DNA of 64,000 nt from Paracoccaceae bacterium Fryx2 (lineage in GTDB: Bacteria > Pseudomonadota > Alphaproteobacteria > Rhodobacterales > Rhodobacteraceae), in NCBI GenBank assembly GCA_032334235.1, contig JAVSGI010000005.1:1488001-1552000 (forward strand), written 5' to 3'. Shown piece by piece: positions 1 through 64,000 of this stretch. A model generated the notes under the pieces. That model did no database searches and was not told the DNA's origin. It saw only the letters and a program-made list of their open reading frames with translations. The first letter of the stretch is position 1; every line of letters begins with the position of its first letter. The translations under genes and the position numbers were made by a program.

Positions 1-960
1 ACGCTGGCGATGGCCTCTGGCCTGGCGATGGCCGAACCGGCGATCATCTTCGACCTTGGCGGCAAGTTCGACAAGTCGTTCAACGAGGCGGCGTTCAACG
101 GCGCGCAACGCTGGGCGACCGAGACCGGCGGCACCTTCAAGGAACTGGAAATGCAGTCGGAAGCGATGCGCGAGCAGGCGCTGCGGCGGCTGGCCGAGGC
201 CGGGGCCAACCCGGTGGTGATGACCGGCTTTGCCTTCGGCGACGTGCTGGCGCAGGTGGCCCCCGATTTCCCCGAGACCAAGTTTGCCATCATCGACATG
301 GTGGTGGACCAGCCGAACGTGAAGTCGGTGGTGTTCTCGGAACATGAGGGCTCGTATCTGGTCGGCATGATGGCGGCGATGGCGTCGAAGACCGGCACCG
401 TGGGCTTCATCGGCGGCATGGACATTCCGCTGATCCGCAAGTTCGGCTGCGGCTATGCGCAGGGGGTCAAGGCGGTGAAGGCCGATGCCAAGGTGATCGT
501 GAACATGACCGGCACGACGCCTGCCGCGTGGAACGACCCGGTGAAGGGCGCGGAACTGGCGAAATCGCAGAAGTCACAGGGCGCGGACGTGATCTATGCG
601 GCGGCGGGCAGCACCGGGATCGGCGTGCTTCAGGCGGCGGCGGACGAGGGGATCCTGTCGATCGGGGTCGACAGCAACCAGAACTACATGCATCCGGGCA
701 AGGTGCTGACCTCGATGATGAAGCGGGTCGATGTCGCGGTTTACAATGCGTTCGTGGAAGGCGCCGATCTGGTGCCGGGGATCAACGTGATGGACCTGAA
801 ATCCGAGGGCGTGGGCTATGCGCTGGACGAGAACAATGCAGCCCTGGTCACCGAGGAGATGAAGGCGGCGGTGGACGCGGCGATGGCGAAGATCGTGTCG
901 GGCGAGCTGGTGGTGCATGACTACATGAGCGACAACACCTGCCCGGCTGCGCAGTTCTGA
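1..960 (+). CDS. BMP-family nucleoside ABC transporter substrate-binding protein (5' partial)
   Basis: Periplasmic ligand-binding component of a purine-nucleoside-type ABC importer (BMP/PnrA family). The reading frame is open from base 2 at the window edge, and the first residues, ending in Ala-Met-Ala just before Glu-Pro-Ala-Ile-Ile, look like the end of a cleaved signal peptide. The true start is therefore upstream of the window. The family hallmark DLGGKFDKSFNEAAF follows at the mature N terminus, and the remaining ~300 residues match the usual mature length. The stop (958-960) overlaps the ATG of the ATPase gene by one base, so it is the first gene of a tightly coupled transport operon. 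That purine nucleosides are the ligand is inferred from the family and from the phosphorylase gene at the operon end. Confidence 0.9.
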   Translation, partial: TLAMASGLAMAEPAIIFDLGGKFDKSFNEAAFNGAQRWATETGGTFKELEMQSEAMREQALRRLAEAGANPVVMTGFAFGDVLAQVAPDFPETKFAIIDMVVDQPNVKSVVFSEHEGSYLVGMMAAMASKTGTVGFIGGMDIPLIRKFGCGYAQGVKAVKADAKVIVNMTGTTPAAWNDPVKGAELAKSQKSQGADVIYAAAGSTGIGVLQAAADEGILSIGVDSNQNYMHPGKVLTSMMKRVDVAVYNAFVEGADLVPGINVMDLKSEGVGYALDENNAALVTEEMKAAVDAAMAKIVSGELVVHDYMSDNTCPAAQF

Positions 961-2549
961 TGCCAGCCACGGGCGAAGCGGGGCGGCAGGCAACTGCCGC
1001 CCCTACCGGCGGCCCGCTGGCGATCGAGCTTCGCGGGATTTCCAAGGCGTTCGGGCCGGTGCAGGCCAACAAGGACATTTCGTTCAAGGCTGCGCGCGGC
1101 ACGATCCACGGAATCATCGGCGAGAATGGCGCGGGGAAATCGACGCTGATGTCGATCCTCTACGGGTTCTACAAGGCCGACGCGGGCGAGATATTCATCG
1201 GCGGCAAGGCGACCGTGATTCCCGACAGCCAGAGTGCGATCCGCGCGGGCATCGGCATGGTGTTCCAGCATTTCAAGCTGGTGCAGAATTTCACGGTGCT
1301 GGAAAACGTGATCCTCGGTGCCGAGGAGGGGCAGATGCTGCGCCCCTCGTTGGCAAAGGCGCGCAAGGTTCTGGCCGATCTGGCGCGGGAGTACGAGCTG
1401 GAGGTCGATCCCGATGCGCTGGTCGAGGATCTTTCGGTCGGGCACCAACAGCGGGTGGAGATCCTCAAGGCATTGTATCGGCAGGCGGACATTCTCATTC
1501 TGGACGAGCCGACGGGGGTGCTGACCCCCGACGAGGCCGACCACCTGTTCCGCATCTTGCGCGGGCTGAAGGATCAGGGCAAGACCGTGATCCTGATCAC
1601 CCACAAGCTGCACGAGATCATGGAAACCACCGACAACGTCAGCGTGATGCGGCGCGGCGAGATGGTGGCGACGGTGAAGACCGCCGAGACCAGCCCCGAG
1701 GCGCTGGCCGAACTGATGGTGGGGCGCAAGGTGCTGCTGCATGTCGAAAAGGGCCCGGCCAGCCCCGGCAAGCTGGTGCTGGAGGTGGAGAACCTGGCGG
1801 TGCGCGATGACGCAAAGGTGGAACGGCTGAAGGGCATCAGCTTTTCGATCCGCGCGGGCGAGATTCTGGGCATTGCCGGGGTGGCGGGCAACGGGCAGTC
1901 GGAACTGCTGGAGGTGCTGGGCGGCATTGCGCATGGCACCGGCACGATCAGGCTGAACGGGGTGCCGCTGGACCTGACCGGGCGCGACAGCGACGGGCAG
2001 TCGCGCCGGGCGCAGGGCATCGCCCATGTGCCCGAGGACCGCCAGCATCTGGGCCTGATCATGGATTTCACGGCCTGGGAAAACATCGGCTTCGGCTATC
2101 ACAACGCGCCCGAATACCAGAAGAATGCCCTGCTGATGGACAATGCCGCCCTGCGCGCCGACACCGAGGCCAAGATGGCGCGGTTCGACATCCGCCCGCC
2201 GATCCCGACGCTGGCCGCCAAGAAATTTTCCGGCGGCAACCAGCAGAAGATCGTGGTGGCGCGGGAAATCGAGCGCAACCCGGACCTGCTGCTGATCGGC
2301 CAGCCGACCCGCGGGGTGGACATCGGCGCGATCGAATTCATACACAAGCAGATCGTGGCGCTGCGCGATGCGGGCAAGGCGATCCTGCTGGTCAGCGTGG
2401 AGCTTGACGAGATCATGAGCCTGTCGGACCGCATCGCGGTGATGTTCGACGGCCGGATCATGGGGTTCCGCGACCCGGCGACCACCGACGCGCGCGCGCT
2501 GGGTCTGCTGATGGCAGGCATGGGCGACACCATGGCGGAGGCCGGGTGA
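960..2549 (+). CDS. Nucleoside/simple sugar ABC transporter, double ATP-binding protein
   Basis: Cytoplasmic ATPase subunit with two fused nucleotide-binding domains (529 aa), as in the NupO/YufO and RbsA/MglA class. The first domain has a canonical Walker A (GENGAGKST near residue 60), a signature-like LSVGHQQR and Walker B LILDEPTGVLTP. The second has a divergent Walker A (GVAGNGQSE), the signature FSGGNQQK and an altered Walker B ending GQPTRGVD. One degenerate site is normal for this class. The start codon overlaps the preceding stop (TGATG). The extra ~18 residues before the first beta strand are low-complexity, so a slightly later start is possible. It energises import with the two permeases downstream. 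Confidence 0.93.
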   Translation: MPATGEAGRQATAAPTGGPLAIELRGISKAFGPVQANKDISFKAARGTIHGIIGENGAGKSTLMSILYGFYKADAGEIFIGGKATVIPDSQSAIRAGIGMVFQHFKLVQNFTVLENVILGAEEGQMLRPSLAKARKVLADLAREYELEVDPDALVEDLSVGHQQRVEILKALYRQADILILDEPTGVLTPDEADHLFRILRGLKDQGKTVILITHKLHEIMETTDNVSVMRRGEMVATVKTAETSPEALAELMVGRKVLLHVEKGPASPGKLVLEVENLAVRDDAKVERLKGISFSIRAGEILGIAGVAGNGQSELLEVLGGIAHGTGTIRLNGVPLDLTGRDSDGQSRRAQGIAHVPEDRQHLGLIMDFTAWENIGFGYHNAPEYQKNALLMDNAALRADTEAKMARFDIRPPIPTLAAKKFSGGNQQKIVVAREIERNPDLLLIGQPTRGVDIGAIEFIHKQIVALRDAGKAILLVSVELDEIMSLSDRIAVMFDGRIMGFRDPATTDARALGLLMAGMGDTMAEAG

Positions 2550-3643
2550 TGGAAAGGATGCCGCGCTGGGCCGACGCGCTGCTGGTGCCGCTGATCAGCC
2601 TGATCATCGCCTCGGCGATTTCGGGGCTGGTGATCCTTGCCATCGGGGAAGACCCGGTGGCGGCGATGAAGCTGATGGTGACTGGCGCGCTGGGGTCGAG
2701 CTATGGCTGGGGCTACACGCTTTATTACGCCACCAACTTCATGTTCACCGGGCTGGCGGTGGCGGTGGCGTTTCATGCCGGGCTGTTCAACATCGGCGGC
2801 GAGGGGCAGGCGACACTGGGCGGGCTGGGGGTGGCGCTGGTCTGCCTTTACCTGCCGTGGCCGCACTGGTCGCTGGCGCTGGGGGCGGCGGTGATCGCGG
2901 CGGCGGGATTCGGTGCGCTGTGGGCGGCGGTGCCCGCCTGGTTGCAGGCCAGGCGCGGCAGCCACATCGTGATCACCACGATCATGTTCAACTTCATCGC
3001 GGCCAGCCTGCTGAACTATCTGCTGGTCAACGTGCTGCGGCCGCAAGGCTCGATGGACCCGGCGAGCGCGCGCTTTCCCGACGCGACCACGCTGCCGGGG
3101 CTGCACGAGGTGCTGGGGCTGGTGGGAATACCGTTTTCGAAAAGCACGCCCGCGAACATCAGCCTGCTGATTGCGCTGGCCTGTTGCGTGCTGGTCTGGG
3201 CGCTGATCTGGCGGACCCGGCTGGGCTTTGCGCTGCGCGCCTTTGGCAAATCGGAAAAGGCGGCGCGCTATGCGGGCATCAGCCCGGTCCGGATCACCCT
3301 GTATGCCATGGTGATTTCGGGCGGGCTGGCCGGGATGATGGCGGTCAACACCGTGATGGGCGAGGCGAACCGGCTGCTGATGAATTCGGTCGAGGGGGCG
3401 GGCTTCATCGGCATCGCGGTGGCGCTGATGGGGCGCAGCCATCCGGCGGGGGTCTGCCTTGCGGCGATATTGTTCGGATTCCTGTATCAGGGCGGGGCAG
3501 AACTTGCGCTGTGGACCAAGATTCCGCGCGAGTTGATCACGGTGATCCAGGCGCTGGTGATCCTGTTCACCGGCGCGCTGGACAACATGGTGCGCCGCCC
3601 GGTCGAGATGATGTTCATGGCCGCGCGCAGGGGGGCGAAGTGA
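2549..3643 (+). CDS. ABC transporter permease, BMP/nucleoside type (subunit 1)
   Basis: Inner-membrane permease of the branched-chain/ribose permease superfamily (BPD_transp_2). It is almost entirely hydrophobic with about 8-10 membrane spans, and carries the family-typical stretch GLFNIGGEGQATLGGLGVAL and a cytoplasmic EAA-like region around ALRAFGKSEKAARYAG. The ATG at 2549 overlaps the ATPase stop (TGATG). A GTG at 2546 is also in frame but would give only one extra residue. It forms a heterodimeric channel with the next gene, with which it shares another TGATG junction. Confidence 0.92.
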   Translation: MERMPRWADALLVPLISLIIASAISGLVILAIGEDPVAAMKLMVTGALGSSYGWGYTLYYATNFMFTGLAVAVAFHAGLFNIGGEGQATLGGLGVALVCLYLPWPHWSLALGAAVIAAAGFGALWAAVPAWLQARRGSHIVITTIMFNFIAASLLNYLLVNVLRPQGSMDPASARFPDATTLPGLHEVLGLVGIPFSKSTPANISLLIALACCVLVWALIWRTRLGFALRAFGKSEKAARYAGISPVRITLYAMVISGGLAGMMAVNTVMGEANRLLMNSVEGAGFIGIAVALMGRSHPAGVCLAAILFGFLYQGGAELALWTKIPRELITVIQALVILFTGALDNMVRRPVEMMFMAARRGAK

Positions 3644-4608
3644 TGGATCTGGCGACGCTGCTCCAGATACTCGATTCGACGGTGCGGCTTGGCACGCCGC
3701 TGCTGCTGGCCTGCCTTGCGGGCCTGTTTTCGGAGCGGGCCGGGATTTTCGACATCGGGCTGGAAGGCAAGATGCTGTCGGCGGCCTTCCTGTCGGGGGC
3801 GGTGGCGTGGATCACTGGCGACGTGTGGCTGGGGCTGCTGGCCGGGGTGTTCGCGTCGCTGCTGATGTCGGCGATCCACGGGGTGGCCTCGATCACCTTT
3901 CGCGGCAACCAGCTGATTTCGGGGGTGGCGATCAACTTCCTCGCCTCGGGGCTGACGGTGCTTCTGGGGCAGAAGTGGTTCGGGCTGGGCGGGCGCACCC
4001 CGGCGATCGAAGGGGCGGCGCGGTTCGAGCCGATCACCCTGCCCTTTGCCGAAACCCTGCGCGACGTGCCGCTGCTGGGGCCGGTGTATTACGAGCTGAT
4101 CTCGGGCCATACCGTGCTGGTCTATGTGGCGTTTGCGCTGGTGCCGCTCAGCTGGTGGATGCTGTATCGCACCCGCTTCGGGCTGCGGCTGCGGGCGGTG
4201 GGCGAAAACCCGGCGGCGGTCGATACCGCCGGGGTGTCGGTGATCGGCATCCGCTTTGCCGCCGTGGCGATCTGCGGCGTGCTCTGCGGGCTGGCGGGGG
4301 TGTATCTGGCCACCAGCCTTGCGGCCGGTTTCGGCAAGGAAATGACGGCGGGGCGGGGCTATATCGCGCTGGCCGCACTGATCTTCGCCAAGTGGCGGCC
4401 GTGGTATGCGCTGGGTGCCACGATGCTGTTCGGGCTGCTGGAGGCGGTGGCGAACCGGTTCCAGAACATCGACATCGGGTTGTTCGTCATTCCGGTGCAA
4501 TTCATGCAGGCGCTGCCGTATATCCTGACCGTGGTCATTCTGGCGGGGTTTGTCGGCAAGGCGATACCGCCGCGCGCCGGGGGGGAGCCTTATGTCAAGG
4601 AGCGTTGA
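3643..4608 (+). CDS. ABC transporter permease, BMP/nucleoside type (subunit 2)
   Basis: Second integral-membrane subunit (321 aa) of the importer, homologous to the previous permease but shorter. It has the paired motif IFDIGLEGKMLSAAF near residue 37, several hydrophobic spans, and the cytoplasmic coupling region around LRLRAVGENPAAVDTAGVS. The ATG at 3643 lies inside the upstream stop (TGATG). The 3' end overlaps the purine nucleoside phosphorylase gene by 17 bases, so transport and cleavage of the imported nucleoside are translationally linked. Substrate is inferred from this context. Confidence 0.92.
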   Translation: MDLATLLQILDSTVRLGTPLLLACLAGLFSERAGIFDIGLEGKMLSAAFLSGAVAWITGDVWLGLLAGVFASLLMSAIHGVASITFRGNQLISGVAINFLASGLTVLLGQKWFGLGGRTPAIEGAARFEPITLPFAETLRDVPLLGPVYYELISGHTVLVYVAFALVPLSWWMLYRTRFGLRLRAVGENPAAVDTAGVSVIGIRFAAVAICGVLCGLAGVYLATSLAAGFGKEMTAGRGYIALAALIFAKWRPWYALGATMLFGLLEAVANRFQNIDIGLFVIPVQFMQALPYILTVVILAGFVGKAIPPRAGGEPYVKER

Positions 4609-5392
4609 GCTTGCGGGGCTGATCCGGGGGCGGGCCGGGTCGGCGCCGGTGCGGCTGGGGCTGATACTGGGGTCCGGGCTGGGGCATCTGGCGGCGGCGG
4701 TGCGCGGGGTGTCGGTGCCTTATGCCGATTTGCCGGGCTTTCCCCATGCCGGGGTGTCGGGGCACAACCCGCAACTGGTGGTGGGCGATCTGGAAGGCGT
4801 GCGGGTCGCGGTGTTCGGCGGGCGGGCGCATTACTACGAGACCGGCAACCCGGCCGCGATGCGCCTGCCGCTGGAGGTGCTGAGCGAGCTTGGTGCGGAA
4901 TCGATTATCGCCACCAATGCCGCCGGGTCGCTGCGCCCCGACATAAGGCCGGGCGACCTGATGCTGCTGTCGGACCACATCAACTTTTCCGGCCTGAACC
5001 CGCTGATCGGCGAGCCGAGCGATGCGCGCTTCGTGCCGATGACGGCGGCGCATGATCCCGGTTTGCGCGCAGGTTTGCGGGCGGCGGCAGAGGCGGTGGG
5101 GGTGGCGCTGCCCGAGGGGGTTTATGCTTGGTATTCCGGGCCGTCGTTCGAAACCCCTGCGGAGATTCGGGCGATCCGGGTGCTGGGGGCCGATGCGGTG
5201 GGCATGTCGACCGTGCCCGAGGTGATCCTCGCGCGGTTTCTGGGGCTGCGGGTGGCGGCGGTTTCGGTGGTGACCAACATGGCGGCGGGGCTGTCGGATG
5301 AACAGATCAGCCATGAACACACCAAGGCGATGGCGCCTTTGGGGGCGGGAAAGCTGGAGAAGGTGTTGCGCGAATTCCTGCGCGGGCTGTGA
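4592..5392 (+). CDS. Purine-nucleoside phosphorylase (trimeric type)
   Basis: Cytoplasmic phosphorolysis of purine (deoxy)nucleosides to free base and (deoxy)ribose-1-phosphate. The 266-aa product has trimeric PNP/MTAP family signatures: phosphate-binding GSGLGHLA near residue 22, GGRAHYYETG, the base-pocket segment YSGPSFETPAEIR, GMSTVPE, and VVTNMAAGL carrying the purine-contacting Asn. An in-frame start at 4550 would add 14 residues coded entirely inside the permease gene, so ATG 4592 is preferred. It is the last gene of the nucleoside-import operon and supplies the salvage step. Confidence 0.93.
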   Translation: MSRSVELAGLIRGRAGSAPVRLGLILGSGLGHLAAAVRGVSVPYADLPGFPHAGVSGHNPQLVVGDLEGVRVAVFGGRAHYYETGNPAAMRLPLEVLSELGAESIIATNAAGSLRPDIRPGDLMLLSDHINFSGLNPLIGEPSDARFVPMTAAHDPGLRAGLRAAAEAVGVALPEGVYAWYSGPSFETPAEIRAIRVLGADAVGMSTVPEVILARFLGLRVAAVSVVTNMAAGLSDEQISHEHTKAMAPLGAGKLEKVLREFLRGL

Positions 5393-5486
5393 TGATGGCA
5401 TAACGGCCACAAGGGTTTGACAAGCCCGATACCCCGGCGCAAGTCTTGGGTGACCCCGCCCTTGTGAGCCAAAGCGCGCAACCGAC

Positions 5487-6407
5487 ATGCAGCTTTACCT
5501 GCCCATCGCCGAGATTTCCGTCAACGCCTGGCTTCTGCTGGGGCTGGGCGGCATCGTGGGGTTCCTGTCGGGGATGTTCGGGGTGGGCGGCGGGTTCCTG
5601 ATCACGCCGCTGCTGTTCTTCATCGGCATTCCGCCGGCGGTTGCGGTGGCGACCGGGGCCAATCTGGTGGTGGCGTCGTCGGTTTCGGGGGTGCTGGCGC
5701 AGGTGCGGCGCAAGGCGGTGGATTTCCGCATGGGGCTGGTGCTGCTGGCGGGCGGGATGCTGGGGTCGGGGGCGGGCATCTGGGTGTTCGCCCGGCTGAG
5801 CGCGCTGGGGCAGGTCGATCTGCTGGTGCAGCTGAGTTACGTGCTGTTTCTGGGCCTCGTGGGCGCGCTGATGTTGCAGGAGGGCCTGCGCACCCTGCTG
5901 CGGTCGCGCAGGCCGGGGGCGCCGGTGCGGCGCAGCCATGTCCATACCTGGGTCCACAAGCTGCCGCTGAAGATGAAGTTCCGCGCCTCGGGCCTTTACA
6001 TCTCGGTGCTGCCGCCGATGCTGGTGGGGGCCTTTGTCGGCTTTCTGGCGGCGGTGATGGGGGTGGGCGGCGGCTTCATCATGGTGCCCGCAATGATTTA
6101 CCTGCTGGGGATGCCGACCCGGGTGGTGATCGGCACGTCGCTGTTCCAGATCATCTTCGTGACCGCCTTCACCACGGTGATGCACGCCGTCACCAGCCAG
6201 ACGGTCGACATGGTGCTGGCGTTCTTTCTGATCTTCGGCGGGGTGATCGGGGCGCAGGTCGGGGCGCAGATCGGCCTGCGGCTGCGGGCCGAGCAGTTGC
6301 GCATCCTGCTGGCGCTGCTGGTGCTGGGGGTCTGCGGGCGGATCGCGCTGGACCTGCTGCTGCGCCCGGCAGAACTGTTCTCGGTCACGCCGGGGCTCTT
6401 GCCATGA
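5487..6407 (+). CDS. TauE/SafE (DUF81) family sulfite/anion exporter
   Basis: Integral membrane protein (306 aa) of the TauE/SafE family, which exports sulfite, sulfoacetate or related organic anions. Two copies of the family's internal repeat are visible: GMFGVGGGFLITPLLFFIG near residue 29 and AVMGVGGGFIMVPAMIYLLG near residue 190, separated by a charged cytoplasmic loop (LLRSRRPGAPVRRSH). The gene starts about 95 bases after the nucleoside operon and overlaps the next gene by ATGA. In other Rhodobacteraceae this pair commonly occurs together, which suggests, but does not prove, a joint role. Confidence 0.9.
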   Translation: MQLYLPIAEISVNAWLLLGLGGIVGFLSGMFGVGGGFLITPLLFFIGIPPAVAVATGANLVVASSVSGVLAQVRRKAVDFRMGLVLLAGGMLGSGAGIWVFARLSALGQVDLLVQLSYVLFLGLVGALMLQEGLRTLLRSRRPGAPVRRSHVHTWVHKLPLKMKFRASGLYISVLPPMLVGAFVGFLAAVMGVGGGFIMVPAMIYLLGMPTRVVIGTSLFQIIFVTAFTTVMHAVTSQTVDMVLAFFLIFGGVIGAQVGAQIGLRLRAEQLRILLALLVLGVCGRIALDLLLRPAELFSVTPGLLP

Positions 6408-7174
6408 TCCGCGCCCTGATCATCCTGATCCTGACTGCCCTGCCCTGCGCCGCGCAGCAGACCGGGCTTGAAACCATCGTGGCCGGGCTGAGCCGGAACG
6501 CGGTGTCGATCACCGCGAACTTCAACGGGTCGGAAATCCTGATCTACGGCGCGGTGAAGCGCGAGACCCCGGCCCCGGACGGCCCGCCGCTGGAGGTGAT
6601 CGTCACCGTCGAGGGCCCCGCCGCGCAGCAGATCGTGCGACGGAAGGACCGCCGCTTCGGCATCTGGATCAACAATGCCGCCGTGACGGTCGATTCAGCG
6701 CCTACATTCTATGCCATTTCCGCCAGCGGCCCGCTGAATGCGATCCTGTCGCAGACCGAGGATCTGCGGCACCGCATCTCGGTGCCGCGGGTGGTGCGCG
6801 CCATCGGCACCACCGCCGAGGCCGAGGGCGCGCCCGAGTTTCTCGACGCCATGCTGCGCATCCGCGCCGAGGAAGGGCGCTACCGGCTGGCGGAAGGGGC
6901 GGTCGAGCTGGTCGAGGACACGCTGTTTCGCGCCGATGTCGATCTGCCCGCCAACCTGACCGAGGGGCAATACATGGTGCGGATCTACCTGACCCGCGAC
7001 GGACAGGTGATCGACTGGCTGGCAAGCCCGATCGACGTGCGCAAGGCCGGGCTGGAACGCTGGCTGTTCGCGCTGGCCCATTCGCAGCCGCTGATCTACG
7101 GGCTGTTGTCGCTGGTGCTGGCGGTGGGGGCGGGCTGGGGCGCCTCGGCCGGGTTCCAGCTGCTGCGGCGCTGA
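6404..7174 (+). CDS. TIGR02186/Alph_Pro_TM family membrane protein
   Basis: 256-aa protein of the alphaproteobacterial Alph_Pro_TM family. It has an N-terminal signal peptide (cleavage probably after ALPCAA), a periplasmic domain with the conserved opening SRNAVSITANFNGSEILIYG, and a single C-terminal membrane helix (PLIYGLLSLVLAVGAGWGA). Its function is unknown. It overlaps the TauE/SafE exporter by four bases (ATGA), so it is probably co-translated and may be an accessory of that exporter. It ends four bases before the convergent MATE gene, with no room for a separate terminator. Confidence 0.85.
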   Translation: MIRALIILILTALPCAAQQTGLETIVAGLSRNAVSITANFNGSEILIYGAVKRETPAPDGPPLEVIVTVEGPAAQQIVRRKDRRFGIWINNAAVTVDSAPTFYAISASGPLNAILSQTEDLRHRISVPRVVRAIGTTAEAEGAPEFLDAMLRIRAEEGRYRLAEGAVELVEDTLFRADVDLPANLTEGQYMVRIYLTRDGQVIDWLASPIDVRKAGLERWLFALAHSQPLIYGLLSLVLAVGAGWGASAGFQLLRR

Positions 7175-7178
7175 TCCG

Positions 7179-8483
7179 TCAGGCCGCCCGCGCCAGCACC
7201 TTGGGCCAGGACAGCGCCATCGTCACGCCCCGCGCCGCGTTCAGCACCATCAGCGCGGCCCAGAGCCCGTGATTGCCGAAGGCGGGCAGCAGCAGCGCCA
7301 GTGCGGCGGCATAGATCGCCACCGACAGGATCATGGCGCGGCGCATCTCGCGCGTCAGGGTCGCACCGATGAAGATGCCGTCCAACATCCAGCTTGCCAC
7401 CCCGACCAGCGGGGCGGCGACCAGCCAGGGCAGGTAGTGCCGCGCCTCGGCCCGCACTTCTGGCGACGTGGTCATCAGGTCGATGATCGCTGGGCCCGCC
7501 AGCGCGAAGCCCGCCGCCAGTGCAAGGCTGCCGCCCGCCGCCCAAAGCGAGGTGATGCCCGACGCCCGGCGCAGCGATGCCACCGCCCGCGCACCGACCG
7601 CCTGCCCCACCAGCGCCTCGGCCGCGAAGGCAAAACCGTCCAGCGCATAGGCGGTGATTTCGAGAAACTGCATCAGCACCTGATTGGCGGCCAGCGTCAC
7701 GTCGCCCATGCCCGCGCCCAGAAACAGGAAGGTGGTGAAGCTGCCCTGCAGCAGCACCGAGCGGATCATGATGTCGCTGTTCACCGTCGCCATCCGGCGC
7801 AGGGCCGGGGCATCGGCCACCCGCGCCCAGCCCGCCGCCAGCGCCGCGCCAAAGGCATCGCGGCACAGCCAGAGGCCCAGCGCCAGCCCGGTCCATTCCG
7901 CGATCAGCGTGGCCGCCGCCACCCCCGGCACGCCCCAGCCGAGGCCCAGCACGAACCACAGGTCAAGCCCGATGTTCAGCCCGTTCATCCACAGTTGCAG
8001 CACCAGCATGCCGCGCGTGCGTTCCAGCGCCACCAGCCAGCCGGTGACCGCGTAAAGCGCGATGGTGGCGGGGGCGCCCCAGATGCGGATGGCAAGGTAG
8101 TGGCGGGCCAGCCCCTCGACCTCGTCACTGGCCGGGGCAAGGCGGAAGGCGGCCCAGACCAACGGGCCCTGCAGCAGGATGAAGAACAGCCCCGCCGCCG
8201 CGCCGATCATCAGGGCGCGCAGCAGCACGGCGGTCTTTTCGGGGCCATCGCCCGCGCCATGCGCCTGCGCCGCGAGGCCGGAGGTGCCCATGCGCAGGAA
8301 GCCGAAGATCCAGTAGACCGAGGCCAGCACGATCGCCCCCAGCCCCACCGCCCCGATCGGCGCCGCCAGCCCCATCTGCCCGACAACCGCGGTATCCACA
8401 GCCCCCAGCAGCGGCACCGTGGCGTTCGACAGCACGATGGGCAGCGCGATCTTCATCACGCGGGCATGGCTGACGGGCAGCAT
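7179..8483 (-). CDS. MATE family efflux transporter (DinF-like)
   Basis: 434-aa polytopic inner-membrane protein with about 12 hydrophobic segments, expected to export drugs or metabolites with Na+ or H+. The N terminus (ALPIVLSNATVPLLGAVDTA) is the standard MATE opening with the first helix, and the two halves each contain a QxxxG-type helix such as NQVLMQFLEITAYALDGFAF. DinF-like subfamily placement is inferred from overall pattern. It lies two bases downstream of a thioesterase gene on the same strand, and the three minus-strand genes from 9430 down look like one transcription unit. Substrate unknown. Confidence 0.9.
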   Translation of the reverse strand: MLPVSHARVMKIALPIVLSNATVPLLGAVDTAVVGQMGLAAPIGAVGLGAIVLASVYWIFGFLRMGTSGLAAQAHGAGDGPEKTAVLLRALMIGAAAGLFFILLQGPLVWAAFRLAPASDEVEGLARHYLAIRIWGAPATIALYAVTGWLVALERTRGMLVLQLWMNGLNIGLDLWFVLGLGWGVPGVAAATLIAEWTGLALGLWLCRDAFGAALAAGWARVADAPALRRMATVNSDIMIRSVLLQGSFTTFLFLGAGMGDVTLAANQVLMQFLEITAYALDGFAFAAEALVGQAVGARAVASLRRASGITSLWAAGGSLALAAGFALAGPAIIDLMTTSPEVRAEARHYLPWLVAAPLVGVASWMLDGIFIGATLTREMRRAMILSVAIYAAALALLLPAFGNHGLWAALMVLNAARGVTMALSWPKVLARAA

Positions 8484-8486
8484 GTG

Positions 8487-8999
8487 TCAGGGGTCGCCGG
8501 GGGTCGGCATCAGGAAATGTCCGGTGGCCTGCGCGAACAGGCGCGAGCGGTTGTCCTGCCACGCCTCGACATGCACCGAGGCATAGCGGCGCCCCGAGCG
8601 GTTGACCCGCGCGCGGGCATAGGCGTCGCGCGGCAGGCCGGAGCGCAGGTAGTCCACCGTGAAGTCAATCGTCTTGGGCAGGCGCGGCAGGTGGGCGGGA
8701 TCGACGGCGCGGGGGTCGAGCACGCCCTTCTCCATCTCCTCCCACAACAGCGACCACGACAGCTCGATGATCGCGGTCACCTCGAGGAAGGCCGCCGTCA
8801 CGCCGCCGTGCAGGGCCGGGATCATCGGGTTGCCGATCAGCGCCTCGTCGAACGGCAGGATCGCGGTCAACTCGTCGCCGCGCCGGTCGAACTGGATGCC
8901 GAGAAAGCCGATGTAGGGCACGCCGTCCACCAGCGTGCGCAGCGCGGTGTCGCGGCGCTGCTTGATGACCTGCACGGGTTCGGGTTTCGGGCGGATCAT
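8487..8999 (-). CDS. PaaI-family hotdog thioesterase (copy 2)
   Basis: 170-aa single hotdog-fold protein expected to hydrolyse acyl-CoA (or aryl-CoA) thioesters in the cytoplasm. The family core is visible as [21 protein letters not shown], with the HGG motif forming the hotdog helix start, followed by [12 protein letters not shown] on the central strand. It overlaps the next upstream gene (another hotdog thioesterase) by ATGA, so the pair arose by duplication and is co-translated. The longer N-terminal lead distinguishes it from its neighbour. Physiological substrate unknown; closeness to the beta-oxidation cluster suggests CoA recycling. Confidence 0.88.
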
Positions 9000-9430
9000 G
9001 GCTGCGCCCCCCTCGGGCGTTCGACGGTGAAGGCGCCGCTGGCGGTGGCGACCGGGCGGGTGGTGTCGTCATCGCAGGCGGTGACGCGCACGAAGGCGAC
9101 GCTGCGGGTGACGTGGTAACACTCGGCACGGGCGACGATGCGCTGGCCGGGGGTGGCGGGGCGCATGTAGTCGATGCGCAGATCGAGCGTGGCGGTGCCC
9201 GCCGGGGCGGCAGGGTGGCTCATCACCGCAGCTCCGGATGCGGTATCCATCAGCGCCGAGACCGCGCCGCCATGGATGACGCCGGTCGCCGGGTCGCCGA
9301 TGAAGCGGATGTCGTAGGGCATCGAGATTTCCGCGACCCCGCCTTCCAGCATGTCGAGCGACATTGCCAGCGCGCGCGAATGCGGAATCGCCTCGATGAA
9401 CTGGCGGGCACGTTTGAGCGTTTCTGTCAT
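8996..9430 (-). CDS. PaaI-family hotdog thioesterase (copy 1)
   Basis: 144-aa hotdog thioesterase. The motif [21 protein letters not shown] contains the HGG turn and the catalytic-type Asp on the following helix, and [16 protein letters not shown] marks the next strand. ATG 9430 begins the conserved domain region ([11 protein letters not shown]), and an earlier in-frame start at 9514 would add only low-complexity residues. It is first of a minus-strand unit with a second thioesterase and the MATE transporter, divergent from the MerR gene at 9567, so the 136-base intergenic region probably holds both promoters. Confidence 0.88.
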
Positions 9431-9566
9431 GAGGCGCCTTTGGTCCGGCTGCGGTTGCGGCCCATCTTGACCGAAGCGGCGGCCCCCGCAAGGGCCGTCG
9501 CGCAGGGGGCGCACAAAGATTGCGCCGCGCGGAACATGAGCCTAGCCTGCCCCCCGGAGGAACCCG

Positions 9567-9968
9567 ATGTTCGAAACCCGCCTGAGCTTCAAGGAAATGT
9601 GCGCCCGGTTCGACGTGACGCCGCGCACGCTGCGATACTACGAATACATCGAGTTGCTGCACCCCGAAAAGGATGGCCGCGCCCGGTTCTACGGCCCGCG
9701 CGAGGTGGCGCGGATGACGCTGATCCTGCGGGGGCGGCGCTTCGGCTTTTCGCTGGAGGAGATACGGCAGTGGCTGCTGATCTATCGGAAGCAGGGCACG
9801 CAGCCGCAACTGGCGGCCTGGATCGGGATGGCCGACCGGCAGCTGGGGGCGCTGGAGCGCCAGCGCGCCGAACTGGATGTCACCATTGCCGACCTGCGTG
9901 CGCTGCGCGACTCGGCGGCGCTGGGGGCTGCCGCCGCGCGGCCTGGTGGTGCGGACGACGGGACTTGA
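9567..9968 (+). CDS. MerR-family transcriptional regulator (copy 1)
   Basis: 133-aa regulator with an N-terminal MerR winged helix (EMCARFDVTPRTLRYYEYIEL), a second wing-helix segment (RRFGFSLEEIRQWLLIYR) and a short coiled-coil dimerisation tail. There is no metal-binding cysteine pair, so it is not a metal sensor; it resembles regulators of acyl-CoA or amino-acid catabolism. It is clearly paralogous to the regulator at 10289, sharing RTLRxYE and RGxRFGFSLE. Its last seven codons run antisense into the 3' end of tRNA-Leu, overlapping it by 22 bases. The target is unknown; the divergent thioesterase gene is the closest candidate. Confidence 0.88.
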   Translation: MFETRLSFKEMCARFDVTPRTLRYYEYIELLHPEKDGRARFYGPREVARMTLILRGRRFGFSLEEIRQWLLIYRKQGTQPQLAAWIGMADRQLGALERQRAELDVTIADLRALRDSAALGAAAARPGGADDGT

Positions 9969-10030
9969 ACCCGTACTCCAGAGGAAAGGGTGTTTAAGAC
10001 CCCAGCGTCTACCGATTTCGCCACGTCCGC
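9947..10030 (-). tRNA. tRNA-Leu (anticodon TAA)
   Basis: Read on the minus strand it forms a complete class II tRNA of 84 nt including an encoded CCA (9947-9949). The 7-bp acceptor stem pairs GCGGACG (5', ending at 10030) with CGTCCGC. The D-arm region is AAATCGGTAGACGC, and the anticodon loop is CTTAAAC with T before TAA and A after. The variable region is long, as expected for Leu, and the T-loop is GGTTCAAGTCCC with its stem intact. The identity comes from the anticodon UAA, which reads UUA and UUG. The 3' end overlaps the coding region of the MerR gene on the opposite strand. Confidence 0.95.
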
Positions 10031-10202
10031 GCTGCGTGCCTTCTACCCCGGCCGGGGACGGCAGGACAATGGCCGTTCGCGCCCCCGCCCCCGCCACCCG
10101 CCACGGCAACCGCGCCGGCCCCCGCCACGGCAACCGCTCTCGCCCCCGCGCGACCCCCGCGGCCGCCGCGGGGCCCTGACATCACGTCACGCGTCGAACT
10201 GA

Positions 10203-10231
10203 CGCAACGTTACGTTTACGTCAACGTCAAG
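10203..10231. promoter_or_regulatory. ACGT-rich operator upstream of merR/acyl-CoA dehydrogenase
   Basis: The stretch gttacgtttacgtcaacg contains three ACGT cores in phase and an imperfect dyad, about 60 bases upstream of the second MerR gene. A possible -10 (TAACAT) lies just downstream. From memory, ACGT-rich sites of this kind are reported for LiuR-type MerR regulators controlling branched-chain amino-acid and acyl-CoA catabolism in Proteobacteria. The assignment is therefore an inference from resemblance plus the adjacent regulator and acyl-CoA dehydrogenase. Confidence 0.5.
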
Positions 10232-10288
10232 CTGTCTGGTAACATCGCAACGGGCACGCCATCTAACGATGAGCCCCCTGCATGAGTG

Positions 10289-10696
10289 ATGATGATGCCC
10301 GCCGAGACGACCGACCTGATGACCATCCGCCAGATGTGCGACGCCTTCGAGGTGACCCCGCGCACGCTGCGCTTCTACGAACAGAAAGAGCTGATATTTC
10401 CGAAGCGCGACGACAGTCGGCGCCTGTATTCCAAACGCGACCGCGCCCGGCTGACGCTGATCCTGCGCGGCAAGCGGTTCGGCTTCTCGCTGGAAGACAT
10501 TCGCCAGCTGCTGGACCTTTACGATCACGACGACACGCAGGAACTGCAACTGCGCCGCACCTTCGAGATTGCCCGCACCCGGCTGGCCCAGATGGAACGG
10601 CAGCGCGCCGAACTGGACGAGGCGATTGCCGAACTGAAAGAGCAACTGGCCTGGGGCGACCAGGCACTGGCCGGTTTTCGCAGGGCCGCCGAATAG
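10289..10696 (+). CDS. MerR-family transcriptional regulator (copy 2, LiuR-like)
   Basis: About 135-aa MerR regulator: winged helix [21 protein letters not shown], then [20 protein letters not shown], then a coiled coil ([21 protein letters not shown]). It has no metal-ligand cysteines. Several in-frame starts exist (GTG 10286, ATG 10289, 10292, 10295 and 10319), none with a strong ribosome site, so the exact N terminus is uncertain. It lies 28 bases before the acyl-CoA dehydrogenase gene on the same strand, preceded by an ACGT-rich operator-like sequence, which suggests autoregulation and control of the beta-oxidation genes. Paralogous to the regulator at 9567. Confidence 0.87.
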
Positions 10697-10724
10697 GCGC
10701 CACACGACCAAGGGAGAGAAGAAC

Positions 10725-12503
10725 ATGCCGATCTACACCGCCCCAGTGAAAGACATGCAGTTCGTGCTGCACGACATGCTGAAGGTCAGCGAAACCGGGA
10801 TACCTGGCTACGACGATCTGGACGCAAGCTTCACCGGCGCCGTGCTGGAGGAGGCGGGCAAGGTCGCCTCGGACGTGCTGGCGCCCCTGAACGCGGTGGG
10901 CGACACGGTGGGCTGCGTGCTGGAAAACGGTGTGGTCCGCACCCCGCCGGGCTTCAAGGAGGCCTTCGCGGCGATGAAGGAGGGCGGCTGGACCGCGCTC
11001 GACTGCGACCCCGCCTATGGCGGGCAGGGCCTGCCCTATCTGATGGGCACGGCGGTGGGCGAGATCTTCGTTTCGGCCAACATGGCGTTCAACATGTATC
11101 AGGGGCTGACGCATGGCGCGGTCTCGGCAATCCATGCCCACGGCACGGATGCGCAGAAGGCGGCCTACCTGCCGAAGCTGGTCAGCTGCGACTGGACCGG
11201 CACGATGAACCTGACCGAGCCGCATTGCGGCACCGACCTCGGCCTGATGCGGACCCGCGCCGAACCGCAGAACGACGGGTCTTACAGGATCACCGGCACC
11301 AAGATCTTCATCTCGGCCGGCGATCACGATCTGGCGGAAAACATCATCCATCTGGTGCTGGCAAAGGCCCCCGGCGGCGGCGAGGGCACCAGGGGCGTGT
11401 CGCTGTTCATCGTGCCGAAGGTGCTGGTGAACGATGACGGCAGCCTTGGCGCGCCGAACGCGGTGTCGGTCGGCAAGCTGGAAGAGAAGATGGGCATCCA
11501 CGGCAATGCCACCTGCGTGATGAATTATGACGGCGCGACCGGCTGGCTGCTGGGCGACCTGCACAAGGGCATGCGCGCCATGTTCACCATGATGAACGAG
11601 GCGCGGCTTGGCGTCGGCCTGCAAGGCTATGCCGTGGCCGAAGCCGCCTACCAGAACGCGGTGGCCTACGCGAAGGACCGCCTGCAGGGCCGCGCCGTGA
11701 CCGGGGCAGAAAACCCCGACGGCCCCGCCGACCCGCTGATCGTGCACCCCGACATCCGTCGCAACCTGATGGACCAGAAAAGCTTCGTCGAGGGCGCGCG
11801 GGCCTTCACCTTCTGGGGCGCGCATCTGATCGACCGCTCGGTGCGGATGGGCGACGCCGGGGCCGAAGGCATGGTGTCGCTGCTGACCCCGGTGATCAAG
11901 GGTTTCCAGACCGACAAGGGGTTCGAGATGGCGGTGGCGGCGCAGCAGGTCTGGGGCGGCCACGGCTACATCGAGGCCTCGGGCATGAGCCAGTTCGCCC
12001 GCGACGCCCGCATCGCGATGATCTACGAAGGCGCGAACGGGGTGCAGGCGCTGGATCTGGTCGGCCGGAAGCTGGCGCAGGACGGCGGCAGGCATGTGAT
12101 GGCGTTCTTCGAGATGGTGAAGGCGTTCCTGAAGGAAAATGAAGGCGACGACCGGCTGAAGCCCGGGTTCCTCGACCCCCTGAAACAGGCCTCGAAGGAC
12201 ATGCAGGCGGCGGCGATGTATTTCCTGCAGGCCGGGATGAAGACGCCCAATGCGGCGCTGGCCGGGTCTTACGACTTCATGCACCTGACCGGGCATGTCT
12301 GCCTCGGGCTGATGTGGGCGCGGATGGCAAAGGCGGCGCAGGCAGCACTGGACGCCGGAACCGGCGACTCGGGTTTCTACGAGGCCAAGATCGCCACCGG
12401 GCGCTATTACATGGCCCGCCACCTGCCCGCCACCGCGATGCACCGCGCGCGGATCGAGACCGGGGCCGAGACCGTGATGGCATTGGACGCCGCCGCGTTC
12501 TAA
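10725..12503 (+). CDS. Acyl-CoA dehydrogenase (long form, C-terminal extended)
   Basis: FAD-dependent alpha,beta-dehydrogenation of acyl-CoA, the first step of beta-oxidation. At 592 aa it is the longer type with an extra C-terminal domain. Visible landmarks are [19 protein letters not shown] (FAD/acyl-binding loop), the central [13 protein letters not shown] segment, and [13 protein letters not shown] carrying the catalytic-base Glu in its usual IYEG context. The start has a good ribosome site (aagggagagaagaac). It follows the MerR gene closely and heads the cluster with a small protein, GST, thiolase and FadJ-type enzyme, forming a full beta-oxidation set except acyl-CoA ligase. Confidence 0.93.
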
Positions 12504-12523
12504 CCTGTGCGCGCAGGCGGACC

Positions 12524-12542
12524 GATTTTTCTACGAAAAATC
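12524..12542. repeat. GATTTTTC-TAC-GAAAAATC palindrome (copy 1)
   Basis: A perfect 8-bp inverted repeat with a 3-base loop, just after the acyl-CoA dehydrogenase stop. The same 19 bases recur at 40085-40103. AT-rich palindromes are conspicuous in this GC-rich sequence. It may act as a weak terminator or an mRNA 3'-end processing signal, or be a dispersed repeat. Confidence 0.7.
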
Positions 12543-12574
12543 CCGCCTGCGGACATCGGCCTGAGGAGACCCGG

Positions 12575-12787
12575 ATGCCACGACGCTTTCGCCTGACCCG
12601 CCGCTTCCCGGTCGCCATGACCGAGGACGGCTATCGCCGCCTGAAACGCTTCGCGCAGGAGGCGGGGCTGGACGAGGGCGAGGCGCTGTCTTTCCTGTTC
12701 GAGAATTTCACCAGCGTGATCGACCAGGACACCCTGACTCACCGGCTGCGGCTGTTCAATTCGGAACTGGAGGATCGCAAGCGATGA
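12575..12787 (+). CDS. Hypothetical small protein in the beta-oxidation cluster
   Basis: 70-aa basic N terminus followed by an amphipathic region (MTEDGYRRLKRFAQEAGLDE, then GEALSFLFENFTSVID) that resembles a short helix-turn-helix or ribbon-helix-like fold. I do not recognise the family. The start is supported by a strong ribosome site (ctgaggagac) six bases upstream. Its position between acyl-CoA dehydrogenase and the GST/thiolase genes, on the same strand with 71 bases of spacing, suggests membership of the same transcript. The role is unknown. Confidence 0.7.
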   Translation: MPRRFRLTRRFPVAMTEDGYRRLKRFAQEAGLDEGEALSFLFENFTSVIDQDTLTHRLRLFNSELEDRKR

Positions 12788-12809
12788 TGCGGCGAGCGGG
12801 TGGCATGGG

Positions 12810-12941
12810 CAGCTGGGTATTTTCACCAACAAGAAACCGCAAGAGGTGCGCCCCGGCCCCGGGAGGTCTACCCTCCACAGTGAGAGCTTCACACGCGACC
12901 GGGGCGGCTTCTCCTTGGGCGGTCATCGGCTCCCCAGCCTG
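12810..12941. ncRNA. Candidate structured RNA (strand uncertain)
   Basis: Non-coding stretch that folds into a rod with a branched tip. The closing stem is 12810-12817 with 12933-12941 (one bulge). CCGC/AAG complementarity follows, then a perfect 7-bp stem GCCCCGG (12850-12856) with CCGGGGC (12899-12905). Inside that stem sit two hairpins: GGAGG/CCTCC (12862-12876) and GTGAG/TTCAC (12880-12892). It lies between the small fad-cluster gene and the GST gene, so it could be a leader, a 3'UTR structure or a small RNA. I could not match it to 6S, SRP, tmRNA, RNase P or a riboswitch class. Confidence 0.35.
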
Positions 12942-12994
12942 TACCGCAGTTCCGATCATGACGAGGCAAGGTTAACAAAACGTTGTTTCTTTTT

Positions 12995-13042
12995 GGCAAA
13001 AATACCCCACGGGGGTGCGGGGGTGTGAAACCCCCGCTTCTG
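12995..13042. repeat. Dispersed 'ggcaaaaatacccc' element with GCGGGGG/CCCCCGC hairpin
   Basis: After a run tttctttttggcaaaaata there are C/G-rich inverted repeats, including a perfect 7-bp stem gcgggggtgtgaaacccccgc at 13017-13037. The 'ttggc(cc)aaaata + GC-hairpin' layout recalls the elements at 18871-18954 and 49620-49640, and I associate it with intergenic regions of Rhodobacteraceae. It may terminate upstream transcripts or form the GST leader. Confidence 0.5.
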
Positions 13043-13065
13043 CCCCCAACAGCGGAGTGACGGAC

Positions 13066-13701
13066 ATGACGGCGAAACTGCACTGCTTCGGCGAATCCGG
13101 CAATGCCTACAAGGTGGCGCTGGCACTGACGCTGGCCGACATGGACTGGGAACCGGTCTTTGTCGATTTCTTCAACGGCGCGACCCGCATGCCGGAGTTT
13201 CGCGCGCTCAACGAGATGGGCGAGGTGCCGGTGCTGGTCGATGGCGACACGGTGCTGACGCAGTCGGGGGTGATGCTGGACTACATCAGTTCCAAGACCG
13301 GCAAGCTTGGCGGGCGGTCGGCGGCCGAGCGGCGGGAACTTCTGCGCTGGATGTTCTGGGACAATCACAAGCTGTCGGGCCAGGTCGGCGCCACCCGGTA
13401 CATGATGAACTTCCTGCCCGCCGAGAAGCGGTCCGATGCGGTGATCGCCTGGCAGCAGGGGCGGCTGAAGGCGGCCTACGCCGTGCTGAACGACCATCTT
13501 TCGTCGCGGCAGTGGATGGTGGGGGCGCAGGTCAGCATCGCGGACCTCTCGTGCTGCGGCTACCTGTTCTACCCCGAGCCCTTCGGCTTCACCCGCACCG
13601 ACTGGCCCAATATCGACGCCTGGCTCGACCGCATCGCGGCACTGCCCGGCTGGAAACACCCCTATGACATGATGCCCGGCAACCCGTCGGACCGGGCATG
13701 A
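13066..13701 (+). CDS. Glutathione S-transferase family protein
   Basis: 211-aa cytoplasmic GST-fold protein. The thioredoxin-like N-terminal half opens LHCFGESGNAYKVALALTLA and contains EMGEVPVLVDGDTVLTQSGV, with the conserved cis-Pro and the Ser after Gln of the glutathione site. The C-terminal half is helical and includes VSIADLSCCGYLFY, the N-capping box of the GST fold. ATG 13066 is chosen for its position after gcggagtgacggac; a longer in-frame start at 13015 lies in the palindromic leader. Ten bases separate it from the thiolase gene. Its role in fatty-acid breakdown is unknown. Confidence 0.88.
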   Translation: MTAKLHCFGESGNAYKVALALTLADMDWEPVFVDFFNGATRMPEFRALNEMGEVPVLVDGDTVLTQSGVMLDYISSKTGKLGGRSAAERRELLRWMFWDNHKLSGQVGATRYMMNFLPAEKRSDAVIAWQQGRLKAAYAVLNDHLSSRQWMVGAQVSIADLSCCGYLFYPEPFGFTRTDWPNIDAWLDRIAALPGWKHPYDMMPGNPSDRA

Positions 13702-13711
13702 GGAGGACGCG

Positions 13712-14923
13712 ATGACAGACGCCTATATCTACGACGCCGTGCGCAGCCCGCGCGGCAAGGGCCGCCCGGACGGGGCCCTGCACGAACTGACCTCGGTGGC
13801 GCTGTCGGCCAAGCTGCTGAACGCAGTGAAGGAGCGCAACGGGCTGGAAGGCCACGCGGTCGAGGACGTGATCTGGGGGAACGTGACGCAGGTTGGCGAG
13901 CAGGGCGGGTGCCTGGCACGCTCGGCCGTGCTGCTGTCGGATCTGGACCAGTCGATCCCCGGCCTTGCGATCAACCGCTTCTGCGCCAGCGGCATGGAGG
14001 CGGTGAACCTTGCCGCCAACCAGGTGCGCGGCGGTGCCGGAGAGGGGTATATCGCCGGCGGGGTCGAGATGATGGGCCGGGTCGCGATGGGCAGCGACGG
14101 GGCGGCGATTGCCGTCGATCCGTCGCTGGCGATGAAGACCTATTTCGTTCCGCAGGGCATTTCGGCCGACATCATCGCCACCGAATTCGGCTTCAGCCGC
14201 GACGATGTCGATGCGCTGGCGGTGGAAAGCCAGCGCCGCGCGGCGATGGCCTGGGGCGAGGGGCGGTTTGGCCGCTCGGTCGTGACGATCCGCGACCAGA
14301 ACGGTCTGGCGATGCTGGAGCGGGACGAATACCTGCGGCCCGGCACTGACATGCAGACGCTGGGCGCGCTGAAACCGGCGTTCAAGGACATGGGCGAGGT
14401 GATGCCCGGCTTCGACAAGATTGCGATGATGAAGTATCCGCACCTTGAACGGATCGAACATGTGCACCATGCCGGCAACTCCAGCGGGATTGTCGACGGG
14501 GCGGCGGCGATCCTGATCGGCAGCCGGGAGTTCGGCGTGAAGCACGGGCTGCAACCCCGCGCCCGCATTCGGCAAACCGCCAAGATCGGCACCGACCCGA
14601 CCATCATGCTGACCGGCCCGGTGCCGGTGACGGAAAAGGTCCTGCGTGATGCGGGCATGTCAATTTCCGACATTGACCTGTTCGAGGTCAACGAAGCCTT
14701 CGCCGCCGTGGTGCTGCGCTTCCAGCAGGCGTTCGATGTCGATCCGGCACTCGTCAACGTCAACGGCGGGGCGATTGCCATGGGGCACCCGCTTGGCGCG
14801 ACCGGGGCAATCATCATCGGCACATTGCTGGACGAGCTGGAAAGGTCGGGCAAGTCGGTGGGCCTGGCCACGCTTTGCATCGCCTCGGGCATGGGGGCGG
14901 CCACCATCATCGAGAGGGTGTGA
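13712..14923 (+). CDS. Acetyl-CoA C-acyltransferase (3-ketoacyl-CoA thiolase)
   Basis: Last step of beta-oxidation: CoA-dependent cleavage of 3-ketoacyl-CoA to acetyl-CoA and a shortened acyl-CoA. The 403-aa product shows the thiolase signatures NRFCASGMEAVNLAA (nucleophilic Cys near residue 91), VNVNGGAIAMGHPLGATGA (His) and LCIASGMGAATII (second Cys as acid/base). It starts with a ribosome site (atgaggacgcg) 10 bases after the GST gene and precedes the FadJ-type multifunctional enzyme; together they form the usual thiolase/multifunctional enzyme pair. Confidence 0.94.
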   Translation: MTDAYIYDAVRSPRGKGRPDGALHELTSVALSAKLLNAVKERNGLEGHAVEDVIWGNVTQVGEQGGCLARSAVLLSDLDQSIPGLAINRFCASGMEAVNLAANQVRGGAGEGYIAGGVEMMGRVAMGSDGAAIAVDPSLAMKTYFVPQGISADIIATEFGFSRDDVDALAVESQRRAAMAWGEGRFGRSVVTIRDQNGLAMLERDEYLRPGTDMQTLGALKPAFKDMGEVMPGFDKIAMMKYPHLERIEHVHHAGNSSGIVDGAAAILIGSREFGVKHGLQPRARIRQTAKIGTDPTIMLTGPVPVTEKVLRDAGMSISDIDLFEVNEAFAAVVLRFQQAFDVDPALVNVNGGAIAMGHPLGATGAIIIGTLLDELERSGKSVGLATLCIASGMGAATIIERV

Positions 14924-15270
14924 TGCCGAAGCCCGATCTGCCGATCCTGCAAGCGTGGGCAGCGTCGAGCCACCGGCACGCGGCCGGGGACGCCCGGGTT
15001 TCCGGCACGGTGGCGCGGGTCGGGGACGGCGGTTCCCGCCCCCTGCCACCCGGTGCCGCCGTCGGCCGGTCGGCCGGGGTGGCCAGCGGCCCTTGCCTGC
15101 GCCATGACGGCGCGGACCCCGCGACTTGGCTCGTCTTCCGCACACGGTTTTCTGACGTTGCCGTGCATGTCCCTGCCATTGAACACTTTTCACGCCGGAA
15201 CCGCCTGCGGATGCAGTCCCGCAAGGACGGCACGCCCTGCCCCGGTTGGCCCAAGGAGACCAACAGATGA
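14923..15270 (+). CDS. Doubtful ORF filling the thiolase-fadJ gap
   Basis: An open frame of 115 codons begins with an ATG inside the thiolase stop (TGATG) and ends with a TGA inside the next gene's ATG (ATGA), exactly bridging the 343-base gap. The product is Arg/Pro/Gly-rich with no recognisable domain or signal, and composition resembles chance open frames in GC-rich DNA. The alternative is that this is an untranslated spacer; the fadJ-type gene has its own ribosome site (aaggagaccaacag). I see no other feature in this gap. Confidence 0.2.
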   Translation: MPKPDLPILQAWAASSHRHAAGDARVSGTVARVGDGGSRPLPPGAAVGRSAGVASGPCLRHDGADPATWLVFRTRFSDVAVHVPAIEHFSRRNRLRMQSRKDGTPCPGWPKETNR

Positions 15271-17468
15271 CCGATTTCACCACTGTTACCGATGCCGACG
15301 GCGTGGCCACCATCACCTGGGACGTGCCCGGGCGGTCGATGAACGTCATGTCGCTGGCGGGCTTTGCCGAACTGAACGCGGCGATCGACGCGGCGCTGGC
15401 CGATGCGGCGGTCAGGGGGATCATCCTGACCAGCGGCAAGGCCGATTTCGCGGGCGGGATGGACCTGAACGTGATCGCGCGGATGAAGGAGGACGGCGGT
15501 GCCGACCCCGCGCGCGCGGTGTTCGACGGCGTGATGATGATGCACGGCGTGCTGCGCAAGATCGAGCGTGCCGGGATGGACCCCAAGACCCTGAAGGGCG
15601 GGAAGCCCATCGTCGCCGCCCTGCCCGGCACCGCGCTTGGCATCGGGCTGGAACTGCCGCTGGCCTGCCACCGCATCATCGCGGCCGACAACCCGAAGGC
15701 CAGGATCGGCCTGCCGGAAATCATGGTCGGCATCTTTCCGGGGGCCGGCGGCACGACGCGTCTGGCCCGCAAGATGGGCGCGATGATGGCGGCCCCCTAT
15801 CTGCTGGAAGGCAAGCTTTCCGACCCCAAGGGGGCGAAAGCGGGCGGGCTGATCGACGAGGTGGTGGCGCCCGAGGCGCTGCTGGCGCGGGCCAAGGAAT
15901 GGGTTCTGGCGGCCAAGGACGCCGATCTGGTCAAGCCCTGGGACGAGAAGGGCTACAAGATGCCGGGCGGCGCGCCCTATCATCCGGCGGGGTTCATGAC
16001 CTTTGTCGGGGCTTCCGCCATGGTGCATGGCAAGACGATGGGGGTCTACCCCGCCGCCAAGGCCCTGCTGTCGGCGGTCTATGAAGGGGCGCTGGTGCCG
16101 TTCGACGTGGCGCTGCGGATCGAGGCGCGCTGGTTCACCTCTGTGCTGATGAACCCCTCGTCGGGTGCGATGATCCGCAGCCTGTTCATCAACAAGGAGG
16201 CGCTGGAGAAGGGCGCGGTGCGGCCCACGCAGCCCGACCAGTCGGTGAAGAAGGTAGGCATCATCGGTGCGGGCATGATGGGCGCGGGCATCGCCCATGT
16301 CGCGGCGCAGGCGGGCATCGACGTGGTGCTGATCGACGCGACGCAAGACGCCGCCGACCGCGGCCGCGCCCATTCCGAGGCGCTGCTCGACAAGGGCATC
16401 AGCCGCCGCAAGGTCACCCCGGAGAAGAAGGCGCAGGTTCTGGCCCGCATTCTGGCGACCGACGATTACGCGGCGCTTGCGGGCTGCGATCTGGTGGTGG
16501 AAGCGGTGTTCGAGGACATGGGCGTGAAGGCGGCGGTGACGGCCAGGGTCGAGGCCGTGGTGGGGGCGGAGTGCATCTTCGCCACCAACACCTCCACCCT
16601 GCCGATTTCCGATCTGGCGAAGGCCAGCGCGCGGCCTGAACAGTTCATCGGCATCCACTTCTTCAGCCCGGTGGACAAGATGATGCTGGTCGAGATCATC
16701 AAGGGCCGCCAGACCGGCGACCGCGCGGTCGCCAAGGCGCTGGATTTCGTGCGCCAGATCCGCAAGACCCCGATCGTGGTCAACGACGCGCGGTTCTTCT
16801 TCGCCAACCGCTGCATCATCCCCTACATCAACGAAGGCATCCGCATGGTCGCCGAAGGGGTGGAGCCGGTGCTGGTGGAAAATGCCGCGAAGCTGGTGGG
16901 GATGCCGCTGGGGCCGCTGCAACTGGTGGATGAAACCTCGATCGACTTGGGGGTGAAGATCGCCAAGGCCACCCGAGCCGCGATGGGCGATGCCTATCCC
17001 GATGGCGCGGTGGATGACGTGCTGTTCGCGATGGCTGATCAGGGGCGGCTGGGCAAGAAGGCCAATGCCGGCTTCTACGCCTATGATGCGGCGGGCAAGC
17101 GCGGGTTGCTGTGGGACGGGCTTGCCGCCGCCTGGCCGGTGGCCGAGGCGCAGCCCGACCTGGCGCAGGTGCAGCACCGCCTGCTGTTCGCTCAGGTGCT
17201 GGAGGCGGTGCGGGCGCTGGAGGACGGCGTGCTGATGGACATCCGCGAAGGCGATGTCGGGGCCATTCTCGGCTGGGGCTTCGCGCCGTGGTCGGGCGGG
17301 CCGTTCTCGTGGCTCGACATCATCGGGGCGGCGCGCGCGGTGGAGATCTGCGACGGGCTGGCGGCGGCACACGGGGAACGCTTCGCCCCGCCCGACCTGC
17401 TGCGCGAGATGGCGGCGAAGGGCGAAAGCTTCTACGCCCGCTTTGCCCCGGCGCAAAAGGCGGCGTGA
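15267..17468 (+). CDS. 3-hydroxyacyl-CoA dehydrogenase / enoyl-CoA hydratase (FadJ/FadB-type multifunctional enzyme)
   Basis: 733-aa fusion performing hydration of enoyl-CoA and NAD-dependent oxidation of 3-hydroxyacyl-CoA. The N-terminal crotonase domain has the oxyanion-hole loop DFAGGMDLN and the segment IGLPEIMVGIFPGAGGTTRL with the catalytic Glu. A Rossmann domain begins at VGIIGAGMMGAGIAHVAAQA near residue 330. The dehydrogenase motif FIGIHFFSPVDKMMLVEII contains the catalytic His, and two C-terminal dehydrogenase helical domains follow. ATG 15267 has a ribosome site aaggagaccaacag. It ends four bases from the convergent Hint-domain gene. Confidence 0.94.
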   Translation: MTDFTTVTDADGVATITWDVPGRSMNVMSLAGFAELNAAIDAALADAAVRGIILTSGKADFAGGMDLNVIARMKEDGGADPARAVFDGVMMMHGVLRKIERAGMDPKTLKGGKPIVAALPGTALGIGLELPLACHRIIAADNPKARIGLPEIMVGIFPGAGGTTRLARKMGAMMAAPYLLEGKLSDPKGAKAGGLIDEVVAPEALLARAKEWVLAAKDADLVKPWDEKGYKMPGGAPYHPAGFMTFVGASAMVHGKTMGVYPAAKALLSAVYEGALVPFDVALRIEARWFTSVLMNPSSGAMIRSLFINKEALEKGAVRPTQPDQSVKKVGIIGAGMMGAGIAHVAAQAGIDVVLIDATQDAADRGRAHSEALLDKGISRRKVTPEKKAQVLARILATDDYAALAGCDLVVEAVFEDMGVKAAVTARVEAVVGAECIFATNTSTLPISDLAKASARPEQFIGIHFFSPVDKMMLVEIIKGRQTGDRAVAKALDFVRQIRKTPIVVNDARFFFANRCIIPYINEGIRMVAEGVEPVLVENAAKLVGMPLGPLQLVDETSIDLGVKIAKATRAAMGDAYPDGAVDDVLFAMADQGRLGKKANAGFYAYDAAGKRGLLWDGLAAAWPVAEAQPDLAQVQHRLLFAQVLEAVRALEDGVLMDIREGDVGAILGWGFAPWSGGPFSWLDIIGAARAVEICDGLAAAHGERFAPPDLLREMAAKGESFYARFAPAQKAA

Positions 17469-17472
17469 CGGC

Positions 17473-18084
17473 TCAGGCCCACCGGCGGCGCAGGGCGGCG
17501 CCGACATCCTCGGCGATCAGGCAGGCGACCAGCGCGCGGGCCTGATCAAGCGGCAGCAGCGGGGTTTCGGCGCGGGCGGCGCGCTGGCGCAAGGCGTCAA
17601 GCCCGGTGCCCGCACAGGCGCCGGGGCAGGCCAGCAGCACCGCCCGGCTGGCATAGACGATCTGCGGCAGATCGAAACCCAGGATCACGGCCCGCGCCAT
17701 CCGGCGCGGTGCCGGGGCGATGCCGCGAAACCCGTCAAGCGCCAGCGCCGGGATCAGCGCGAACGGGTCGCCATAAAGCGCCTCGGCACTGTCGGATTCG
17801 ATCAGCACCCCCTGCCCCGCCGTCAGCACCAGCGCCGCGCGGTTGTCGAGCGCGCCCTGCGGCACCCGGAGCAGCCGCGCCGCCGCGGCCCGCGCCACCC
17901 GGCCCAGCGGCTGCGGCCCGGCCTCGAAGGTCAGCACGCTGTCGCCGGGGGCCAGCCGTTCCACCGCGCACCAGCCCTGCGGCGTGGCCACCGGCGTGCC
18001 CGCCACGATGCCGCCCGCCGCCGCGGCACCGCCAACCGTGACCGGACGCAGGCTGTATCGGTGGCCGATCCGGTTCTGTCGCAT
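17473..18084 (-). CDS. Hint-domain (hedgehog/intein-like) protein
   Basis: 203-aa protein consisting largely of a Hint module: AAGGIVAGTPVATPQGWCAVERL is the usual opening, with the entry strand before 'GTPV' and APGDSVLTFEAGPQPL following. In Rhodobacteraceae such Hint domains usually sit at the C terminus of calcium-binding secreted proteins, but here the domain stands almost alone after about 20 residues. No second catalytic half or sugar-recognition region is apparent. Start at 18084 (MRQNRIGHRYSL) is preferred over 18168, whose extra residues are Arg/Pro-rich. Function unknown. Confidence 0.78.
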   Translation of the reverse strand: MRQNRIGHRYSLRPVTVGGAAAAGGIVAGTPVATPQGWCAVERLAPGDSVLTFEAGPQPLGRVARAAAARLLRVPQGALDNRAALVLTAGQGVLIESDSAEALYGDPFALIPALALDGFRGIAPAPRRMARAVILGFDLPQIVYASRAVLLACPGACAGTGLDALRQRAARAETPLLPLDQARALVACLIAEDVGAALRRRWA

Positions 18085-18180
18085 CTGTGGCCCCCTTGCC
18101 CGCCCCCGCGCAGATTCGGGCCGGGAAAGGGCCGCGCCGGGGGTGAAACTGGGGCGAAGTCGCGGCAAATGGCGCGCTTT

Positions 18181-18852
18181 CTAGCGATTTGCGGGAACGG
18201 CATCCTCGAAGGCGTAGCCGAAGCGGGCAATGTCTTCGGCGCAGAGGTCGGCGATCAGCGCGGCGTCGGCATCGCTGAAATAGCCGCGCCAGTCGGCCAG
18301 TCGGCTGCTTTCGTTGATCCGCGGCAAAGGCGGCAGCCGAAAGCCCAGATGCGCCTCGAACGGGGCGATGTCTTCGGTCAGATGCTCCAGCCGGACGAAC
18401 AGGCTGCACCGCTCGGCCCCGGTGCGGTCGCGCATGTAGGCAGAGGATGGCCAGAGCCGCAGGCTGGTCCGGGTCTGCGGATGGTGCAGGAAGGCACCGA
18501 AGCCTTGCGCCCTGGCCAGCCCCACCGCCGGATGCGCAAAGCTTTGCGCCCGCAGCCAGTGATAGTAGCTCACCGCCCGGTCCCAGGGGTTGCGCACCAG
18601 AGTCAGGGTGAAGAATCCCGCCACCTCGTCATCGTTGACCAGCCCCGCGATGTCGGCCAGGGTCGAGTGCTTCCACAGCCGCCCGGCCGCCTTGGCCCCC
18701 TGCAACCGCCCGCGGCGCGCCCGCGCCTTGGGGGTGTCGCCTATCAGGATGTCATCCTTGCGCGCCCGCGCTTCCAGCGCAAGGCTGAGCGCGGTGCCCC
18801 CGGTCTTGGGGATATGCACGAAGATGAAGCGCCGCCCACGCGAGATGATCAT
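18181..18852 (-). CDS. Sulfotransferase-family protein
   Basis: 223-aa cytoplasmic protein of the sulfotransferase family 2 type, expected to move sulfate from PAPS to a glycan or small molecule. The 5'-phosphosulfate loop is clear at the N terminus (FIFVHIPKTGGTALSLALE), and the 3'-phosphate-binding segment is probably TLVRNPWDRAVSYYHWLR, with the typical RNPWDR motif. ATG 18852 is chosen because longer in-frame starts run through the palindromic repeat upstream. Rhodobacteraceae often carry several such genes near surface-polysaccharide functions. The acceptor is unknown. Confidence 0.87.
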   Translation of the reverse strand: MIISRGRRFIFVHIPKTGGTALSLALEARARKDDILIGDTPKARARRGRLQGAKAAGRLWKHSTLADIAGLVNDDEVAGFFTLTLVRNPWDRAVSYYHWLRAQSFAHPAVGLARAQGFGAFLHHPQTRTSLRLWPSSAYMRDRTGAERCSLFVRLEHLTEDIAPFEAHLGFRLPPLPRINESSRLADWRGYFSDADAALIADLCAEDIARFGYAFEDAVPANR

Positions 18853-18870
18853 GGCCTGTCCTTCCCGGCT

Positions 18871-18954
18871 TTCATCTTGGCCCAAATATCCCCGCCGGAG
18901 GCACCCGGCTTCGGCAGCGGGAGCCTCCGGCGGGGATATTTGGGCCAAGATGAA
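18871..18954. repeat. 32-bp perfect inverted repeat ('ttggcccaaatatcccc' element)
   Basis: Arms 18871-18902 and 18923-18954 are exact reverse complements over 32 bases, separated by a 20-base GC-rich spacer. Each arm carries 'cttggcccaaatatccccgc'. It stands between the sulfotransferase start and the ribokinase stop, both on the minus strand, and could form a very stable hairpin that ends the ribokinase transcript. Related partial copies lie near 13000 and 49620. Confidence 0.9.
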
Positions 18955-19038
18955 TCGCAAGGGATGTTTGCCTCTGCGAATCCCTGTGCGGGAAACTGTA
19001 ACACAGGCTTTCCGACAGGGGGTGCGGCAGGGATGCGC

Positions 19039-19953
19039 TCAGCCGCGCGCCAGCAGCGCCTCGATCTCGGCTAGGGCGGGCATCGAGGGCGCGGTGCCGG
19101 GGCGGGTGACCGAGATGCCGGCCGTGGCGCAGCCGAAGCGGACGGCATCGACCGGTGCGGCACCCCGCGCCAGGGCTGCCGCGAAGCCCCCGTTGAAGGC
19201 ATCGCCCGCGCCGGTGGTTTCGACCACTGGCCCCGCGCTGATGGCCGGGACATGCACGGTCTGCGTGGCGTCGTGGTAGAGCGCGCCCTTGTCGCCCAGC
19301 GTGATGATGGCGGCCCCGGCGCCCAGCGCGCAGAGGGCGCGGGCGGCGGCTTCGGCCTCGGGCAGCGTGGTCACGGGCAGGCCGGTCAGGGCCTCTGCCT
19401 CGGATTCGTTGGGGGTGACGTAGTCGCAGAGTGCCAGCATCCCGCCCGGCAGCGGGGCGGCGGGGGCGGGGTTGAGGATGGTGCGTGCGCCGCCGGCACG
19501 GGCGATCTGCAGGGCGCGCAGGGCGGCGGGCAGCGGCTGTTCCAGTTGCGTGATGAAAACGGCGGCGCCGCCGATCAGGTCGGCGCGGGCCTCGATGTCG
19601 GCGGCGGAGATGTCTGCCGCCACGCCGGGGCAGATGATGATGGCGTTGTTGCCGGTCGCGGCCTCGATGTAGATGAAGGCGGCGCCGGTCTGGCCGTCGC
19701 TGCGGGTGATCGCCGGGATCACGCCCGCCGCGCACCAGGTGGCCAGCGCCATGTCGGCGAAGGGGTCGCGGCCGAGGCGGGTGATGAAATGGGTTTCGGC
19801 CCCGGCGCGGGCGGCGGCGACCGCCTGGTTCGAGCCCTTGCCGCCCGGGCCCAGCGCGAAGCCCTGCCCGAGGATGGTTTCGCCCAGCCGCGGCAGGCGG
19901 TCGGCGCGGTAGGCGGTATCGGCGACAAAGACGCCCAGGATGACGACACGCAT
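19039..19953 (-). CDS. rbsK: Ribokinase (PfkB family)
   Basis: 304-aa cytoplasmic sugar kinase that phosphorylates D-ribose at O5 using ATP. PfkB signatures: GFALGPGGKGSNQAVAAARAG near residue 35 (GGKGxNQA substrate loop) and ETTGAGDAFNGGFAAAL near residue 245 with the catalytic Asp of GAGD. Length is normal for ribokinase. Its ATG directly abuts the stop of the FucU-type mutarotase gene upstream, so the two are co-transcribed. A related pentose or deoxyhexose could be the true substrate. Confidence 0.88.
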   Translation of the reverse strand: MRVVILGVFVADTAYRADRLPRLGETILGQGFALGPGGKGSNQAVAAARAGAETHFITRLGRDPFADMALATWCAAGVIPAITRSDGQTGAAFIYIEAATGNNAIIICPGVAADISAADIEARADLIGGAAVFITQLEQPLPAALRALQIARAGGARTILNPAPAAPLPGGMLALCDYVTPNESEAEALTGLPVTTLPEAEAAARALCALGAGAAIITLGDKGALYHDATQTVHVPAISAGPVVETTGAGDAFNGGFAAALARGAAPVDAVRFGCATAGISVTRPGTAPSMPALAEIEALLARG

Positions 19954-20406
19954 TCAGACCTCCGGCGCGATCACGCCCTTGCGAAAGATGAAACAGCCGT
20001 AGAACCGGCGCTCTCCGGTCTGGATCACGGCATAGGCGGCGCGGGCGCGGTCGTAGAAGTCGAAGCGTTCGATGCCGGTCATCGGGCGCGGGCGGCCCTC
20101 GGCGGCGTCGATCCGAGCCTGCACTTCGGCCTGCACGGCGGGAATGTCGGACGGGGCGCCGACCACCTGCATCCGGCCCGCGAAATCGTCGGTGAAGGTG
20201 TCGAGCGGCAGCAGCGACAGCACCGCCTGCACCGCCTCGGCGGCGGTCAGGTTGTCCATCCGCAGGAGCTTGCCCAGAACGGTCCGGCGCGCGATGGCGT
20301 CGGCGGGGAAGTTGGCGTCGGCGATCACCAGCGTGTCGCCGTGCCCCATGGCGCGCAGGGCGTGGAGAACGTCGGCGTTCAGGCGGTTGTCGAGGGTCTT
20401 GAGCAT
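19954..20406 (-). CDS. RbsD/FucU-family sugar mutarotase (L-fucose mutarotase-like)
   Basis: 150-aa protein catalysing anomer interconversion of a free sugar. The order MLKTLDNRLNADVLHALRAM, GHGDTLVIADANFPA (catalytic His/Asp region) and the C-terminal FDFYDRARAAYAVIQTGERR match FucU more than RbsD as I recall them. ATG 20406 is chosen at the start of the conserved domain, although the frame is open further upstream through low-complexity sequence. It precedes ribokinase without a gap, pointing to a small pentose/fucose utilisation unit; a fuculose-aldolase-like gene lies about 2 kb away on the other strand. Confidence 0.87.
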   Translation of the reverse strand: MLKTLDNRLNADVLHALRAMGHGDTLVIADANFPADAIARRTVLGKLLRMDNLTAAEAVQAVLSLLPLDTFTDDFAGRMQVVGAPSDIPAVQAEVQARIDAAEGRPRPMTGIERFDFYDRARAAYAVIQTGERRFYGCFIFRKGVIAPEV

Positions 20407-20938
20407 CCGTCGTCCCTTCTGCCTGGCGGTGGCGGCTGCCGAACCATGCACCGGGCGGGCGCGGGGTGGCAAGGGTGGCCGGTGGGGCAGGCACCCGGAT
20501 TGCCGCTTGCCGAGGGCCGCGCCGATCCCGGCGCCCCGCCGCGTCGGCCCGGAGGCCCGGAGGCCCCAAGGCCTAGAGGCCCGGAGGCGCGGATGACCCC
20601 GTTGCACCCCGGAAATCAACGGTGCGGGCCATCTGCCCGGCGGACGGTGACACCCGGGGTCGGCGCCGGGCTGCTGAACCGGCTGCGCTGGGGTGGGACT
20701 GCACGGCCCGCAATGGCCGCGCGATGGGCAACGACGCCCCGACCGGCGACAGGAAGGGCGGGCAGGCCACAATTCCGGAGATGTCGCCGGGGGGCGGTGG
20801 CCAAGGGCGGCACGCGCGGGCGCTGGCGGGCGTGTCGCTGCGCCAGACCGTGATCAATGTGCCAAGGGTGCTGATCACCGCCGCCAGGGTAAGACTGGCT
20901 TGCGGCCCTTCGCCTGCGGTGCCGCCTTGCGTCTGCGG
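20407..20938. other. Intergenic region without a supported gene
   Basis: About 530 bases between the FucU-like gene and the small Pro/Asp-rich gene. It contains a low-complexity run of repeated 'ggaggcccggaggcc'-type units at about 20550-20588 and otherwise GC-rich sequence. Open frames exist on both strands but none has a recognisable domain, good start site or family-like composition. The promoter of the FucU-rbsK unit should lie at its left end. Confidence 0.6.
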
Positions 20939-21142
20939 TCAGCTGTAGATCGGCGGCGTCACGTCGCCGGGGTCGGGCATGTCGGGATCGGGCATGTCGG
21001 GGTCGGCATCGGGAATCTGCTCGGGGTCGGGCATCGGATCAGGGTAGGGGCCGGGGGTCTGGTCGGGGCCGGGATCGGGCGTCGGATCCTTTGGCCCGAA
21101 GGTCAGCAGCTGCTGTGCGGGGTCGGGGGCGTGCAAGGTCAT
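20939..21142 (-). CDS. Small Pro/Asp-rich repetitive protein
   Basis: 67-aa acidic protein whose second half is built from short Pro-Asp repeats (PDPGPDQTPG, PDPMPDPEQ, then repeated DMPD units). The N terminus (MTLHAPDPAQQLLTFGPKDP) is non-repetitive. There is no signal peptide or membrane segment, and the protein is probably unstructured. A purine-rich ribosome site (gaaaggactcccg) precedes the ATG. Function unknown; the regular dipeptide pattern and start site favour a real gene over a chance frame, but with limited certainty. Confidence 0.5.
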   Translation of the reverse strand: MTLHAPDPAQQLLTFGPKDPTPDPGPDQTPGPYPDPMPDPEQIPDADPDMPDPDMPDPGDVTPPIYS

Positions 21143-21287
21143 CGGGAGTCCTTTCTGGAAGGGAGGGCTTTCTGGAAGGGTGGGGCCTTTCGGGAAGGGG
21201 CGGCCTTTCGGAGAGGGGTCGCCGCCGTCCGCACATCCGGATCAACCGCCAGAGCGGAAAAAGGTTCCGTCCGGGGTGCGTCACCGG

Positions 21288-21845
21288 TCAGAACCGGCGG
21301 CTGAGAAAGGCCGAGCCTGCAAGGCCGAAGCGCCACGGCGTCGCCTGTCCGCGCGAGATGCCGATGCGCGGGCCGCTGACGATGGCCGTGCCGGAGGGCA
21401 GCGGCCGGGCCATCAGCGCCAGCGCGCCGCCGTCGAACGGGGTGCCGTCGTCCTGCGGGCCGATGCCCAGTGCCTGCCCCAGTTTGCCCGGCCCGGAACA
21501 GAGCGCCGCAAGGTCGGCCCGCCCGCGCCGCGCCGCCATGTCGGCCAGCCCCGACACCGGCTCGATGGCGCGGATCAGCACCGCCTGCCCCGGCAGGCAG
21601 ACCACGTTCAGGCACCAGTGGATGCCGTAGCTGCGGTAGACATAGGCATGACCCGCCGGGCCGAACATCGCGGCGTTGGTCCGGGTCGGGCCGCGGTGGC
21701 TGTGCGAGGCGGGATCGTCGGCGGTGTAGGCCTCGGTTTCGACGATGGGGCCGCCCGCACCCCGCACGCGCAGGCCCATCCCCAGCAGGTCGCGGGCGAC
21801 CTCTGGCGCGGGGCGGGTGAAGAAGGCGGGGGCGGGCCGGGTCAT
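21288..21845 (-). CDS. DNA-3-methyladenine glycosylase (AAG/MPG family)
   Basis: 185-aa monofunctional base-excision glycosylase removing 3-methyladenine and other alkylated purines from DNA. Family landmarks: [30 protein letters not shown] with the catalytic Glu, [20 protein letters not shown] with the intercalating Tyr region, [10 protein letters not shown], and [14 protein letters not shown] 21845 gives the normal length; the frame remains open upstream, but that region is Pro/Arg-rich and unlike the family. It appears to be monocistronic. Confidence 0.93.
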
Positions 21846-22135
21846 GTTCGGGCCGGGCACGGGCCATGGGGCGGGTGCGGCATGGCGGCTTTGGCCGGGC
21901 GGGGAAGGGATGGCCTCGCCCGGGGCGGCGGCCTGCGGGGGAACCGCTGCGGCGGCCTGTGGTCGCAGGGACCGCCACGCGGGTCGTCGGTCTGGCAGAA
22001 AACCCTTGCGGCGGCGGGGGCTGCGGGGCGATGGCGCCGTGCCGGCGCCGCCATGGCGGGCCGGGGATAGGCGCGGGGCGATTGCACCGCGGGCCAAGCC
22101 GGGTCATGACTGCGGGAAACCGCAGGAGACCCGCC

Positions 22136-22786
22136 ATGACCCCATCCGAAAGCGCCCAGCGCCAGGCCCTTGTCGAGGCCGCCCGAACCGCCGAACGGCG
22201 CGGGCTGAATGCCGGAACGGCGGGCAACATCAGCCTGCGCTGTGGCGACGGGTTGCTGATCACCCCGACCGGCATCGCGCCCGCCGCCCTGACCCCCGAA
22301 CAGATCGTGCGGATGGATTTCGACGGGCGCTGGGAGGGGAGCTGGAAACCGTCTTCCGAATGGCTGATCCACGCGCGCATCCTGCGGGCGTTTCCGGCCG
22401 GCGCGGTGGTCCATGCCCATCCCGACCACTGCGTGGCCCTTTCGTGCCTGCGCGAGCCGCTGCCCGCGTTTCACTACATGATCGCCAGTTTCGGCGGCGA
22501 CGACGTGCCCTGCGCGCGCTATGAAACCTTCGGCACGCCCGCGCTGGCCGATGCGGTGCTGGAGGCGCTGCAGGGCCGCACGGCCTGCCTGATGGCCAAT
22601 CATGGCATGGTCTGCCTGGGCGCGACGCTGGAACAGGCGCTGCTGGAGGCGGAAAAGCTGGAAATGCTGGCGCGGCACTACATGCTGGCGCGCGGCATCG
22701 GCAGCCCGGTGATCCTGACCCCCGCCGAGATGGCCGAGGTCAGGGGCGCCTATGCGACCTATGGCCAGCAGGATGTTCCGGCCTGA
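22136..22786 (+). CDS. Class II aldolase/adducin family protein (L-fuculose-phosphate aldolase-like)
   Basis: 216-aa zinc-dependent aldolase. It shows GTAGNISLRCGDGLLITPTG (phosphate-binding start), VHAHPDHCVALSCLREPLPA with the zinc-ligand histidines, and ACLMANHGMVCLGATLEQAL with the third zinc His. Cleavage of L-fuculose-1-phosphate or a related ketose phosphate is likely. ATG 22136 has a good ribosome site (cgcaggagacccgcc). The 290 bases upstream contain no gene. Proximity to the FucU-like mutarotase suggests deoxysugar metabolism, but the genes are on opposite strands and not one operon. Confidence 0.88.
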   Translation: MTPSESAQRQALVEAARTAERRGLNAGTAGNISLRCGDGLLITPTGIAPAALTPEQIVRMDFDGRWEGSWKPSSEWLIHARILRAFPAGAVVHAHPDHCVALSCLREPLPAFHYMIASFGGDDVPCARYETFGTPALADAVLEALQGRTACLMANHGMVCLGATLEQALLEAEKLEMLARHYMLARGIGSPVILTPAEMAEVRGAYATYGQQDVPA

Positions 22787-22811
22787 CAGACCTTTCCCGT
22801 TCCGGCCCCGG

Positions 22812-23714
22812 TCATTCGGGAACGTGGATGCGCTCGCCATGGGGCGACAGGCTGGCCAGCAGGTCCCGGGCCTGGGGCCCGAACTCGGGGTGGCGCAGGG
22901 CGTGGACCAGCGTTGCCTCGATATAGCCCATCTTCGAGCCGCAGTCGTAGCGGTGCCCGAGATAGCGGTAGGCCTCGACCCCGGTGGTGTCGATCAGCGT
23001 CCGGATCGCGTCGGTCAGCTGGATCTCGCCGCCGCGGCCGGGTTTCTGCTGCTTGAGCACCTGCATGATCGACCCGTCGAGGATGTAGCGCCCGACCACG
23101 GCCTGCGTCGAAGGCGCCTCGCCCGGCGCGGGCTTCTCGACGATGCCGCGGATCAGCGCCGAGCCGCCGACCCGGATCGGCGGCGCATCGACGATGCCGT
23201 AGCTGCCGACCTGCGACGGCTGCACCGGGTTGACCGCGAGGATGCTGTGGCCGGTGCGGGCGTGCGCCGCCATCATCTGCGTCAGCACCGGGGTCGGGCC
23301 TTCCATCAGGTCGTCGGCCAGCAGAACGGCAAAGGGTTCGTCGGCGTCGATCAGCGGGGCGGCGCAGGCGACGGCATGGCCCAGCCCCAGCGCCTCGGCC
23401 TGGCGCAGGTAGATGGCGCAGGCGTGCTTGGGCACGATGTTGGCCAGATAGTCGGCCATCTCGTGCTGGCCCTTGGCCCGCAGAATGGTGTCAAGCTCGG
23501 GGTTGGCGTCGAAATGGTCAGCGATGGCGCGCTTGGTGCGGCCGATCACCAGGATCAGGTGGGTGATGCCCGCCTCCAGCGCCTCTTCCACCGCGAACTG
23601 GATCAGCGGCTTGTCGATGATCGGCAGCATTTCCTTCGGCTGCGCCTTGGTGGCGGGAAGGAATCGCGTGCCCAGACCCGCCACGGGGAAAACGGCTTTG
23701 CGAACTGGCTTCAT
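22812..23714 (-). CDS. galU: UTP-glucose-1-phosphate uridylyltransferase
   Basis: 300-aa cytoplasmic enzyme forming UDP-glucose from UTP and glucose-1-phosphate. The nucleotide-binding signature AVFPVAGLGTRFLPATKA and PKEMLPIIDKPLIQFAVEEA are at the N terminus; GLGHAVACAAPLI and VGRYILDGSIM follow, all in GalU order. It is the last gene of the minus-strand cellulose operon, 31 bases after the TPR gene, and provides the direct substrate of BcsA. Earlier in-frame codons up to 23789 lie in the TPR gene and are not used. Confidence 0.95.
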   Translation of the reverse strand: MKPVRKAVFPVAGLGTRFLPATKAQPKEMLPIIDKPLIQFAVEEALEAGITHLILVIGRTKRAIADHFDANPELDTILRAKGQHEMADYLANIVPKHACAIYLRQAEALGLGHAVACAAPLIDADEPFAVLLADDLMEGPTPVLTQMMAAHARTGHSILAVNPVQPSQVGSYGIVDAPPIRVGGSALIRGIVEKPAPGEAPSTQAVVGRYILDGSIMQVLKQQKPGRGGEIQLTDAIRTLIDTTGVEAYRYLGHRYDCGSKMGYIEATLVHALRHPEFGPQARDLLASLSPHGERIHVPE

Positions 23715-23745
23715 GGTCGGTTTCTCCTGGAGTTGCGGGGCCGGG

Positions 23746-25227
23746 TCAGCGCGAGGCTGCCATCCCCGCGCGGGTTTCGGCGGTGGCAAGTTCCTTGTGC
23801 ATCGCCTCGAACAGCTTGAAGGCGGTGCCGCGTTCGTCCAGCGACAGGTAGCTGTAGGCCCGCAGGATGCCGAGGTCGCGCCTGAGGCTGCCCTTCAGGG
23901 TTTCCAGCGCGTCGAAGAAGGCGATGGCGCGGCGGTATTCCTTCAGCTGATAGGCGCGCACGCCGCGCTGGTCGAGGATGATGCCCTCGACATCCTTGCG
24001 CTGCTCCAGCGTGAAGGGGGTCGAGGCGGCCAGCCGTGCGGCCTCTTCGGTCATGTTGCGGTTGAGGTAGGAAAGCGCCATGCCGAAGCGGGCATCGCGG
24101 GTGACCTCGGCGCCAAGCCCGCCCTCGGCGGCGGCGGCAAACAGCGCCAGCGCCTCCAGCGGGCGGTCGAGGTTGAAGACGCACCACGCCCGCTCGTAAG
24201 CCAAGTCAAGCGAGCGCGGGCGGGTGGAGCGGGCGACACAATCGGCAAAGGCGCCGGATTTGGCAGACGCGCGCACCTGACCAAGGCGACCGTCGCCGGA
24301 CCGGGGCAGGCCCGACAGGCGCGACAGCCCGCGGGGTGCCGCACCCGAGCCGGTGGGCGCGGCCAGAACGCCCGGCGACGCGGCCACGCGAGGAGCCGCC
24401 ACGGTGGGCGCTGCTGCGGTCGGGGCCACGGTCGGGGCGGCGGTCGGGGCCGCGACCGTCGGTCTGGCGGTCGTGGTGGCCCCCGCCACCGGGGCGCGGC
24501 CGGTCAGGCGCCGTTCCAGCGCGTCGATCGCCGTGGCATTGCCGGGAAAGCGGCTGCGCGCCGTGGCAAGCAGCGCGGTCATTTCGGCATCGCTGGCCAC
24601 CGCACGCGCCTTTTCGAGCGAGGCCGAAACCTCGCTGAACCCGGTGCAGGCGGCGATCACCGCGCGATAGGTCGCCAGCGCCGCCGCAGCGCCCCCCTGC
24701 CCCGCCTGGATCTCGGCCAGTTGCCAGGCGTTGTTGACCCGTTCGCAGCGCAGCAGGTCGGGGTTGGCCCGCGTCACCGCCAGCGCGGCCGACACGTTGC
24801 GCTGCGCGATGGCGGCGTTGAAGCCGGCCTGCGCCTCGGTGATCGCCATCAGGCGCAGCATGTCCTGCGGCGGCGACCAGCCGGGAAAGGCGCCTTGCGC
24901 CGCCGTGATCGCCGCGCGGGCGCCCGCAAGGTCATTGGCGGCGATGCGGCGGTAGATGGCATCGGTATCGGGCCCCTGCCCGGCGCGGGTCAGATCCGAC
25001 AGGTTGGCGGGCGGCACCCAGCCGGGGAACTGTGCGCGCAGGCGGCGCAGCTCGGCATCGGTCGAGGCGCTGTCGCTGGCCCCGAGGTAGTAGATCAGCG
25101 CCCGCAGATCGTCGGGGCCGGGCACGGCCTGCGTCCAGCCGGGGCCGGGCAGCACGAGGCAGGCGGCCAGCAGGGCCACCCGCAGCAGGCGGGTGCGGCG
25201 GGGCACCGGGGTCAGAGCGGCACGCAT
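23746..25227 (-). CDS. TPR-repeat periplasmic protein of the cellulose operon (BcsC-like N-terminal part, no porin domain)
   Basis: 493-aa protein with a hydrophobic signal peptide (VALLAACLVLPGPGWTQA), followed by about 20 kDa of alpha-helical Ala-rich repeats of TPR/Sel1 character (for example AAALATYRAVIAACTGFSEV), an Ala/Thr/Val/Pro-rich linker, and a second helical repeat block. In typical Gram-negative cellulose operons BcsC has periplasmic TPRs plus a C-terminal outer-membrane barrel; this protein ends without a barrel. The start overlaps the bcsZ stop by 16 bases. It probably guides the glucan through the periplasm, with an outer-membrane partner coded elsewhere. Confidence 0.8.
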   Translation of the reverse strand: MRAALTPVPRRTRLLRVALLAACLVLPGPGWTQAVPGPDDLRALIYYLGASDSASTDAELRRLRAQFPGWVPPANLSDLTRAGQGPDTDAIYRRIAANDLAGARAAITAAQGAFPGWSPPQDMLRLMAITEAQAGFNAAIAQRNVSAALAVTRANPDLLRCERVNNAWQLAEIQAGQGGAAAALATYRAVIAACTGFSEVSASLEKARAVASDAEMTALLATARSRFPGNATAIDALERRLTGRAPVAGATTTARPTVAAPTAAPTVAPTAAAPTVAAPRVAASPGVLAAPTGSGAAPRGLSRLSGLPRSGDGRLGQVRASAKSGAFADCVARSTRPRSLDLAYERAWCVFNLDRPLEALALFAAAAEGGLGAEVTRDARFGMALSYLNRNMTEEAARLAASTPFTLEQRKDVEGIILDQRGVRAYQLKEYRRAIAFFDALETLKGSLRRDLGILRAYSYLSLDERGTAFKLFEAMHKELATAETRAGMAASR

Positions 25228-26339
25228 GTCGGATAGCCTTCGATCTGGGCCAGCAACGCCATCAGGTGCAGCGTGGCCGGGTAATAGGGCTGGTCGGTGG
25301 TGAAGGGCGGTAGGGCCGACCCCGGCAGGGTGACGCCCCCCGCGCCAGAGGCGGCGGACGCGGCATCGACGCAAAGCAGCAGCGCCTCCACCGCGCCGTA
25401 GCCTGCATCGGGGCTGCGTTCGATCACCGCGCCGGTCAGGCGGTCGAGCACGGTCGGAGTGGAACGCGCCCCGGGTTCGGCGCTGCGCGCGGACCGCAGG
25501 GCGGCGGCGTGGCGGGCCAGCGCCGGATGCCCCGGCGCGCCCGACCACAGCAGGAACAGCGGCACCCGCATCGCCTCGTAGCCCGAACGGTCCGACATGC
25601 CGGTGGCAGGCTGCGGCCCGCCGGGGGTCAGCGCGATCCAGTCGGGCATCAGGCCGGTGGCGGCCAGATCGGCGGCCAGCGCCTCGCCGCTGTCGGCGCA
25701 GAGCGCCAGATCCTGCTGCCCGGTCGCGGCAGCCAGTTCGCGCAGGGCCCGCGGCATGCAATAGGACGGGTTCACGATCACGCCGTCATCGCGGGTGAAC
25801 CCCAGGGCGGCGGGCAGCAGCACCGGGCGGCCGCTGCCATCGGGCCAGGGCACGACGCAAAGCCGCGCCAGGTCGGCGGCAATGGCGGTCGCGCGCCGGG
25901 TATAGGCGTCATTGGAAAAGCGCACCCCCGCCCCCGCCAGCGCCCAGGCCCGGAACAGGTCGCCGTCGCTGGCATTGTTGCGGTCGGGCACCCGGATCGC
26001 GGCTTCGGGCAGCCAGCGCCAGGCCAGCAGGCTGTCGTCGCGCAGCGCGAGGTTGGCCTCGGTCCAGGCGTCGATGCGGGCGAAGGCGTCGGCATCGCCC
26101 AGCGCCAGCGCCAGCGTCATGCCGTAGCCCTGGCTTTCGGAATGGCTGGCGCCCTGCTGCGTCCGGTCGATCACGCGGCCGTCGGGCGCAAGGAAGGCGG
26201 TCTTCCACAGCGCCCAGGCGGCGGCGAGGGGATGGGCGGCACCCGCCGGCGCGTCCTGCGCCGCGGCCCGTGCGCCTGCCCCCTGCGCCCCCATCGCGGC
26301 AAGGCCGAGCAGCGCGGCATTGAACATGCGGCGGTTCAT
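25212..26339 (-). CDS. bcsZ: Periplasmic endo-1,4-beta-glucanase, GH8
   Basis: 375-aa cellulase that trims or detangles nascent cellulose in the periplasm. An N-terminal signal sequence (MNRRMFNAALLGLAAMGAQG) precedes the (alpha/alpha)6 GH8 domain. The acid-catalyst motif ASHSESQGYGMTLALALGD (Glu) and RNNASDGDLFRAWAL (Asp) match BcsZ/GH8, and NPSYCMPRALRELA fits the conserved later helix. The ATG overlaps the bcsB stop (ATGA), and its 3' end overlaps the TPR gene. Standard member of bcsA-B-Z operons. Confidence 0.94.
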   Translation of the reverse strand: MNRRMFNAALLGLAAMGAQGAGARAAAQDAPAGAAHPLAAAWALWKTAFLAPDGRVIDRTQQGASHSESQGYGMTLALALGDADAFARIDAWTEANLALRDDSLLAWRWLPEAAIRVPDRNNASDGDLFRAWALAGAGVRFSNDAYTRRATAIAADLARLCVVPWPDGSGRPVLLPAALGFTRDDGVIVNPSYCMPRALRELAAATGQQDLALCADSGEALAADLAATGLMPDWIALTPGGPQPATGMSDRSGYEAMRVPLFLLWSGAPGHPALARHAAALRSARSAEPGARSTPTVLDRLTGAVIERSPDAGYGAVEALLLCVDAASAASGAGGVTLPGSALPPFTTDQPYYPATLHLMALLAQIEGYPTCVPL

Positions 26340-28490
26340 CGCTTGCGCCCCCCCCTTGTGGTCATGACGAAGACCATCGCGATGATCACCGACAGCAGCG
26401 TCAGCCCCAGCAGGATGATGGTGAAAAGCAGCGGCGACCACGAGGCATAGGTTCCCACGATGAAGCGGATGCTGGACAGGCGCAACGGTTCCAGCAGCAT
26501 GGGCGGCACGGATGCCGGGCGCCAGCTTTGCCAGGTGCCGTCCTCGGCCAGAATCGACAGCCGGCCGGCCGGACCTCCCGGCACCTGCCCTGCGGCGGCA
26601 AGAAGGCCGGCAGCCTCGCCCGGCGAAACGGTCGGCCCCAGCACCAGCATCAGGTCGCCCGGAGCCTCGGCGTCGGGCTGCATCAGGATCATGCGGCCCG
26701 AGCGGCCCTGCAACCAGTCCGGCAGCGGCGGGTCGCCGGGATGGGCAAGCGCCAGCACCCCGCCCCACATCGCCTGAAGCCGCCGGGTCAGCCAGCCCAT
26801 GTCGATCAGCGGGGCATCGGGGCTGGCCTCGGGGGCGTCGGCCGTGGCCACGGGCGGCTGCAGCACCGCCTCCAGCAGGCCGCGACCGAGGTCGAGATCG
26901 GACGACCGCAGCAGCCCGGCCTCGGGCGCCGTCAGCACGCGCAGGGTAGCGGGCGGGCCGGGCAGCGGATCGGACGGCAGTGCCACGACCATCGGCAGCA
27001 GCGCCGCGCCGGAGAGGCCCGCGCGGGGATCGTCGGCGCCACCCGACACCGAGGTGCCGCGCAGCCGGTCCAGCACGGTTTCAAGCCCGGGGAACTGCAT
27101 CCGGGGCGAAACCGGCACCTCGAGCGTCGAGGCGGCGAGGATGCGCAGCATCGGGTCTTCGCGCAGCGGGCAAGGCAGATCGGGCGGATCGCCGGGGATG
27201 ATGGCCTCGAAGGTCAGCAGGTTGACGCCGGGCTGCATCAGCGACGCCTTGAAGCCCACCGGAAGCGCGGGCTGCACCGCGCCGCCCTGGCGGTCGAGCG
27301 GCAACAGCCGCACCGTGGTGCCGTTGACCTTGACCAGCAGCAGCGCGCCTGTCCCCAGGTCCTCGCCAAAGCCGTAAAGCAGCGTCAGTTCCGCAGCCTG
27401 CGGCCCCAGCACAAGCCAGTCCTGCGGCAGGCGGAACGCGATGTCGTGCCGGATGTAGTGGCCGAAATCGGCGGTGTCGCCGCGCCCGAGCGCGGAGAGC
27501 GGCACCACGTCGCCCGGCGCCAGCGTCGGCACCCCGGCGGCGGGTGGCGGCGGTGGCAGCAGGGCGGCAAGATCGGGGACGGCCCCGCCCGCGCCCAGCA
27601 CGACGCGCAGCACCAGCGACCCGTCGCCGCCGCGCACCAGGTCGGCCGATGGGGCAGCCCCGGCCAGCACGGTGATCCGCGCCAGATCGGCGCCCGAACC
27701 GGCCGGTTCCCACAGGCCCGCGACGCGCAGCGGAACTTCGGGCCGGGCCACCATCCGCGCCGCCCGCAGCGCGATCTGCTGCACCAGCGCCGGGTCGGCA
27801 TCGGGCGCGGCGCGGATCGTCAGCCCGCCGGGACGCGACGCCTGTTCGATCAGCAGGCCCGGAAAATCGGTCTCGCGGAAATCGGTCAGGCCGGGCGGCA
27901 GGGTCAGGCCGCTGGCGGCCAGATCGACCTCCACCCACAGCGCAAAGCTGGCCTCGGGGCCGCAGTAGATGCGGTGGTGCAGCGCGCTTTCGATGCGCAG
28001 CCGGTTTGCCCCCGGCACCAGCGCCGCCGCGGGCAGCAGCACGGTCTGGAACCCGTCGAACGCCTGCGGCACCACCGGGTCCAGCGGCACGTCATTCACG
28101 ATCACCCGCAGGGCAGACCGTTCGGGCAGCACGTTGATGGCGGCGCGCAGGCTCAGCGCCAGTTCGGTCGGCACCAGCCCCTCGGGCAGGAACAGCGTCA
28201 GGTCGGCGGCATCCTGTTCGCCGTTCAGGCGCAGGATGCTGGCGGCGCCCTTGCCGATCAGCGGCAGGCGCTGCGGCGCGGGGGGGGGCGGGGGCGGCGG
28301 CGGGCGCCGCAGCCGCCCGGGCGCCGAATTCCATCAGGCCCACGGTGTCGGCGGCGGCGGGGGCGTCGGGCAGGGCCCGTTCGTCCGCCGGAATCTCGAT
28401 CCGGGGCGACGGGATGTCCTGCGCCCGCACGGCGCCCGCCACGAGGGCGAGCATCGCGGCGAGCGCGACCAGGCGCGCGCGCCGGGTCAT
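26336..28490 (-). pseudogene. bcsB: Cellulose synthase regulatory subunit BcsB, one-base frameshift
   Basis: Periplasmic, membrane-anchored partner of BcsA. The correct start is ATG 28490 (overlapping the bcsA stop as ATGA), giving a signal peptide (MTRRARLVALAAMLALVAGA). This frame runs to a run of nine C (minus strand; 28280-28288) in a Pro/Ala-rich linker and then leaves BcsB. The downstream frame reads PQRLPLIGKGAASILRLNGE and continues through the carbohydrate-binding domains to a C-terminal anchor (FTIILLGLTLLSVIIAMVFV) at 26336. Removing one C would restore a 717-aa protein of normal BcsB length. The lesion may be a real mutation, a slippage switch or a sequencing error. Confidence 0.88.
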
Positions 28491-30841
28491 GCCGTGACCT
28501 TCCACGGCCGGACCTTGCCATCGGAACCGTCGAAGCCCGGATCGGGCGCGTCCAGGTCGAGGTGTTCGGGTTCGACGCCGAAGGCCAGCAGGTGCGCGGC
28601 CTTGGGACGCCGGGTTTCCGACATGGACGCGCGGGCGCGGCGCCCCGGTTCGCGGATGAAATCGGCGATCACCGAGGGCAGCACCTTGAACGCCAGCGAC
28701 AGCGCATAGCCGAAGCCGGCGAACATGCCCTTGCGGCGCCGGGTGCTTTCGCGGATCGTGCGCCAGATGTCGCTGTCGCCGAAGATCAGGAAGGCCACCG
28801 CCTCGCGCGTGATCATGGGCTGATCCGGGCGCAGCATCAGCCCGACGATCATGCCTTCCGGCCCCTGCCGCACGCTGCGCACGGTGCCCAGCACCGGCGT
28901 CTGAAGGTGCGGCGCATCAGGGAAGCGGGGGGTGAAGGAAAAGCTCTGCCCCGGCACGATCGGCGGGGCGGCGGCATCCCTGGAGCCGGGGGCGACCAGA
29001 ATCCGCACGCCGCTGGTCGAGGCGTCAAGGATGGTGGCGGCCATTTCGGTGGCGGCATCCTGCGGGCGGACGGTGGCGGGCACGCGCAGGTCGACCCGCG
29101 GCGAGGCGCGGCGCTGCTGCTTTTCCGACACCGCGCCCCAGGCGATCGACACCAGCAGGAAGTTGAACACCGCCCAGCCGCCCACCACGATCAGCACCGA
29201 ATGGTCGCCCGGGAACATCACCCAGCGCACCACCAGCGCCACCACCCCGGCCAGCATCAGACCGAACAGCAGGGTCAGCGGCCCGTGGATCGGCGAGATG
29301 TAATCCTCCTCCAGCGTCTCGTCCTTGGCGGTCACGTTGAACTTGGCGGCCCGTGGCGACAGGAAGGTCTTGATCACCGCCTTGGCCAGATAGGGGGCCT
29401 GCGCCACCTCGTAGATTTCCGAGATCAGCGGCCATCGGAACCGGGCGTAAAGCGCGTTCTGCACCAGATAGCCCACCGCAAGGTAGCTGAGCATGTAGGC
29501 CAGCACGTCCTCGTAGGTCGAGACGAAGATCTGGATGCCGAAGAACAGATAGACCAGCGGAGCCAGCAGGAAGGCCAGCCGGATCAGCGGAAACAGCCAG
29601 AAGCTCATCGAGTTGATGTAGCACAGCCGTTGCGCAAAGCGCAGACCGCTGCGGAACAGCGGGTTCTTCAGCAGCAGCATCTGCATCATGCCGGTGGCCC
29701 AGCGCCCGCGCTGTTCGATGAAGGTGGCGAAGGTTTCGGGCTGCAGGCCCGCGATCATCGCGCGGTCGATGTAAAGGCTTTTCCACCCCGCCGCGTGCAT
29801 CTCCAGCGCGGTTTCGGCATCCTCGGTGATGGTCTCGCCGGCAAAGCCGCCGACACTGTCGAGCGCCGAGCGGCGCAGCACGGCGGCAGAGCCGCAGAAG
29901 AAGGTGCCCCCCCAGCGGTCCAGCCCGCGGTGGATGAAGCTGTAGAACATCTCGTTTTCCGGCGGGCAGCGTTCGGACAGGCCGAGGTTGCGCTGGATCG
30001 GATCCTTGTTGATGAAGAAGTGCGGCGTCTGCACCAGGTAGAGCTTGGGGTCATCGACGAAGTATCCGACGGTCCGCGCCAGGAAATCGCGGCTGGGCAC
30101 GTGGTCGGCGTCGAACACCACGACAAGCTGGCCATCGAGCTGTTCCAGCGCGGCGCTCATGTTGCCGGCCTTGGCATGTTCGTTGCGCTCCCGCGTGGAG
30201 TAGCGCACGCCCAGGTCGCGACACAGCGCCTGCAGCGTGGCGCGCCGTTCGCGCGACCGGGCGGCCAGTTCGGGGTCGGACGAATTGCAGCGCTGGTCGG
30301 TGCCGCCGTCATCGCACAGCACCACCCGGCGCTTGGCGCGCGGATAGATCATGTTCTTGGCAGCCGCCAGCGTGACGCTCAGCATCTCGGGCGGCTCGTT
30401 GTAGGACGGGATCAGGATGTCGACGGTCGGCAGATCCTCGGGCAGCACCTTGGCGGGAAAGCGGCGCGTCGTCGGATCGGCGGTGATGAAGCCGTTGAGG
30501 AAGAACAGCAGGATCGAATAGCTTTCCACCGCAAACAGCAGCACCGCGATCCCGAAGGACAGCGACAGCGACGGCGGGGGCAGCGTCTCCAGCAGCCGCC
30601 AGATCCAATAGCGCATCACGATCACGCTGGAAATGCCCAGCAGCAGGAACCGCGCGCCGAGGTTGGCCGCAAAGGGCTTCAGCGCCGCGACGCAGACCAC
30701 CGCGACCAGCCCCAGCAGCGCCTGCCCGCTGGTCGAGGTGGGCGCGGAGGCCAGCAGCACCACCGGAACCAGCACCGCGAACCAGGCCAGCAGCACGGGC
30801 GTGTTGGCGGTGGCCGAGCGGCGGAACGGGGCGCCGGTCAT
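28487..30841 (-). CDS. bcsA: Cellulose synthase catalytic subunit (UDP-forming)
   Basis: 784-aa inner-membrane GT2 synthase that polymerises and translocates beta-1,4-glucan from UDP-glucose. Visible: two N-terminal membrane helices, then VVLCDDGGTDQR, the DxD region VVFDADHVPSRDF, the TED motif ETITEDAETALEMHAAGW and QQRGRW-type motif EQRGRWATGMMQMLL. Further membrane helices follow, then a C-terminal PilZ domain (RRASPRVDLRVPA plus DASTSGVRI) that binds c-di-GMP. The whole order closely resembles R. sphaeroides BcsA. It follows bcsN and overlaps bcsB by four bases. Confidence 0.97.
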   Translation of the reverse strand: MTGAPFRRSATANTPVLLAWFAVLVPVVLLASAPTSTSGQALLGLVAVVCVAALKPFAANLGARFLLLGISSVIVMRYWIWRLLETLPPPSLSLSFGIAVLLFAVESYSILLFFLNGFITADPTTRRFPAKVLPEDLPTVDILIPSYNEPPEMLSVTLAAAKNMIYPRAKRRVVLCDDGGTDQRCNSSDPELAARSRERRATLQALCRDLGVRYSTRERNEHAKAGNMSAALEQLDGQLVVVFDADHVPSRDFLARTVGYFVDDPKLYLVQTPHFFINKDPIQRNLGLSERCPPENEMFYSFIHRGLDRWGGTFFCGSAAVLRRSALDSVGGFAGETITEDAETALEMHAAGWKSLYIDRAMIAGLQPETFATFIEQRGRWATGMMQMLLLKNPLFRSGLRFAQRLCYINSMSFWLFPLIRLAFLLAPLVYLFFGIQIFVSTYEDVLAYMLSYLAVGYLVQNALYARFRWPLISEIYEVAQAPYLAKAVIKTFLSPRAAKFNVTAKDETLEEDYISPIHGPLTLLFGLMLAGVVALVVRWVMFPGDHSVLIVVGGWAVFNFLLVSIAWGAVSEKQQRRASPRVDLRVPATVRPQDAATEMAATILDASTSGVRILVAPGSRDAAAPPIVPGQSFSFTPRFPDAPHLQTPVLGTVRSVRQGPEGMIVGLMLRPDQPMITREAVAFLIFGDSDIWRTIRESTRRRKGMFAGFGYALSLAFKVLPSVIADFIREPGRRARASMSETRRPKAAHLLAFGVEPEHLDLDAPDPGFDGSDGKVRPWKVTA

Positions 30842-30878
30842 GGCGCGAACCGGACGGGCGGCCGCGAAAGGGCGGGCG

Positions 30879-31568
30879 TCATGGCGTGGGCCCTGCCAGC
30901 GGCGACAGCATCACCGTGCTGCGCGCCCCTGCCCCGACCCCGCCGCCCATCCGGGCTTCGAGCATCGGCGCCAGCGCCTCTTCGATGGACCCAAGCACGC
31001 AGTTGCGCAGCATCACGTCCATCACGTTGGCCCGGGCGGGCAGCATCCGGCTGCCGACCCCCAGCCTGCGCAGCGCCAGCACGCAGTTGGTCTGCGCCCC
31101 GCTGCGGTATTCCAGCCAGACATAGGGCCCCAGACTGTCGGAGCCGCTTTGCAGGTTGCTGTCGGACACGGTGCCGAAGGGCGACGGCGACCCGCCCGCG
31201 CGTTTCACGAACTCCTCCAGCCGGAAGGCGGGCACATCCTGCCCGTCGGTCACCCGCGCCAGCATCAGCAGGAAATTGTCGCCCCGCAGCGTGGTGTCGT
31301 TGGCAAGGCCCACGATCTGTTCGGTCTGGCCCGGAAGCCCGCGCTGGATGCCGATCAGCGCCAGCGGTTCGGTGGTCCAGATCGAGCCGACACGGATCTG
31401 CGAGAACGGCATGGCGGTTTGCAGCACCCCCCGCGACGGAGTTGCGACCGGGCCGGCCGGCAGGCAGGCCGCGAGCATCAGCCCGAGCCCCGCCACGACC
31501 AGCCCCTGCCGCACCAAACTGACAGGGCCGACCTTACGCTGCCCTGTTACGCACATACCTGACGCCAT
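30879..31568 (-). CDS. bcsN: Cellulose biosynthesis protein BcsN
   Basis: 229-aa probable lipoprotein (LVVAGLGLMLAACLPAG gives a lipobox with Cys near residue 35) of the BcsN family found with alphaproteobacterial cellulose operons. Recognisable blocks include NFLLMLARVTDGQDV and LGPYVWLEYRSGAQTNCVLALRRLG. Its biochemical role is not established. It is the first gene of the operon, 37 bases before bcsA. Starts at 31568 and 31556 are both possible; 31568 has a weak GGAA ribosome site. Confidence 0.8.
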   Translation of the reverse strand: MASGMCVTGQRKVGPVSLVRQGLVVAGLGLMLAACLPAGPVATPSRGVLQTAMPFSQIRVGSIWTTEPLALIGIQRGLPGQTEQIVGLANDTTLRGDNFLLMLARVTDGQDVPAFRLEEFVKRAGGSPSPFGTVSDSNLQSGSDSLGPYVWLEYRSGAQTNCVLALRRLGVGSRMLPARANVMDVMLRNCVLGSIEEALAPMLEARMGGGVGAGARSTVMLSPLAGPTP

Positions 31569-31910
31569 TTTCGTTCCGTATCATCATGATTGAGTCATGT
31601 CCATTCGGCCCGCCGGGAAGGCCCGCAGCACATTCTTCATATCGGACCCGCCGCCCCGCAGCAAGGCGCGGGACGACGCTTTGGTGCCGCCAGAGGTCGG
31701 GCAAGACAGAGATTTCGCGGAATGCGTGTGGCACCTGCCGATCGCCCGCGATGCCAGAGGGGGCGGGAACCGGGCCCGCCCCAAGGCCGACCGGACCGGC
31801 GCCCCGTGCCGCCGCCCGCCGTCGGGCAGCCTGCCGACCCTGCGGCCGACAGCCTTGCCCGCCCCCCCCAAGAAGGATCATCGGGATAAGGCGCGGGGGG
31901 CGGAACGGCT
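31569..31910. other. Intergenic region upstream of bcsN
   Basis: 342 bases between the pseudo-receiver gene stop and the bcsN start, both minus-strand. The part near bcsN is comparatively AT-rich ('catgattgagtcatg' at 31584-31598 contains a short dyad) and presumably carries the cellulose-operon promoter. The rest is GC-rich with chance open frames only. I see no convincing -35/-10 pair or gene. Confidence 0.55.
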
Positions 31911-32705
31911 TCAGATCAGGCTCACGACCAGCGCGATGATCCCGGTCCATGCCAGCACGCCCGAGGCTGCAACCGGCAGGATCCACCAGCCGCGCATCAG
32001 GGATCTGTCTTCGGCCTGATGCACCGTGAGGACAGGTGCGGCCTGCACCGGCGCAGCCGGACCCGAGCTTGCCGGCACGCCCAGGCCGACCTCGGCCAGC
32101 GCGCTGCGCAAGTCAAGACGGTATTCGGCGGGGGTGTCGCGCCCGGTTTCGCGCAGGGCGACCCGGATCATCGCGCCTTGCACCACTTCGGCAAACTGCG
32201 CGGCGGTGACATCGGCCGCCAGACGGCCGTCACACAGGTTCATCGCCTCGGCCGTGGTGTCGGTCGCGCCGAGCCCCCCGTCCACCAGGATGACCGGAAG
32301 CTGGCGCGACGCGTTCTTCAGGCGCAGGCACAGATCGAGGGTGCGCGCTTCATCGCCAAGAAAATCGGCGTCAACCACGCAGAAGTCGAAGCCCCCGGCG
32401 TTGCGCTCAAGCCATCCGGCGGGCAGCGTCGCCTCGGACTGGACCACGGCATGTGCGCCTATGTCCTTGATCCAGCCGCGCATCGCGGCGGCAAGCTTTT
32501 CGTCATTGCCGAGAATCAGCGCCGTGCCGCCGATCTGGCGCCCGGCGATCGGTTGCGGCCGTTCGTCGGTCAGGTCCGGAGTGGCCGGGCCAGGGCGGGG
32601 GAGGATGAAGTCGGGTGCTGTCGGCGGGACGCGCAGCACAGGCCGCCCGCGAGAGAACTCGGCAACGGTGCCCGTCGCGGGGCGTTGATCGAAGCTGTCC
32701 CGCAT
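31911..32705 (-). CDS. Receiver-like (pseudo-REC) protein with C-terminal membrane anchor
   Basis: 264-aa protein (279 aa if ATG 32750 is used). It has a Pro-rich leader, then a receiver-like alpha/beta fold: ALILGNDEKLAAAMRGWI (strand 1, lacking the usual acidic pair), FDFCVVDADFLGDEA (strand 3 with Asp), LPVILVDGG (strand 4), and no Lys-Pro loop near strand 5. The C terminus is one hydrophobic helix (WWILPVAASGVLAWTGIIAL), so it is probably membrane-tethered. Start 32705 is preferred because of AAAAGG nine bases upstream. It is paralogous to the protein at 32874 and adjoins the cellulose operon. Function unknown; control of cellulose synthesis is an inference from location. Confidence 0.7.
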   Translation of the reverse strand: MRDSFDQRPATGTVAEFSRGRPVLRVPPTAPDFILPRPGPATPDLTDERPQPIAGRQIGGTALILGNDEKLAAAMRGWIKDIGAHAVVQSEATLPAGWLERNAGGFDFCVVDADFLGDEARTLDLCLRLKNASRQLPVILVDGGLGATDTTAEAMNLCDGRLAADVTAAQFAEVVQGAMIRVALRETGRDTPAEYRLDLRSALAEVGLGVPASSGPAAPVQAAPVLTVHQAEDRSLMRGWWILPVAASGVLAWTGIIALVVSLI

Positions 32706-32782
32706 CGTCTGCAACCTTTTCCCGATTCGGCCACCCGCCGTAACCGACATGAGCCAGCAATAACATCTATCAGCAATTCATA

Positions 32783-32811
32783 CTATTATTTTGATACTTT
32801 TTAAATTGCAA
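32783..32811 (-). promoter_or_regulatory. Probable sigma-70-type promoter of the membrane pseudo-receiver gene
   Basis: In an AT-rich island unusual for this genome, the minus strand reads TTGCAA (32811-32806), 17 bases, then TAATAG (32788-32783). Transcription would begin about 70 bases before ATG 32705. This is the only clearly AT-rich promoter-like segment in the neighbourhood. Confidence 0.5.
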
Positions 32812-32873
32812 GCCTCAATCAGCGGTTGAACGCCGATGCCCTGCCGAAAGCACCGGACGCCGCAAGGCCGGGG

Positions 32874-33371
32874 TCAGGCTTCGGGCGTGGGATGCACGGC
32901 GCAAAGGTAGTGGCGGTGATTGTCGCGGGCGACCACCAGACCCAGCTTGAACGCGGCGAACGAGACCGGATTGCGCAGGGTCACGTCGCAGACCATCATG
33001 CATTCGGTGGTCAGATCGCTGCGCGAAACGAAAGAAGACAGCAGAATCACCGGCACGTCAGGGGCGACGCGGCGGACCTCGAAGCCGAAATCGACGATCG
33101 CTTCGGCGTCGCCCAGATCGTCGCAATCCACCACGGCCAGCGCCGGGCCGCGCCCCGGCCGGGCCAGCCAGCCCAGCGCGACATCTGCCTGCGCCGTCAT
33201 GACCCCGAGCCCGCCGAAGCTGTCGATCCATATGCTGACCTGCCGCATGTCCTGGACGCCCCCCCCCACCAGCAGCACGGTGACGCCCGTCAGGTCGGGC
33301 ACCGGATCGGGACCGAAATCGCGCGATGGCACAACGGCCGCCCGCCCCGGCGCCTGCGGCAGATCCGGCAT
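32874..33371 (-). CDS. Receiver-like (pseudo-REC) protein, 5' end displaced by IS copy 1
   Basis: The remaining frame gives 165 aa from an internal ATG at 33371. The fold is receiver-like: VTVLLVGGGVQDM (acidic pair missing), ALAVVDCDDLGDAEA (Asp retained), PVILLSSF, and CDVTLRNPVS where the usual Lys-Pro is Arg-Asn-Pro. The same frame continues upstream without a stop to the IS boundary at 33393. The codons on the other side of the IS (34724-34703) join in frame, so the original gene had about 178 codons and its own ribosome site. Whether the truncated gene is still expressed is unknown. Paralogue of the gene at 31911. Confidence 0.7.
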   Translation of the reverse strand: MPDLPQAPGRAAVVPSRDFGPDPVPDLTGVTVLLVGGGVQDMRQVSIWIDSFGGLGVMTAQADVALGWLARPGRGPALAVVDCDDLGDAEAIVDFGFEVRRVAPDVPVILLSSFVSRSDLTTECMMVCDVTLRNPVSFAAFKLGLVVARDNHRHYLCAVHPTPEA

Positions 33372-33388
33372 GTGCCTGTCGTGGGAAC

Positions 33389-34706
33389 TTCTGGGCACCT
33401 CGATTTTTGACTGTTTTCGCGGCAACGGCATAGCAGGTTCTGCCCGAAGCGCGGCAGCGACCTTCAGCTGACCGATTGTTGCCTTGGTTTTTATGATCTG
33501 CCGCCCATTTCGCCTCGCGGACCTTCGGTTCAGGGCCGTTTTTAGCGATGCGCGGGGCGATCTGCGTCCTTGGCCGACCGTTTTCAGGCTGGGTGCGGGT
33601 TGATGCGACCCAGTTGGCCGAGGCGGCGCATGTTGTAGGCGAGATTCTTCATGCCGACTTTGGCCTTCGCCCGCACCAAGCCGATGGTGCGCACCAGGGT
33701 GCCGCCCATGTCGTTGGCCTGCGCGCCGAAGATGTGCTCAACCCGGACCCGCACGGTGGATTTGGTGCGGTTGCTGCCCTTGGCCTGGTCGGTCAGCGGC
33801 TTGCCCCGATTGCCCTTGCGGTGGATGTGGCTTTTCAGTTTTAAGGCGCGGAGTTTGGCCTCCATCTCCTCGGACCGATAAGCAGCATCCGCCCACACGC
33901 CAGACCCGGTGTTGCCCTGCATCAGCAGATGATCCACTGCCTGGCTGTCATGCACAGCGGCGTCGGTGACGTGGTAGCGCCGGACCAGCTTATGCGTGCG
34001 GTCCACATTCACATGGTTCTTGTAGCCGTAGTGGCTCTTGCCGTGCTTTTTCGTCCAACGTGCGTCCACATCCTTTTGCACCCGTTTCGCTGGCTTATCA
34101 GCCCAATCCTCGGGGACCTCGCCCTTCTTGATCGTTGCGTTTTCATCGCGCGTGTTGTGATTGCGCGGCACCGGCACGATGGAGGCGTCCAGGATCTGAC
34201 CGCCGCGCGCAATGTAGCCCCGCCGCGCCAAATGACCGTCAAACAACCCGAACAACTCCTCCACCTTGCCGGCCTGCGCCAGCGCATCGCGATACAGCCA
34301 CACCGTCTTGGCGTCGGGCACCCGGTCACCAAGGCCCAACCCCAGGAAGCGCATAAAGGAAAGCCGGTCGCGGACCTGATATTCGATCTGATCATCCGAC
34401 AGGTTGTAAAGCGCGCTCAGAACCAGCGTCTTGAACATCAGCACCGCATCTATCGGCTTGCGCCCCGCGCGGGACTTGCGATCCGCAACAGGCTTGCGCC
34501 AGACCCGCTCAAGAGCCGGACGAAACTCCTCCCACGGCACGACGGCATCAATTTCGACCAGCGGATCCCTTTTGGCATCGAGGCTCGCGTAACGGTCCGA
34601 AAGATCGAAAAAACCCATCTGCGCCATCGTTGCATCCCCAATGCCAGTTCACTGTCTCACCATACCGAAGTGCGGGGGATGGGGCAATTTATAGAGGTGC
34701 CCTTCT
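33389..34706 (-). mobile_element. IS5-family insertion sequence, copy 1 (1310 bp with TTCT target duplication)
   Basis: The element spans 33393-34702. Ends are inverted: GGGCACCTCGAT at the left and the complement of GGGCACCTCTAT at the right. Four-base direct repeats TTCT (33389-33392 and 34703-34706) mark the insertion. It carries one transposase gene. All 1310 bases appear identical to copy 2 at 36464-37773, judged by matching sequence at a constant offset of 3071, so transposition was recent. It interrupts the pseudo-receiver gene at 32874. Confidence 0.95.
33584..34627 (-). CDS. IS5-family transposase (copy 1)
   Basis: 347-aa DDE transposase with an N-terminal DUF772-type helical domain (RKPIDAVLMFKTLVLSALYN, then DRLSFMRFLGL). 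The catalytic triad is seen in GGQILDASIVPVPR (first Asp), GVWADAAYRSEEME (second Asp) and RVRVEHIFGAQ (Glu of the YREK-like region). It is intact, with a normal start MAQMGFFDLSDRYASLD, and is the only gene of the element. It should still be able to mobilise both copies. Confidence 0.96.
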   Translation of the reverse strand: MAQMGFFDLSDRYASLDAKRDPLVEIDAVVPWEEFRPALERVWRKPVADRKSRAGRKPIDAVLMFKTLVLSALYNLSDDQIEYQVRDRLSFMRFLGLGLGDRVPDAKTVWLYRDALAQAGKVEELFGLFDGHLARRGYIARGGQILDASIVPVPRNHNTRDENATIKKGEVPEDWADKPAKRVQKDVDARWTKKHGKSHYGYKNHVNVDRTHKLVRRYHVTDAAVHDSQAVDHLLMQGNTGSGVWADAAYRSEEMEAKLRALKLKSHIHRKGNRGKPLTDQAKGSNRTKSTVRVRVEHIFGAQANDMGGTLVRTIGLVRAKAKVGMKNLAYNMRRLGQLGRINPHPA

Positions 34707-34733
34707 GCTTTGAACCGCTTCCATGATGCCTCC
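34703..34733 (-). pseudogene. Detached 5' end of the interrupted pseudo-receiver gene
   Basis: On the minus strand a ribosome site GGAGG (34733-34729) lies four bases before ATG 34724. The seven codons M-E-A-V-Q-S-R run into the TTCT target duplication. Joining across the element continues in frame with S-S-H-D-R-H-M-P-D-L of the remaining gene. This reconstructs the original start and shows that the insertion lies after codon seven. Confidence 0.75.
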
Positions 34734-34738
34734 GCAAC

Positions 34739-35376
34739 GATGACGGTCAGGCCCGCCATGACGCGAACGCCATTCCTGACAACTCCAGCGTCCGCCCTTC
34801 GCGGCATGTTGTCAATTTGATCTATTTGGGTCGGCGGAAGTCCGCGAATCGGCTCCGGTCGGGGGCCTCGGGCGGCCAAATCATCAGAACGTGATCCGGA
34901 ATGCGTCATATCGCCCGATGCGCCCATTGACCCTGCCCGGAAAAGGCTGCGACCCTGTGCGCGGCCTGAAGAATCGGGGGGTGTCACGGGGCGTTTCGTC
35001 GGCTTCCGACTGATTCGCTGCGGCCACGAAACCCGGCTTTGCCGCATGACGCCCGAAAGGCGGCCCCCGTGGCTGTCTCAGGGCGGGCATGACGGGGAGG
35101 CCGCCGAATAATTCCGCCGTCACCGGAACTTCGTCGGGGCAGCAACGTTGGTACCGATGACATGACTTACACGGCTGATGCCGTCCCTTTCCGGCAGGGC
35201 CCGGGCAGCCGACGCACACCAATCAGAAACATGCCTCCTGGAACGGGCTCCGGCCCGTCAGAGGCAAAGGCCTGCAGGTAGAAGATGAAGCGATCCCTTA
35301 CCCCCGCCGCTGCCGTGGCATCCCCCCAGCGCGACCGTGGCGTGACGATGGCCGTCTTGCTTCTGCAGGTGACCCG
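34739..35376. other. Intergenic region between the split receiver gene and the GAF protein
   Basis: About 640 bases. It should contain the promoter of the interrupted minus-strand gene (left) and that of the plus-strand GAF protein (right). Open frames on both strands (for example minus 34884-35222) have no recognisable domain. A moderately AT-rich stretch at about 34810-34835 ('gttgtcaatttgatctattt') is a promoter candidate. Nothing else is supported. Confidence 0.55.
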
Positions 35377-36390
35377 ATGAACCGGACGGATGACGAACAG
35401 GGCAGGCTTGCCGCGCTGCTGCGCTACGAGGTGCTGGATACCGGGCCGGAGGAGGAGTTCGACATCGCCAGCGAACTGGCGCGGTCGATCTTTGCCGTGC
35501 CGATGGCCGCCATCGTGCTGATCGACCGCACAAGGCTGTGGTTCAAGTCGCGCCCCGGATTGCTGATCGCCCATACCCCGCGCGAAACCTCGTTCTGCGC
35601 CCAGACGATCCGCCAGATGGGCGTGATGGTGATCGAGGATGCGGCGAACGATCCGCGGTTCCGCAACAATCCCTTTGTGACCGGTTCGCCCGGCATCCGC
35701 TGCTACATGGGCGCGCCCCTGACGACCCCCGACGGCTACAACGTCGGCACCTTCTGCATCCTGGACACCATCCCGAGGGATTTCAGCGACATCGACCGCG
35801 AAGTGATGGCCGGTCTGGCCCGGCTGACGGTGTCGCATCTGGAACTGCGCATGATCTCGAACGAGGATGTGCAGACCGGGGCGACCTCGCGCCGGGGGTT
35901 CCTGAAGGTGCTTGACGACGAGCTTGAAAAGTGCAGGCGCTACCGGCTTGCGGCGTCGCTCGTGGTGTTCGACATCGACCGGCTGGGCGAACTGAACGCG
36001 GCCCACGGGCAGGCGGCGGCCAACGCGGTGATCGCGGCCGCCGCAAAGGCGGTGCGCGACGTGCTGCGCAAGGGCGACACGCTGGGCCGGACCGGCGGCG
36101 GCAAGTTCGCCGTGCTGCTGACCGGCGCGCATGGCGAGGAAGCCCTGCAGGCCGCCGAACGCTTCCGCAGCGAGATTGCGACTGCCAGGGTTGCCGAAGA
36201 CCCGTCGCTGTCCTTTACCGCAAGCTTCGGCGTTCTGCCGATGTCGGAGGCCTTCAACTCGGCGCAGGACTGGCTGGCGGCGGCGCAGAGTCTGGTGGAG
36301 CGCGCCAAGGATGCCGGCCGCAACCGCAGCGTGATGGACACCAGGGTGTCGGCCGGGCCCGCGACGACCAACCGGAACCGGATGAACTGA
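35377..36390 (+). CDS. GAF domain + degenerate GGDEF domain protein
   Basis: 337-aa cytoplasmic signalling protein. Residues ~1-160 form a GAF domain (RLAALLRYEVLDTGPEEEFD, then TSFCAQTIR, then GAPLTTPDGYNVGTFCILD). Residues ~170-325 form a GGDEF fold (LVVFDIDRLGELNAAHG, then FTASFGVLPM). The active-site motif is GGGKF instead of GG[D/E]EF (RTGGGKFAVLL), removing the metal-binding acidic residues, so cyclase activity is unlikely. It may sense GTP or c-di-GMP or act through its GAF ligand. Its position beside c-di-GMP-dependent cellulose synthesis suggests control of that pathway. It is bracketed by two IS copies. Confidence 0.88.
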   Translation: MNRTDDEQGRLAALLRYEVLDTGPEEEFDIASELARSIFAVPMAAIVLIDRTRLWFKSRPGLLIAHTPRETSFCAQTIRQMGVMVIEDAANDPRFRNNPFVTGSPGIRCYMGAPLTTPDGYNVGTFCILDTIPRDFSDIDREVMAGLARLTVSHLELRMISNEDVQTGATSRRGFLKVLDDELEKCRRYRLAASLVVFDIDRLGELNAAHGQAAANAVIAAAAKAVRDVLRKGDTLGRTGGGKFAVLLTGAHGEEALQAAERFRSEIATARVAEDPSLSFTASFGVLPMSEAFNSAQDWLAAAQSLVERAKDAGRNRSVMDTRVSAGPATTNRNRMN

Positions 36391-36459
36391 CGCACGGGCG
36401 GCCACCCTCCCCGAAGCCGGCCGGGTGCCGCGACGAAACCGGAAGACAAAAGGTCTCAC

Positions 36460-37777
36460 TTTAGGGCACCTCGATTTTTGACTGTTTTCGCGGCAACGGC
36501 ATAGCAGGTTCTGCCCGAAGCGCGGCAGCGACCTTCAGCTGACCGATTGTTGCCTTGGTTTTTATGATCTGCCGCCCATTTCGCCTCGCGGACCTTCGGT
36601 TCAGGGCCGTTTTTAGCGATGCGCGGGGCGATCTGCGTCCTTGGCCGACCGTTTTCAGGCTGGGTGCGGGTTGATGCGACCCAGTTGGCCGAGGCGGCGC
36701 ATGTTGTAGGCGAGATTCTTCATGCCGACTTTGGCCTTCGCCCGCACCAAGCCGATGGTGCGCACCAGGGTGCCGCCCATGTCGTTGGCCTGCGCGCCGA
36801 AGATGTGCTCAACCCGGACCCGCACGGTGGATTTGGTGCGGTTGCTGCCCTTGGCCTGGTCGGTCAGCGGCTTGCCCCGATTGCCCTTGCGGTGGATGTG
36901 GCTTTTCAGTTTTAAGGCGCGGAGTTTGGCCTCCATCTCCTCGGACCGATAAGCAGCATCCGCCCACACGCCAGACCCGGTGTTGCCCTGCATCAGCAGA
37001 TGATCCACTGCCTGGCTGTCATGCACAGCGGCGTCGGTGACGTGGTAGCGCCGGACCAGCTTATGCGTGCGGTCCACATTCACATGGTTCTTGTAGCCGT
37101 AGTGGCTCTTGCCGTGCTTTTTCGTCCAACGTGCGTCCACATCCTTTTGCACCCGTTTCGCTGGCTTATCAGCCCAATCCTCGGGGACCTCGCCCTTCTT
37201 GATCGTTGCGTTTTCATCGCGCGTGTTGTGATTGCGCGGCACCGGCACGATGGAGGCGTCCAGGATCTGACCGCCGCGCGCAATGTAGCCCCGCCGCGCC
37301 AAATGACCGTCAAACAACCCGAACAACTCCTCCACCTTGCCGGCCTGCGCCAGCGCATCGCGATACAGCCACACCGTCTTGGCGTCGGGCACCCGGTCAC
37401 CAAGGCCCAACCCCAGGAAGCGCATAAAGGAAAGCCGGTCGCGGACCTGATATTCGATCTGATCATCCGACAGGTTGTAAAGCGCGCTCAGAACCAGCGT
37501 CTTGAACATCAGCACCGCATCTATCGGCTTGCGCCCCGCGCGGGACTTGCGATCCGCAACAGGCTTGCGCCAGACCCGCTCAAGAGCCGGACGAAACTCC
37601 TCCCACGGCACGACGGCATCAATTTCGACCAGCGGATCCCTTTTGGCATCGAGGCTCGCGTAACGGTCCGAAAGATCGAAAAAACCCATCTGCGCCATCG
37701 TTGCATCCCCAATGCCAGTTCACTGTCTCACCATACCGAAGTGCGGGGGATGGGGCAATTTATAGAGGTGCCCTTTA
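36460..37777 (-). mobile_element. IS5-family insertion sequence, copy 2 (1310 bp with TTTA target duplication)
   Basis: Spans 36464-37773, with the same GGGCACCTC ends as copy 1 and in the same orientation. The direct repeats flanking it are TTTA (36460-36463 and 37774-37777), different from those of copy 1, so the two copies inserted independently rather than as one composite transposon. It lies 73 bases downstream of the GAF/GGDEF gene stop and before the small winged-helix genes. Confidence 0.95.
36655..37698 (-). CDS. IS5-family transposase (copy 2)
   Basis: 347-aa DDE transposase identical to the copy at 33584-34627 over the whole protein, with the same Asp-Asp-Glu motifs and no lesion. 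Direct repetition of this 1.3-kb sequence provides a substrate for homologous recombination that would delete the intervening GAF/GGDEF gene. Confidence 0.96.
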   Translation of the reverse strand: MAQMGFFDLSDRYASLDAKRDPLVEIDAVVPWEEFRPALERVWRKPVADRKSRAGRKPIDAVLMFKTLVLSALYNLSDDQIEYQVRDRLSFMRFLGLGLGDRVPDAKTVWLYRDALAQAGKVEELFGLFDGHLARRGYIARGGQILDASIVPVPRNHNTRDENATIKKGEVPEDWADKPAKRVQKDVDARWTKKHGKSHYGYKNHVNVDRTHKLVRRYHVTDAAVHDSQAVDHLLMQGNTGSGVWADAAYRSEEMEAKLRALKLKSHIHRKGNRGKPLTDQAKGSNRTKSTVRVRVEHIFGAQANDMGGTLVRTIGLVRAKAKVGMKNLAYNMRRLGQLGRINPHPA

Positions 37778-37928
37778 GCAGAACTGTTGTTTTTGGCTGC
37801 GACCTCGGCTACTCAGGGAACAGCGTGCGGCGAGAGGGATCGAGCGCGCAGGATCGCGACATCGGCAGGCCAGTCGGGCCTGGACCGAATGCGGTTTTCA
37901 TCCCGTTCTGTCGCTGAGGGCACACGCA

Positions 37929-38243
37929 ATGTCGCAGATATTCGAGTATGTTGTCGAAGTTCGCCGGATGCTTACGACAATGGAGGCGGAGATCGGTCTT
38001 GACCGGCTCTCCGACAAGGAACGCGACGTGCTCTATGCCATTTCGCGGCTGAGCGTCGGCGGTTTGCCGGTGCGGTCGGAGGCGATCCGGGTTCACCCGC
38101 TGGTGGCAGGCATGACCCATCCGACCTACCACCGCGCCCTGCGCGCCCTGGTGGAAAAGGGCTGCATCTCCCATGCGCCGAATACCAAGGCGGGGTCATA
38201 CATCATTGATGACAGCAGGTTGTCCAGCCTTGATCAGGGCTGA
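37929..38243 (+). CDS. Small winged-helix DNA-binding protein (paralogue A)
   Basis: 104-aa protein: an N-terminal helix (EYVVEVRRMLTTMEAEIGLD), then a compact winged helix (LSDKERDVLYAISRLSVGGL, PVRSEAIRVHPLV, PTYHRALRALVEKG) with a beta-wing (ISHAPNTKAGSYIID). It resembles MarR-like winged helices but is too short for a ligand or dimer domain beyond the N-terminal helix. A ribosome site (gctgaggg) precedes ATG 37929. About 45 percent of the core residues are shared with the protein at 38373. IS copy 2 ends 155 bases upstream and may have displaced its promoter. Probable regulator; target unknown. Confidence 0.75.
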   Translation: MSQIFEYVVEVRRMLTTMEAEIGLDRLSDKERDVLYAISRLSVGGLPVRSEAIRVHPLVAGMTHPTYHRALRALVEKGCISHAPNTKAGSYIIDDSRLSSLDQG

Positions 38244-38372
38244 AACCGCACCCGGGAGCCCCGGCCACGCCGGTGCCGCCCGGGCAGACAGGACGTGGCA
38301 GGCAGAACCGGACGGCCACCGCGGCCCGAGAGGCTGGCGATGAAGGGGGAGGGGGCGGTTCTCGACTGAAAG

Positions 38373-38669
38373 ATGATCAAGAAAGTGGAGAGAATCGCCC
38401 AGCTTCGAGAGCTCCTGCTGCGCATGGAAAGTGAACTCGGCCTTCTGGGGCTGACCCGTTTCGAGCGCGATCTGCTTTATGCCGTGCGCTCGCTGGCCCC
38501 CGACGGCGGGGAAGTGCGGTCCAGCGCGCTGCGCCGGCACAAGCTGGTCGAGACGATGACACAGCCCACCTTCCACCGTGCGCTGCGCGAACTGGTGGAT
38601 CAGGGCTATCTGCGCCGTGCCGAAGGCAGCCACGCCGCCTATTGCCTGGTTGCCCGCGACCCCCAGTAA
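38373..38669 (+). CDS. Small winged-helix DNA-binding protein (paralogue B)
   Basis: 98-aa protein paralogous to the preceding gene: helix IAQLRELLLRMESELGLLGL, winged helix LTRFERDLLYAVRSLAPDGG, EVRSSALRRHKLV, PTFHRALRELVDQGYL, wing AEGSHAAYCLV. The shared P-T-[FY]-H-R-A-L-R recognition-helix sequence suggests that both bind similar DNA. The ribosome site is weak (gaaag). Tandem duplication 129 bases apart, same strand. Location downstream of the GAF/GGDEF protein and the cellulose locus suggests a role in its regulation, which is only inference. Confidence 0.75.
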   Translation: MIKKVERIAQLRELLLRMESELGLLGLTRFERDLLYAVRSLAPDGGEVRSSALRRHKLVETMTQPTFHRALRELVDQGYLRRAEGSHAAYCLVARDPQ

Positions 38670-38874
38670 GACGGCCCAACAGTTTCAAAACCGGAATGCC
38701 GGTGCGGTAGCCCTGCCCCTTCGTGCGGCTGGAAGGGCTCCGTTCGCGGCGCGGGCCTGTGCTGGGGATGCCGAAGCGCCGGGCCGAAGCACCGGGCCGC
38801 GTGGCACGGATGCCGCGGCGCGGGCCGCCCCGGTCACAGGTCTGGACGGCCATTCCCCAGCTTTCCCTTTCCGG

Positions 38875-39200
38875 ACGGGTCAAGACCTGTGGCGCGGCCC
38901 GGGCGCCAGACGGCGCGGCGGCGAGGTGCTTGGGCTGACGGGCGAGAATGGCGCGGGCAAGAGCACCCTGATCCGGAGTCTGGCCCGGATCGGGACGGCG
39001 ACCGCGGCGACAGTCGGCTGGATGGCGCGGCCCTGCGGCCGAGGCGAGGGGGTTGCGGCCGAGGCGGCGGGCCTGCGCTTCCTGCGTCGGCGAATTGCGG
39101 CTGCTGCCCGGCCTGTCGGTGGCGGGAACATGCTCCTCGCCCGCCCCTGCCCGACCCGGCTGGGTCTGGTGGCCTGGCGCAAGCTGCGGTCGCCTGCGGC
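38875..39200 (+). pseudogene. Decayed sugar-type ABC transporter ATP-binding protein
   Basis: Fragments of a ribose/xylose-type ABC ATPase N terminus are spread over three frames. They are GEVLGLTGENGAGKSTLIRS (Walker A, about 38925-38985), then after decayed sequence EAAGLRF, then in another frame GELRLLPGLSVAG (normally QELNLLPGLSVAEN), and after a one-base shift NMLLARPCPTRLGLVAWRKL. The order and spacing match one ancestral gene with several small indels and no intact downstream half. No transporter partners remain nearby. The surrounding 38670-38874 and 39201-39282 show no other gene. Confidence 0.72.
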
Positions 39201-39282
39201 GGGCTGGTGCGGGGACGCACGCTGGGCCCGGGGCGACAGCGCGCGGCTTGAACCGGGCGTCGATCCCGGCTAGGGCTGGGCC

Positions 39283-40062
39283 ATGCTGTCCTATCAACAC
39301 ATCTATCACGCGGGCAATCTGGCCGATGTCCACAAGCACGCGCTCTTGTGCTGGATGCTGGATTACCTGACGCAGAAGGACAAGCCGCTGACTTATCTGG
39401 AAACCCACGCCGGGCGCGGGCTTTACCGGCTGGACGCGGAAGAGGCGGCCAAGACCGGCGAGGCGGCGATGGGCATCGGGCGGCTGTGGTCGGCCTTTGC
39501 CCCCGGCCACCCCTATGCGCGCAGGCTGGCCGAGATCCGCGCCCGCTACGGCGAGGCGGCCTATCCCGGCTCGCCGCTGCTGGCCGCGATGTGCCTGCGC
39601 GACGGCGACCGGATGCATCTGGCCGAACTCCACCCGCAGGAACACGCCGGGCTGGTGGCGACGCTGGGGCCATGGGGCGCGCATGTCCGGGCCGAGGACG
39701 GGCTGGCGATGGCGCTGGCGCTTTGCCCGCCGACCCCGCGGCGCGGGCTCATGCTGATCGACCCGTCCTACGAGGTGAAGGACGATTATGCCAACATTCC
39801 CAAGGTAATGGCCGCGATTCACCGCAAATGGAACGTGGGCGTTCTGGCGCTGTGGTATCCTATCCTGACCGGCGGCGCGCATGGTCCGATGCTGGATGCG
39901 CTGGAACGGGCCTTCCCCGAAGGCTTCCGCCACGAGTTGCGCTTTCCCCCGGTGCGCGACGGTCACCGCATGACCGGCTCGGGGGTCTTCATCGTCAATG
40001 CGCCCTACGGGGTGGACCTTGAGGCGGCACGGCTGGCCGCAATGTTCGCCGCGCTGAAATGA
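39283..40062 (+). CDS. rlmJ: 23S rRNA (adenine(2030)-N6)-methyltransferase
   Basis: 259-aa SAM-dependent methyltransferase modifying A2030 of 23S rRNA. The N terminus MLSYQHIYHAGNLADVHKHA is diagnostic of RlmJ. SAM-binding segment LTYLETHAGRGLYRLD, catalytic GLMLIDPSYEVKDDY (DPPY-like) and late GSGVFIVNAPYG follow. Length fits the family. It stands alone between the decayed ABC gene and the TerB-like gene. Confidence 0.93.
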   Translation: MLSYQHIYHAGNLADVHKHALLCWMLDYLTQKDKPLTYLETHAGRGLYRLDAEEAAKTGEAAMGIGRLWSAFAPGHPYARRLAEIRARYGEAAYPGSPLLAAMCLRDGDRMHLAELHPQEHAGLVATLGPWGAHVRAEDGLAMALALCPPTPRRGLMLIDPSYEVKDDYANIPKVMAAIHRKWNVGVLALWYPILTGGAHGPMLDALERAFPEGFRHELRFPPVRDGHRMTGSGVFIVNAPYGVDLEAARLAAMFAALK

Positions 40063-40084
40063 ACCGCTGACCGGGTGGCTGCGC

Positions 40085-40133
40085 GATTTTTCTACGAAAA
40101 ATCCGCCGCCTTCGGAATTTTCGTTGAAAATTC
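40085..40133. repeat. Two adjacent AT palindromes, the first identical to 12524-12542
   Basis: GATTTTTC-TAC-GAAAAATC at 40085-40103 repeats exactly the element after the acyl-CoA dehydrogenase gene. A second palindrome GAATTTTC-GTT-GAAAATTC follows at 40115-40133. They lie directly after the rlmJ stop and could form its terminator or a mRNA-stabilising 3' end. Confidence 0.7.
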
Positions 40134-40185
40134 GGGTTCGCTGCGGCGATTGGCAAGGCCGCTGCAGTGCCCTATACCTTTCCCC

Positions 40186-40626
40186 ATGTTCGAAGCCCTG
40201 CTGCGCCGCCTGACGGCCCCCGCCCCCGACCGCCTGCCCGAACGCGAGGCCCGCCTTGCGCTGGCCGCGCTGCTGGTGCGGCTTGCCCGCAGCGATGGCG
40301 CCTATTCCGGCGTAGAGGCCGCCCGGATCGACCGGGTGCTGGCAGAGCGCCACGGCCTGACCGCCGCCGACGCCCGCAGCTTGCGCGCCGACGCCGAGGC
40401 GCTGGAGGCCGAGGCGCCCGACACCGTCCGCTTCACCAAGGCGCTGAAGGATGCGGTGGCGCTGGAAGACCGCACGGGATTGCTGGAGGCGCTGTGGTCG
40501 GTTGCCTTGGCCGACGGCGAACGGGATGACCATGAAGACCAGCTGGTGCGGCTGGTGGCCAAGCTTCTGGGGCTGACCGATCAGGACTCGGCACTCGCCC
40601 GGCAGCGGGTGGAACGCCGGTCGTGA
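40186..40626 (+). CDS. TerB-like (tellurite-resistance/co-chaperone fold) protein
   Basis: 146-aa all-helical protein of the TerB-like type: EARLALAALLVRLARSDGAYS near residue 20 and a second repeat-like half LLEALWSVALADGERDDHEDQL both carry the acidic D-G-x-[YR]/D-G-E-R metal-binding-type loop of the family. The molecular role is not established. ATG 40186 is preferred to 40075, whose leader would run through the palindromic repeats. It overlaps the next gene by GTGA. Confidence 0.83.
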   Translation: MFEALLRRLTAPAPDRLPEREARLALAALLVRLARSDGAYSGVEAARIDRVLAERHGLTAADARSLRADAEALEAEAPDTVRFTKALKDAVALEDRTGLLEALWSVALADGERDDHEDQLVRLVAKLLGLTDQDSALARQRVERRS

Positions 40627-41396
40627 TCGCATCCCTGCCGATGTATGATTTCGGCACGACCGTTGCCGCGAACGACAGGCTGTGGGCGGCGATCCGCGAC
40701 GGGTTGCGCGCGGCGGGGAATGCAGCACCCGAGGCGCTGAGCCGCGGTGCGGATGACCTTTTCGCGCATTGGCTGGCGCCCGATCTGGTGCTGTCGCAGA
40801 CCTGCGGCCTGCCCTATCGGGCGCGGCTGCATGGGCATGTAACGCTGATCGGCACGCCGGATTTCGCGGTCGAAGGCTGCCCGCCGGGCCATTACCGCAG
40901 CCTGTTCATCGCCCGCGCCGCCGACCCGCGTGCGGCGCTGGCGGATTTCGACGGGGCGGCCTTTGCCTACAACGATGCCGGGTCGCAATCGGGCTGGGCC
41001 GCGCCGCAGGCCCATGCCGCCGGGCTGGGGCTGCATCTGCGCCCGGCGCTGCGGACCGGCGGGCACCGGCTATCGGCGCAGGCGGTGGCGGCGGGCAAGG
41101 CCGATCTCGCCGCGATCGACGCCGTGACGTGGCGGCTGCTGACCCGCGACGACCCGGCGCTGTGTGCCGCGCTGCGGGTGGTCGGGATGACCGCGCCTTC
41201 GCCCGGGCTGCCCTATGTCAGCGCCAGGGGTGCCGACACCGCGCTGATCTTCGATATCATCGCCACCGCCATCGCGGGCCTTGCCCCGGGGGATCGCGAA
41301 ACGCTGGGGTTGCGCGGCCTTGTCGCCATTCCGGCCGCCGAATATCTTTCCGTGCCCACGCCGCCCGCACCCGAGGCGATAGTGGCGCAGGATTGA
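40623..41396 (+). CDS. PhnD-like periplasmic binding-fold protein without signal peptide
   Basis: 257-aa protein of the phosphate/phosphite/phosphonate-binding (PhnD-like) family: LAPDLVLSQTCGLPYRARL, GTPDFAVEGCPPGHYRSLF and FAYNDAGSQSGW match the two-lobed ligand-binding fold. No signal peptide is present from either the GTG at 40623 (overlapping the previous stop as GTGA) or the ATG at 40641, so it should stay cytoplasmic. No PhnC/PhnE genes adjoin it. The amino-acid-type ABC operon begins 115 bases downstream on the same strand. Ligand unknown. Confidence 0.8.
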   Translation: MIASLPMYDFGTTVAANDRLWAAIRDGLRAAGNAAPEALSRGADDLFAHWLAPDLVLSQTCGLPYRARLHGHVTLIGTPDFAVEGCPPGHYRSLFIARAADPRAALADFDGAAFAYNDAGSQSGWAAPQAHAAGLGLHLRPALRTGGHRLSAQAVAAGKADLAAIDAVTWRLLTRDDPALCAALRVVGMTAPSPGLPYVSARGADTALIFDIIATAIAGLAPGDRETLGLRGLVAIPAAEYLSVPTPPAPEAIVAQD

Positions 41397-41445
41397 CCGT
41401 TTGGTGAAAACGCCACCCGCCGCCCGGCAGAAAGGCCGTTGCAAA

Positions 41446-41463
41446 GGGCCGAAATATCGGCCC
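41446..41463. terminator. GGGCCGA-AATA-TCGGCCC hairpin
   Basis: A perfect 7-bp stem with an AATA loop lies 50 bases after the PhnD-like gene and 48 bases before the ABC ATPase ATG. It has no T-run, so it could be a factor-dependent terminator, a leader hairpin or an operator for the transport operon. Confidence 0.4.
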
Positions 41464-41510
41464 TACTTGGCGACCAGAACGGTCCGCCGGGCCGCAAGAC
41501 AAGCGAGACC

Positions 41511-42317
41511 ATGCGAGACAACGTGACCGCCCCGCACCCCCCGCCCGACGCTGCCCGCCCCGTGATCGACATCCGCGACCTGCACAAGAGCTATGGCAAT
41601 CTCGAGGTGTTGAAGGGGGTCGATCTGGTGGCGCCGCGCGGCCATGTCGTGTCGCTGATCGGGTCGTCCGGGTCGGGCAAATCCACCCTGCTGCGCTGCT
41701 GCAACCTGCTGGAAGACAGCCAGCAGGGGGATATCCTGTTCGAGGGCGAGGCGGTGCGCTGGAAGGGCACCGGCCTTGGCCGCCACCCCGCCGACCGCGC
41801 GCAGGTCACCCGCATCCGCACCAACCTGTCGATGGTGTTCCAGCAGTTCAACCTGTGGTCGCACCTGACCATCCTGCAGAACGTGATGGAAGCTCCGGTG
41901 ACGGTGCTGGGCCGCGACCCGGCCGAGGTCGAGGCTTCGGCACGCAAGTATCTCGACAAGGTCGGCATCGCCGACAAGGCCGACGCCTGGCCCGCGATGC
42001 TGTCGGGCGGCCAGCAGCAGCGCGCCGCCATCGCGCGGGCGCTGTGCATGGAACCCCGCGCCCTGCTGTTCGACGAGCCGACCTCGGCGCTGGACCCGGA
42101 ACTGGAACAGGAGGTTGTCAAGGTCATCAAGGCGCTGGCGGAAGAGGGGCGCACGATGATCCTTGTCACGCATGACATGCGGCTGGCCGCCGACGTGTCG
42201 GACCACGTGATTTTCCTGCATCAGGGAAAGATCGAGGAAGAAGGCCCGCCCGCGGCGCTGTTCGGCAACCCGCAGACCGACCGTCTGCGCGGCTTCCTGT
42301 CCGCGACCTCGGGCTGA
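41511..42317 (+). CDS. Polar amino-acid ABC transporter, ATP-binding protein (HisP/OccP-like)
   Basis: 268-aa ATPase. Walker A IGSSGSGKSTLLRCCNLLED, Q-loop MVFQQFNLWSHLT, signature LSGGQQQRAAIARAL, Walker B ALLFDEPTSALDPEL, H-loop LVTHDM. The insertion between Walker A and the Q-loop (RWKGTGLGRHPADRAQ) is characteristic of the HisP/histidine-octopine branch. ATG 41511 is chosen; an upstream in-frame ATG (41439) would include the hairpin region. First of four transporter genes feeding the glutamylation operon. Confidence 0.92.
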   Translation: MRDNVTAPHPPPDAARPVIDIRDLHKSYGNLEVLKGVDLVAPRGHVVSLIGSSGSGKSTLLRCCNLLEDSQQGDILFEGEAVRWKGTGLGRHPADRAQVTRIRTNLSMVFQQFNLWSHLTILQNVMEAPVTVLGRDPAEVEASARKYLDKVGIADKADAWPAMLSGGQQQRAAIARALCMEPRALLFDEPTSALDPELEQEVVKVIKALAEEGRTMILVTHDMRLAADVSDHVIFLHQGKIEEEGPPAALFGNPQTDRLRGFLSATSG

Positions 42318-42350
42318 CACAAGAAACGAAACCTGCTTGGGAGAGCACGA

Positions 42351-43073
42351 ATGAAGAAACTGATCCTTGCCACCGCGCTGCTGGCGCTTTCGACCGGCCT
42401 TGCCGCCGCGCAGACCGTGCGCATGGGCACCGAAGGCGCCTACCCCCCCTACAACTTCATCAATGACAAGGGCGAGGTTGACGGTTTCGAACGCGAACTG
42501 GGCGACGAGCTGTGCAAGCGGGCTGAACTGACCTGCGAATGGGTCACCACCGACTGGGACAGCATCATCCCGAACCTGCAGTCGGGCAACTATGACACGA
42601 TCATCGCGGGCATGAGCATCACCGACGAACGCGACAAGGTGATCGACTTCACCCAGAACTACATCCCGCCGGCCGAGTCTGCCTACATGGCGCTGACGGC
42701 CGATGCCGACATCAAGGGCGGTGTGGTGGCGGCGCAGGTCGGCACCATCCAGGCGGGTCATGTCGCGGAATCGGGAGCCACCCTGCTGGAATTCGCCACC
42801 CCCGACGAAAGCGTGGCCGCCGTGCGCAACGGCGAGGCCGATGCGGTCTTTGCCGACAAGGACTATCTGGTGCCGATCGCGGCGGAATCGGGCGGCGCAC
42901 TGGTCATGCTGGATGCCGACGTGCAGCTTGGCGGCGGCGTCGGCATGGGCCTGCGCGAAAGCGACGCCGAGCTGAAGGAGAAGATGAACGCCGCCATCAC
43001 CGCGATGAAGGCCGACGGCACGCTGAACACCATGATCACCAAGTGGTTCGGCGCGGAAGCCACAACCTTCTGA
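42351..43073 (+). CDS. Polar amino-acid ABC transporter, periplasmic binding protein
   Basis: 240-aa precursor with a clear signal peptide (MKKLILATALLALSTGLAAA, cleaved before QTVRMG). Mature features are GTEGAYPPYNFINDKGEVDG, then ELGDELCKRAELTCEWV, then SIIPNLQSGNYDTIIAGMSITDERD, all typical of HisJ/ArgT-like solute-binding proteins (family 3). The ligand may be a basic amino acid or a related amine; the downstream Puu-like enzymes favour an amine or its glutamyl derivative. Ribosome site gggagagcacga. Confidence 0.92.
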   Translation: MKKLILATALLALSTGLAAAQTVRMGTEGAYPPYNFINDKGEVDGFERELGDELCKRAELTCEWVTTDWDSIIPNLQSGNYDTIIAGMSITDERDKVIDFTQNYIPPAESAYMALTADADIKGGVVAAQVGTIQAGHVAESGATLLEFATPDESVAAVRNGEADAVFADKDYLVPIAAESGGALVMLDADVQLGGGVGMGLRESDAELKEKMNAAITAMKADGTLNTMITKWFGAEATTF

Positions 43074-43085
43074 CCGGAAAGGAGA

Positions 43086-43110
43086 GCCCCCCGGCTCATC
43101 ACCGGGGGGC
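43086..43110 (+). promoter_or_regulatory. Intercistronic stem-loop between binding protein and permease
   Basis: GCCCCCCGG (43086-43094) pairs perfectly with CCGGGGGGC (43102-43110) around a 7-base loop, immediately before the permease ATG at 43117. Such hairpins between binding-protein and membrane genes are known to stabilise the upstream mRNA and lower permease expression (as in hisJ-hisQ). It may also hide the permease ribosome site. Confidence 0.6.
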
Positions 43111-43116
43111 CACCCC

Positions 43117-43998
43117 ATGTTCGCATCCTGCGCCGATCCCGCGACCCTTGAAGGCCTTGGCTGGCTGGCGTGCTACCTGACCACGGGCAAGCATCTCGAC
43201 TTCTATTGGTCGTTCCTGACGGTGCTGGCCCTGCTGGCGATCACGGCGCCGGTGGCACTTGCCTTCGGCTTTGGCGGGGCAATGGCGGCGCGCAGCCAAT
43301 TCCTGCCGGTGCGGTTGTTCGGCAAGACCTACACCGCAATGGTGCGCGGCGTGCCCGACATCGTGTTCTTCCTGTTCTTCGTGATCGCGCTGGATCAGGG
43401 GATCGAGTGGATGATGCATCAGATCCGCTGCCCCGACTGGACCGAGCCGATCCGGCAGGGGCTGGAGTTCCGGGTCTGCCCGACGGCCAAGGTGCCTTCG
43501 GGCAATGCGGCGCAGGTCTGGCACAGCCTTTACGGCTTCGCGCTGGCCGTCACCACCTTTGCCATCGTGTTCGGCGCCTTTGCCGCCAACGTGCTTTATG
43601 GCGCGATGCAGGCGGTGCCGCGCGCCCAGCTTGAAACGGCCGAAAGCTACGGCATGAACCATGGCCAGGTGTTCCGCCGCATCCTGGTGCCGCAGATGTG
43701 GGTCTATGCGCTGCCGGGCCTGTCGAACCTGTGGATGATCCTGATCAAGGCGACGCCGCTCCTGTTCCTGCTGGGGGTCAAGGACATCGTCTATTGGGCG
43801 CGCGAGTTGGGCGGGTCGAAGACCAGCGCCTATGAATACCCGCACCCCGACTGGCGGCTGTATTACTTCCTGTTCCTGCTGGTGTTCTACCTCTGCATGA
43901 CGCGCGTGTCGGAAATCGTGCTGGCGCGGCTGTCGGCGCGGCTGTCGCGCGGGCAGGCCACGGCGGCGGGCGAAGCCCAGCGAAAGGCCGCCGCATGA
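43117..43998 (+). CDS. Polar amino-acid ABC transporter permease (HisQ-like)
   Basis: 293-aa inner-membrane protein of the HisMQ type: membrane spans start at FYWSFLTVLALLAITAPVAL. A conserved GVPDIVFFLFFVIALDQGI follows, and the EAA coupling loop is at AESYGMNHGQVFRRILVPQM. It is longer than typical HisQ because of an extra periplasmic segment (RCPDWTEPIRQGLEFRVCPT) between early helices. It overlaps the second permease by ATGA. Confidence 0.9.
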   Translation: MFASCADPATLEGLGWLACYLTTGKHLDFYWSFLTVLALLAITAPVALAFGFGGAMAARSQFLPVRLFGKTYTAMVRGVPDIVFFLFFVIALDQGIEWMMHQIRCPDWTEPIRQGLEFRVCPTAKVPSGNAAQVWHSLYGFALAVTTFAIVFGAFAANVLYGAMQAVPRAQLETAESYGMNHGQVFRRILVPQMWVYALPGLSNLWMILIKATPLLFLLGVKDIVYWARELGGSKTSAYEYPHPDWRLYYFLFLLVFYLCMTRVSEIVLARLSARLSRGQATAAGEAQRKAAA

Positions 43999-44822
43999 CC
44001 TGCTGGGAAACCATCGGCGCCTATGGGCTGCGCTCGCTGGGCATTGGCGAACGACTGCTGCCGCGCAGCGATTTCACCCTTTGCCAGCAGTTCACCCTGA
44101 TCGGGTCGGGGCTGATCTGGAACATTTACTTCGGGTTTCTGGCGCTGGTGGTCGGGTTCTTCGCCGCGAATGCGCTGGCGCTGGCCAAATCGGCGCGCAA
44201 CCCCTGGGCGCGCAAACCGGCCGAATGGTTCATCTTTGTCTTTCGCGGCTCGCCGCTGTTCATCCAGTTCTTCCTTGCCTACGAGGCGCTGGTGCTGCTG
44301 CCGCGCACGGGAGTCGAGATCTTCGGGCTGACGATGGAAACCTCATGGCTTTCAAAGGCCTGGGCCGGGGCGCTGATCGTGCTGTTCCTCAACACCGCCG
44401 CCTATTCGGCCGAGATCTTCCACGGTGCGCTGAAGTCCATACCGAAGGGCGATCTGGAGGCGGCGGATGCCTACGGCATCTCGGGCTGGTCGAAATTCCG
44501 GCGCATCCAGTGGCCTACCATGTTGCGGCTGGCATGGCCCGCCTATACCAACGAGGCGATTTTCCTGTTCCATGCGACGACTTTGGTATACTTCTCGGGG
44601 TTTCCGGCGTTCCAGCAACGGGGCGACGCGCTGTACTATGCGAGCTATTTCGCAGACAAGACCTTCAACCCCTTCATCCCGTACCCGATCGTGGCCTTCT
44701 ACTTCATACTTCTGACCTTCATCGTGATCGGGGTCTTCGGGTTCATCAACGGGCGGTTGAACCGGCATCTGCCGGCAAATACCCGCGCGCGGATCAGGAT
44801 CCGCCCGCAGATCATCAGGTGA
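43995..44822 (+). CDS. Polar amino-acid ABC transporter permease (HisM-like)
   Basis: 275-aa second permease. It has membrane spans around LIWNIYFGFLALVVGFFAAN, the family motif FVFRGSPLFIQFFLAYEAL, and EAA loop ADAYGISGWSKFRRIQWPTM. The last cytoplasmic tail is basic. The ATG lies in the stop of the first permease gene (ATGA). Four bases separate it from the first glutamine-synthetase-like gene, binding uptake and metabolism into one operon. Confidence 0.91.
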   Translation: MTCWETIGAYGLRSLGIGERLLPRSDFTLCQQFTLIGSGLIWNIYFGFLALVVGFFAANALALAKSARNPWARKPAEWFIFVFRGSPLFIQFFLAYEALVLLPRTGVEIFGLTMETSWLSKAWAGALIVLFLNTAAYSAEIFHGALKSIPKGDLEAADAYGISGWSKFRRIQWPTMLRLAWPAYTNEAIFLFHATTLVYFSGFPAFQQRGDALYYASYFADKTFNPFIPYPIVAFYFILLTFIVIGVFGFINGRLNRHLPANTRARIRIRPQIIR

Positions 44823-44826
44823 GGAT

Positions 44827-46164
44827 ATGAAAGACTGGCTGAGAAAGCACCCCGAGGTGCGAACCATCCGCGTGGCCGCCGCCGACCTGAACGGTCAGGC
44901 GCGGGGCAAGCGCATTCCGGCGCGTTTCGCCGACAAGGTGGTAAAGGACGGGACGCGCTTTCCGTTTTCGGTGCTGAACCTCGACATCTGGGGCGAGGAC
45001 ATCGACGACAGCCCGCTGGTGTTCGAACAGGGCGATGCCGACGGCATCCTGAAACCGACCGACCGGGGCTTCATGCCGATGCCCTGGCTGGAGGCGCCGA
45101 CCGCGCTGCTGCCGATCTGGATGTTCCGCGAGAACGGCCAGCCCTACGAGGGCGACCCACGCCATGCGCTGCGCGCGGTGGTGGAGAAGTTCAAGGCCCG
45201 CGGCCTGACGCCGGTGGTGGCGGTGGAACTGGAGTTCTTTCTGATCGACGATTCCGGCAAGACCCTGCAAGTGCCGCCCAGCCCCCGGTCGGGCAAGCGG
45301 CGCAAGGCGGCGGAAACCCTGTCGATCCGGGCACTGGATGCGTTCGACACCTTCTTCACCGACCTTTACGACGCCTGCGAGGCGATGGACATTCCGGCTG
45401 ACACCTCGACCTCGGAAACCGGGCTGGGGCAGTTCGAGGTCAACCTGATGCATTGCGACGACGCGCTGCGCGCCGCCGATGATGCCTGGCTGTTCAAGAT
45501 GCTGGTCAAGGGTCTGGCGCGGCGGCACGGCTTCGCCGCCAGCTTCATGGCGAAACCCTACCCGGAGTATTCGGGCTCGGGGCTGCACACCCATTTCTCG
45601 GTGCTGGACGCGCGCGGCGACAACATCTTCGACAGCGGCGGGCCGAAGGGCACGGCGGTGATGCGCCATGCGGTGGCGGGCTGTCTGACCGCGATGCACG
45701 ATTCCACGCTGATCTTCGCGCCCCATGCCAACAGCTATCAGCGGCTGGTGCCGGGCAAGCACGCCCCCACCGCGATTTCCTGGGGCTACGAGAACCGCAC
45801 CTCGGCGGTGCGCATCCCGGCGGGAAACCCGGCCGCGCGGCGGATCGAACATCGCGTGGCAGGCGGCGACGTGAACCCCTACCTGATGCTGGCCACCATC
45901 CTTGGCGCGGCGCTGGTGGGGATCGAGGACGCGGACGAGCCGCCGCAGCCGATCACCGGCAACGCCTATGCCGTCGACGGCCTGCCGCAGATCCCGGAAA
46001 ACTGGGATGCCGCGATCGACGCCTTCGAGAAAAGCCAGATCATGCCGCGCATCCTGCCGCGCGAACTGATCCGCAATCTGGTGCTGACCAAGCGCCAGGA
46101 GGCGCATTATCTGGCCGAACTCAGCCCCGAAGAACAGGTCGAACTGTATCTCGATACGGTCTGA
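44827..46164 (+). CDS. Glutamine synthetase-family gamma-glutamyl ligase (PuuA-like, copy 1)
   Basis: 445-aa enzyme of the glutamine-synthetase fold that, in the PuuA branch, joins glutamate to an amine with ATP. Seen are VVAVELEFFLIDDSGK (metal-ligand Glu), TSETGLGQFEVNLMHCDD, the ATP/metal segment GLHTHFSVLDARGDNIF, and SYQRLVPGKHAPTAISWGYENRT, all in GS order. It lacks the adenylylation-type C terminus of GlnA. It starts four bases after the permease gene. A second, distinct GS-like gene follows at 46948, so both could act on different amines or as a heteromer. Confidence 0.9.
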   Translation: MKDWLRKHPEVRTIRVAAADLNGQARGKRIPARFADKVVKDGTRFPFSVLNLDIWGEDIDDSPLVFEQGDADGILKPTDRGFMPMPWLEAPTALLPIWMFRENGQPYEGDPRHALRAVVEKFKARGLTPVVAVELEFFLIDDSGKTLQVPPSPRSGKRRKAAETLSIRALDAFDTFFTDLYDACEAMDIPADTSTSETGLGQFEVNLMHCDDALRAADDAWLFKMLVKGLARRHGFAASFMAKPYPEYSGSGLHTHFSVLDARGDNIFDSGGPKGTAVMRHAVAGCLTAMHDSTLIFAPHANSYQRLVPGKHAPTAISWGYENRTSAVRIPAGNPAARRIEHRVAGGDVNPYLMLATILGAALVGIEDADEPPQPITGNAYAVDGLPQIPENWDAAIDAFEKSQIMPRILPRELIRNLVLTKRQEAHYLAELSPEEQVELYLDTV

Positions 46165-46172
46165 CCCTCCCG

Positions 46173-46196
46173 GCCCCCCTTGCGGCGCAGGGGGGC
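46173..46196 (+). terminator. GCCCCCCTTGC/GCGCAGGGGGGC hairpin
   Basis: A GC-rich inverted repeat lies nine bases after the first ligase stop and 40 bases before the amidotransferase ATG. It has no T-run, so partial termination or mRNA processing inside the operon is more likely than full termination. Confidence 0.4.
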
Positions 46197-46235
46197 ACGG
46201 GCGTAGGCTTCCGGCCACCCAACCACGGACATTTC

Positions 46236-46943
46236 ATGCTGATCGGCATCCTGCAAACCGGCCTCGCGCCCGAGACGCTCTCGGGCGAGATGGGCGACTA
46301 CCCCGACATGTTCGCGCGCCTGCTGGAAGGCCACGGCTTCACCTTCCGCACCTGGCGCGTGGTGGACATGGAGTTTCCGGCCTCGGTGACGGAGGCCGAC
46401 GGCTGGCTGATCACCGGGTCCAAACACGGCGCCTACGAGGATCATCCCTTCATCAAGCCGCTGGAGGCGTTCATCCGCGACGCCTATGCGCAGGCCGTGC
46501 CGATGGTCGGCATCTGCTTCGGGCACCAGATCATCGCGCAGGCTTTGGGCGGACGGGTCGAGCAATATGACAAGGGCTGGGCCGTGGGCGCCACCGACTA
46601 CGATTTCGGCGGCGAGACGCTGACGCTGAACGCCTGGCACCGCGACCAGGTGGTGCAAGCACCGCAAGGCGCGCGGGTTATCGCCTCGAACGACTTTTGC
46701 AGCAACGCGGCGCTGATCTACGACGACCGGGCGCTGACGGTGCAGGCCCACCCCGAGTTCCGCCCCGAATTCATCGACGGCCTGATGCAAAGCCGGGGCA
46801 AGGGGCTGGTGCCCGACGACCTGATGGCAGAGGCCACGGCGCGGCTCGACACCCCGCTCGATGACCGCACCCTTGCCGCCCGCATCGCCGCGTTCTTCAA
46901 ACAGCCGCGCCGGGCAGCCGCCCCTGCGGCCAACACAGTGTGA
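46236..46943 (+). CDS. Class I glutamine amidotransferase-like protein
   Basis: 235-aa stand-alone class I GATase domain. Nucleophile elbow PMVGICFGHQIIAQALGG (Cys near residue 90), LTVQAHPEFRPEFIDG with the His-Pro-Glu of the triad, and an N terminus MLIGILQTGLAPETLSGE. In this context it probably hydrolyses a gamma-glutamyl amide intermediate (the PuuD role), although PuuD itself is of a different peptidase C26 subgroup. It lies between the two ligase genes. Confidence 0.87.
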   Translation: MLIGILQTGLAPETLSGEMGDYPDMFARLLEGHGFTFRTWRVVDMEFPASVTEADGWLITGSKHGAYEDHPFIKPLEAFIRDAYAQAVPMVGICFGHQIIAQALGGRVEQYDKGWAVGATDYDFGGETLTLNAWHRDQVVQAPQGARVIASNDFCSNAALIYDDRALTVQAHPEFRPEFIDGLMQSRGKGLVPDDLMAEATARLDTPLDDRTLAARIAAFFKQPRRAAAPAANTV

Positions 46944-46947
46944 ACCC

Positions 46948-48303
46948 ATGTCCGACTGGACCCAGAAACTGCCCGAAGCCACCCGCGACTACATCGCCGG
47001 CCGCCGCGTCGACGAGGTGGAATGCATCATCGGCGATGTGGCGGGCGTGGCGCGGGGCAAGGCGATGCCGGCCTCGAAATTCGCCACCCAGAAAAGCTAT
47101 TTCCTGCCGAACTCGATCTTTCTGCAAACCATCACCGGCGAATGGGCGGACAACCCGTTCGACGCCTTCACCGAACCCGACATGATCCTGGTGCCCGATT
47201 TCAGCACCGCCACCGCGGCGCCATGGACGGCCGACGTGACGCTGCAGGTGATCCACGACGCGCAGGATCAGCTTGGCGTGCCGGTGCCGTTCTCGCCGCG
47301 CAACGTGCTGCGCCGCATCGTGCACCTGTTCAACGCCGAAGGCTGGACCCCGGTGATCGCGCCCGAGATGGAATTCTTCCTGACCGCGCGCAACATCGAC
47401 CCCAACATGCCGATCCTGCCGCCGATGGGCCGGTCGGGCCGCCGGGCGGCGGGCAAGCAGGCCTATTCGATGTCGGCGGTCGACGAATACGGCAAGGTGA
47501 TCGACGACATCTACGATTTCGCCGAAGCCCAGGGGCTGGAAATCGACGGCATCCTGCAGGAGGGCGGCGCCGGGCAGATCGAGCTGAACCTTGCCCACGG
47601 CGACCCGGTCAAGCTTGCCGACGACGTGTTCTTCTTCAAGCGGCTGATCCGCGAGGCCGCGCTGCGCCACGACTGTTTCGCCACCTTCATGGCCAAGCCG
47701 ATCGAGGGCGAGCCGGGCTCGGCGATGCACATCCACCATTCGGTGGTGGATACCAAGACCGGCCGCAACATCTTTTCCGACAAGAAGGGCGGCGAGACGC
47801 CGGAGTTCCTGCACTTCATCGCCGGGATGCAGGCCCACCTGCCCGCCGCCGTGGCGCTGCTGGCACCCTATGTCAACAGCTACCGCCGCTATGTGCCGGA
47901 CTTCGCCGCCCCGATCAACCTCGACTGGGGCCGCGACAACCGCACCACCGGCCTGCGGGTGCCGATTTCGGACCCCGCGGCGCGGCGGGTGGAAAACCGG
48001 CTGCCGGGGATGGATTGCAACCCCTACCTCGGCATCGCGGCCAGCCTGGCCTGCGGTTACCTTGGCCTGAAAGAGGGCAAGCTGCCGCGCGCCGAATGCA
48101 CCGGCAACGCCTATTCCAGTTCCGACGAGCTGCCCTACAACCTGGGCGACGCGCTCGACCTGCTGGAAGAGGACCGCGCGCTGCGCGACGTGCTGGGCGA
48201 GGTGTTCTGCGGCGTCTACGATTCCGTCAAGCGCAACGAATACAAGGAGTTCCTGCAGGTCATCAGCCCCTGGGAACGCGAGCATCTGCTGCTGAACGTA
48301 TGA
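46948..48303 (+). CDS. Glutamine synthetase-family gamma-glutamyl ligase (PuuA-like, copy 2)
   Basis: 451-aa GS-fold ligase. Features: VECIIGDVAGVARGKAMPAS (PuuA-type N terminus), IAPEMEFFLTARNIDPNMP, LQEGGAGQIELNLAHGDPV, SAMHIHHSVVDTKTGRNIF, and SYRRYVPDFAAPINLDWGRD. Homologous to, but well diverged from, the protein at 44827. ATG 46948 follows the amidotransferase stop by four bases; a longer start at 46861 would read through the preceding gene. Its stop overlaps the oxidase ATG (ATGA). Likely acts on a polyamine or monoamine. Confidence 0.91.
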   Translation: MSDWTQKLPEATRDYIAGRRVDEVECIIGDVAGVARGKAMPASKFATQKSYFLPNSIFLQTITGEWADNPFDAFTEPDMILVPDFSTATAAPWTADVTLQVIHDAQDQLGVPVPFSPRNVLRRIVHLFNAEGWTPVIAPEMEFFLTARNIDPNMPILPPMGRSGRRAAGKQAYSMSAVDEYGKVIDDIYDFAEAQGLEIDGILQEGGAGQIELNLAHGDPVKLADDVFFFKRLIREAALRHDCFATFMAKPIEGEPGSAMHIHHSVVDTKTGRNIFSDKKGGETPEFLHFIAGMQAHLPAAVALLAPYVNSYRRYVPDFAAPINLDWGRDNRTTGLRVPISDPAARRVENRLPGMDCNPYLGIAASLACGYLGLKEGKLPRAECTGNAYSSSDELPYNLGDALDLLEEDRALRDVLGEVFCGVYDSVKRNEYKEFLQVISPWEREHLLLNV

Positions 48304-49601
48304 ACCTGCTGTTCGCCAATGACCGGGCCGGGGAATACCCGGCGTCCTGGTATGCCGCCACTGCCGCCCCGCTGGCGCGATTTGCGCCCCTGCAGGGCGA
48401 TACCCGCGCCGATGTCTGCGTCGTCGGCGGCGGCTACACCGGCCTGTCGGCGGCCCTGCATCTGGCAGAGGCCGGCCTGTCGGTGGTGCTGCTGGAGGCG
48501 CATCGCGTGGGCTTCGGCGCCTCGGGGCGCAACGGCGGGCAGGTCGGGTCGGGCCAGCGGCTGGATCAGGACGAGCTTGAGGCGATGGTGGGCATGGAAC
48601 AGGCCCGCCGGTTGTGGGACATGGCCGAAGAGGCCAAGGCGCTGCTGCGCGGCCTCATCACCCGCCACGCCATGCCCTGCACCTTCCACCCCGGCGTGGC
48701 GCACGCCTGCTGGCACGACCGCGAGGTGACCCACGCCCGTTCCCATGCCGACCGCCTCGCCCGCGACTACGGCTATGACCGGCTTGAACCGCTGGACCGC
48801 GCAGGCATCCGCGCGCTGATCGGCTCGGAGGTCTACAAGGGCGGCGAGATCGACCATGGCGCAGGCCATGTGCATCCGCTGAACTATGCCATCGGGCTGG
48901 CACAGGCAGCGGCGGCGGCCGGGGCCACGATCCACGAAGGCAGTCTGGTGACCGGCATCCAGCACGGCGCAAAAGCGGTGGTGCAGACCGATCAGAGCCG
49001 CGTGGTGGCCGATCATGTCATCCTCGCCTGCAACGGCTATCTCGGCGCGCTGGAGCCGAAGGTCGCGGCCAAGGTGATGCCGATCAACAATTTCATCATC
49101 GCGACCGAACCGCTGGGTCACCGGGCGGCCGAGATCCTGTCGCAGCCCGTCGCGGTGGCCGACACCAGGTTCGTCGTGAACTACTGGCGGCTGTCGGAAG
49201 ACAACCGCCTGCTGTTCGGCGGCGGCGAAAGCTACGGCTACCGCTTCCCCGACATCATCCGCACCGTCGCCCGGCCGATGCTGCAGGTCTATCCGCAACT
49301 CAAGGGCACCCGCATCACCCATGCCTGGGGCGGCACCCTGGCCATCACGATGAACCGCCTGCCCTGCTTCACCCGGCCCGCGCCGAACGTGCTGTCGGCC
49401 TCGGGCTACTCCGGCCACGGCGTGGCGCTGGCGACGCTGGCAGGCAAGGTGATGGCCGAGGCGGTGGCGGGCCAGGCGTCGCGCTTCGACCTCATGGCCA
49501 GCCTGCCGCAACCGCGCTTCCCCGGTGGTGCCGCGCTACGCTGGCCGCTGCTGGTGCTGGCGATGACCTGGTATTCGCTCCGCGACCGGCTGGGGCGCTG
49601 A
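48300..49601 (+). CDS. FAD-dependent oxidoreductase, DAO type (PuuB-like)
   Basis: 433-aa flavoprotein oxidase. FAD-binding site ADVCVVGGGYTGLSAALHLA near residue 38, then VLLEAHRVGFGASGRNGGQV, the usual second FAD segment of PuuB-like enzymes, and C-terminal THAWGGTLAITMNRLPCF. It should oxidise the terminal amine of a gamma-glutamyl amine to the aldehyde. It is overlapped by the second ligase (ATGA), so ligation and oxidation are coupled. No aldehyde dehydrogenase is present in the window. Confidence 0.9.
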   Translation: MNLLFANDRAGEYPASWYAATAAPLARFAPLQGDTRADVCVVGGGYTGLSAALHLAEAGLSVVLLEAHRVGFGASGRNGGQVGSGQRLDQDELEAMVGMEQARRLWDMAEEAKALLRGLITRHAMPCTFHPGVAHACWHDREVTHARSHADRLARDYGYDRLEPLDRAGIRALIGSEVYKGGEIDHGAGHVHPLNYAIGLAQAAAAAGATIHEGSLVTGIQHGAKAVVQTDQSRVVADHVILACNGYLGALEPKVAAKVMPINNFIIATEPLGHRAAEILSQPVAVADTRFVVNYWRLSEDNRLLFGGGESYGYRFPDIIRTVARPMLQVYPQLKGTRITHAWGGTLAITMNRLPCFTRPAPNVLSASGYSGHGVALATLAGKVMAEAVAGQASRFDLMASLPQPRFPGGAALRWPLLVLAMTWYSLRDRLGR

Positions 49602-49610
49602 CGAAAGCCT

Positions 49611-49640
49611 GCAGTTTCTTCTTGGCCCAAATACCCCCTT
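49611..49640. repeat. Half copy of the 'ttggcccaaatacccc' element
   Basis: The sequence ttcttcttggcccaaatacc (with ccccttt after it) matches one arm of the 32-bp palindrome at 18871-18954, directly after the oxidase stop. The opposite arm is absent here, so this is a single-arm relic or a different member of the element. Confidence 0.6.
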
Positions 49641-49759
49641 TCCGCTGCGTCACCCGCAAGGCGGCGCCGACCGGGTGGCATGCCGCCAACTTCGCGCTGG
49701 CAAAATCGGCCGCCAGCCCTTACAGGTTTCCCGAACAAGAGTTTCAGGAAAGTCGCAGC

Positions 49760-50950
49760 ATGGCACCCGACGGACAGATTCTCGCCCCCAATACCCACGA
49801 CGCCGAACCCATCCCCGAGGCCGCCCGGGCCGAGATCGACCGGCTGCTGCAATCGGGCGACCTGTTCCGCTACACCGCCCCCGATGGCGCGCCGGTCGCG
49901 CTGCTGGAAGCCGAATTCGCCGAACTGATGGGCGCGCGCTACGCGCTGGCGGTTTCAAGCTGCTCGGCGGCGCTGTTCCTGTCGCTCAAGGCGCTGGACC
50001 TGCCGCGCGGTGCCAGGGTGCTGATTCCGGCCTTCACCTTCGCCGCCGTGCCCTCGGCGGTGGTCCATGCCGATTGCGTGCCGGTGCTTGTCGAGGTCGG
50101 CGCCAACTACCGGGTCGACATGGACGATTTCGCCGCCAAGCTCGATGACAGCATCGCGGCGGTGCTGATCAGCCACATGCGCGGCCACACCTCGGACATG
50201 GACGCGATCATGGCGCTCTGCGATGCGCGCCAGATTCCGGTGATCGAGGATGCGGCGCATTCGCTGGGCACGCTGTGGCATGGCCGCAAGATCGGCACCA
50301 TCGGCAAGATCGGCTGCTTCAGTTTCCAGAGCTACAAGATGGTGAATGCGGGCGAGGGCGGCATGATGATCACCGACGACCCCGAACTGGCGGCGCGGGC
50401 GGTGATCATGTCGGGCGCCTACGAGCACAACTGGAAAAAGCACCCAGGCCTGCAGAACAGCTTCCCGCTGTGGCAGAACCGCCTGCCGCTCTACAACATG
50501 CGCTTGCAGAACCTGTCAGCGGCGGTGATCCGCCCGCAACTGCCCGAACTGGCAGGCCGGGTCGCGAAGGGCCGCAGCGGGCATGACCATGTCGCGGATC
50601 TGCTGAACACCTGTGACTGGCTCGACGTGCCGCCGCCGCTGGCGCCGGAGACCCGGGCGCCGGATTCGATCCAGTTCAACCTGGCGGGAGAGTGGACGGA
50701 TGCCGAGGCCCGCGCCTTCCAGTCCGCCGCCAAGGCCCGCGGCGTGGTGGTGCAGGTGTTCGGCCTCAGCGAAGACAACGCCCGCGCCTTCTGGAACTGG
50801 CAGTTCCTCGGCGACATGCCGGACCTGCCGCTGACCCGTGCCATGCTGACGCGGGCCTGCGACGTGCGCCTGCCGGTGCGGCTGACCAGTGCTGAACTGG
50901 ACTTCATCGCGCAGGCGGTGATCGGGGCGGCGCAGGATGTGAAAGGCTGA
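49760..50950 (+). CDS. DegT/DnrJ/EryC1/StrS-family aminotransferase
   Basis: 396-aa PLP-dependent enzyme of the DegT family, which usually aminates keto-sugars. The substrate/PLP region SSCSAALFLSLKALDL, ADCVPVLVEVGANYRVDMDD, then PVIEDAAHSLGTLWHG, and the Schiff-base Lys in GCFSFQSYKMVNAGEGGMMI are all present. ATG 49760 gives normal length; an upstream start at 49622 lies in the repeat. A sugar role would be unusual next to polyamine-type genes, so the true substrate is open. It ends at tail-to-tail hairpins with the LysR gene. Confidence 0.88.
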   Translation: MAPDGQILAPNTHDAEPIPEAARAEIDRLLQSGDLFRYTAPDGAPVALLEAEFAELMGARYALAVSSCSAALFLSLKALDLPRGARVLIPAFTFAAVPSAVVHADCVPVLVEVGANYRVDMDDFAAKLDDSIAAVLISHMRGHTSDMDAIMALCDARQIPVIEDAAHSLGTLWHGRKIGTIGKIGCFSFQSYKMVNAGEGGMMITDDPELAARAVIMSGAYEHNWKKHPGLQNSFPLWQNRLPLYNMRLQNLSAAVIRPQLPELAGRVAKGRSGHDHVADLLNTCDWLDVPPPLAPETRAPDSIQFNLAGEWTDAEARAFQSAAKARGVVVQVFGLSEDNARAFWNWQFLGDMPDLPLTRAMLTRACDVRLPVRLTSAELDFIAQAVIGAAQDVKG

Positions 50951-50969
50951 TCCGGCGGAACCGGCGGCC

Positions 50970-51014
50970 AAGAGTTTTACCTAAAACTCTTGCAAAATCC
51001 TTCAAAGGATTTTG
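50970..51014. terminator. Tandem AT-rich hairpins between convergent genes
   Basis: Two palindromes stand side by side: AAGAGTTTT-acct-AAAACTCTT (50970-50991) and CAAAATCCTT-ca-AAGGATTTTG (50993-51014). They occupy nearly all of the space between the DegT gene and the convergent LysR gene, and both give T-rich 3' arms, so they should work as a bidirectional terminator. Confidence 0.75.
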
Positions 51015-51017
51015 GGC

Positions 51018-52001
51018 TCACAACACCCGCAGCCGGTCCTTCAGCCAGGGCAGCGCCAGAACCGAGGGCGCCACCACCCGCTCTTGCAGCAGCCCGCGCA
51101 GGCGGGTTGCCACTTGCCCCGGCATGTCGCGCAGCATCCCCGCCCGCGCGGTCAGCGAGATCGTGCGGTCCAGCGGCGCGAAGGGCAGCGGCAGCACGTC
51201 AGCAGCCCCCTCGAAGCGTTGCGCCGCCTGGATGCCCAGCGGCGTCAGGATTGTCCAGCCTTCGCCCCCCGCAACCATCGCCATGATGGCGTGATAGCTG
51301 TCGAGTTCGAAGCGGTGATCCAGCCGCAGGTTCTGCCGCGCCAGATGCGCCGCGATCTGGCGGCCCATGTGATGCCGCGCGGAATAGAGGATCAGCGGCA
51401 GGCGTTGCAAGGCCTGCGCCGGATCGCCCTGCACCGCACCGCGCGGGGCCGCCACCACGAAGGGTTCGCACAAGAGCGGATGCACCTCCATCCATTCGCC
51501 ATTGCCGCCGGGGTCGGCCGCGACATCCGCCCCCAGGTCGGCCGCCACCACCATGTCGAGCGCGCGGGCGTCGAGTTGGTCGAGCAGGCGGTGACTGGCG
51601 CCGGTTTCCAGCAGGAAGCGGCAGCCGCGCAGGTCGCCCGCCAGCGCCGACAGCAGGCGCGGCGTCACGTCGGCGTCGAAATCCTCGATCATGCCCAGCC
51701 GCAGCGTGGTCAGCGACGACATGTCGGCCATCGCCAGTTCGGCCCGCGCCTCGGTGGCGGAGTTGAGGATGGTCTGGGCGTGGCGGCGGAACATCGTGCC
51801 CGCCGGGGTCATCCGCATCGGGCGGGCGCCGCGGTCCAGCAGAGTCACACCCAGCGCCGCCTCCAGCCCCGAAAGCTGCTGGCTTACCGCCGAAGGGCTG
51901 GCCCCCAGCCGCCGGGCAGCGGCCGAAATGGCACCCTCTTCGGCTGTGGCCAGGAACACCTCGATGCCCCAGAGCGTCACCCGGCCCTGTGTGTCGCCCA
52001 T
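51018..52001 (-). CDS. LysR-family transcriptional regulator
   Basis: 327-aa regulator with N-terminal winged helix FLATAEEGAISAAARRLGAS, SPSAVSQQLSGLEAALGVTL and the linker helix, followed by a two-lobe ligand-binding domain (TTLRLGMIEDFDADVTPRLL). ATG 52001 (MGDTQGRVTLWGI) is preferred over 52028. It is divergent from the class III aminotransferase gene across 217 bases, and the operator probably lies there. Regulation of the amine-degradation operon is likely but inferred. Confidence 0.9.
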   Translation of the reverse strand: MGDTQGRVTLWGIEVFLATAEEGAISAAARRLGASPSAVSQQLSGLEAALGVTLLDRGARPMRMTPAGTMFRRHAQTILNSATEARAELAMADMSSLTTLRLGMIEDFDADVTPRLLSALAGDLRGCRFLLETGASHRLLDQLDARALDMVVAADLGADVAADPGGNGEWMEVHPLLCEPFVVAAPRGAVQGDPAQALQRLPLILYSARHHMGRQIAAHLARQNLRLDHRFELDSYHAIMAMVAGGEGWTILTPLGIQAAQRFEGAADVLPLPFAPLDRTISLTARAGMLRDMPGQVATRLRGLLQERVVAPSVLALPWLKDRLRVL

Positions 52002-52218
52002 GCCCTGCCCCCTGCCCCGTCGCGTCAAAGGCTAGGGCCTTGGCCCGGCCCATGCAACCGCCCATCCGGCCCCGGCGAAACGCCCGTCCGCTGCGTCGGG
52101 GCCCTGCACTATGCCCGCCCCGCCCGCCATTCCGCCCGCGCCCCGCATCGCGGTGATTGTGAAGCGCGGCGCGGACGGATAGCCTGTCGCGGAAATTGCC
52201 CCAACAAGGATGACCGCC

Positions 52219-53592
52219 ATGCGTGACGACGCACCAAACAGCTGGGAATCGCGCGCCGATACCTATTCGCTTTACGGCTTCACCGACCTGCCTTCGGTCC
52301 ACAAGCGCGGCGCGGTCGTGCTGACCCATGGCAAGGGGCCCTATGTCTTCGACGTGCATGGCAACAGCTATCTCGATGCCAATTCCGGCCTGTGGAACAT
52401 GGTGGCGGGGTTCGACCACCCCGGCCTGATCGCCGCCGCCAAGGCGCAGTATGACACCTTCCCCGGCTATCACGCCTTCTTCGGCCGGATGTCGGACCAG
52501 ACGGTGATGCTGTCGCAGAAGCTGGTCGAGGTTTCGCCGTTCGAGCGTGGCCGGGTGTTCTATACCAACTCGGGGTCCGAGGCGAACGACACCATGGTCA
52601 AGATGCTGTGGTTCCTTGCCGGGGCCGAAGGCCAGCCGCAGCGCCGCAAGATCATCACGCGGGTCAACAGCTATCACGGTGTCACCGCGGTTTCGGCCTC
52701 GATGACCGGCAAGCCCTACAATGCGGTGTTCGGCCTGCCGCTGCCCGGCTTCATCCATGTCGGCTGCCCGCATTTCTGGCGCTTCGGCAAGCCGGGTGAA
52801 ACCGAAAGCCAGTTCACCGCCCGCATGGCGCACGAGCTTGAGGCGCGGATCATCATGGAAGGCCCCGACACCATCGCGGGCTTCTTCGCCGAGCCGGTGA
52901 TGGGTGCCGGCGGGGTCATCCCGCCCTCGGCCGGGTATTTCCAGGCCATCCAGCCGGTGCTGAAGAAATACGGCATTCCGCTGATCGCGGACGAGGTCAT
53001 CACCGGCTTCGGGCGCACCGGCAACACCTGGGGCTGCGAGACCTACGACTTCGTGCCCGACGCGATCATCAGTTCCAAGAACATCACCGCCGGGTTCTTC
53101 CCGATGGGCGCGGTGATCCTCGGGCCGGAACTGGCCGACCGGGTTCAGGCGGCGGCGGAGCAGATCGAGGAGTTTCCGCATGGCTTCACCGCCTCGGGCC
53201 ACCCGGTCGGCTGCGCCATCGCGCTGAAGGCGATCGACGTGGTGATGAACGAGGGGCTGGCCGAAAACGTCCGCAGCCTTACGCCGCAGTTCGAGGCGGG
53301 CATGGCCCGGCTGGCCGAGAACCCCAACATCGGGGAATGGCGCGGCAAGGGGCTGATGGGCGCGCTGGAAGCGGTGCGCGACAAGGCGACGAAAACGCCG
53401 TTCGACGGGTCGCTGTCAGTGTCGGAACGCATCGCCAACGCCTGCACCGACCAGGGGCTGATCTGCCGCCCGCTGGGGCAGGCGATCGTGCTGTGCCCGC
53501 CGTTCATCATCACGCCCGCGCAGATGGACGAGATGTTCGACAAGCTTGACGTGGCCATCCGCAAGGTGTTCGCGGAAGTCGCCCGAACTTGA
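52219..53592 (+). CDS. Class III omega-aminotransferase (putrescine/taurine-pyruvate type)
   Basis: 457-aa PLP enzyme that moves an omega-amino group from an amine to pyruvate or 2-oxoglutarate. Features: GPYVFDVHGNSYLDANSGLW, FYTNSGSEANDTMVKMLWF (PLP phosphate loop), NSYHGVTAVSASMTG, PLIADEVITGFGRTGNTWG and AIISSKNITAGFFPMGAV with the Schiff-base Lys. ATG 52219 has AAGGA about eight bases upstream; ATG 52210 has no spacing. Closest in pattern to SpuC-like putrescine transaminases. Together with the ligase/oxidase operon it suggests two routes for amine breakdown. It ends at a strong bidirectional terminator. Confidence 0.9.
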   Translation: MRDDAPNSWESRADTYSLYGFTDLPSVHKRGAVVLTHGKGPYVFDVHGNSYLDANSGLWNMVAGFDHPGLIAAAKAQYDTFPGYHAFFGRMSDQTVMLSQKLVEVSPFERGRVFYTNSGSEANDTMVKMLWFLAGAEGQPQRRKIITRVNSYHGVTAVSASMTGKPYNAVFGLPLPGFIHVGCPHFWRFGKPGETESQFTARMAHELEARIIMEGPDTIAGFFAEPVMGAGGVIPPSAGYFQAIQPVLKKYGIPLIADEVITGFGRTGNTWGCETYDFVPDAIISSKNITAGFFPMGAVILGPELADRVQAAAEQIEEFPHGFTASGHPVGCAIALKAIDVVMNEGLAENVRSLTPQFEAGMARLAENPNIGEWRGKGLMGALEAVRDKATKTPFDGSLSVSERIANACTDQGLICRPLGQAIVLCPPFIITPAQMDEMFDKLDVAIRKVFAEVART

Positions 53593-53604
53593 ACATCCCA
53601 TGAG

Positions 53605-53630
53605 AAAGGGGCGCCCGCGGGCGCCCCTTT
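53605..53630. terminator. AAAGGGGCGCCCG/CGGGCGCCCCTTT bidirectional terminator
   Basis: A 26-base perfect palindrome with T-run on both strands sits exactly between the convergent aminotransferase and phaR genes. It fits an intrinsic terminator for both directions. Confidence 0.88.
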
Positions 53631-53631
53631 T

Positions 53632-54207
53632 TCACATCTTCGACAGTTTCTTCTGCAATTCCGCCAACTGTTTCTTGATCTGCGCCAGTTCGGCGGCCGA
53701 GGTGCCCTCAGGTGCCTCATCCTCGCGGGCGGGGCCGGTGGGGGTGCCCGGCCAGCCCGGAATGCCCGGCACACCGCCCAGCATCGAGCGCAGGAACACC
53801 TCCTGCTGCTTGCGCATCGCCTCGAACCCGGGCAGGGCGGCCATCGGATTGGGGATCGCGGTCAGGTTCTCGACCATCTTGGCCTGGCTGTCGCGCAACA
53901 TCTCGAACGACGCGGCGAGGAACTGCGGCACGATGCTTTGCACCTCGGTGGTGTAGCTGCGCACCAGATCGGTCAGCACACCCAGCGGCAGCACGTTCTG
54001 GCCCTTGCTTTCATGCTCGGCCACGATTTGCAGCAGGTATTGCCGGGTAAGGTCGTCGCCGGATTTCAGATCGACGATCTGAACCTCGCGCCCGGCGCGG
54101 ATGAAGCCCGCGATGTCTTCCAGCGTGACGTAGTCGCTCGTCTCGGTGTTGTAGAGACGGCGGCTGGCATAACGCTTGATCAGCAGTGGCTTGTCGGTTT
54201 CGGCCAT
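53632..54207 (-). CDS. phaR: Polyhydroxyalkanoate synthesis repressor PhaR
   Basis: 191-aa repressor that binds CTGC-N3-GCAG DNA and also PHA granules, releasing phasin expression when polymer accumulates. PHB/PHA accumulation regulator domain: LIKRYASRRLYNTETSDYVT, LEDIAGFIRAGREVQIVDLK, DDLTRQYLLQIVAEHE at the N terminus, a hydrophobic granule-binding region, and a C-terminal coiled coil (AELAQIKKQLAELQKKL). The TTGC-GGT-GCAG site upstream (54226-54236) suggests autoregulation. Length and order are normal. Confidence 0.95.
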   Translation of the reverse strand: MAETDKPLLIKRYASRRLYNTETSDYVTLEDIAGFIRAGREVQIVDLKSGDDLTRQYLLQIVAEHESKGQNVLPLGVLTDLVRSYTTEVQSIVPQFLAASFEMLRDSQAKMVENLTAIPNPMAALPGFEAMRKQQEVFLRSMLGGVPGIPGWPGTPTGPAREDEAPEGTSAAELAQIKKQLAELQKKLSKM

Positions 54208-54225
54208 GAGCCACCCTCCCCTATG

Positions 54226-54236
54226 TTGCGGTGCAG
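54226..54236. promoter_or_regulatory. PhaR operator-like site upstream of phaR
   Basis: TTGCGGTGCAG, one mismatch from CTGC-GGT-GCAG as found in the phaP promoter, lies about 20 bases before the phaR ATG. PhaR operators of this form (CTGC-N3/4-GCAG) are established for Paracoccus and Rhodobacter; the autoregulatory role here is inferred. Confidence 0.6.
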
Positions 54237-54256
54237 AGAAGCTTAGGGCAGCGCAG

Positions 54257-54290
54257 AATAAAAAGAAAGGGCGGGCACAAGGCCCGCCCC
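54257..54290 (-). terminator. Terminator of phaP
   Basis: On the minus strand GGGCGGG-ccttgtg-CCCGCCC (54289-54269) is followed by TTTCTTTTTATT, a standard intrinsic terminator about 48 bases after the phaP stop and separating it from phaR. Confidence 0.85.
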
Positions 54291-54337
54291 CGACGCGTCA
54301 GCCGACAGGGAGGAAGGTCGGACGCGTTTTCAATGGC

Positions 54338-54790
54338 TCACTTCACCGAAGCGGCAACTTTCTTGGCAGCAGTGGTGGCTTCGGTGGTGGCTTTCTTCAC
54401 GGCGGCGGTGGCATCTTCAGAGATGTCCTTGCCCGCGGCCAGCATCAGCTCGACGGTTTCCATCTGCACTTTTTTCGCAACTTCGGCGAAGGCGGCCAAG
54501 TTTTCGGCAGCCATCTCGGCGGCGGCGGACGCGAAGTCGGTCGCGGCCTTGGTGTATTCGGTCGGCTCGGATTTGGCCTTGGCGGCATCGGCCAGCTTGG
54601 CGATGGTGTCCTTGGCCCATTTCGAGGTGATCTCGGTCGACTTTTCAGCCGCTTCCAGCGCGACCTTGGTGAACTTCTCGCCCATCGCGGCCTGGGTCTT
54701 GAACGCGTTCTGCATCGCGGAGGCGTCAACCGGGAAGGACGCCATCATGTCTTGCATGACTTTGGTGAGGTCGGGGGTCGGGTTGGCCAT
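54338..54790 (-). CDS. phaP: Phasin (polyhydroxyalkanoate granule surface protein)
   Basis: 150-aa amphipathic, alpha-helical Ala/Lys/Glu-rich protein: AAMGEKFTKVALEAAEKSTE, then AKDTIAKLADAAKAKSEPTE, then YTKAATDFASAAAEMAAENL. This matches the phasin pattern of Rhodobacteraceae. It coats PHA granules and limits their coalescence. ATG 54790 is preceded by a promoter region with two PhaR operators, and the codon use suggests a highly expressed gene. A longer in-frame start at 54976 would run through those operators and is rejected. Confidence 0.92.
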   Translation of the reverse strand: MANPTPDLTKVMQDMMASFPVDASAMQNAFKTQAAMGEKFTKVALEAAEKSTEITSKWAKDTIAKLADAAKAKSEPTEYTKAATDFASAAAEMAAENLAAFAEVAKKVQMETVELMLAAGKDISEDATAAVKKATTEATTAAKKVAASVK

Positions 54791-54843
54791 GGTGTTCGCT
54801 CCTAGCGTGTGGTGTCGCTCGTTTCCTGATGATCCGGTTATAA

Positions 54844-54886
54844 ATGCTGCACCGCAGAAAAGCAAGCACTTTCTGCGGTGCAGCAT
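54844..54886. promoter_or_regulatory. Double PhaR operator in the phaP promoter
   Basis: Two 17-base arms, 54844-54860 and 54870-54886, are perfect inverted repeats nine bases apart. Each arm contains a PhaR-type site: CTGC-ACC-GCAG at 54847-54857 and CTGC-GGT-GCAG at 54873-54883. The pair is centred about 75 bases before the phaP ATG, where a repressor would cover the promoter. Confidence 0.8.
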
Positions 54887-54930
54887 GAAATTTTCCCAAT
54901 GAAACAAGGTCTCAAAATGCCCTTGCAGGA

Positions 54931-56733
54931 TCAGGCACTTGGCACGGCGGTGACATAGGTGCCGGGGGCCGGGCACAGTACGGGGTTGGTCGAATCACCC
55001 GGAATCCGCGCCGCCACCTGCTTGCCCGAGCGCGCCGCCAGCCACTTGCCCCAGAGCGGCCACCACGACCCGGGATGATAGGTCGCGCCCTCGCGGAACG
55101 CCTCGGGCGTGTCGAGCGGGGCATCGTTGGTGTAATGGCCATACTTGCCCTTGGACGGCGGGTTGACGATGCCCGCGATATGGCCGGATTCCGACAGGAT
55201 GAAGGTCTTGTCCTTCGACCCGAACTGCCGGATGCCGTTGAAAGACCCCTTCCACGCGGCGATATGGTCGGTTTCGCAGGCAATCGCGCAGATCGGCGTC
55301 CGGATGTCGCCCAGCCGCACCGGCTCGCCGAACACCGGGAATTCGCCGCGCGCCAGCTTGTCGTCCTGGCAGAGCATCCGCAGGTATTCGACCGCCATCT
55401 TCGCGGGCAGGTTGGTGCCGTCGCCGTTCCAGAACAGCAAGTCGAACGCGGGAGGCTGCTCGCCCAGCATGTAGCTGCGGATCGCGGGCTGATAGATCAG
55501 GTCGTTGGATCTCAGATAGCTGAAGGTGCGCGACATGAAGGCCTTGTCGAGGATGCCGTCAACCTTGACCTGACGTTCGATGCCATCGACGAAATCGTCG
55601 TTCAGGAACACCCCGACCTCACCCTGGTCGGAAAAGTCGGTCAGCGTGGTGAAGAAGGTGGCGGCGTTCACCGTCTTGTCGCCCATGCGCTGCAGGTGCG
55701 CCAGCGTTGCCGTCAGCGTGGTGCCCGCGATGCAGTAGCCGACCGCGTTCAGCTTGGGCTGGTCGGTGATGCGGCGCACCTCGGCCATGGCGCGCAGATA
55801 GCCGTCGCGGATGTAGTCATCCATCCCGACCTCGGCGTAGGACGCATCGGGGTTGACCCAGCTGACCACGAACAGGGTGAAGCCCTGATCGACGATCCAC
55901 TTGATCAGGCTGTTCTGCGGCTTCATGTCGAGGATGTAGAACTTGTTGATCCAGGGCGGAAAGATCAGCAGCGGCGTGGCATGAACGGTTTCGGTGGTCG
56001 GGGAATACTGGATAAGCTCCAGCATCCGGTTGCGATACACCACCGCGCCGGGGGTGGTGCCGATGTTCACCCCGACCTCGAACGCCTCGGGGTCGGCCAG
56101 CGTCACCATCAACTCGCCATTGTGTGACTCGATGTCGCGCACCAGGTTTTCCATGCCCGCCACCAGCGAATCACCGTCGGTCTGCACCGCGCGCTCCAGT
56201 GCATCGGGGTTCGTGGCCAGGAAATTGGTCGGCGACATCATGTCGACGATCTGGCGGGTGAAGTATTCGATCCGCTTCTTCTCGTGCGGCTCGAGGTTTT
56301 CCAGCCCCGAGATCGCTGTGCTGATCGCCTCGGCGTTCATCAGATACTGCTGCTTGATGAAATTGAAATAGGGGTGCGTTTCCCACAGCGGGTTGGCGAA
56401 TCGGCGGTCCTTGGGCGTCGGGTCTGACGGGGCCTTCAGTTCACCCTTCACAAGCACCTGCTGCGCCTCGACGTAGTGTTTCAGGCTCTTGCCCCAGTAG
56501 GTGAACTGATTTTCCAGGATTTTCGACGGATTCTGCATCATTTCGGCAACATATGCCGTCGCGGCCTTCATATAAACGTCATGTCCGGGGCCGCTGAGCG
56601 CCGGATCCGCCAGTTTGCGCCGGGCAATCGCCGCCGTCAGGCGCTTTGACAACGCATCGACCAGCGCAAGATTGGCGTTAAGGCGGTCGAGCCGTTCCAA
56701 CCGCATGCCTGCGTCGTTGTCTTCGGTTGTCAT
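54931..56733 (-). CDS. phaC: Class I poly(R)-hydroxyalkanoate synthase
   Basis: 600-aa polymerase that joins (R)-3-hydroxyacyl-CoA into PHA. N-terminal PhaC domain precedes the alpha/beta core with lipase-box-like Cys: LNAVGYCIAGTTLTATLAHL. The catalytic Asp is seen near FWNGDGTNLPAK/SDPT-type region and His at LSESGHIAGIVNPPSKGKYG. The C-terminal LAARSGKQVAARIPGDSTNP also fits class I. Its ATG faces phaZ across about 100 bases that carry a PhaR site. Normal length. Confidence 0.95.
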   Translation of the reverse strand: MTTEDNDAGMRLERLDRLNANLALVDALSKRLTAAIARRKLADPALSGPGHDVYMKAATAYVAEMMQNPSKILENQFTYWGKSLKHYVEAQQVLVKGELKAPSDPTPKDRRFANPLWETHPYFNFIKQQYLMNAEAISTAISGLENLEPHEKKRIEYFTRQIVDMMSPTNFLATNPDALERAVQTDGDSLVAGMENLVRDIESHNGELMVTLADPEAFEVGVNIGTTPGAVVYRNRMLELIQYSPTTETVHATPLLIFPPWINKFYILDMKPQNSLIKWIVDQGFTLFVVSWVNPDASYAEVGMDDYIRDGYLRAMAEVRRITDQPKLNAVGYCIAGTTLTATLAHLQRMGDKTVNAATFFTTLTDFSDQGEVGVFLNDDFVDGIERQVKVDGILDKAFMSRTFSYLRSNDLIYQPAIRSYMLGEQPPAFDLLFWNGDGTNLPAKMAVEYLRMLCQDDKLARGEFPVFGEPVRLGDIRTPICAIACETDHIAAWKGSFNGIRQFGSKDKTFILSESGHIAGIVNPPSKGKYGHYTNDAPLDTPEAFREGATYHPGSWWPLWGKWLAARSGKQVAARIPGDSTNPVLCPAPGTYVTAVPSA

Positions 56734-56754
56734 GTTAGTGTTTCCCCCCTATCG

Positions 56755-56769
56755 TGCTGCTATGCAGCA
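56755..56769. promoter_or_regulatory. PhaR operator between phaC and phaZ
   Basis: TGCTGC-TAT-GCAGCA is a perfect palindrome containing CTGC-N3-GCAG, 22 bases before the phaC ATG and 66 before phaZ. It is in the divergent promoter region, so PhaR probably controls one or both genes. Confidence 0.7.
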
Positions 56770-56834
56770 TTACACCCCCAGTCCGGGGGCAGCCGCGACG
56801 CAGGGGCCGGGCCGCTCCCGGACAAGGAGACGCA

Positions 56835-58112
56835 ATGAAGTATATGGCGACCTATGACCTTATGGAAAGCGCCCGCAACACGAATGCGTGGCTGGGTGCA
56901 ACCGCGAAGGCGATGGCGTCCTATCCGGCGTTCGCGCTTTCCATGAACCCGATGCTGCAACTGACCGCGGCCTGGGGTCAGGTGACCGAACGGACCTTCG
57001 CCCGGATGATCGCCAAGCCCGACTGGGGCATCCGCTCGATCGTTGGCCCCGATGGCACCGACCATCTTGTCGACGTGCTTCCGGTGGTGAAGAAGGCGTT
57101 CGGGGATCTGGTGCATTTCTCGGTTCGCCGCCGGGCGCCGATGGCCCGCCGCATCCTGCTGGTAGCACCGATGTCGGGCCATTACGCGACCCTGCTGCGC
57201 TCGACCGTGGCAAGCCTGCTGCCCGATGCAGATGTCTATGTGACCGACTGGCACAACGCCCGCGACATCCCGGTGTCGGAAGGCAAGTTCGATGTCGAGG
57301 ATTACACGCTGTATCTGGTTGATTTCCTGCGGTTCCTCGGGCCGGACACCCATGTGATCGCGGTGTGTCAGCCGGTGCCGCTGGCGCTGGCCGCCACCGC
57401 CTATCTGGCCGGCGAAGACCCGGACGCGCAGCCGCGCAGCCTGACGCTGATCGGCGGCCCGGTCGATCCCGATGCCGCCGCCACCGAAGTGACCGACTTC
57501 GGCCGCCGCGTGACGATGGGGCAGCTGGAACAAATGGCGATCCAGCGCGTCGGCTTTACCTGCAAGGGGGCCGGGCGGCTGGTCTATCCGGGGCTGTTGC
57601 AGCTGCAAAGCTTCATCTCGATGAACGCCGAACGCCATTCCAAGGCGTTCTCCGAACAGATCATGCGCGTGGCCCGGGGCGAGGCGTCGGACCACGACGC
57701 CCACAACCGCTTCTATGACGAATATCTGGCGGTGATGGACATGACGGCGGAATTCTACCTGTCCACCGTCGAGCGCATCTTCAAGAACCGCGAGATCGCC
57801 ACGAACGATTTCTCCGTGGCGGGCAAGCGCGTAGATATCGGCGCCATCACCCAGGTGGCGGTGAAGACGGTCGAGGGTGCCAATGACGACATCTCGGCCC
57901 CCGGCCAATGCATCGCCGCGCTGAAACTGCTGACCGGCCTGCCTGATTCGAAGAAGGCCAGCCACGTCGAACCCGGTGCCGGGCATTACGGCATCTTCGC
58001 GGGCAAGTCCTGGCGGCTGAACATCCGCCCGCTGGTGCTGAACTTCATCGACGCCAACTCGGGCAGGGACGAGGCCGAAAAGCCGCGAATCTCGCTGGCC
58101 TCATCGCAGTAG
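56835..58112 (+). CDS. phaZ: Intracellular polyhydroxyalkanoate depolymerase
   Basis: 425-aa enzyme mobilising PHA granules in the cytoplasm. The N terminus MKYMATYDLMESARNTNAWL, the active-site elbow with Cys (HVIAVCQPVPLALAATAYLA) and the end motif KASHVEPGAGHYGIFAGKSW (His) agree with PhaZ of the PHB-depolymerase family. ATG 56835 has an excellent ribosome site (acaaggagacgca). It ends 12 bases inside the 3' end of the convergent alpha/beta hydrolase gene. Divergent from phaC. Confidence 0.94.
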   Translation: MKYMATYDLMESARNTNAWLGATAKAMASYPAFALSMNPMLQLTAAWGQVTERTFARMIAKPDWGIRSIVGPDGTDHLVDVLPVVKKAFGDLVHFSVRRRAPMARRILLVAPMSGHYATLLRSTVASLLPDADVYVTDWHNARDIPVSEGKFDVEDYTLYLVDFLRFLGPDTHVIAVCQPVPLALAATAYLAGEDPDAQPRSLTLIGGPVDPDAAATEVTDFGRRVTMGQLEQMAIQRVGFTCKGAGRLVYPGLLQLQSFISMNAERHSKAFSEQIMRVARGEASDHDAHNRFYDEYLAVMDMTAEFYLSTVERIFKNREIATNDFSVAGKRVDIGAITQVAVKTVEGANDDISAPGQCIAALKLLTGLPDSKKASHVEPGAGHYGIFAGKSWRLNIRPLVLNFIDANSGRDEAEKPRISLASSQ

Positions 58113-58811
58113 CAGCGGCCTGTTCAGAAAGGTCTCCAGCGCCTCTGAAACAGCTTCGGGCTGTTCCAGGGGCGCCATCATGTCGGCGCCCTCGATCAGC
58201 AGCAGCCTGGCATAGGGCATCAGCCCCACGACGAAATCCTGCCTGCGCTGCATCTGGGGCGTATCCTGCGCCCCGGCGATCACCAGCGCGGGCAGCAGGG
58301 CGCGGCGCAGGGTCTTCTGCTGATCGGGGCGGCGCTGCATGGCGCGCGATTGCACGACAAACACCCCGGGGTCGAAGCCCGCCGCCATGTCGGCCACCAG
58401 CGCCAGCACCCGGGCCCGCCCCGGCCCCGGCGCAAGTGCTGCCAGCGGCACCTCCTCGGCCATCGCCTGTGACAACCGCCCCGACCGTGCCGCAACCATC
58501 CGCGATTCGCGCGCCGCGGCGGTTTGCGGGGTTTCCGACAGCGGGTCGGTCGAGATCAGCGCCACCCGCGTCACCCGGTCAGGGGCCCGGCGGATCATCT
58601 CCAGCGCCACGTCGCCACCAAGGCCAAGCCCGGCCAGTGCAAACCGCGGCGGGGCGGCGGCAAGGATCGCCTGCGCCATGTCCTCGACCGTTGCGCCACA
58701 GGTCGGCAAGGCCAGCATCACCGGCCGGCGCGGCGACAGGGCAAGGATCTGGGGCAGGAACTGACGTGCGTCGGCCATCAGACCGGGGATCATCAGCAGC
58801 GGTTCCGTCAC
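58101..58811 (-). CDS. Alpha/beta-fold hydrolase
   Basis: 236-aa hydrolase with an unusual GTG start (GTG 58811 overlapping the previous stop as GTGA). Features: LLMIPGLMADARQFLPQILA, GLGLGGDVALEMI (nucleophile-elbow position lacking a normal G-x-S-x-G; Leu-Gly-Gly replaces Ser), PALVIAGAQDTPQMQRRQDF, and the end region LLLIEGADMMAPLEQPEAVS, where His is replaced by Asp/Met. Several triad residues are therefore missing, so catalytic activity is uncertain. Its 3' end overlaps that of phaZ. Confidence 0.72.
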   Translation of the reverse strand: MTEPLLMIPGLMADARQFLPQILALSPRRPVMLALPTCGATVEDMAQAILAAAPPRFALAGLGLGGDVALEMIRRAPDRVTRVALISTDPLSETPQTAAARESRMVAARSGRLSQAMAEEVPLAALAPGPGRARVLALVADMAAGFDPGVFVVQSRAMQRRPDQQKTLRRALLPALVIAGAQDTPQMQRRQDFVVGLMPYARLLLIEGADMMAPLEQPEAVSEALETFLNRPLLLR

Positions 58812-59788
58812 AGCCCCGCCGCCCAGTCGAGGATCAGCGCCACCGTTTCCGCCGTCTGTCCGGGGCTGAGGATGTCGCCCGCAATGACATGCGACCACCC
58901 GTCATCACCCGGCCCCATCGTCCGCCACTCGATCCACAGCGGCCCGCCCCAACGTGCCATCACGGCCGTGGTGCGCGACGGGTCCACCACCCGGTCATCC
59001 TCCGACATCAGCACCAGCGCCGGGGTGGTGACGCCCGAAAGGTCGAGCCTGCGCACATGGCGCACCAGCGCCGCCATCGGGAACAGCGCGGCGGTGGGGT
59101 AGGCCATCGTCCATTAACGCGCCTGATCCGGGCTGCGCGGGGTGAAGGTCTGGCTGGCCCCGGCCAGCAGCGGCCCCCAGTGGCGCACCAGCGGCAGGTC
59201 GAGCAGGAAGCCCGCCGCCCCCGCCACCCCGAAGTTCGGCGACACCAGCACCACCCCCGCCAACCCCTGCGACAACGCGGGGTCGCTGGCGGCCAGCACC
59301 GCCAGCGTGCCGCCGGTCGAGGTGCCGATCACCAGCACCCGCTCGCCCAGCCGCCGCCCGATCGCCATGGCTTCTGCCATGTCCTCGATCCAGTCGCCCG
59401 CCACGGGTTCGGCCATCGGCGCCGCCCCGCGCCCGTGCCCGGCCAGCCGCGTCAGGAACAGGTTTGCCCCCAGCCCCGCCGCCACCTGCTGCGGCACCGG
59501 GGCGATTTCATGCCAGGTGGCGGAAAAGCCGTGAACGTAGATCACTGCGAGCGGCGTCCTGACCCCCGGCGACCCGGCCCAGACGAGCCGCTTCCCGGTT
59601 TCCGGCATGATGTCTGAAAACTGCAATTCCTGCTCTGCAAGCCACGCGTCAAGATCATCCCCGAGAGTACTGGATTCAAACCCGATCACCCGGTCGACGG
59701 GCTCATCGGGTGCCAACAGCCAGATCGCCAAAAATGCCAGAAGAAGGAAAACCAGTATACGGCCCAGCAGCCTACCGAAGCGCCGCAT
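58808..59788 (-). pseudogene. Alpha/beta hydrolase split by an in-frame TAA
   Basis: Two open segments belong to one gene in the same frame. The N-terminal part (59788-59114) has a membrane anchor (ILVFLLLAFLAIWLLA), lid and nucleophile GTSTGGTLAVLAASD. The C-terminal part from the codon after the stop has catalytic Asp (LVLMSEDDRVVDPSRTTAVM) and His (GDDGWSHVIAGD). The only interruption is TAA at 59116-59114, directly followed by TGG-ACG-ATG-GCC, where the family probably has Tyr-Trp-Thr. The mutation needs one base. A GTGA overlap links it to the next gene, and an unclear 17-base overlap to the upstream hydrolase. Confidence 0.8.
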
Positions 59789-60545
59789 CGGTTCCCCCCG
59801 GCAGGTCGTCCAGCGTCGCGGTCAGCAGCGCGAGACAGTCCGGGGTGGAAAAGCGGTGGTCCGCCCCCTTGACCAGCGTCAGGTGGGTATCCGGCCCGGT
59901 CGCGCGATCCAGCAGCCGCAGCGCCACGGCAGGCGGCACGTCCACATCCGCCGTGCCCTGCAACAGCCGAACCGGAAACGGCAGGTGCAGGGGCGCGCGC
60001 AGCACCAGCCGACGCTGGCCGTCCTCGATCAGGTGGCGGGTGATGATGTAGGGGCCGTCGGAATAATCGGACGGCAGCGCCACCTGTCCGTCACGCAGCA
60101 GCGCCGCCCGCTGATCGGGCGTGAACCCGGCCCACATGCTGTCTTCGGTGAAGTCGGGTGCTGCGGCGATGCCGACCAGACCGGCGATCCGCTCGGCCCT
60201 CTCCCGCGCCAGCAGCAGCGCGATCCACCCGCCCATCGACGACCCGACCAGCACCTGCGGCCCCGTGGTCAGCGCGTCAAAGATCGCCAGCGCATCCTCG
60301 AACCAGTCACCGATACAGCCATCGAGAAAGTCACCGCCCGACGCACCATGGCCGGAATAGTCGAACCGCAGGAACGCCCGCCCCCGCGCCTCGGCCCAGG
60401 CTTGCAACGCCTGCGCCTTGGTCCCGGTCATGTCCGACCGGAAGCCGCCCAGAAACACCACCCCCGGCCCGCGCCCCGGCGTGGCATGAAAGGCGATGCG
60501 GCGGCCCTGCGGCGTGATGTGTTGGGTCGGGTCTTGCATCGGCAC
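59772..60545 (-). CDS. Alpha/beta-fold hydrolase (ABHD10-like carboxylesterase)
   Basis: 257-aa hydrolase. Core features are GVVFLGGFRSDMTGTKAQAL, FLRFDYSGHGASGGDF, the nucleophile elbow LVGSSMGGWIALLLA (Ser), LLQGTADVDVPPAVALRLL (Asp), and LVKGADHRFSTPD (His). All triad residues are present. It is the first of three consecutive hydrolases on the minus strand and overlaps the start of the split gene by 17 bases. Start at 60545 or 60539. Substrate unknown. Confidence 0.86.
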   Translation of the reverse strand: MPMQDPTQHITPQGRRIAFHATPGRGPGVVFLGGFRSDMTGTKAQALQAWAEARGRAFLRFDYSGHGASGGDFLDGCIGDWFEDALAIFDALTTGPQVLVGSSMGGWIALLLARERAERIAGLVGIAAAPDFTEDSMWAGFTPDQRAALLRDGQVALPSDYSDGPYIITRHLIEDGQRRLVLRAPLHLPFPVRLLQGTADVDVPPAVALRLLDRATGPDTHLTLVKGADHRFSTPDCLALLTATLDDLPGGTDAALR

Positions 60546-60701
60546 CTCCGGGGGATGGCCCTAGCTATAAACCGGCGCGGGGCCGATTGTCACCCGCCGC
60601 CGGTCGCGCTTGACTTTGCGGTGGCAGCGGCGCATCAGACTGCCCGACATAACCCGCAACCGGGCGTTTCGTAGACGCCAAACCGACGAGGATCGCCAGA
60701 C

Positions 60702-62648
60702 ATGGCCCAGATTTCCCTCACCTTTCCCGATGGCAACCGACGCGACTATGCGGCGGGCGTGACCCCCGCCGAAGTGGCGGCGGGCATCTCGACCAGCCTC
60801 GGGAAGAAGGCCATTTCGGCGCAGGTCGATGGCGCGCACCACGATCTGCAATGGCCGATCCTGACGGATGCGACCATCGCCATCAACACCATGGCCGACG
60901 ACGGCCCGGCGCTGGAACTGATCCGCCACGATTTCGCGCATGTCATGGCGCGCGCGGTGCAGGAGCTTTGGCCAGAGGTCAAGGTGACCATCGGCCCGGT
61001 GATCAAGGACGGCTGGTATTACGATTTCGACCGGGCGGAGCCCTTCACGCCCGAAGATCTGGGTGCCATCGAGGCCCGGATGAAGCAGATCGTCAACCTG
61101 CGCGACCCGGTCAAGACCGAGGTGTGGGACCGGGCCGACGCCATCGCCTTCTACGAGGCGCGGGGCGAGACCTACAAGGTCGAACTGGTGCAGGCGATTG
61201 CCGAAGACCAGAAGATCCGCATGTACTGGCACGGGCATTGGCAAGACCTGTGCCGCGGCCCGCATTTCCAGCACACCGGCCAACTGCCCGCCGACGCCTT
61301 CAAGCTGATGTCGGTGGCCGGGGCCTACTGGCGCGGCGACAGCAGCCGCCCGATGCTGCAACGCATCTACGGCGTGGCCTTCCGCAACCGGGACGACTTG
61401 AAAGCCCACCTGACCATGCTGGAGGAGGCCGCCAAGCGCGACCACCGACGCCTTGGCCGCGAGATGGACCTGTTCCACCTGCAGGAAGAGGCGCCGGGCA
61501 TGGTGTTCTGGCACCCCAACGGCTGGCTGATCTACCGCACGCTGGAAGACTACATGCGCCGCCGCCAGATCGCCGCGGGCTACAAGGAAATCCGCACGCC
61601 GCAGGTGGTGGACCGCGTGCTCTGGGAACGTTCGGGCCACTGGGAGGCCTACCGCGAGAACATGTTCATCGTCGAGGTCGACGAAGAAGGCGCCAAGGAA
61701 AAGCGTATCAACGCGCTGAAGCCGATGAACTGCCCCTGCCATGTGCAGGTCTATAATCAGGGCCTGAAATCCTATCGCGACCTGCCGCTGCGGCTGGCCG
61801 AGTTCGGGTCATGCCACCGCTACGAATCCTCGGGCTCGATGCACGGGCTGATGCGGGTGCGCGGCTTCACACAAGACGATGCGCACATCTTCTGCACCGC
61901 CGAGCAGATCGAGGCGGAATGTGCCAGCTTCATCGGGCTGTTGTCTTCGGTCTACCACGACCTCGGGTTCGAGAGCTTCGACATCAAGCTGTCTACCCGC
62001 CCCGAGGTCCGCATCGGCTCCGACGAAGACTGGGACGCGGTCGAAACCGCGCTCGAAAACGCGATCAGGAAGGTCGGCCGCGACTACGTGATCGACCCCG
62101 GCGAGGGTGCCTTCTACGGCCCGAAGCTGGATTTCAAGCTGACCGACGCCATCGGGCGGCAATGGCAGTGCGGCACCTTCCAGGTCGACCCCAACCTGCC
62201 GTCGCGGCTGGGGGCGGAATACATCGGGGACGATGGCGCCAAGCACCGCCCCTACATGCTGCACCGCGCCATTCTGGGCTCTTTCGAGCGGTTCATCGGC
62301 ATCCTGATCGAGAACTATGCGGGCAAGCTGCCCTTCTGGCTGGCGCCGCGTCAGGTGGTGGTGGCCTCGATCGTGTCGGATGCCGACCCCTTCGTGAACG
62401 AGATCGTGGCGTCCCTGCGCGCCGTGGGGGTGCGGGCCGAGGCCGACGTGCGCAACGAGAAGATCAACTACAAGGTGCGCGAACATTCGGTCGGCAAGGT
62501 GCCGGTGATCCTTGCCATCGGAATGAAAGAGGTCGAGGACCGCACGGTTTCGGTCCGCCGTCTGGGCGAAAACCAGACCAGCACGCAGACCCTGGCGCAG
62601 ATTGTCGAATCGCTGCGGCTGGAGGCGCTGGCACCCGACCTGCGCTGA
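60702..62648 (+). CDS. thrS: Threonyl-tRNA synthetase
   Basis: 648-aa class II synthetase charging tRNA-Thr. N-terminal TGS domain ([20 protein letters not shown]), editing domain with [20 protein letters not shown], motif 2 [20 protein letters not shown], zinc-site region [19 protein letters not shown] near residue 343, motif 3 [20 protein letters not shown], and an anticodon-binding C-terminal domain. No regulatory T-box or operator is evident upstream. Monocistronic, ended by a strong GC hairpin. Confidence 0.97.
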
Positions 62649-62657
62649 GCCTTGCAA

Positions 62658-62684
62658 GCCAGGCGCCGGACCCCGGCGCCTGGC
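62658..62684. terminator. GCCAGGCGCCGG/CCGGCGCCTGGC hairpin after thrS
   Basis: A perfect 12-bp stem with a 3-base loop lies between the convergent thrS and small membrane protein genes. It lacks a T-run but is stable enough to act as a bidirectional transcription end. Confidence 0.65.
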
Positions 62685-62689
62685 ACGCC

Positions 62690-63046
62690 TCAATACGCGT
62701 CGGGTTCGCGTGCCGACAGTGCCAGCACCCCGCCCAGCGCGCACATCGCGATCGGGAACATGGTGAAGACGCCAAAGCCGAAGCCCAGCCACAGCGCCCC
62801 GGCCGAGGCCAGCAGCAACCCGCCCGCGATCATGTTGCGCGACCGCGCCATCGCCCCGCCCGCAATTGCCAGAATCGGTGCCATGAAGGCCGAGAACCGC
62901 ACGAGGGCCACGTTGTCGACCTGATGCGCAAGCTGGCCGATCTCGCCATGCCGGTCGATGAATTCGGTGTAGCCATAGCCGAAAAAGCCCACGATCATCG
63001 CCCAGACTCCGCCGATGATCCCCAGAACAAGTGCCGCGTTGCGCAT
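62690..63046 (-). CDS. Small membrane protein, unknown function
   Basis: 118-aa protein with about four hydrophobic helices: LVLGIIGGVWAMIVGFFGYG, then a short polar loop (EFIDRHGEIGQLAHQVDN), VALVRFSAFMAPILAIAGGA, MIAGGLLLASAGALWLGF, and a last helix. It resembles DUF4064-like proteins in layout. ATG 63046 (MRNAALVLG) is preferred over upstream in-frame codons that lie in the divergent cold-shock gene's leader. No functional clue beyond membrane location. Confidence 0.72.
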   Translation of the reverse strand: MRNAALVLGIIGGVWAMIVGFFGYGYTEFIDRHGEIGQLAHQVDNVALVRFSAFMAPILAIAGGAMARSRNMIAGGLLLASAGALWLGFGFGVFTMFPIAMCALGGVLALSAREPDAY

Positions 63047-63251
63047 GCTGCCTCCGATAGGCGCAACATGGGGGGCCGGATGCGGCCTTGCCATATCGCG
63101 CTTGATTTTTATCGCCGTTTTGGCATGATTTTCACCGTGACAACAGGCTTTCTGACCGCCTCCTGTCCCCAGGCAGCCGGAATGATTGGAAAAACTGGGT
63201 GCACGCCCGCGGCATGTCGCCCCGGGAAGGACGGATGTAAGGAGATGCGGC

Positions 63252-63458
63252 ATGCCGACGGGCACCGTGAAATGGTTCAACAGCACCAAGGGCTATGGCT
63301 TCATTGCGCCCGATGACGGCGGCAAGGACGTTTTCGTGCATATTTCGGCGGTAGAGCGGGCAGGCCTCAGGGCGCTGAACGACAATCAGAAGATCGGCTA
63401 CGAACTTCAGTCGGGCCGCGACGGCAAGCAGTCGGCCGGCGACCTTCGCATTCTCTGA
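63252..63458 (+). CDS. CspA-family cold-shock protein
   Basis: 68-aa cold-shock domain, a nucleic-acid chaperone binding single-stranded RNA/DNA. RNP-1 is TKGYGFIAPDD and RNP-2 is KDVFVHISAVE; VKWFNSTKG at the N terminus also fits. It lacks extra domains. Ribosome site aaggagatgcgg is strong. The leader of about 150 bases before the ATG contains AT-rich runs (gatttttatcgccgttttgg at about 63103) and might be a thermosensing 5'UTR, as is common for csp genes; not tested. Confidence 0.95.
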   Translation: MPTGTVKWFNSTKGYGFIAPDDGGKDVFVHISAVERAGLRALNDNQKIGYELQSGRDGKQSAGDLRIL

Positions 63459-63479
63459 GGTCGCGGCCAAGGCCAATGG

Positions 63480-63499
63480 CGGCCCGCCCGGGCGGGCCG
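63480..63499. terminator. CGGCCCGCCC/GGGCGGGCCG palindrome between csp and arsC-like gene
   Basis: A 20-base perfect palindrome separates the convergent cold-shock and ArsC-like genes. It has no T-run but is positioned for bidirectional termination. Confidence 0.6.
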
Positions 63500-63503
63500 T
63501 CGG

Positions 63504-63830
63504 TCAGGGCAGAAGGGCAGCCTGAACCGCCTCGTCCCACCCCAGCAGCAGCTTGTCGCCATCCCGGATCACCGGCCGCTTCATCAGGGTCGGCTGCTGC
63601 TTCAACTGCTCGTCCGCCTCGGAAGCCTTCAGCCAGTCGCTGAGGCCGCGCCAGGTGGTCGATGACTTGTTGATGATCCGGTCACCGAATTCCCCGACCA
63701 GTTCCTCGATCTCGGCGGCACTCAGCGGCTGGGCCCGGATGTCGCGGAAGGTCACGTCGCGCCCCGCCGCCTGAAGCGCCTTCAGCGCCTTCTTGCAGGT
63801 GTCGCAGGTGGAAATGCCGTATAGGATCAT
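63504..63830 (-). CDS. ArsC/Spx-like thioredoxin-fold protein
   Basis: 108-aa ArsC-family protein. The N-terminal CxxC-type site GISTCDTCKKALKALQAAG and RDIRAQPLSAAEIEEL, with GDRIINKSSTTWRGL and a late QQPTLMKRPVIRDGDKLLLG (TLMKRP motif), match the Spx/MgsR/YffB group. It may be an arsenate reductase-like or glutathione-dependent reductase; true arsenate activity is unproven. No ars operon genes are near. Confidence 0.88.
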   Translation of the reverse strand: MILYGISTCDTCKKALKALQAAGRDVTFRDIRAQPLSAAEIEELVGEFGDRIINKSSTTWRGLSDWLKASEADEQLKQQPTLMKRPVIRDGDKLLLGWDEAVQAALLP

Positions 63831-63908
63831 GGGACGACTCCGCTAACAGATGTTCGGGCCGCGCAAGGCTACACCGCCCCGCACGGCACCGCACCCGAAA
63901 AAGGCAGC

Positions 63909-64000
63909 TCAGGTTGTCAGCGCGCGGGTGACCATCACGCCAGCCCAGGCGGAAAACCCGGTCAGCACGGCACCCCAGGTCACATCCGCCGCCACCATGG
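63909..64000 (-). CDS. 3' end of a gene running out of the window
   Basis: The minus-strand frame ends at 63909 (TGA) and is open to the window edge. The visible C terminus reads VAADVTWGAVLTGFSAWAGV then MVTRALTT, partly hydrophobic, suggesting a membrane or secreted protein. An in-frame ATG at 63998 would give only 29 codons, so the gene most likely starts beyond the window. Identity cannot be given. Confidence 0.5.
   Translation of the reverse strand, partial: MVAADVTWGAVLTGFSAWAGVMVTRALTT

Follow-up and report, generated by a model that had tools for sequence, protein, structure and literature searches.

Two small winged-helix proteins, mw1 and mw2, encoded in tandem near the cellulose (bcs) genes of Paracoccaceae bacterium Fryx2, are best read as a pair of regulators of biofilm and cellulose that would act through the palindrome TTRTCA-N3-TGAYAA, with two receiver-fold proteins (pseudo-receivers) and a presumably dead GGDEF protein as their input; the probability of this reading is put at about 0.6. 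In the window, the whole stretch of 64,000 nucleotides that was analysed, mw1 (104 aa) occupies 37929..38243 and mw2 (98 aa) 38373..38669, both on the plus strand; the two open reading frames lie where the original prediction had placed them. The proteins are 43% identical over 93 ungapped residues, a likeness that is not due to chance because BLASTP gives 1e-24 over that length, and they are the only mini winged-helix (mini-wHTH) copies in the host genome. Their recognition helices read THPTYHRALR in mw1 and TQPTFHRALR in mw2. The stretch P-T-[FY]-H-R-A-L-R, which had been singled out as common to the two, is indeed present in both, but its HRAL part is family-wide and not specific to the pair. 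Across 73 mini-wHTH members, only R69 and G23 are invariant.

The fold of mw2 was taken from an AlphaFold2 monomer model on the 73-row family alignment (mean pLDDT 90). The model has a long N-terminal helix (residues 2-21) followed by a winged helix, which bears out the architecture proposed earlier, and helix 64-76, carrying PTFHRALR, occupies the recognition position. No helix is modelled past the wing of the 98-residue chain, and the last three residues have pLDDT <50. A role of the extra N-terminal helix of mw1 and mw2 in dimerisation is plausible on this model. This layout, a winged helix with an additional helix in front of it, is also the predicted resemblance to the MarR family, in which the mw2 model aligns with BpsR of Bordetella (6pcp; Z 9.5, 91 residues, rmsd 4.4), a MarR protein controlling biofilm polysaccharide, and with E. 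coli MarR (3vb2; Z 8.7, 89 residues, rmsd 3.7), scores that several unrelated winged helices match. The MarR_2 model (PF12802) scores mw2 at 17.9 bits, short of its cut-off of 27, and no MarR match was listed for mw1. In MarR proteins, a C-terminal helix completes the dimer interface; by contrast, mw1 and mw2 are just 98-104 aa long, and the mw2 model is without this helix. In the comparison with solved structures, numerous generic, unrelated winged helices ranked equally, so no closest fold is claimed for mw2; the best match in a PDB sequence search had E 0.09.

No Pfam or NCBIfam model reaches its curated cut-off on mw1 or mw2, yet both belong to the mini-wHTH family defined here, whose profile matches them with E 4e-35 and 5e-34; both are themselves rows of the 73-row alignment. 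Of 394 Rhodobacteraceae genomes, drawn from the host's own family at one per genus, 79 have a member, a count given by both of the profiles used for searching. These genomes hold 101 places, counted as the sum of matches per genome; the 80 regions fetched contain 83 members and together with the window represent 85 of the 101, and 12 of the 85 rows were omitted from the alignment. Draws at higher rank recovered the family in 43 of 196 genomes of the order, all assigned to the host's family, and in two of 190 genomes of the class, one being the host and the other belonging to a different family. Four plasmid records have an mw2 match, while none matches psREC2, the second pseudo-receiver of the window, and viral contigs gave no relative. 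When the 73 members were scanned singly at E 1e-3, Pfam returned eight HTH_IclR, three MarR_2 and one HVO_A0261_N match (best 4.6e-5) and NCBIfam two models with one member each; neither library has an evident model of the family's own. The accessible part of the literature searched, which included PMC9756655 and few subscription journals, nowhere describes the family, the operator or the island.

The usual companion of a mini-wHTH gene is a membrane protein of ~190 aa (consensus LPHGVRVLAAWLLGW), present within 600 bases in 58 of 80 loci (e.g., L041:9528-10097) and, in 53 of those 58, downstream on the same strand. One of three representatives weakly matches MASE1 (E 2e-4, below the cut-off); a MASE1-like nature is a lead only. 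A pseudo-receiver lies near the mini-wHTH gene in 10 of 80 loci. Because the membrane protein is the usual neighbour, a mini-wHTH gene per se is not tied to the island of pseudo-receivers and GAF-GGDEF protein. The co-occurrence suggested originally thus fails for the family at large, where mini-wHTH genes are common without the other components, but it holds for the tandem pair, which keeps them in both of the other genomes that carry it. The profile of the membrane protein has no match in the window or in the two loci of those genomes (L046 and L108). Elsewhere, translations suggest a YebC-like neighbour in L034, L035 and L036, and a LysE-like exporter in L037, L043 and L044.

Upstream of the mini-wHTH gene and on the opposite strand, 35 of 80 loci (e.g., L086:9162-9272) encode a candidate small RNA of ~100 nt, in which a conserved loop, GUGAGUGG, sits in a variable stem and is followed by an intrinsic terminator. 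Strict terminators occur on the sRNA strand in 21 of 34 loci, on the opposite strand in none of the 34, and 2-6 times when the sequences are shuffled; the terminator stem shows covariation in 8 of 10 pairs, and the loop stem scores a mean of 17.1, which none of 200 swapped-half controls matched (highest 15.3). The covariance model was built from 34 of the 35 positive loci (L047 matches in part), after two of 36 rows with the loop motif (L046 and L104) had been dropped from the alignment. Plasmids of Phaeobacter sp. G2 and Salipiger sp. CCB-MM3 likewise carry the sRNA next to their mini-wHTH gene. It was not found in the window, where the model is matched twice, weakly and only over its terminator end (E 0.015 and 1.9), nor in the host genome, where six matches have E 0.01 or worse, four of them spanning the model but only 41-82 nt long. 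In 18 short loci, nothing in Rfam reaches the gathering threshold; the best match at the place and on the strand of the sRNA is suhB/mmgR, with 26.2 bits vs 41, in L026.

In the window, the pair keeps different company. A receiver-like protein with a C-terminal hydrophobic segment, psREC1 (31911..32750, minus strand), and a receiver-fold protein, psREC2 (32874..33371, minus strand), have no Pfam match to a receiver; their identification as pseudo-receivers is upheld by the predicted structure for psREC2 and by an alignment with psREC2 and ten homologues for psREC1. The psREC2 reading frame extends to 33431, and since the part above ~33392 belongs to an insertion sequence (IS), its start is put at 33371. 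The psREC2 model resembles the receiver domains of response regulators (best Foldseek E 1e-6; TM by target ~0.6-0.8 for single-domain receivers). It differs from them in lacking the helix between the last two strands, at the place of alpha4, and Response_reg (PF00072) touches only one of 12 psREC members, at E 0.066 and below the cut-off; the phosphorylation residues seem to be only partly retained. The GAF-GGDEF protein (35377..36390, plus strand) matches GGDEF (4.4e-25) and GAF (4.7e-14) in Pfam, as diguanylate cyclases do, but GGGKF replaces the GG[DE]EF signature in the alignment, confirming the degenerate motif noted earlier, and the protein is probably not a diguanylate cyclase. The signature is lost in all three GAF-GGDEF proteins linked to a pair (GPTSF and GNDTF in the other two), whereas among six GAF-GGDEF matches in bcs loci without a pair, the four that were aligned all read GGEEF.

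Profile matches to psREC occur in 53 of 394 genomes, 17 of which, counted by hand, also have a mini-wHTH gene (~11 expected if independent). Twenty psREC loci (L142-L161) were inspected; two had no psREC gene call, and no mini-wHTH gene is among the genes listed beside the other 18. An obligate link between pseudo-receiver and mini-wHTH protein was dropped in view of these psREC loci without an adjacent mini-wHTH gene. Several psREC genes in L142-L161 adjoin genes whose translations look receiver- or histidine-kinase-like. Weak receiver matches near bcs in L118 and L125 were put aside, the latter being a CheY-like ORF.

Two identical IS copies on the minus strand, at 33393..34702 and 36464..37773, interrupt the island, and its parts are therefore neighbours but not contiguous. 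Each encodes a DDE transposase (347 aa in the first copy; seen in Pfam for the second, which lies between GAF-GGDEF and mw1), and each has a 4-bp target duplication of its own, TTCT and TTTA, respectively. These separate duplications rule out a composite transposon carrying GAF-GGDEF between the two IS. With the IS removed, bcs, psREC1 and psREC2 lie on the minus strand, and GAF-GGDEF, mw1 and mw2 diverge from them on the plus strand. The three-part island with duplicated components that had been proposed is accordingly broken in the window, but its gene set is conserved in two other genomes, both MAGs, making three pair genomes in all: G233 (locus L046) and G348 (locus L108). In both, GAF-GGDEF, mw1, mw2 and a pseudo-receiver follow each other on a single strand, and a 7TM-GGDEF gene, 49% identical between the two loci, diverges from GAF-GGDEF; in G348, bcs genes adjoin the island.

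A first contig-wide search with the two window genes found no relative, and a search with the mw1 trio returned only the G233 and G348 contigs again (one MAG of Rhodobacteraceae and one of Rubellimicrobium sp.); the loci L046 and L176 are identical, and L177 has one tested 1-kb stretch in common with L108. In the tree, which was built on few alignment columns, mw1 of the three pair genomes forms one clade (support 96/94) and mw2 of G233 groups with that of G348 (98/92), while the window mw2 has no supported position. A third pair, in L081, with genes 2.1 kb apart, is taken as a separate duplication because its genes group by themselves.

The palindrome TTRTCA-N3-TGAYAA emerged from motif counting upstream of 85 mini-wHTH genes, where it is enriched: with at most one mismatch it occurs in 21 of the 85 upstream regions vs 0.25 in shuffles. 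The operator matrix was made from 34 sites in 59 upstream regions of membrane-protein loci only, with no pair locus among them. In the sRNA-bearing branch, which is largely the training set, 34 of 35 mini-wHTH genes have the motif upstream; in the other groups, the counts are 5/17, 3/18, 1/8 and 0/1, and none of the six pair genes has it directly upstream. The operator, if any, of loci without a membrane partner or pseudo-receiver may differ, since only 3 of 18 have the motif. Two loci outside the training set, on the Phaeobacter sp. G2 and Salipiger sp. CCB-MM3 plasmids, carry sites of 21.1 and 25.9 upstream of the family gene.

The same motif marks the island. The core TRTCAN3TGAYA with one mismatch occurs six times in the window vs 1.26 expected, a number reached in none of 100 shuffles, and matrix sites scoring at least 12 number four in the 64 kb of the window (shuffle mean 0.2), two in L046 (0.1) and four, two of them overlapping, in L108 (0.1). 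Three window sites are candidate operators of the island. GTATCATCATGATTG (31578..31592, score 12.6) lies 10 bp ahead of the point at which bcsN is annotated to start, and its score was reached in that gap by none of 1000 shuffles and none of 1000 permuted matrices. CTATTATTTTGATAC (32783..32797, 14.7) lies 33 bp upstream of psREC1 (0/1000 shuffles, 16/1000 permuted matrices), and TTGTCAATTTGATCT (34809..34823, 15.5) between psREC2 and GAF-GGDEF (1/1000 and 2/1000); the first IS now stands between this site and psREC2. In L046, sites of 19.1 and 18.5 precede 7TM-GGDEF and the pseudo-receiver; in L108, a site of 23.9 precedes the pseudo-receiver, one of 14.9 lies between the two GGDEF genes, and sites of 14.7 and 12.9 precede bcsN. 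Altogether, 8 of 14 island gaps in the three pair genomes have a site scoring at least 12, and the best scores sum to 113.8, whereas 300 shuffles gave no more than 3.3 and 300 matrices with permuted columns no more than 25.1, in a test that was not blind because the first scan had already shown matches there. Sites are absent from the window gaps between GAF-GGDEF and mw1, mw1 and mw2, and mw2 and rlmJ, and from two L108 gaps; the best score between GAF-GGDEF and mw1 in L046 is 8.9. Directly upstream of mw1 and mw2 in the window, the best scores are -6.7 and -10.6, and self-control of the pair in the host genome is unsupported, there being no site before either gene. One further operator-like site (63129-63143, 13.8), at the start of a gene whose translation reads as cold-shock-like, is probably due to chance.

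To our knowledge, how Rhodobacteraceae decide on cellulose production is poorly known. The BcsA-BcsB complex of R. sphaeroides is a structural model for the synthase, and BcsA is activated by c-di-GMP. The gene at 28487..30841 (minus strand), named as in the original prediction, we take to be bcsA, encoding cellulose synthase; the bcsN-like gene upstream of it (30879..31568, minus strand), likewise named in the original prediction, has no Pfam match. BcsA homologues (E 1e-80 or better) are found in 27 of 394 genomes, host included. All 27 other bcs places were fetched, several on short contigs; 24 have a bcsN-like gene, and a single one, in G348, has the pair nearby. The bcsN promoter, which it had been suggested to check, carries a candidate operator of the type learned from unrelated loci: the best bcsN-proximal site scores 12.6 in the window and 14.7 in G348, and none of 23 other bcsN promoters exceeds 10.1 (highest in G051; for G091, 99 nt were scored). 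These values support, as a prediction, control of cellulose by the pair. The proposal of a local cellulose controller thus gains a predicted bcsN site in two of three pair genomes but not in the third, G233, whose bcsN promoter, one of the 23, scores 2.1. The arrangement recalls c-di-GMP-dependent cellulose regulation in that GGDEF-type proteins adjoin bcs and a candidate site precedes a diguanylate cyclase gene; it differs in that the control predicted here is transcriptional and exerted through the mini-wHTH family.

Predicted targets extend beyond the island. In the host genome, 159 core sites with at most one mismatch were counted vs 54 for the reversed pattern, six of them exact; many of the 159 are surely chance matches. 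Nine regions were fetched, around the six exact sites and three one-mismatch places chosen among the matches listed. The nearest host homologue of 7TM-GGDEF (47% identity) lies on contig C3, and a one-mismatch site scoring 16.1 begins 217 bp before the homologue match, where the genome-wide density predicts 0.006 sites per 217 bp; the homologous 7TM-GGDEF promoters of G233 and G348 also have a site. Among the nine regions, further sites precede the gene for an RTX-repeat protein (20.9; G000 C5:1420885, L173), a REC-LuxR regulator in a Flp-pilus region with RcpC/CpaB and Tad genes (20.4; C3:112927, L168) and a LuxR-type protein gene (17.0; C5:339817, L170). Together with the diguanylate cyclase, these candidate targets point to biofilm. 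Chance seems to account for the exact sites in L169 and L171, for the one that falls inside the cpaB ORF and for those of L174 and L175; L172 was put in neither group. In a separate locus, L072 (G266), candidate operators stand at 1020 and 5236 upstream of sugar transferase and Wzz/tyrosine-kinase genes, the two scores being 17.0 and 17.7, which suggests exopolysaccharide control; the mini-wHTH gene of that locus has no site (upstream best 8.0).

The model that best accommodates these observations takes mw1 and mw2 as the products of a duplication within a family of minimal winged-helix transcription factors found in Rhodobacteraceae. The two would dimerise through their extra N-terminal helix, each with itself or with the other, and in this form bind TTRTCA-N3-TGAYAA. 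What the data document are the family, the predicted fold, the conserved order of the genes, the degenerate GGDEF sites and the enrichment of the motif; binding, dimerisation, repression and signal input belong to the model. The link between protein and DNA is one we infer from the position of the sites, from the 34 of 35 sites in the sRNA-bearing branch and from the two of two unseen plasmid loci. Locally, the pair would control psREC1, psREC2/GAF-GGDEF and bcsN, and hence the cellulose genes; at a distance, it would also control biofilm genes, including the 7TM-GGDEF diguanylate cyclase on the other contig. At bcsN, the candidate site stands immediately in front of the annotated start, a position that points to repression. 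Input probably comes from the pseudo-receivers and from the GAF-GGDEF protein, presumably dead as an enzyme: both partners may pass a signal to the mini-wHTH proteins by binding a ligand or partner and thereby releasing or fixing them.

Alternatively, the pair may confine its control to the genes of its partners, which encode the pseudo-receivers and GGDEF proteins, with cellulose as a bystander next to them. The strongest island sites (23.9, 19.1 and 18.5) do stand at pseudo-receiver and GGDEF promoters, G233 retains the island with a bcsN promoter that has no site, and 26 of 27 other bcs loci, some with short flanks, have no pair. Yet the bcsN-proximal sites recur in two genera that share 66% identity in BcsA, and the site scores of 12.6 and 14.7 were reached in the bcsN gaps by 0/1000 and 5/1000 shuffles, which makes this restricted role rather unlikely, if a serious contender. 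A shade less probable is that another, shared regulator binds the palindrome and that the mini-wHTH genes are its targets, not the source of the binder. Binding by mini-wHTH proteins is predicted from sequence, the motif is absent upstream of many family members, and so short a palindrome also turns up elsewhere, with 10 sites of at least 12 in 679 kb of other loci vs 2 for the reversed matrix. Against such a regulator, bcsN sites track the pair (two of three pair genomes vs 0/22 others), the motif is near-constant in one branch, mostly of training loci, and was met at both unseen plasmid loci, and R69, one of the two invariant residues of the family, lies in the recognition helix.

Finally, the island could be decaying debris, its operon cut by the IS and its pair no longer functional in this host. 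IS copies do lie between GAF-GGDEF and mw1 and just upstream of psREC2, the genome has 41 full or partial matches to the island transposase, and the diguanylate cyclase encoded next to the island in both G233 and G348 has its nearest host homologue on another contig. Decay is nonetheless improbable given that the ORFs are still open and that sites are retained at bcsN, psREC1 and the distant cyclase.

The regulation of biofilm and cellulose by mw1 and mw2 through the palindrome, as preferred here, provides two candidate regulators, the precise position of a candidate operator in front of bcsN and a set of predicted targets. The analysis further delimits a mini-wHTH family that one fifth of the 394 sampled genera possess, with a candidate sRNA beside its commonest operon. 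A broader picture can be drawn tentatively, at slightly less than even odds: a transcription factor family undescribed in the libraries and papers searched may run the surface life of Rhodobacteraceae via TTRTCA-N3-TGAYAA. Its commonest unit would be a mini-wHTH protein and a membrane protein, often with a divergent sRNA, and in a rare branch the gene would have been duplicated, lost the membrane protein and the sRNA and been rewired to receiver-fold and dead GAF-GGDEF proteins, so that two proteins together switch cellulose, a diguanylate cyclase, Flp pili and an RTX protein.
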